IMG/VR virus record: IMGVR_UViG_3300005056_000029
Coordinates: 1 to 20,058 of that record
Reading direction: 5' to 3' (one strand)
DNA length: 20,058 nt
DNA from: a virus
In this document: positions 1 to 20,058 of the stretch, one piece after another
Layout of the letters: every line of letters starts with the position of its first letter
Position numbering within the stretch: the first letter of the stretch is position 1
The notes under the pieces: generated by a model
The model's database searches: none
The model's input: only the letters and a program-made list of their open reading frames with translations
What the model was told of the DNA's origin: nothing
Program-made: the position numbers and the translations under genes

Positions 1-97
1 CAGTGTCCAGTTTGCGCTGGAATGGCCGTCCAGATTGCCGTGGAATCAGTGTCCAGTTTGCCGTGGAATGGGTGTCCAGTTTGGCGCGGAAAACGCA
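1..97. mobile_element. Terminal end of an insertion sequence, probably IS21 family
   Basis: Four tandem copies of a 23-bp unit begin at 3, 26, 49 and 72. Each starts with a version of GTGTCCAGTTTG and the first three continue to GGAAT; the last copy runs into GCGCGGAAAACGCA and ends at 97. IS21-family elements are known for several spaced transposase-binding repeats at each end and for termini of the TG...CA type, which fits the CA at 96-97. Phage-like coding sequence starts immediately after. The transposase genes and the other end lie outside the window, so the family and the exact boundary are inferred, and no target duplication can be checked. Confidence 0.65.
3..94. repeat. Four 23-bp tandem repeats inside the IS end
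   Basis: Copies occupy about 3-25, 26-48, 49-71 and 72-94. The third is the cleanest, reading GTGTCCAGTTTG then CCGTGGAATGG; the second has CCGTCCAGATTG in place of the first half. The spacing is exactly 23 bp, a little over two helical turns, so the copies sit on nearly the same face of the DNA. They are probably binding sites for the element's transposase. Confidence 0.75.
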
Positions 98-708
98 CTG
101 ACGCTCTCTTTTCCAGCACTCACGCTGCATTGCGTTTCGCCTTCGCTTACTCGACTGAGCAGTACGGCCAGACGCCAATGTCCAAGCTGATGCGCGGGAC
201 GATCGGCAGCGGGAAAGGTCTGATCGGGACAGATGGTGCGGCTCAGGCGGGGATGATCCGTAGTCGGATTGACGAAGCGCTGAGCGGGCGCCATGTGGCA
301 ATCCTGGTGGCGCGTTTCGCGCCCCCTCGGCATCAGTGCAACTGTCGCTCGTCTTGTTGTAGTGGGCATCGGACCAATCCGGAATGGGATGCTGCCATTC
401 AGTATCTGACTGACGATGTCGCCAGCCTGTTCGCCGGCAGCCTGTCGCACCGGCAGATGCGGCGATTTCTCATCGACCGTTACTTTGGCAACGACAAGGA
501 CGCGTCAGGCAAAAAAATCACCCTCGAGGATGTTGCACGGAAGTGCAACGTACACCGCGATACGGCCGCCGCGCACAACGCCAAGGTGACCCAATTCCTG
601 AGGGGCACGCGAGGGATCAACGGAAGCCTGGGAGAAGAAGACAAGGCGCTCCGGCAGGCGGACGATGCATTGCGGGACGTTGGCTTGGTGGAGGAGGCAG
701 TTGCCTAA
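98..708 (+). pseudogene. Putative phage late-gene regulator (antiterminator-like), 5' end lost to the IS
   Basis: The frame is open across the IS junction, but phage-like protein begins just after it (DALFSSTHAALRFAFAYS), so the original N-terminus is missing. An internal ATG at 178 (MSKLMRG) would leave 176 residues, but I see no convincing ribosome binding site before it. The middle holds a cysteine/histidine cluster at 337-369 (CNCRSSCCSGH, followed by NPEW), plausibly zinc-binding. The C-terminal part contains a helix-turn-helix-like stretch near 514-600 (ITLEDVARKCNVHRDTAAAH). This layout is familiar from small phage DNA-binding or Q-type regulators, and the gene lies just upstream of the late operon, where lambda-like phages keep Q. 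The antiterminator role is inferred from position and motif. The protein is probably non-functional or made as a short form. Confidence 0.55.
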
Positions 709-829
709 TTGCCTAAATCAGCGCGAAAAGATGGGCAGATGCAAAGATTTGAGCACGTCTTGCAGAGACTTCGTTCGGCATGGCATTCTTGGGTTCCAAT
801 GAGAAAAACCCATCAAACAGAGAAAAAAG

Positions 830-2131
830 ATGTCAGCAAAGGGGAAGCAGTCTAATCAATTGCATGCACCGGAAATATTCGCCAAGAGCATAGCAGGACG
901 TTGGCGCTCCGCGGCGTTACGAGCAGCGCCAGGCATGATTGTGCTGTCGCCCTATCTGACATCAAAAACTGCTGAATCCGTCCTTGCTGCAGGAAAAGAG
1001 TGTGAAGTGCATACGCTTTTCGAGGTTGACCAATTTGCTTCTGGGGCTTCGTCGATCAAGACGCTAAAGCGGCTTGCAGAGAAGGGGCACAAGCTCTTTC
1101 ACCTTCCGGATCTTCATGCAAAGGCATTCGTAGATCCAGCGTCTTTTGCCAGCATCGGAAGCCAGAATCTCACGAATGCCGGGACGAAAAGGAAAGAACT
1201 CAGCGTTGCGTTCTCTGATTCTGTACTACCGAGGCACGTCTGGGACCTGATCCAGCCTTGGCTACGTGACCGAGTTCTGATCTCTCCCGAGATGATCGCT
1301 GAGATGGAGGTCAGTATTGGGCCGGCAGCGAAGGCGTTCAAGGTGGCCAAAGCGGCAGCGCAGAAGGCGCAGAAGGAGTATGAGCTGCGAGTAAAAGGGC
1401 ATCTGGCCGAGGGGCGCAAGAAGGAACGCCAACTAAAACTGAGATCTCTTCGCTCTGCGCTTGCCGAGAAAGTGAAATCGAAGGAGACAATACTTGCGAC
1501 GGTTAAAGAGAGAGGGCGCCGTGATGGTCCTGATATGGTCTATACGCGTACCCTCAAGCCTGAGCGCGGCCGGCGTTTTACTGACTGGACAATTGACGGC
1601 GAAGTGACGAAGCTTATTTGGTTGCGGCGCTACCTTTGTGTCATGGAGGATGACGGCCGAATCGGGTGGGCTAGGGTGGCTGACCATCGCATTACGCTCA
1701 TCAACACGGATATGCGCTCGCCCAATGATCAGATCGCTGTAGACGGCGAGAAATACAGCCTAGGTTTCGAGGGGGTGCCGCCAGATGAAAATGATAGCAA
1801 TCTGCTAATAAGGCTTTACACAGATGACGGTCTGATTGTGTGCACAATTGACGCGTGGTTCCATCCCGGTTCACTTACCATCCAGGACACTACCTGGACT
1901 AGAAATTTCTCTGCTTCGGCCGATCACAAGGCGAAGGTCCAAGAATGGATTCATAGCGACCGATTCGGGCGTAAGGTAATGCAATTAATGACGGAGCCGT
2001 TTTCATACGAGAGGAGCCTGTCGGGCGAGCAGGCCGACCGGTTCTTTGGCCCCGTTGGTACGAAAGTGAAGCTGCGAGTAGTTGCTGAGCATGGATGGCC
2101 AGTCCTTGTCGGTAACAGATCTGAAGATTGA
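830..2131 (+). CDS. PLD-like (HKD) nuclease-type protein with coiled coil; probable moron
   Basis: This 433-residue protein has a phospholipase-D-superfamily half-site near its N-terminus. A strand at 34-43 (PGMIVLSPYL) is followed by H96-x-K98 and D102, then GSQNLT at 110-115 and E123, matching the usual HxK...D, GSxN and Glu pattern. Only one HKD motif is present, so by analogy with other single-motif PLD nucleases it would need to dimerise. Residues about 165-228 are rich in Ala, Lys, Glu and Arg and look like a long coiled coil. The C-terminal 200 residues are mixed and I do not recognise them. The start is preceded only by a purine-rich AGAGAAAAAAG. The gene stands alone between the regulator and the terminase genes, and its codons are visibly more AT-rich than those of the virion genes, which suggests separate acquisition. 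A role in phage defence or host alteration is inference; a lipid-metabolic role is unlikely. Confidence 0.7.
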   Translation: MSAKGKQSNQLHAPEIFAKSIAGRWRSAALRAAPGMIVLSPYLTSKTAESVLAAGKECEVHTLFEVDQFASGASSIKTLKRLAEKGHKLFHLPDLHAKAFVDPASFASIGSQNLTNAGTKRKELSVAFSDSVLPRHVWDLIQPWLRDRVLISPEMIAEMEVSIGPAAKAFKVAKAAAQKAQKEYELRVKGHLAEGRKKERQLKLRSLRSALAEKVKSKETILATVKERGRRDGPDMVYTRTLKPERGRRFTDWTIDGEVTKLIWLRRYLCVMEDDGRIGWARVADHRITLINTDMRSPNDQIAVDGEKYSLGFEGVPPDENDSNLLIRLYTDDGLIVCTIDAWFHPGSLTIQDTTWTRNFSASADHKAKVQEWIHSDRFGRKVMQLMTEPFSYERSLSGEQADRFFGPVGTKVKLRVVAEHGWPVLVGNRSED

Positions 2132-2206
2132 TGGGCAGTCCCCTTGCATTTTCCGCAAGAAGTGCCGAGAATAGGACGTAATCTAATACACGCAGAAGTT
2201 GCGTCC

Positions 2207-2239
2207 AAAGCCCGCCGAGCGAAAGCCAGCGGGCTTTTT
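2207..2239 (+). terminator. Rho-independent terminator after the PLD-like gene
   Basis: Stem GCCCGC (2210-2215) pairs with GCGGGC (2229-2234). Adenines precede the stem and TTTTT follows it. It lies 76 nt after the stop codon and separates the accessory gene from what follows. Confidence 0.8.
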
Positions 2240-2247
2240 GCATTTCC

Positions 2248-2308
2248 GCGGCGTAGCTCAGTCGGTAGAGCTTGCGTGTCGCTGGTTCAAGTCCGGGCCG
2301 CCGCAACC
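2248..2308 (+). pseudogene. tRNA-like remnant lacking the anticodon arm
   Basis: An acceptor-like stem GCGGCG (2248-2253) pairs perfectly with CGCCGC (2299-2304). A canonical D arm follows TA: GCTCAGTCGGTAGAGC (2256-2271) with a perfect 4-bp stem. A T-arm-like stretch, GCTGG TTCAAGT CCGGG (2281-2297), has the right loop but an imperfect stem. Only nine bases (TTGCGTGTC, 2272-2280) separate the D and T arms where a tRNA needs roughly 22, so the anticodon stem-loop is missing and no anticodon can be assigned. It cannot decode. It is either a decayed phage tRNA or a tRNA-like element retained for RNA processing. Confidence 0.7.
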
Positions 2309-2343
2309 GTTGTCTCCTTCACTAGCCCGAAAAGCTAGCTTCG

Positions 2344-2382
2344 CGCCCAGTCCGGCATGTGTCGGCTGGGCGTTTCTCTTTT
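2344..2382 (+). terminator. Hairpin with U-tract before the broken small gene
   Basis: Stem CGCCCAG (2344-2350) pairs with CTGGGCG (2366-2372), with further CCG/CGG pairing inside the loop. It is followed by TTTCTCTTTT. It ends 12 nt before the next start codon, so it can act as a terminator or as an attenuator of late transcription. Confidence 0.7.
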
Positions 2383-2394
2383 CCGGATCCCACC

Positions 2395-2533
2395 ATGGCC
2401 AAGCTCACCGCAAAGCAGCGCGACAAGATCCCTGCGAAAGACTTCGGGTTGCCGGGTGGACGCTATCCGATGGAGAACAAGAAGCACGAAGGTGGATGCG
2501 AAGGCGAACAAGGTGCTGGGGAAGAAGAAGTAA
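2395..2533 (+). pseudogene. Small phage protein broken by an out-of-frame deletion
   Basis: The start at 2395 opens MAKLTAKQRDKIPAKDFGLP, then GGRYPMENKKH. This is the familiar N-terminus of a short, basic phage protein that normally continues through a helical, Ala/Lys-rich middle and ends in KANKVLGK-type residues. Here that ending is present but in another frame: KVDAKANKVLGKKK followed by TAA at 2531-2533. In the starting frame, translation instead runs through acidic nonsense (EGGCEGEQGAGEEE) to a stop at 2563-2565. The simplest reading is loss of the middle of the gene right after the KKH codons (about 2487-2490) with a frame change. A 56-residue chimeric product is possible but unlikely to work. 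The usual function of the family is unknown to me. Confidence 0.65.
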
Positions 2534-2540
2534 TTGCAAA

Positions 2541-2580
2541 AGTAGCAATAAATAGCGATCGATAGCAAAGGATAGTAAAT
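2541..2580 (+). repeat. Four 10-bp direct repeats before the terminase small subunit
   Basis: TAG occurs at 2543, 2553, 2563 and 2573, each in the context RTAGYRA (TAGCAA, TAGCGA, TAGCAA, TAGTAA) with exact 10-bp spacing. A weaker fifth copy, TTGCAA, starts at 2534, nine bases earlier. The last copies overlap the ribosome binding site AAAGGA (2567-2572) and the ATG at 2579. Helical spacing suggests a protein-binding array, for example a packaging start or an operator, but the function is not shown by the sequence. Confidence 0.5.
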
Positions 2581-2881
2581 GCCACGCGGTTCCCAGCCTG
2601 GCGAGCGCCGAGGTGGACGAACCAAGGGCACGCCGAACAAAGCGACAGCCGACATCAGGGCGTTGGCGCAAGAGTTTGGCGAGGACGCCATCCGAGAGCT
2701 GGCAACCATCCTAACGACCAGCGAGAACCATTCGGCGCGGATTGCGGCGGCAAAGGAACTATTGGACCGCGGCTATGGGAAGTCCAAGCAGTCGGTGGAG
2801 TTGACCGGCGAGGATGGTGGACCGATGCAGTTCGAAAAGATAGTGCGCGAAATTGTCGATCCTGCGCATAAAGACGCCTAG
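2579..2881 (+). CDS. Terminase small subunit (putative)
   Basis: This 100-residue protein opens with a basic GRTKGTPNK segment (about 13-21) and continues with a helical stretch holding DAIRELATI and AAKELLDRGYGK (about 60-67), a pattern common in small terminase-like phage proteins found just before large subunits. Such proteins bind phage DNA at the packaging site and hand it to the large subunit. The start is supported by AAAGGA seven bases upstream. The 3' end overlaps the start of the large subunit by 29 nt. The basic N-terminus is the likely DNA contact. At 100 residues it is shorter than many small terminases (P22 gp3 is 162), so the assignment rests on context as well as on the motif. 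Confidence 0.75.
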   Translation: MPRGSQPGERRGGRTKGTPNKATADIRALAQEFGEDAIRELATILTTSENHSARIAAAKELLDRGYGKSKQSVELTGEDGGPMQFEKIVREIVDPAHKDA

Positions 2882-4088
2882 GGTCTTCTCCCCGCTCCTG
2901 CAGCCGGCTCGATACAAGGGCGCTCACGGAGGGCGAGGCTCCGGCAAGTCTCACTTCTTCGGCGAACTCTGGCTCGAAGAGAACGTGAGCGAGAAGTTCG
3001 ATTTCGTGTGCGTGCGCGAGACGCTGAAGTCGCTGGAGTTCTCGGTCAAGAAGCTGCTTGAGTCGAAGATCCAGGCATACAACGCTGGCGACTACTTCGA
3101 TGTGCAGGACCGCCGAATCCTGTCCAGGAAGGGCGGCGTGACGATCTTCGAGGGCATGCAGAACCATACGGCCGAGTCGATCAAGTCGCTGGAGGGATTC
3201 GATCGGTCATGGTTCACGGAGGCGCAGAACGCCACAGACAAGAGCCTGACGATCCTCCGGCCGACGATCCGTAAGCCGGGTTCGCAGCTCTGGTTTGACT
3301 GGAACCCCGACCAGCCGTCCGATCCGATCGACCAGTTGCTCCGCGGCGAAGCGTTGCCGCCTGACGCTGCTGTCGTGCAGGCCAACTACATGGACAATCC
3401 CTGGTTGCCCGATGAGTTGCGCGCGGAGATGGAGTTCGACAAGCGGCGCGATCCGGACAAATACGCGCACGTGTGGCTCGGTGGCTATCGCCAGAACAGC
3501 AATGCGCGGGTGTTCCATAACTGGACGGTCGAAGAGTTCGACGTTGATCCGTCCCAGATCATCCGCCAAGGCGCGGACTGGGGATTCTCGGTCGACCCGA
3601 CGGTGCTGGTGCAGTGCTACATCGTCGGCCGCAAGCTGTATGTGCCGTACGTAGCGTATCGGGTGGGCTGCGAGATCGTAGACACTCCGGATCTGTTCCT
3701 GACGGTGCCGGACAGCGAGAAATGGCCGATCACGGCTGATTCCGCGCGGCCCGAGACGATCAGCTACATGCAGAAGCATGGCTTCCCGAAGATCATGCCG
3801 GCGATCAAGGGCGCGAAGTCGTTGGAAGAGGGAGTCGAGTTCCTGAAGTCGTTTGACATCGTGGTGCACCCGCGCTGCCAACACCTGATCGATGAACTGT
3901 CGCTCTACAAGTACAAGGAAGATCCGCTGACTGGGGCGGTCCTCCCGATCCTGGACGACAAGGACAACCACGTGATTGACGGGCTGCGTTACGCCTGCGA
4001 AGCAGCCAGGCGCGCAGGCAAGAAACCCAAGACCGAGGACAAACCGCAACGTCCGCGCATTCATGGCGCTGGCGGATGGATGGGCTGA
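2853..4088 (+). CDS. Terminase large subunit (Terminase_3/PBSX type)
   Basis: The ATPase-nuclease motor that pumps DNA into the prohead through the portal. With a TTG start at 2853 the protein has 411 residues and begins MSILRIKTPRVF. Walker A is GGRGSGKS at 26-33. The Walker B region is SWFTEAQ at 119-125, with E123 as the likely catalytic glutamate. A coupling-type motif LWFDWNP follows at 146-152. The C-terminal nuclease shows the expected acidic residues: D242 in ADWGFSVDP, D296 in TADSARPE and D376 in HVIDGLRYA. No ATG or GTG in frame fits the conserved N-terminus, so the TTG start, overlapping the small-subunit gene, is favoured; a CTG at 2862 is the alternative. Translation is probably coupled to the upstream gene. 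Confidence 0.93.
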   Translation: MSILRIKTPRVFSPLLQPARYKGAHGGRGSGKSHFFGELWLEENVSEKFDFVCVRETLKSLEFSVKKLLESKIQAYNAGDYFDVQDRRILSRKGGVTIFEGMQNHTAESIKSLEGFDRSWFTEAQNATDKSLTILRPTIRKPGSQLWFDWNPDQPSDPIDQLLRGEALPPDAAVVQANYMDNPWLPDELRAEMEFDKRRDPDKYAHVWLGGYRQNSNARVFHNWTVEEFDVDPSQIIRQGADWGFSVDPTVLVQCYIVGRKLYVPYVAYRVGCEIVDTPDLFLTVPDSEKWPITADSARPETISYMQKHGFPKIMPAIKGAKSLEEGVEFLKSFDIVVHPRCQHLIDELSLYKYKEDPLTGAVLPILDDKDNHVIDGLRYACEAARRAGKKPKTEDKPQRPRIHGAGGWMG

Positions 4089-4089
4089 C

Positions 4090-4293
4090 ATGAACAACTA
4101 TTTTGCTCCCGGCGATACGGCTTACATCGTCAGATCAGGAATGCCCGAGTACATCAACCGTACGGTCACCGTGCTCGGCGTTGGCGAGGGCAAAGAAACG
4201 TGGAAGGTGCAGGCGCCCGACGATTGGGCGTTCCCGAACGGATTGAGAGTGGTTGATCTGAGTGACACTCACCTAAGCGCGAGACCGAAATAA
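4090..4293 (+). CDS. Small conserved-type phage protein of unknown function
   Basis: This 67-residue protein starts one base after the terminase stop and ends two bases before the portal start, so it is translated within a coupled trio. It reads as short beta strands (DTAYIVRSG, RTVTVLGVG, TWKVQAPDDW) resembling a small SH3-like barrel, with no signal or membrane segment. No strong ribosome binding site is visible. Its place between terminase and portal suggests a packaging or head accessory role, but I do not recognise the family and assign no function. Confidence 0.65.
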   Translation: MNNYFAPGDTAYIVRSGMPEYINRTVTVLGVGEGKETWKVQAPDDWAFPNGLRVVDLSDTHLSARPK

Positions 4294-4295
4294 GC

Positions 4296-6419
4296 ATGGC
4301 ACGCAAACGCAAGGATGACGGACCCGATCCGATAGTGAAGGAGGCGCAGGAGCGCTTCCAACGCTGCCAGGAGATCGAGGACGAGTTTCGCCGTCGCTTT
4401 GTCGAGGACGTGAAGTTTGCCAACGGCGATCCGGACAACGGCTGGCAGTGGCCTGACCAGATCCGCAATTCGCGTGATGGTGACAATCGCCCGTGTCTGA
4501 CGATCAACAAGACACGTCAGCACAACCTGCAGATCATCAACGACGCCAAGAAGAACAAGCCGAGCATCAAGACGCTTCCGGTGGATGGCGCTGCGGATGT
4601 CGAGGTGGCGAAGATTCTGGACGGCATTGTCCGGCACATCGAGTACAACTCGCACGCTGAGACGGTCTACGACACGGCCACGGAGTCTGCGGTAGAGGGT
4701 GGCATCGGCTACTGGCGCGTCATCACGGACTATGCGCACGACGGCTCGTTCGAGCAAGAGATCTTCCTGCGCCGCATCAAGGATGCGATGACGGTCTATC
4801 TGGACCCGGACATCGAATCGGCAGATGGTGCTGATGCCAAGTTCGGCTTCGTCTTTGAGGACATCACCAAGACGGAGTTCGAGGCGCAATACCCTGGTGA
4901 GGAAGCCAAGGATGTGAACTTCCCGCTGGACCGCACTGGTAATTCGTGGATCGACAAGGACAAGATCCGCATCGCCGAGTACTTCCGGAAGGCCGCTAAG
5001 CGCGACACGCTGGTGAATCATCCGATGCGAGGCCCGATGCTGTTGTCTGACTTGCCTGAAGGCGCGGAAAAGGAAGCTCTCGCGGCCAGCCCGGACGTGC
5101 AGAAGCGCGATGTCGTGGTGCCTGAGATCACCTGGTACAAGATCGCCGGCAACAAGGTGATCGACAAGAAACCATGGCCCGGTCGCTATATCCCGCTGGT
5201 GCGCGTGGTAGGTGAAGAGCGGTTCATTGATGGCAAGATCGAGCGCAAAGGCCACACGCGGAACCTGAAGGACGCGCAGCGCATGTACAACTACATGTCG
5301 AGTGCCAACGTCGAATTCATCGCGCTACAGACCAAGACGCCGTTCATCGCCGCGGCTGAAGCCATTGAGGGCTACGAGTCGGAGTGGAGCCGGGCGAACC
5401 TCGATAACCTGCCCTACCTGCCGTACAACGCGTTTGACGAGCAGGGCAATCCGATCCAGAAGCCGCAACGCGAGCAACCGCCTGTGGGCGCTGCGGCCTA
5501 CCTGACCGGTATGCAGACCGCGCAGCAGGAACTGATGATGGCCTCGGGCCAGTATCAGGAGCAATTTGGCCAGCCGTCCAATGCCCAAGCCGGTGTTGCG
5601 ATCCAGGCTCGTCAGCGTCAGGGCGACACGGCGACGTATCACTTCATCGACAACGTTGCTAGAGCAATCCGCTACACCGGGCGCATCCTGATCGACCTGA
5701 TTCCGAAGATCTACGACACGAAGCGCGTTCTGCGCATCATCGGGGAAGACGGGACGGAGACGTTCGCGACGCTCGATCCTGAGCAGCAGCAGCCAGTGAT
5801 GATGGAGAACGGGCAGCCCGCGCCCTCCGAGAAAGAGCGCGAAGGCTTGGATGTACAGCTCATCTACAACCCTGGCATCGGCCGCTATGACGTGACAGTC
5901 GAGGTCGGCCCGAACTTCGAAACGCGCAGGCAGGAAGCCTTCAATGCGCTGACGCAGATCATGTCTCAGGATCGCGATCTGATGAAGGTGGCCGGTGACT
6001 TGCTGTTCAAGGCAGCAGATTTCCCGATGGCTTCGGACGTGGCCGAACGTCTGCACCGCACGATTCCGCCTGCGATCCTCGGCGAAGGCCCGAGCCCGCA
6101 AGAGCAGGACATGCAGCAGAAGATGACGCAAATGGGCCAGATGATCGAGCACCTGTCGCAGATGCTGCAGGACGCTCGCGAAGGCAAGGACCAGCAGGAA
6201 GTGAATATCAAGGAGTACGACGCTGAAACCAAGCGTCTACAGGCCCTTGGGCAGCCGCTGGACCCGCAACTGGTCGCTCATGTGGCCACACAGGTGGTCA
6301 TGCAGATGATGGAAACCGGAATGCCAGCGGACGGTTCCCCGCCAGATCCAATGCAGCAGCAGCCAAACCAAGCGCCTCCGGGCGCTTTTTTTACGTCCCA
6401 ACCTAGCCCGGAGCAATAG
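4296..6419 (+). CDS. Portal protein, P22 gp1-like
   Basis: The dodecameric ring at the capsid vertex through which DNA enters and leaves. The 707-residue length is close to P22 portal (725). The N-terminal region (FQRCQEIEDEFRRRFVEDVK, then W-P-D-Q with a following N-K) and the central FIDGKIERKGHTRNLKDAQR match the P22-type portal pattern. The stretch after about residue 395 (AAYLTGMQTAQQELMMASGQ) is typical of the stem and crown helices. The C-terminus is rich in Gln, Met and Pro, as in the barrel of P22 portal. It follows the terminase genes directly. The last codons contain a perfect terminator hairpin (6370-6392), which is unusual inside a coding region. Confidence 0.92.
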   Translation: MARKRKDDGPDPIVKEAQERFQRCQEIEDEFRRRFVEDVKFANGDPDNGWQWPDQIRNSRDGDNRPCLTINKTRQHNLQIINDAKKNKPSIKTLPVDGAADVEVAKILDGIVRHIEYNSHAETVYDTATESAVEGGIGYWRVITDYAHDGSFEQEIFLRRIKDAMTVYLDPDIESADGADAKFGFVFEDITKTEFEAQYPGEEAKDVNFPLDRTGNSWIDKDKIRIAEYFRKAAKRDTLVNHPMRGPMLLSDLPEGAEKEALAASPDVQKRDVVVPEITWYKIAGNKVIDKKPWPGRYIPLVRVVGEERFIDGKIERKGHTRNLKDAQRMYNYMSSANVEFIALQTKTPFIAAAEAIEGYESEWSRANLDNLPYLPYNAFDEQGNPIQKPQREQPPVGAAAYLTGMQTAQQELMMASGQYQEQFGQPSNAQAGVAIQARQRQGDTATYHFIDNVARAIRYTGRILIDLIPKIYDTKRVLRIIGEDGTETFATLDPEQQQPVMMENGQPAPSEKEREGLDVQLIYNPGIGRYDVTVEVGPNFETRRQEAFNALTQIMSQDRDLMKVAGDLLFKAADFPMASDVAERLHRTIPPAILGEGPSPQEQDMQQKMTQMGQMIEHLSQMLQDAREGKDQQEVNIKEYDAETKRLQALGQPLDPQLVAHVATQVVMQMMETGMPADGSPPDPMQQQPNQAPPGAFFTSQPSPEQ
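6370..6392 (+). terminator. Rho-independent terminator inside the 3' end of the portal gene
   Basis: AAGCGCC-type stem: A6370 plus AGCGCC (6371-6376) pairs with GGCGCT (6381-6386) plus T6387 around a TCCG loop, then a run of seven T (6386-6392). The coding frame reads through it (about PPGAFFTSQ) and stops 27 bases later at 6417-6419. It could end a fraction of transcripts before the downstream capsid genes. Confidence 0.75.
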
Positions 6420-6421
6420 AA

Positions 6422-6730
6422 ATGCCTGGATACATCGGAATTATCCAAGACGGATCGAACCAGACCCCCGTTTCCACGCTGTTCATCATCCGCCAGGTCC
6501 TGACACCTGCCGCTGTGGGTGCCAACACCACCGTCGAGCAGACGTTTGCCGTTCCTGGCCTGCAAGTCGGTGATTCGCTCGACATCAACAAGGCCTCGCA
6601 TCAAACCGGCCTGTCGATCGGCAATGTCCGGGTCTCCGCAGCGAACACGCTTGCCATTCAGTTCGTGAACACCAGCGCTGGTTCGATCACGCCGACGAGC
6701 GAGCAATACATCATCGGCGGCCAGCGCTAA
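6422..6730 (+). CDS. Small virion-type beta-rich protein (possible decoration or head protein)
   Basis: This 102-residue protein lies between portal and scaffold. GGAG at 6410-6413 precedes the ATG. It contains a beta-strand pattern common in small phage structural proteins: TVEQTFAVPGLQVGDSLDI, then VRVSAANTLAIQFVNTSAG with ITPTSEQY near the end. No transmembrane or signal segment is present. A head-surface or accessory role is inferred from location between terminators on either side and from the strand pattern. I cannot name the family with certainty. Confidence 0.7.
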   Translation: MPGYIGIIQDGSNQTPVSTLFIIRQVLTPAAVGANTTVEQTFAVPGLQVGDSLDINKASHQTGLSIGNVRVSAANTLAIQFVNTSAGSITPTSEQYIIGGQR

Positions 6731-6752
6731 CCCGCTTCCGCTCCCTCTCAAG

Positions 6753-6775
6753 ACCGCCCTCGGGCGGTTTTTTTT
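6753..6775 (+). terminator. Strong Rho-independent terminator before the scaffold gene
   Basis: ACCGCC (6753-6758) pairs with GGCGGT (6763-6768) around a CTCG loop, followed by eight T in a row (6768-6775). It lies between the small head protein and the scaffold gene, in the middle of what must be a continuous late operon. Confidence 0.88.
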
Positions 6776-6820
6776 CGTCCGTACCCGGCAGTCACCGGGG
6801 CTCAATCCTTGGACACGTCC

Positions 6821-7531
6821 ATGCAAACCGAAGAACAAGCAGCACTCGCAGCAGAAGCCGGATCGCCTACGGAACAGGCGCAAACGCCCGCAGAAATTAG
6901 TTCGGAGTCGGGCGCCGAGCAAGCCGCGCAGCAGCAAGACGACGCGACGCAGCAGCAAAAGCCCAAGAACGACTGGGTTCAACGCCGCATCGATCAGCTC
7001 ACGCGCGAGAAACACGAGGAAAAGCGGCAACGCGAAGCCCTCGAAGCGCAATTGCGCACGTACCAGGCCGGTGATCAGACGCAGCAGGCCCCAAAGGTCA
7101 TGACTGCCGACGACATCAAGGCAGAAGCACGCCGCCTGGTGCAGCAAGAACGCTTTGACGAGGCCTGCAACAAGACATTTGAAGCCGGAAAGAAGGATTT
7201 CCCCGATTTCGAGCAGTCGTTGCGCACGTTCGGGATGCTCGGCGGTGCTCCGCAGGAGTTTCTCGAAGCGGTGACTTCCATGGATGGCGGCCACAAGGTG
7301 ATTCATCACCTCGGTGCCAATCCGGAAGAGGCCGAACGCCTGCTGTCCCTTCCTCCCTTGCGTATGGCGATGGAACTGACGCGCATCGAAGCGTCGCTTT
7401 CCAAAGCCCCTCCTGTCTCCAAAGCCCCGCCACCGATCAGCCCCGTAGGGGGTCGCGCTGCGCCGCCCGAGCCGTCCGAATTCGGCTCGACGGAGGAGTA
7501 CGTCGCGTGGAAACGGGCGAACCGCAAATAG
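6821..7531 (+). CDS. Capsid scaffolding protein, P22 gp8-like by position
   Basis: Scaffolds direct coat assembly and leave the prohead before packaging. The protein (236 residues from the ATG at 6821) is charged and low in hydrophobics. It has an Ala/Gln/Glu-rich N-terminus, a coiled-coil-like segment WVQRRIDQLTREKHEEKRQR followed by EALEAQL, and a Pro-rich patch (APPVSKAPPPISPVGG) before a C-terminal helix YVAWKRANRK. The basic C-terminal helix is the coat-binding element in P22 scaffold. A TTG at 6809 with GGGG eight bases upstream would add four residues and could be the true start. The gene sits directly before the coat gene, 10 nt away, as expected. Confidence 0.82.
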   Translation: MQTEEQAALAAEAGSPTEQAQTPAEISSESGAEQAAQQQDDATQQQKPKNDWVQRRIDQLTREKHEEKRQREALEAQLRTYQAGDQTQQAPKVMTADDIKAEARRLVQQERFDEACNKTFEAGKKDFPDFEQSLRTFGMLGGAPQEFLEAVTSMDGGHKVIHHLGANPEEAERLLSLPPLRMAMELTRIEASLSKAPPVSKAPPPISPVGGRAAPPEPSEFGSTEEYVAWKRANRK

Positions 7532-7541
7532 GTGATCTCAA

Positions 7542-8750
7542 ATGGCAAATACCCTTCTCACTCCCGTCAAGATCCTCGACGAATCGCTGGCGATTCTCGA
7601 GAACAACCTGGCATTCACGTCCCGCTCGAACCGCGAGTACTCGAAGGAATTCGCGATCACTGGCGCGAAGGTTGGCGCCACGGTGAACGCCCGCAAGCCG
7701 AACCGCTTCGTTGGTACGACCGGCCCTAACCTCAACGTCGAAAACGTGAATGAGCAGTCGATGCCCGTCACGCTGACGACTCAGTTCCACGTGGACTTCA
7801 CGTTCTCGTCGCAAGAACTGACCTTGATCGTCGACGAGTTCGCCGATCGCTATCTGAAGCCGGCAATGGCGACCATCGCCAACAAGCTGGATTTAGATGG
7901 TCTGGCGCTCGCTTCCACCGTGGCGAACAACGTCGGCACCGTGGGCACCATCCCCAACGACATTCAGACGCTGCTCGATGCTGGCACCAAGCTGGACAAC
8001 GAATCCGCCCCCCGCGACGGTATGCGTACCGTAGTGTGGGACCCGGCGACCAACGCCAAGATGGTCAAGGGTGCAGCCGGCCTGTTCAACCCCTCCGGCA
8101 AGCTGGGCGAACAATACGAGAGTGGCATCTTCCAGGCTTCGAGCCTCGGTTTTGATGTCGGCATGGACCAGAACGTGAACACGTTCACGACCGGCACCCG
8201 TACCAACGGCACCGTGAACGGCGCATCGCAGACTGGCACGTCGCTGATCCTCGCGGGCTTGGGTGCTGCTGGCACCGTGAACAAGGGCGACACCTTCACC
8301 ATCGCCGGCGTGTACGGCGTGAACCCGCAGAACCGCCAATCGACCGGCGTCCTGCGCCAGTTCACCGTGACGGCCAACGCGACGGCTGACGGCTCGGGCA
8401 ATGCAACTGTGTCGATCTTCCCGGCGATCAACACCGCCGCGTCGAACCAGCAGTACCAGACCGTTTCGGCTGGCCCTGCAAACGGCGCCGCAGTGACGTG
8501 GGACGTTGCAGCAGCAACCCAGTACGTCGCCAACCTGGCGTACCACAAGAATGCCTTCACGCTGGCGACTGCCGATCTGGAGGACATGTCGCAGTACGGC
8601 GCATGGGGTGCTCGTCGCAACTACAAGGGCATTTCGATGCGTATCGCCCGCCAGTACGCCATCGGCACCGACACGGTGCCGTGCCGTATCGACGTGCTGT
8701 ACGGCTGGGCTCCGGTCTACCAAGAACTGGCCTGCCGCATCGTTCGCTGA
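7542..8750 (+). CDS. Major capsid (coat) protein, P22 gp5-like
   Basis: The shell protein, 402 residues against 430 in P22 coat. The N-terminal region (MANTLLTPVKILDESLAILE, then FTSRSNREYSKEF) and the spine/A-domain stretch around VTLTTQFHVDFTFSSQELTL match P22-type coat. An inserted beta-rich segment at about 225-325 containing GDTFTIAGVYGVNP and LRQFTVTA corresponds to the telokin-like I-domain of P22 coat. AGGTGAT upstream of the ATG serves as ribosome binding site. The gene is followed by a terminator hairpin, which suits a gene expressed at the highest level. Confidence 0.93.
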   Translation: MANTLLTPVKILDESLAILENNLAFTSRSNREYSKEFAITGAKVGATVNARKPNRFVGTTGPNLNVENVNEQSMPVTLTTQFHVDFTFSSQELTLIVDEFADRYLKPAMATIANKLDLDGLALASTVANNVGTVGTIPNDIQTLLDAGTKLDNESAPRDGMRTVVWDPATNAKMVKGAAGLFNPSGKLGEQYESGIFQASSLGFDVGMDQNVNTFTTGTRTNGTVNGASQTGTSLILAGLGAAGTVNKGDTFTIAGVYGVNPQNRQSTGVLRQFTVTANATADGSGNATVSIFPAINTAASNQQYQTVSAGPANGAAVTWDVAAATQYVANLAYHKNAFTLATADLEDMSQYGAWGARRNYKGISMRIARQYAIGTDTVPCRIDVLYGWAPVYQELACRIVR

Positions 8751-8770
8751 TGCCACTCATCCGCCAATCT

Positions 8771-8799
8771 GCCCCCTCTCCGGAGGGGGTTTCTCTTTC
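8771..8799 (+). terminator. Terminator after the coat gene
   Basis: CCCCCT (8772-8777) pairs with AGGGGG (8784-8789) around CTCCGG, followed by TTTCTCTTT. It lies 21 nt after the coat stop codon and shares its 3' flank with the hairpin at 2344-2382. Confidence 0.82.
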
Positions 8800-8809
8800 C
8801 GAGGATCGT

Positions 8810-9148
8810 ATGACCTACGAGTTCCAAGAGTACCCGGCATGGGTGAGCAAGGAAGGCGAGGAATCGCGCCTTGTCCAGACCGCAGAGGAACATGCAGGAC
8901 TGGGCGATGGCTGGAAACTGCCCGAAGCTGCCCCCTTCACGCCGCGCGAGCAATCGCCAGATTTCGTCGAGTACCCGAAGTGGGTCAATGGCGTGATCGT
9001 GGCCGATGCGGACGCTGAAGCCGCATTGCTGGCCGCGCAACCTGACAGCGAACGCGCCATCCTGATGCAGATCGCCGCGGAGAAAGGCGTGAAGGTTGAT
9101 GGCCGCTGGTCGGATGCCAAGCTTCGCGCCGCGATTGAGGCTGTCTGA
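8810..9148 (+). CDS. Small phage protein with repeated EYPxWV motif
   Basis: This 112-residue protein follows the coat gene. GAGG at 8801-8804 sets the ATG at 8810. It contains two copies of a short motif, FQEYPAWV (5-12) and FVEYPKWV (52-59), and ends in a helical segment EKGVKVDGRWSDAKLRAAIE (91-110) that resembles a small SAP/HeH-type helix-extended-helix unit seen at the ends of phage head proteins. The stop overlaps the next start by one base (TGATG). No function is known to me; a minor head or completion role is suggested only by position. Confidence 0.75.
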   Translation: MTYEFQEYPAWVSKEGEESRLVQTAEEHAGLGDGWKLPEAAPFTPREQSPDFVEYPKWVNGVIVADADAEAALLAAQPDSERAILMQIAAEKGVKVDGRWSDAKLRAAIEAV

Positions 9149-9861
9149 TGACCACAGCCGTCGATCTCATCACGCTGGCGCTCAAGGACATCGGTGCGCT
9201 CGGTATCGGCCAGAGCATCGGCCCTGACGACACCGCAGACGCGCTCGCCACGCTCAACATGATGTTGGGCGCGTGGCAAGTCGACCGTCTGAACGTCTAT
9301 CACTTGGTGGATACAGCTATTCCTTCCACCGGAGCGCAGTCGTACAGCGTGGGGGTCGGCGGCAACTTCAACATTCAGCGTCCGGTGCGGATCGAGGCAG
9401 CTTACGCACGGCTAAATGCTGGCAGCGCGAGCGCCATCGACTATCCGGTGACGCTCCTCGACGCGCGGGAAGACTACGCCAAGATCTCGCTCAAGGGACT
9501 CACATCGTTTCCCGAGTGGGCGTTCTACGACGCCGCCTATCCAATGGGGAATCTGCTGTATTACCCCATCCCGAACGCTTCGTTTGAACTGCACATCGTG
9601 ACAATGGAAGTGCTGCCGCAGTTTGCTGCGCCAGGCTCTGTCATCAACCTGCCTCCGCCGTACATGGCGGCGATCCGGTACAACCTCGGCCCGTATCTCG
9701 CGCCTTCGTACCAGATCGAGCCGCTTCCGTCGCTAGTTCGTCTTGCTGCCAACTCGAAGCGCGTCATCAAGCGCATGAACAACCAGATTCAGGCGATGCA
9801 GATGCCGCGTGGGCTGCGCTCGTATCAGAAGTGGAACATCTATAGCGGGAATCCGTACTGA
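9148..9861 (+). CDS. Tail accessory / head completion protein, P22 gp4-like
   Basis: In P22, gp4 binds the portal after packaging and begins to close the channel. This 237-residue protein has the recurring N-terminal pattern of the family: VDLITLALKDIGALGIGQSI, then DDTADALATLNMMLGAWQVD, followed by a beta-rich middle (RPVRIEAAYAR) and a central YYPIPNASFELHIV. The longer form relative to P22 gp4 (166 residues) is usual in phages of this type. It is translationally coupled to both neighbours through TGATG overlaps and precedes the gp10-like gene, in P22 order. I see no peptidoglycan-hydrolase motif; that activity appears to lie in the gene at 15574. Confidence 0.85.
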   Translation: MTTAVDLITLALKDIGALGIGQSIGPDDTADALATLNMMLGAWQVDRLNVYHLVDTAIPSTGAQSYSVGVGGNFNIQRPVRIEAAYARLNAGSASAIDYPVTLLDAREDYAKISLKGLTSFPEWAFYDAAYPMGNLLYYPIPNASFELHIVTMEVLPQFAAPGSVINLPPPYMAAIRYNLGPYLAPSYQIEPLPSLVRLAANSKRVIKRMNNQIQAMQMPRGLRSYQKWNIYSGNPY

Positions 9862-11282
9862 TGCGAGTCCCCCTCACAAGCGGCGCGTACACGGCCCGGA
9901 GCCTGATCGCGAATGCTCAGCGCTGCGTGAACCTGTATCCCGAGCAGAATCCGCAGGATGCGGCCGCTCCGGTCACGCATTACCCGACGCCTGGCCTGAC
10001 GCTTGTCTCGGCCCCTCCGGTTGCTGGTGAATCGCGCTGCATCTACACGTCCACGACTGGACGGCGATATGAGGTGGCAGGACAAACCGTCTATTCAGTA
10101 GACGCGAACAACGTCTACACGAAGATTGGAACCCTCACGACGCAGAGCGGCCACGTCTCGATGCAGGACAACGGTACGGATGCGGCGCTTGTGGATGGTT
10201 CGTCGTCTGGCTGGTGGATCAATCTCGCCACGAATGTCATGACGGCCATCACGGATGCCGCGTTTTACGGCGCGGATCGTGTGGATATCGTGGATGGCTT
10301 CTTCATCTTCAACAAGCCGAACACGCAGCAGTTCTACATATCGAACTACAACGACATCACGTTCAACTCGCTGGATATCGCGTCGAAATCGACCTACCCG
10401 GACAAGCTGGTGACGCACATCGTCATGCACCGGGAAATCTGGCTGATTGGCGATCAGACGACGGAGGTTTGGTACAACACGGGCGCCTCGGATTTCACGT
10501 TCGGGCGTATGCCTGGCGTGTTCATCGAGCACGGCTGCGTGGCCAAGCACTCAGTTGCCAAGCACGATCTGACGGTGTTCTGGCTGTCGAAGGACAAGGA
10601 CGGTCAAGGTGTGGTCATTGCGGGCAAGAACTACGCCGCAGGGCGCATTAGCACCCACGCGATCGAGCAGGAATTCTCGACATACAGCCGACTGGACGAC
10701 GCCATTGGCTACACCTACCAGCAAGGTGGCCATCCGTTCTACGTGCTGAGCTTCCCGACTGCCAACCGGACATGGGTGTTCGACATGGCCACGGGACTGT
10801 GGCACCAGCGCGGGTATCTGGAGGCTGACGGGTCGATCTCGCGTCACCGCGGCGCCTGTCACTCGTTCAATGCAGGCCGGAATCTGGTGGGGGACTACGC
10901 TACCGGGAATGTCTACGCGCTGGATCTGAACGCCTACACCGACAACGGCAATCCGATTCTGCGTGTCCGGTCGTTTCCACACATCGGCGCGAATGGGGCT
11001 CGTGTTTATCACCGCCAGTTCATTGCAGACATGGAAGCCGGACAAGGGTTGCCGGGAGATACCGCTGATCCTGAAATCCGGTTGCGCTGGTCAGACGATC
11101 GCGGGTTCTCGTGGGGGAATGCTGTAGCGGAATCGCTTGGTAAAGCTGGCCAGTACAAGAGCCTGATTCAGTGGCAGCGCCTTGGATATGCTCGGGACCG
11201 AGTGTACGAGCTCTCGTGGTCGGTGCCCGTAAAGACTGCGCTAAACGGTGCGTTCATTGACATGAAGTCGGGGCGCACATGA
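9861..11282 (+). CDS. Packaged DNA stabilisation / tail hub protein, P22 gp10-like
   Basis: The 473-residue length equals that of P22 gp10 within a residue or two. The N-terminus (PLTSGAYTARSLIANAQRCV, then NLYPEQNP) is the usual opening of this family, and the body is a long series of beta strands consistent with a propeller-like hub (repeated W and Y in VWYNTGASDFTFGRMPG and HPFYVLSFPTANRTWVFDMA). In P22 gp10 forms the hexameric hub that carries the needle and the tailspikes. The start overlaps the previous stop by one base; the stop overlaps the next start by four (ATGA). Confidence 0.9.
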   Translation: MRVPLTSGAYTARSLIANAQRCVNLYPEQNPQDAAAPVTHYPTPGLTLVSAPPVAGESRCIYTSTTGRRYEVAGQTVYSVDANNVYTKIGTLTTQSGHVSMQDNGTDAALVDGSSSGWWINLATNVMTAITDAAFYGADRVDIVDGFFIFNKPNTQQFYISNYNDITFNSLDIASKSTYPDKLVTHIVMHREIWLIGDQTTEVWYNTGASDFTFGRMPGVFIEHGCVAKHSVAKHDLTVFWLSKDKDGQGVVIAGKNYAAGRISTHAIEQEFSTYSRLDDAIGYTYQQGGHPFYVLSFPTANRTWVFDMATGLWHQRGYLEADGSISRHRGACHSFNAGRNLVGDYATGNVYALDLNAYTDNGNPILRVRSFPHIGANGARVYHRQFIADMEAGQGLPGDTADPEIRLRWSDDRGFSWGNAVAESLGKAGQYKSLIQWQRLGYARDRVYELSWSVPVKTALNGAFIDMKSGRT

Positions 11283-12001
11283 CAGCACCTCCGAACACTA
11301 TCCCCGCGCCCAGCGCGCCGATGGTCGATGACAACGGTGTTGTGACGCAGGTCTGGTGGCAATTCCTGCTGTCCATGTTCAACAAGCAGGGTGGTGGCGG
11401 CGATGTTCCGGATTTCTCGCAGATCATCGCGCAGCTCAATGCCGCGACGGATGGTGTCAGCTACCTGTCTACCCAGTCTCCCGACCCGCAATCGGCACTG
11501 GACGCGCTGCGTGGCGTGGATGAACTGCGCAACGAGATCCGCAATCCTGAAAACCTTTCGCTGATTCTCAATCGGCTCAGTGATCTAGAAAGCCTGCTTC
11601 ACCTTCAGCCGGATCTGTCGAGGCTGCTTGCCAAGCTGGAAGAGATCGAAGGAGCGTTGGCAGATATCCGGCCGGCGTATCAGCCGATTGTCGAGCAGTG
11701 GAAAACGCCCACCCTGATCAATTCGTGGGTGTCCTACGGATCGCCGTTCAACCCTCCAGGCTACTACCGCGACCCGTTCGGAATCGTACGGCTGCGCGGC
11801 ATGGTCAAGTCCGGAACGATCGGGCAGGACATCTTTGTTCTCCCTGCGGGTTATCGGCCGGCGAACGTCGAGATTTTCCCGAACGTCAGCAATTCGCTGT
11901 TTGGCATCGCAGAAGTCACGAGTACCGGAAGTGTCAACGCGACGTCCGGCAACAACGCCTATTTCAGCCTGGATGGCATGACCTTCCGGGCGGCTCAATG
12001 A
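11279..12001 (+). CDS. Candidate tail needle protein (gp26 position) with beta-rich C-terminal knob
   Basis: At 240 residues this matches P22 gp26 (233) and lies directly after the gp10-like gene, where gp26 is found. The N-terminus is proline-rich and ends in a hydrophobic helix (VWWQFLLSMF, about 26-35). The middle, from ELRNEIRNPENLSLILNRLS to KLEEIEGALADI (about 82-132), has heptad-like leucines fitting a trimeric coiled coil. The C-terminal third carries a GIVRLRGMVKSG and FVLPAGYRPA pattern common in the distal knobs of phage fibres. Needle function (plugging the portal and piercing the envelope) is inferred from position, length and layout; a short tail fibre is the alternative. Confidence 0.6.
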   Translation: MTAPPNTIPAPSAPMVDDNGVVTQVWWQFLLSMFNKQGGGGDVPDFSQIIAQLNAATDGVSYLSTQSPDPQSALDALRGVDELRNEIRNPENLSLILNRLSDLESLLHLQPDLSRLLAKLEEIEGALADIRPAYQPIVEQWKTPTLINSWVSYGSPFNPPGYYRDPFGIVRLRGMVKSGTIGQDIFVLPAGYRPANVEIFPNVSNSLFGIAEVTSTGSVNATSGNNAYFSLDGMTFRAAQ

Positions 12002-12009
12002 GGTAATTC

Positions 12010-12351
12010 ATGGCAATCAACTACGCAAAGTTCTTCGCGCCTGCGGTCCTTGCGACGGGTGCTGCTGTCGTGCGGTACACGATGCCCCTCACTCCCGGGA
12101 CGATTCTGCTTCGTGGCGGTCGCGTGAGCCTCACCAACACCACTGCTGCTTCCGTCACTCCGACGCTCTATGCGGTGCCAAATGGCGGCTCTCCGGTGCC
12201 GGGGAACGTGTTCTTCAACCTGCCAATCGGTCCGCTTCAGACGGTGCTCGTTGACGTTCCGGTGCTCGGCCCGGGCGACACGCTGCAGGACAAGTGCGAC
12301 ACCGCAACAGCGGTGACGATTCAGGCAATGGCAGGAGGCCTGTTCTCGTGA
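12010..12351 (+). CDS. Small beta-rich virion-type protein
   Basis: This 113-residue protein starts eight bases after the preceding stop, with GAGGT overlapping that stop as ribosome binding site. It is made of beta strands with Thr/Val/Pro-rich loops (RVSLTNTTAASVTPTLYAVP, then VPVLGPGDTLQDK) and has no signal or membrane helix. The style matches small phage head-fibre, decoration or adhesin-associated proteins, but I do not recognise a defined family. Its last codons overlap the start of the hydroxylase-like gene, linking their translation. Confidence 0.65.
   Translation: MAINYAKFFAPAVLATGAAVVRYTMPLTPGTILLRGGRVSLTNTTAASVTPTLYAVPNGGSPVPGNVFFNLPIGPLQTVLVDVPVLGPGDTLQDKCDTATAVTIQAMAGGLFS
12333..12350 (+). 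promoter_or_regulatory. Ribosome binding site fixing a GTG start
   Basis: AGGAGG at 12333-12338 lies nine bases before GTG at 12348. This perfect Shine-Dalgarno inside the previous gene's last codons decides the GTG start over an in-frame ATG at 12294, and the GTGA overlap makes stop and start adjacent. Confidence 0.85.
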
Positions 12352-12923
12352 GGAACTTCCTGAAGATTGCGGACGGCGCAAACGTCATGCCTCTGTTGAA
12401 CGCCATATATCGCAAGCCCGATCTGTGGAAGGCCGACGATTTCCTGCGCAAGTTCCCGCAAGGACCGTTCGGCGATACGGACACGATCTATCTGCGGTTT
12501 CAGGACCACGTGCCGTGCACCACGGAAGAGGAAGTCAAGCTTTACAAGCAGAACAAGCTCGCCGGCTATGACCTGCACGAGTGCCCATGGCGCCCGGAGG
12601 TCAACGAACTGCCGGAAGCGCGAGCCCACATCATGGCGCTGATGACGGCCATGGGCGCCACTCGTCTCGGGCGCTGCATGCTCAACCGCGTGAAGCCCGG
12701 GGGCAAGATTTTCCGCCATGCCGATTCGCCGTGGCACGCCTCGTACTGGGATCGGTACCACATCGTGATCCAGTCGGAGCCCGGGAACGTGTTCAGTTGC
12801 GGCGACGAGCAAATCTGGATGCGCCCGGGCGAAATCTGGTGGTTCCAGAACGCCATTGAGCACGATGTCACAAACAACAGCGCGGAAGACCGCATTCACA
12901 TGGTCGTGGACCTGAGGTTCTGA
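12348..12923 (+). CDS. Aspartyl/asparaginyl beta-hydroxylase-like 2-oxoglutarate/Fe(II) oxygenase
   Basis: From the GTG at 12348 the protein has 191 residues. The C-terminal half has the double-stranded beta-helix pattern of Asp/Asn beta-hydroxylases: H124-A-D126, a nearby DRYH (135-138), an FxxGDEQIWMRPGEIWWFQN strand pair (149-168), then H172 and R182 in EHDVTNN...DRIHMVVDL. H124, D126 and H172 would bind iron and R182 the 2-oxoglutarate carboxylate. Such enzymes hydroxylate protein side chains; the substrate here is unknown. It lies inside the virion operon, coupled to its upstream neighbour and one base from the acetyltransferase gene, which favours a virion or host protein as target. That target is inference. 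Confidence 0.78.
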   Translation: MRNFLKIADGANVMPLLNAIYRKPDLWKADDFLRKFPQGPFGDTDTIYLRFQDHVPCTTEEEVKLYKQNKLAGYDLHECPWRPEVNELPEARAHIMALMTAMGATRLGRCMLNRVKPGGKIFRHADSPWHASYWDRYHIVIQSEPGNVFSCGDEQIWMRPGEIWWFQNAIEHDVTNNSAEDRIHMVVDLRF

Positions 12924-12924
12924 C

Positions 12925-13380
12925 ATGGCAATCACCTTCATGGTCGAGCGGTTCTCCGAGGTCTACGGCGAACTGCTACCGCTGCTGCACGAGCACTACG
13001 GCGAAATCTCCACGCACAAGGACCATGGCGTGCCATTGGAGCCCATGGAAGAGGTCTACCGTGCCCGCGAGGCCGATGGCTCGCTTCTGATGGTGATCGG
13101 CCGCGAGGAAGGCGAGATCGTGGCCTATCTGGTTGCATTCATCGCGCCGGGTCTTCACTACCGCCCGTGCCTGACGTGCTCGCCAGACATTTTCTTCGTG
13201 CGCGAGGACAAACGAACTGGGATGGCCGGCGTCCGGATGATGCGTTTCGTTGAGAAAGAGGTTCGGCGCCGTGGCGTGAAACGCTGGGCCATTGGCAGCA
13301 AGGTCAAGCACGACGCTTCGGCGTTGTTCCGGTATCTCGATTTCGAGCCGGTTGAGACGACTTACGAAAAGTGGCTTTAA
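12925..13380 (+). CDS. GNAT-family N-acetyltransferase
   Basis: This 151-residue protein starts one base after the hydroxylase stop, with GAGGT upstream. It follows the GNAT fold order: an N-terminal helix pair, strands at SLLMVIGREEGEIVAYLVAF, a long strand ending in DIFFVRED, the acetyl-CoA pyrophosphate loop KRTGMAGV (a slightly shortened RxxGxA/G) leading into helix MMRFVEKEVRRRG, and a final ALFRYLDFEPVETTYEKWL typical of the C-terminal strands. Similar acetyltransferases occur in phage structural operons. The acceptor is unknown. With the preceding oxygenase it forms a two-gene protein-modification-type cassette. Confidence 0.8.
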   Translation: MAITFMVERFSEVYGELLPLLHEHYGEISTHKDHGVPLEPMEEVYRAREADGSLLMVIGREEGEIVAYLVAFIAPGLHYRPCLTCSPDIFFVREDKRTGMAGVRMMRFVEKEVRRRGVKRWAIGSKVKHDASALFRYLDFEPVETTYEKWL

Positions 13381-13390
13381 GGAGCTGAGC

Positions 13391-14182
13391 ATGGTTGCTG
13401 CAGCAATTGGGGTTAGCGCGGCTGCTGGTCTGGCGGGGTCTGCCATGTCTTCGAGCGCTGCCAGCGACGCAGCGCAATCGCAGGCAGACGCGGCCAATAA
13501 CACTGCCGCGATGCAGAATGCGCAGTGGCAGCAGACGCAGGCCAATCTGAAGCCGTATCTGGATTTTGGATCGTCTGCGATCAATCCATTGCGCGCCGCG
13601 ATGGGCTATGACGCGAACTGGAACCCGATGACGGATAACATCCTGAATCAGACGTTCAAGGCGCCTACCGCATCGGATGCCGCGGCCACGCCTGGTTATC
13701 AGTTCACGCTAGATCAGGGTCTGAAGGCTGTCCAGAACTCGGCTTCTGCGCGCGGGCTCGGGACATCCGGCGCAGCCATGAAGGGCGCGGCCGGGTACGC
13801 CACCGGCCTAGCAGACTCAACGTACAACGATGTGTTCAATCGTGCGCTGCAGACGTTCAATACGAACTACGGCGTCACGGCCAACCGCGTGAACCGGTTT
13901 AGCAACATCGTGAACAACGGCCAGAACGCCGCGGCAACGAATGGCAGTTTTGGTGCGCAGGCGATGAACAGCATTGGCGACACGCTGATGAGCGGCGCAA
14001 ACGCGGCTGCTGCTGGCCGGGTTGGATCAGCCAATGCGCTGAGTGCTGGCCTGTCCAATGCCGGAAACAACGCGCTGCTCTACGGGATGATGACGAATAA
14101 CGCCGGGGGCGGAGCTTCTGGTGCGCAATCCTACCCGGTGAACAACTACTACGCCGGCGTCAACGGCACTCCGATTTCGTGA
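13391..14182 (+). CDS. DNA ejection / transfer protein (gp7 position)
   Basis: AAGGAG at 13379-13384 sets the ATG at 13391, giving 263 residues. The N-terminus is a small-residue hydrophobic helix (MVAAAIGVSAAAGLAGSAMS) followed by an Ala/Gln-rich segment. The middle contains the phrase TPGYQFTLDQGLKAVQNSAS and then ARGLGTSGAAMKGAAGYATG, characteristic of phage DNA-transfer proteins. In P22-like phages gp7, gp20 and gp16 are packed in the virion and ejected to build a channel across the envelope. The length (P22 gp7 is 229) and its place first in the trio support the gp7 role. It has no recognisable enzymatic motif. Confidence 0.8.
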   Translation: MVAAAIGVSAAAGLAGSAMSSSAASDAAQSQADAANNTAAMQNAQWQQTQANLKPYLDFGSSAINPLRAAMGYDANWNPMTDNILNQTFKAPTASDAAATPGYQFTLDQGLKAVQNSASARGLGTSGAAMKGAAGYATGLADSTYNDVFNRALQTFNTNYGVTANRVNRFSNIVNNGQNAAATNGSFGAQAMNSIGDTLMSGANAAAAGRVGSANALSAGLSNAGNNALLYGMMTNNAGGGASGAQSYPVNNYYAGVNGTPIS

Positions 14183-14191
14183 GGCGAGAGC

Positions 14192-15577
14192 ATGGCAACC
14201 CTTGACCCCTCCATCCCGCTGAAAGTCCAGGCGCCCCAAAGCAATCCGCTGCAGACTGCCATGCAGGCCATGCAGTTTCGGATGGGAAACCTCAATTCCC
14301 AAGCACTTCAGCAGGGCATCGACGCCAACAATGCCGCGTCCGAAGCGTTCAAGGCTTCGACTGATGCCAGCGGGAACACGGACTACAACAAATTCCGATC
14401 GATCATGGCGTCTGGAGCCGGCGCTTATAACCTGCCTGCGATCAACAACAGCATTCTGGATGCCCAGCAGAAGCAACAGGCCCTTGATACCGGGAAGCTC
14501 GAGCAAGCCATGAAGGTTCAGGGCAGCTTGCGCCAAGGGCTCGGCTCGCTGATGCAGAAAGAGGATCTTCAGCCCGGAGACATTCTGTCGTTCATGGGGA
14601 CGCAGTTGAAGGCTGGCGCCGTGACGCCTCAGGTGGTGGCCGCAGAAATGCAGAGTATGCCGACAGACCCGGCGCAGCTTCGCCAGTGGGTGACGCAGCA
14701 CTATCAGTCTGCCCTGCAAGGCGAGACGCAGATGCGCGCGATGTTCCCGAACTACCAGAAGGTGAACACTGGCCCATCTACCATCGCCGTCAATGAAAAC
14801 CCGATGGCGCCAGGCGGTGTGGGTGCAGTCGGCTATACGGTCAAGAATGGCCTGTCGCCAGAAGCCGCATCGGCCCCGACGCAGGTTGGCATTACCCCGG
14901 GAGGTGCGCCTGTCACCGGTACCCGCGAGCAGTTCGTCAACCAGTCGAATAAGACAGGGGGTGTCCAGACTGCACTCTCTCCGTACGAGTCCGCCTCGCA
15001 AGGCAAGTCGGCAGAGTACGAGAGCGACATGAACGGTCGTGCGCGTGCCGCGGCGAACTCCTCGCACTATCTCAACGAAGCGCAGGATCTGCTGCAGGGC
15101 ATCAAGACTGGCGGTGGCACGGAGAAATGGCGCGAACTCGCGGAACGTGCGCAGGCTATCGGCGTGCCTCGTGAGATGGTCGACAAGATCGCGGGCGGCA
15201 ACCTAGGCGACGTGCAAGCCTTGGGCAAGGTGCTGATGCAAGGCGCCATCCAGCAGATGCAGTCGGGTTTCAACGGTACGGGTGCCGTGGCAAACGTGGA
15301 CGCCTTCCTGAAGAACAACCCGAACTTGAACACCGATCCGCGCGGCATTGAGAAGATGATCGGATTCATCAGCGGGATGAACGGCGCTGTCGGCAAAGAG
15401 CAGCAGGCCTATCGCGACTTCATCAACAAGGGCGGCAATCCTGCGGACTTCCCTGCCAAGTGGAATGCGAGCACGACCATGCGTGCCTTTACCGGCCAGA
15501 TCAAGCCGGTGAAGACTGGCACCTACAACGGTCGCAAGGTTGTCCAATACTCTGACGGTTCGGTGGACTATCAATGA
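14192..15577 (+). CDS. Ejected internal virion protein (gp20 position)
   Basis: A 461-residue, Gln/Ala/Met-rich largely helical protein, close to P22 gp20 in length (471). GAGGCGAGAG before the ATG serves as ribosome binding site. The N-terminus (LQTAMQAMQFRMGNLNSQAL) and the repeated helical segments fit a protein that unfolds for ejection. A Pro/Gly-rich linker lies near the middle and a beta hairpin (KTGTYNGRKVVQYSDGSVDY) closes the protein. No catalytic motif is seen. Its stop overlaps the next start by four bases (ATGA). The role is inferred from order and composition. Confidence 0.75.
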   Translation: MATLDPSIPLKVQAPQSNPLQTAMQAMQFRMGNLNSQALQQGIDANNAASEAFKASTDASGNTDYNKFRSIMASGAGAYNLPAINNSILDAQQKQQALDTGKLEQAMKVQGSLRQGLGSLMQKEDLQPGDILSFMGTQLKAGAVTPQVVAAEMQSMPTDPAQLRQWVTQHYQSALQGETQMRAMFPNYQKVNTGPSTIAVNENPMAPGGVGAVGYTVKNGLSPEAASAPTQVGITPGGAPVTGTREQFVNQSNKTGGVQTALSPYESASQGKSAEYESDMNGRARAAANSSHYLNEAQDLLQGIKTGGGTEKWRELAERAQAIGVPREMVDKIAGGNLGDVQALGKVLMQGAIQQMQSGFNGTGAVANVDAFLKNNPNLNTDPRGIEKMIGFISGMNGAVGKEQQAYRDFINKGGNPADFPAKWNASTTMRAFTGQIKPVKTGTYNGRKVVQYSDGSVDYQ

Positions 15578-17847
15578 GCAAAGACATCGACGCCTTTGTG
15601 AAGGCCAATCTGCCGACTGCGCAGGCCGTTGCCTCGAAGATCGGCGTTGATCCCATGGTCATTCTTGGCCAATGGGGGCTAGAGACTGGCTGGGGCAAGT
15701 CTGTGGTGCCTGGTACGAACAACCTTGGAAACATCAAGGGACAAGGCGTTGCGGCAAAGGACAACCAGACTGGATCGACGGATCAGTATCGCGCCTATCC
15801 GACGCTGGATGCCTTCGGGCAGGATTTCGGAGGCCTGATCCAAAACCGGTACAAGGACGCTGTGAACGCGGGTCCGGATGCTGCGGCATACGCTGGCGCT
15901 CTCAAAAAGGGAGGCTATGCAGAGGATCCGGCGTATGCGACGAAACTCCCTGCCGCCGTAAAAGCGGTACGTGACTCCCAAGGCATCGACATCGATCCGT
16001 CGAAGATCCATTGGGACGCTGCGGCGGGTAAAGGCGGTTCTGCGCCTGACATCTCGCCGTCGATCGACGCATCAAAGATCCAGTGGGATGCTCCGGCTCA
16101 GGAGTCCAAAGCGCCTGCGGCCACTAAAGCCGAGCAGCCTGGTGTGATCGAATCCCTCGGTGCGACTGCCGGTAAGGGCTTCGGGAAGACGGTTCTTGGT
16201 GCCCAGCAGTTGCTAGGTGAAGGTCTGAAGAAGGTTGGCGCGGATCGGGCCGGCAACTGGCTTGTGAACGATGCCGTTCAGGGTGCCAAGAACCTCAACG
16301 CGCAGGCTGCGCCATATGAGGATGCGCATCCCGTAGCAGGAACGATCGGAGAAGTCACCGGCGCGGTGGTCAATCCGCTTAACCGTCTGGTTCCAATGGG
16401 CGCCGGGAACTCTCTGATCAGTTTGATGGGCCGCGGCGCTGCGCAGGGGGCGCTTTCCGGCGCTCTCACGCCGGTTCAGGACGGCGACAACTTCTGGTCC
16501 GACAAGGCGAGGCAGACGGCAATCGGGGGTGCAATTGGAGGCGCTACGCCTGCCGCCATCGCCGGCGTGACAGCAGGTACGCGGTACGCAGCAAATGCCC
16601 TACGCTCGCTAGTGGATCCGTTTTACGGTGCCGGCCAGGAGCGTATTGCTGGCAACGTGTTGAGGAAGTTCGCCGGATCCGGTCCTGTTACTGGGAATTC
16701 AGCAGAAATCGTGCAGGGTTCAACGCCGACGCTCGCCCAAGCTACTGGAAACGCGGGCCTTGCGACACTGGAGCGCGGAATGCAAAGTGCAACGCCTCAG
16801 GGGGCAAATGCGTTCGTCGAACACGCAGCGCAGAATGCTCAGGCTCGGGCTGGCGCCTTTGCACAAGCGGCGGGAACTCCGGCAGACATCGCGACCGCGG
16901 AGGCTGTGCGCAACGTCCGGGCTTCGCAAGCACTGAATGCCGCGTTCTCCAACGCCAAGCCTGCCAACCCTCAGCCGACGGTTGATGCGATTGATAGCAT
17001 CCTGAGCGGGCCGAGCGGAAAGCGTGACTCTGTTCGCGCGGTCCTTGCGAACATTCGTTCAAAACTGGTGGATAAAGAAGGGCGCTTGGAAACGAACCCC
17101 GAGACTCTATACAACAGCGTTCGCAAGCAGATTGACGATATGCTCGACTCACGGATGGCCATGAGCAATCCTGCCGGCTTGCAGGCTTCTCGTGAACTAC
17201 TTAGCGTCCGAGACCTGCTCGATAGGAATATCGATGCTGCTGCGCCCGGATTCGGCAAATACCTATCCGACTATGCTGCCGAATCTAGGCCGATCAACGC
17301 CATGCAGCACTTGCAAGGGCTGAAGCTTACCGATGCGCAGGGTCACATCACCCTCGCGAAGGTACAGAACGCAATTACCAACATCAATATGCAGCGCGGC
17401 GTGCCTGGATCGAACGATGCCAAGGCGCTTAGCAATGCTCAATTGGAGGTGCTCAGGAATCTTCGTGACGATTTGCTGCGCGCTGGAAAATCTGGGCTTG
17501 GCAAGTCGATCGGTTCGAATACCTTCCAGAACTTGGCGACGAACAATGTTCTGGAGCACGCGCTACCGGGGCCGGTGAATGCCCTGCTAGGGGGTGCCAC
17601 CGGGCCGCTCAGCAATATGGTTGGACGTGTCGGCAACTGGGTCTATGGGGGCGCCAACGAGAACATCCAGAACAAGCTTCTGGACATGATGCTGCAGCCG
17701 CAGTCAGGGCTCGCGGCGCTCCAGAACGTCCGGGGGAACGCGCTTGCCGGTCAGCTTGGCGGCAATGCGTTCCTTCAACGTGTGGCGCCGTACCTCGTAC
17801 CAGCGGGAGCCGTCAGTGGGGTCAATATGGTCCCTGGGGGGAAATAG
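15574..17847 (+). CDS. Large ejection protein with N-terminal glucosaminidase (peptidoglycan hydrolase) domain
   Basis: 757 residues. Residues 1-135 form a FlgJ-type glucosaminidase domain: WGLETGWGKS at 34-43 with E37 as the likely catalytic glutamate, NNLGNIKG at 49-56, YPTLDAFGQDF at 75-85 and GYAEDPAYATKL at 114-125. Two short repeats follow, DPSKIHWDAA (141-150) and DASKIQWDAP (165-174). The remaining 570 residues are Ala/Gly-rich helices, with a glycine-rich hydrophobic stretch near 310-335 that may enter membrane, typical of the largest ejection protein (P22 gp16 position). The enzyme domain would open the cell wall locally as the ejection channel forms. The fusion resembles, in plan, the transglycosylase-bearing internal protein of T7. 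Start is coupled by ATGA. Confidence 0.86.
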   Translation: MSKDIDAFVKANLPTAQAVASKIGVDPMVILGQWGLETGWGKSVVPGTNNLGNIKGQGVAAKDNQTGSTDQYRAYPTLDAFGQDFGGLIQNRYKDAVNAGPDAAAYAGALKKGGYAEDPAYATKLPAAVKAVRDSQGIDIDPSKIHWDAAAGKGGSAPDISPSIDASKIQWDAPAQESKAPAATKAEQPGVIESLGATAGKGFGKTVLGAQQLLGEGLKKVGADRAGNWLVNDAVQGAKNLNAQAAPYEDAHPVAGTIGEVTGAVVNPLNRLVPMGAGNSLISLMGRGAAQGALSGALTPVQDGDNFWSDKARQTAIGGAIGGATPAAIAGVTAGTRYAANALRSLVDPFYGAGQERIAGNVLRKFAGSGPVTGNSAEIVQGSTPTLAQATGNAGLATLERGMQSATPQGANAFVEHAAQNAQARAGAFAQAAGTPADIATAEAVRNVRASQALNAAFSNAKPANPQPTVDAIDSILSGPSGKRDSVRAVLANIRSKLVDKEGRLETNPETLYNSVRKQIDDMLDSRMAMSNPAGLQASRELLSVRDLLDRNIDAAAPGFGKYLSDYAAESRPINAMQHLQGLKLTDAQGHITLAKVQNAITNINMQRGVPGSNDAKALSNAQLEVLRNLRDDLLRAGKSGLGKSIGSNTFQNLATNNVLEHALPGPVNALLGGATGPLSNMVGRVGNWVYGGANENIQNKLLDMMLQPQSGLAALQNVRGNALAGQLGGNAFLQRVAPYLVPAGAVSGVNMVPGGK

Positions 17848-17961
17848 GCCCTCCCAGAAACCCTTGACCGCGCCAATTGCGCATCCGACTGCCATAACAG
17901 CGAGACCACGCTCAAGAATTGGATTGAGGTTAGGACCAAGATCCAGCCACCGTTCAATCAT
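17704..17961 (-). CDS. Candidate small membrane protein on the opposite strand (immI position)
   Basis: Read on the minus strand from the ATG at 17961-17959, this 85-residue frame begins MIERWLDLGPNLNPILERGL and has one moderately hydrophobic segment, GLAVMAVGCAIGAVKGFW (about 19-36), followed by a charged tail (TLKERIAAKLTGKRVPPD). A strong Shine-Dalgarno, GGGAG at 17973-17969, lies seven bases before the ATG. The first 38 codons occupy sequence that codes for nothing on the + strand; the last 47 overlap the end of the ejection gene. In P22 the same interval, between gp16 and the tailspike gene, holds the leftward genes sieA and mnt. I do not recognise homology to SieA. A possible superinfection-exclusion role is inference from position, orientation and membrane segment. 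No good promoter was found. Confidence 0.45.
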   Translation of the reverse strand: MIERWLDLGPNLNPILERGLAVMAVGCAIGAVKGFWEGLFPPRDHIDPTDGSRWYEVRRHTLKERIAAKLTGKRVPPDVLERREP

Positions 17962-17968
17962 TCTTTAT

Positions 17969-17973
17969 CTCCC
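17969..17973 (-). promoter_or_regulatory. Shine-Dalgarno of the minus-strand small gene
   Basis: GGGAG on the minus strand followed by ATAAAGA and ATG. It abuts the hairpin 17974-17996, so the same stem that can terminate + strand transcripts would sit just 5' of this site in a minus-strand transcript. Confidence 0.5.
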
Positions 17974-17996
17974 GCCCCGCCAAGTGCGGGGCTTTT
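17974..17996 (+). terminator. Terminator after the ejection gene
   Basis: GCCCCGC (17974-17980) pairs with GCGGGGC (17986-17992) around CAAGT, then TTTT. Seven perfect pairs. Confidence 0.8.
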
Positions 17997-18002
17997 CATT
18001 CT

Positions 18003-18030
18003 AGGCCACCTTAGGGTGGCCTTTTTGTTT
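18003..18030 (+). terminator. Second terminator directly before the tailspike gene
   Basis: AGGCCACC (18003-18010) pairs with GGTGGCCT (18015-18022) around TTAG, then TTTTTGTTT. Eight perfect pairs. It ends only 10 nt before the tailspike ATG, so the tailspike would need its own promoter, read-through or antitermination. Confidence 0.85.
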
Positions 18031-18040
18031 AGAGGCCCAC

Positions 18041-19963
18041 ATGCAGCTTCTTCAGAACGGAAAACAGCAGTTCATTGACAGCGGAGGTCTACCGCTCGCC
18101 AATGGGTCCGTAGGCTTCTATGCGCCCGGCACACTGAATCCGGTGCCCACATATCAGGACTTGGCCGGGACGATCCTGAATACCAATCCTATCACGCTGG
18201 ATAGCCGTGGCCAGGCGATCGTTTGGGGAACCGGCACCTATCGACAGATCGTAAAGGATGCATCCGGCGTCACAATTTGGGATCAAGTCGTCCAGTCTGC
18301 GGATGCTGGATTCCTCGCGTTCGAAGCCGCACTGGCCGATACCACGACAGTAGGAAATGGCGACGCGCTGGTAGGTGTCAAGCAACCCTACACGGGTGCC
18401 ACTCCGACGACGCAACATCAGAAGAACTCGGAACGCGTAAGCGTGTTCGACTTCTTCTCCGCTGCGCAGATTGCGGATGTGCTGGCCGGAACGTGGTCTG
18501 TGGATGTCACTGCGGCAGTCCAGGCTGCAATCAACGCGACGGCTGCTGCTGGCAAGCGCCTCTTCGTTCCCGGTGGCACGTACAAGATCGTCCCAGCCAC
18601 GGCGATGACCGACGAGGCAGGCTCCAATCTCGCCGCGCTGCTGATGGCGTCGAACATGTACATCGATGCGGAGCCTGGCGCCATCTTCAAGATCGCAAAT
18701 GGTGTCTCCACTGACGCCAACCCGATCCGCATGTCGATGTTCTTCTCCAATCAGGTCCTGAGCAACATCACGTTCCGTGGCCTGACGATGGACATGAACG
18801 GGGCGAACAACACGATCAGCCCGCAGCGCGCGTCGCTGATCTACAACCGGTTCACGCAGGCGCACATCATCTTCAGCGGCACGCCGGGAGGGGTAGCGGC
18901 ACGCGGCGAAAACGTGACGGTCATGAACTGCAGTCTGCTGAACACGGCCGGTGTCTCGTCCATCGTCATGTGCCAGAGCAACTCGGCGAACGTGACGATT
19001 AGCAAGAACTGGGTGCTGTTCAACAACCTGTTCAAGAACAATGGTCTGGACACTGACGACCATAGCTCGGTGTTCTCGTGGTGCGACACGGTGTATGCGG
19101 CTGGCAATTTCTTTACCGCCGATACGATGCAAGGGACTGTTGGGCATACCGGTGGTCAGGTGGCGATGGAGCTTGCTGGGCCGAATCAGCGGTTCATCGG
19201 TAACCGTGTGCACAACTACTTCCAAGGGAACTGGATTGCTCCGAACTACACGGTAGACACCACTAACGTAGTAGTGGCGAACAACGTCTACAACCTGATC
19301 AAGTTCTGTGCGGTCGACATCTATCGCATCGTTGCCAGCTCGACCAACATCCACGGAATCCTAATCACTGGCAACACGGTGTACTTCGATGACACGGTAT
19401 CGGGCCCCCTTGTCGAGCCGCAATTGAAGACTCCCTTCCAGTGCGCCACCGACTACGCAGTTCGGGACATCCGCATAACCAACAATTACGCCGAAAAGGT
19501 CGGCACCGGGCGCCCGTCCGCGTTCATGAACCTAGCGACTACGAACGTTGGGCCGGGGCTCGGTAAGCATACCCATATCGAGATTAGCGGAAACCGCGCG
19601 GTCGGTTTCACTATGGGGGTGAACGTCAACACCAACACGAGCAACGGACTCGGCGAGGTGACGATCAAGAACAACACCTTCGTCGATTTCAATCCGTCTG
19701 GTGGGTTCTTGGCGACTGGGGTGTCGTCTGCCGGTCCTGCGATCGTTGATCTGCTGGATATCACGGGCAACAGCTTCATTGAGACGCGCCCTTCGTACCA
19801 GTTTCAGTACGGTATCAACCTGTCCGGCGCCATCACGCTGTTGCACGTGGACGGCAACACCTACAACAACCTCACGGCTGCTGATTACTACGAGCAGGCC
19901 GGCATTGTGATCGCGACTCGCAAGGGGCGCTTCAACAAACTGGGCTTCACCCCTACGTGGTGA
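18041..19963 (+). CDS. Tailspike: virion-binding N-terminus and beta-helix receptor domain
   Basis: 640 residues against 666 in P22 tailspike. The first 85 residues (NGKQQFIDSGGLPLANGSVG, YQDLAGTILNTNPITLDSRG, TYRQIVKDASGVTIWDQ) match the head-binding domain pattern found in P22-type tailspikes and many related fibres. A linker leads to VSVFDFF (143-149) and a helix AVQAAIN with FVPGGTYKI, the usual entry into a right-handed pectate-lyase-type beta helix. The remaining sequence is full of short V/I-rich strands with Asn ladders (NVTVMNCSLLN, EVTIKNNTFVDF, LDITGNSF). Such proteins bind and often cut surface polysaccharide; catalytic residues cannot be assigned from sequence. GAGG at 18032-18035 is the ribosome binding site. 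The tailspike is the main determinant of host range. Confidence 0.88.
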   Translation: MQLLQNGKQQFIDSGGLPLANGSVGFYAPGTLNPVPTYQDLAGTILNTNPITLDSRGQAIVWGTGTYRQIVKDASGVTIWDQVVQSADAGFLAFEAALADTTTVGNGDALVGVKQPYTGATPTTQHQKNSERVSVFDFFSAAQIADVLAGTWSVDVTAAVQAAINATAAAGKRLFVPGGTYKIVPATAMTDEAGSNLAALLMASNMYIDAEPGAIFKIANGVSTDANPIRMSMFFSNQVLSNITFRGLTMDMNGANNTISPQRASLIYNRFTQAHIIFSGTPGGVAARGENVTVMNCSLLNTAGVSSIVMCQSNSANVTISKNWVLFNNLFKNNGLDTDDHSSVFSWCDTVYAAGNFFTADTMQGTVGHTGGQVAMELAGPNQRFIGNRVHNYFQGNWIAPNYTVDTTNVVVANNVYNLIKFCAVDIYRIVASSTNIHGILITGNTVYFDDTVSGPLVEPQLKTPFQCATDYAVRDIRITNNYAEKVGTGRPSAFMNLATTNVGPGLGKHTHIEISGNRAVGFTMGVNVNTNTSNGLGEVTIKNNTFVDFNPSGGFLATGVSSAGPAIVDLLDITGNSFIETRPSYQFQYGINLSGAITLLHVDGNTYNNLTAADYYEQAGIVIATRKGRFNKLGFTPTW

Positions 19964-19985
19964 GCTTGCCCCCGCAAAACGAATC

Positions 19986-20016
19986 CCTTGCTGAGGTTAA
20001 ACTGAAGCAAGGAGAG
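19986..20016 (+). promoter_or_regulatory. Hairpin covering the ribosome binding site of the last gene
   Basis: CCTTGCT (19986-19992) pairs perfectly with AGCAAGG (20006-20012), enclosing a 13-base loop. The 3' arm contains AAGG of the AAGGAGAG Shine-Dalgarno (20009-20016) for the ATG at 20022. Translation of that gene may be held low unless the stem opens. Confidence 0.45.
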
Positions 20017-20021
20017 ATGTG

Positions 20022-20058
20022 ATGACAAGCAAGACAAAGCGGGCGCAGTACACGCTGG
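20022..20058 (+). CDS. Start of a further gene, cut by the window end
   Basis: ATG at 20022 preceded by AAGGAGAG. Only twelve residues (MTSKTKRAQYTL) are visible before the window ends; they are basic and polar. In phages of this type lysis or accessory genes often follow the tailspike, but nothing here identifies the product. Confidence 0.5.
   Translation, partial: MTSKTKRAQYTL

Follow-up and report, generated by a model that had tools for sequence, protein, structure and literature searches.

A stand-alone single-HKD PLD protein as candidate anti-phage or anti-plasmid cargo of a P22-like phage

PLD nucleases recur in bacterial immunity, in DISARM, Dpd, SauUSI, Mokosh, Azaca, CoCoNuTs and the partners of Argonautes, usually within a larger assembly that directs the cutting. 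In the window (the whole 20,058-nucleotide stretch of viral DNA analyzed here), the terminase genes are directly preceded by a single gene whose product combines half of a PLD active site with a long helix and a C-terminal region that resembles no recognized domain. We asked what such a gene is doing in a phage genome: whether it belongs to the phage's own replication cycle, or whether it is, as a preliminary description proposed, a self-contained nuclease effector aimed at competitors.

The gene and its carrier phage

The gene occupies positions 830 to 2131 on the + strand, as originally placed. It is an intact open reading frame with an ATG start and a product of 433 aa, and the call is backed by full-length homologues and an AlphaFold2 model. 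The window opens, at the contig edge (1 to 91, + strand), with the end of an IS21-family element, marked by four direct repeats of 20 bp that recur every 23 bp and not part of the system; this edge is 92% like DNA beside istA/istB of Massilia putida. Downstream of the PLD gene, a 9-bp GC-rich hairpin and T-run (2207 to 2239, + strand) forms a probable intrinsic terminator. RNA folding of positions 2195 to 2250 gives -24.3 kcal/mol (z = -3.5), in keeping with the gene-specific terminator first described; a scan for the terminator consensus failed to pick up this hairpin. Past the hairpin and ahead of the terminase genes there is also a decayed tRNA (2248 to 2305, + strand), with an Rfam tRNA score of 24.8 bits, below gathering, and an anticodon arm that is not intact; it marks the cargo slot. 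An intact tRNA lies near the terminase in three of the sequences compared (L077, L078 and L146).

The slot is bordered by a probable terminase small subunit (2579 to 2881, + strand; phrog_15261, function unknown, at E 2.8e-17, and small-terminase phrog_2538 at just E 0.024) and by the terminase large subunit (2853 to 4088, + strand; Pfam Terminase_3, E 4e-25), after which comes a P22-like portal gene. The slot had been described as lying between a late regulator and the terminase: terminase and portal are certain, but the upstream open reading frame (178 to 708, + strand, start uncertain), a possible late regulator, gave no match in Pfam or PHROG scans. The PLD gene also has the AT-rich composition ascribed to it, with a GC of 0.533 versus 0.597 elsewhere and a GC3 of 0.57 versus 0.65-0.82 in the phage genes.

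Apart from L002, which is 99.98% identical to the window, none of the 79 related viral contigs retrieved through their similar terminases has the PLD gene, although many of them are short and do not cover the slot; nor does any of 20 long related viral records searched whole. In Xanthomonas phage PBR31, genes for a phosphatase and for GroES fill the interval from antiterminator Q to the terminase. The low GC3, the hairpin terminator, the decayed tRNA and the absence from the 79 related contigs together provide strong evidence that the PLD gene is late-acquired cargo. Nine of 20 relatives of the phage encode a tyrosine integrase, indicating that at least some members of the group are temperate; the carrier, of which the record is a fragment, is probably P22-like and temperate. 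Elsewhere in the window, two genes at positions 12294 to 13380 lie among the virion genes, the first resembling an aspartyl/asparaginyl beta-hydroxylase (E 3e-14) and the next GNAT-like; PBR31 likewise encodes an acetyltransferase, downstream of its tail-spike adaptor.

The PLD gene's place immediately before the terminase genes and its late-gene orientation would suit a lytic-phase nuclease of the phage itself, which might degrade host DNA or process phage DNA near packaging. We consider this improbable, because all related phages tested lack the gene, its GC3 is foreign, its own terminator parts it from the terminase genes, and homologues are carried by plasmids and by chromosomes that have no phage genes nearby.

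Predicted domains of the 433-aa protein

The active-site half consists of H96-A-K98, G110-SQNLT-115 and E123 (1115 to 1198, + strand). In an alignment of nine family members from four phyla, H96-x-K98, GSQNLT (110-115) and E123 show no variation, arguing that the match is not due to chance. With one HxK and one GSxN per chain (H96, K98 and G110-S-Q-N113), the protein is of the single-HKD kind. While these residues of the proposed motif stand, D102, which had been read as its aspartate, is not the canonical one: it lies at K+4 and is D in just five of the nine members, varying among relatives. The canonical position of HxK(x)4D, K+5, is here P103, so that its acidic residue is absent; five of the nine members have proline at K+5, as do distant relatives, and the HKD acidic residue is not conserved. 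We did not take this residue as defining the single-HKD class, as it is E in SauUSI and dispensable in AgaP, where the E112A variant keeps its toxicity (PMC11442185). A proline at this position therefore need not abolish activity.

In a Pfam scan the 433-aa protein matches PLDc_2 at E 0.01, weaker than the Pfam cut-off; all nine members scanned match PLDc_2, the best relative at E 3e-10. A match to phrog_1371 was set aside because it covers the coiled-coil part only, and a PDB sequence search with the family profile and the C-terminal profile returned no PLD or C-terminal relative. AlphaFold2 predicts a PLD fold over residues ~15-150, a single 60-residue helix at 153-212 and a beta-rich region at 215-430. 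In the full-length model (a monomer, from nine sequences), the pLDDT of 83 combined with a pTM of 0.59 indicates that the domains are well defined and their mutual placement is not. The fold matches of the PLD nuclease domain (residues 20-150; 887 to 1279, + strand) include NucT (Z 13.5), Nuc (Z 13.2), SauUSI (Z 12.5) and BfiI (Z 10.9), with TrmB-type domains also among them. The helix (1286 to 1465, + strand), a probable coiled-coil stalk, is poorly conserved and has no invariant columns. The monomer model thus agrees with the preliminary description in showing a PLD fold followed by a long helix, and its match to BfiI upholds, for the N-terminal domain, the analogy drawn with BfiI-type enzymes. 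Model and motif together make a strong case for a PLD nuclease, its activity being predicted.

The C-terminal beta-rich domain (residues 215-433; 1472 to 2128, + strand) is modeled confidently when folded alone (pLDDT 90.1, pTM 0.87), and its fold is not recognized. Neither Pfam nor PHROG matched it, Foldseek of the model against the PDB gave nothing at E < 0.1 (best E 0.12), and a search of viral structure models gave no good match, so the region is as unrecognized as first reported. The best VIA-align match in the PDB was Hat1, at Z 6.1 over 85 residues; such weak matches, some of them GNAT-like, were judged unspecific. No B3 chain appears among the PDB matches listed for this model. In the alignment, seven C-terminal residues are invariant, all within a conserved half at 215-300 (W253, R267, W280, R282, I288) and none within a variable half at 301-433. 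Such a division would be the pattern expected of a fixed coupling part joined to a variable recognition part.

An archaeal relative, from a Methanosarcinales MAG (L010, 3-968, adjoining a radical SAM gene), has a PLD domain of this clade and aligns at 47% identity (E 2e-44) as far as the first part of the helix; beyond that it carries a different C-terminus of about 150 residues. Alignment with DISARM-type DrmC and other single-HKD proteins is confined to the PLD domain: homology to DrmC ends after it, and no alignment was obtained between DrmC C-termini and those of the family. The swap in L010 and these PLD-only alignments indicate that the C-terminal part is exchangeable, lending moderate support to its putative role as a modular sensor.

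Relatives and their neighborhoods

Full-length relatives, at 26-37% identity, are found on Pseudomonas megaplasmids and also in Pseudarthrobacter, Bowmanella, Shewanella, Anaerolineae, Chroococcus and Pseudomonas genomes. Across samples of 398, 399, 369, 296 and 221 genomes, the full-length or C-terminal family was confined to the seed genome in each; the C-terminal profile had no match in the cyanobacterial sample, where the seed genome (G006) itself lacks a match to the profile, which leaves that negative uninformative. Among phages, INPHARED contained no relative of the PLD protein, and IMG/VR none beyond the same virus. Three copies are broken (L011, by a frameshift at a run of A, L012 and L017). 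The tree places Shewanella alongside Actinomycetota, Chloroflexota and Cyanobacteria, while Bowmanella falls with a P. aeruginosa plasmid. Judged from these sequences, the family is rare, patchy, mobile and phylogenetically scrambled between very different bacteria.

This distribution bears on whether the protein could be an ordinary PLD-family enzyme, such as a lipid, cell-wall or DNA-repair hydrolase, that rides mobile elements without any role in conflict. PLD folds do also serve lipids and regulators (e.g., TrmB), and some copies lie in neutral surroundings; rarity and a scrambled phylogeny are unlike housekeeping genes, however, and a single HKD half with GSQN is of the nuclease type. We regard such an enzyme as slightly less probable still than a lytic-phase nuclease.

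The gene neighborhoods are mixed. The Pseudarthrobacter copy is downstream of type ISP RM, McrB and McrC genes, the Shewanella copy (L015) is beside HsdR/M/S (type I RM) and PtuA, and the Bowmanella copy, on a short contig, is followed by an HNH endonuclease gene. A PemK/MazF-type toxin gene lies within about 2 kb of two cyanobacterial copies. The Anaerolineae MAG and Sulfuritalea copies are surrounded by ordinary genes, and the Pseudomonas copies belong to a plasmid module without obvious defense genes, although the copy on the P. aeruginosa plasmid has an antirestriction gene nearby. Consistent with the preliminary description, the copies are not fixed in housekeeping loci. Its expectation of homologues in defense islands holds for part of the family, with two copies at restriction islands and one beside the HNH endonuclease, but several are in neutral surroundings; the defense-adjacent loci, three of about eleven independent ones, are suggestive and not conclusive.

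Two neighboring proteins were also seen. One, of ~170 aa (MKKADIGVGRFYTDGK...), is encoded upstream of and near the PLD gene in L003, L013, L014 and L018, on Pseudomonas plasmids and chromosomes; it is part of a shared plasmid module and has a faint DUF3854 match in L013. The other, of 252 aa, lies between HsdR and the PLD gene in Shewanella (L015, 8956-9711), has no Pfam or PADLOC match, and looks regulator-like by eye in its N-terminal part. Across the examined family loci there is no conserved partner gene, and distant members have no common neighbor, suggesting that the PLD gene acts alone or with a distant partner.

Being phage-borne, and having a relative near an antirestriction gene, the protein might instead serve in counter-defense, acting against host defense or plasmids rather than against other phages. 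The chromosomal copies, however, adjoin host restriction systems outside phages, and an active nuclease would be an unusual form of counter-defense; we find this reading very improbable. As its relatives move among widely different bacteria and in some cases adjoin known anti-virus systems, the protein is a good candidate weapon against rival viruses or plasmids.

Proposed action and comparison with known systems

Taken together, these data lead us to favor, by a modest degree, a model in which the 433-aa protein is a self-contained, mobile single-HKD PLD nuclease with an anti-phage or anti-plasmid role, carried as cargo by a P22-like phage. By analogy with Nuc, BfiI and SauUSI, two chains would pair through their PLD domains such that the two HxK halves build one composite, metal-independent active site able to cut phosphodiester bonds in DNA or RNA, with the long helices (153-212) forming a paired stalk. 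The C-terminal domain would be the recognition or sensing module, keeping the nuclease off until its target is met, whether a phage product, a modification of DNA or the DNA of an invader. Its likeliest function would be to shield the lysogen, prophage included, against rival phages or plasmids. We infer dimerization, nuclease activity, autoinhibition, sensing and defense alike. The self-contained nuclease effector first proposed accords with the predicted structure, with catalytic residues that do not vary, with the exchanged C-terminus of L010 and with a family that is patchily distributed and mobile, but the sequence link to DrmC is unspecific and several homologues have neutral surroundings. 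We also count against protection of the lysogen that a consensus scan found no sigma-70-like promoter upstream of the gene; expression in the lysogen is putative.

Alternatively, the protein could be an abortive-infection type toxin, a general DNA/RNA nuclease unleashed by a phage protein at its C-terminal domain so that the cell is killed, as with Tha. The gene stands alone with no methyltransferase partner seen beside it, the C-terminal domain is confidently separate with a variable second half, and AgaP, another PLD protein, is toxic by itself if left unregulated (PMC11442185). Yet no trigger is known, and such a toxin is a sub-version of the favored nuclease model, inseparable from direct target recognition by sequence alone; we rate it as unlikely, though less so than the other alternatives. 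More broadly, it is possible, and we put it forward tentatively, that a hitherto undescribed family of single-gene immune nucleases exists in which a dimeric PLD domain carries an exchangeable C-terminal sensor of new fold and which moves across phyla among phages, plasmids and defense islands, needing no helicase, methyltransferase or other partner. If so, it would be a minimal nuclease-plus-sensor system in one gene with a swappable domain of unrecognized fold, a simple setting in which to learn how single-HKD nucleases are quieted and aimed, and one more phage-borne gene among those that prophages use against competitors.

Among known systems, DrmC of DISARM (PADLOC PDLC02599 type) similarly has a single-HKD N-terminal PLD domain, and profile comparison of the family with the DrmC-type L032 and L033 gives E 1e-14 over ~146 residues. 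All nine family members match PADLOC DrmC models; as a control, cardiolipin-synthase-like two-HKD proteins match the same models at up to 7e-26, equaling or beating the family, so these matches signify PLD and not defense, and we dropped PADLOC DrmC, DpdK and ZacB matches as defense evidence. Membership in DISARM was rejected, as only residues 29-125 match the DrmC model (E 5.6e-7) versus full-length matches of 1.7e-148 and 2.6e-203 for L032 and L033. No DrmA or DrmB gene accompanies the PLD gene in the window (terminase and portal) or in L007 and L015, where its neighbors are RM genes. DpdK was rejected with an NF041068 score of 15 bits against a 100-bit cut-off.

SauUSI is also a solo gene with a PLD nuclease domain, matched at Z 12.5 across 151 residues, but its chain adds an SF2 ATPase and an SRA domain for recognition (PMC7913695); the 433-aa chain has no Pfam match to either, and we rejected membership in this type IV class. 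The R proteins of BfiI, NgoAVII and CglI likewise place a C-terminal domain after an N-terminal single-HKD PLD nuclease, in the PLD + B3 layout of these restriction endonucleases (PMC5737866). NgoAVII (4rct) aligns over both ends of the 433-aa model, but at an rmsd of 20.9; there is no sequence match to these enzymes, and the helical stalk of the 433-aa protein is longer. No methyltransferase or helicase partner was seen adjacent to the PLD gene, and no cognate methyltransferase among the window genes scanned, which are part of the genes of a 20-kb fragment.

AgaP, the PLD partner of a haloarchaeal Argonaute, is also a PLD nuclease in immunity, but it works with pAgo, whereas the 433-aa protein has no conserved partner. 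A further parallel is Tha of an S. aureus prophage, in which one gene combines nuclease and sensing functions; it demonstrates that single-gene defense nucleases do occur in prophages (PMC11087260), although Tha is a HEPN RNase whose fold is unrelated to PLD. The architecture seen here was not described as a stand-alone system in the literature searched. The pairing of a nuclease with a recognition domain is known; what would be new here is its stand-alone state and the unrecognized fold of its C-terminal domain.
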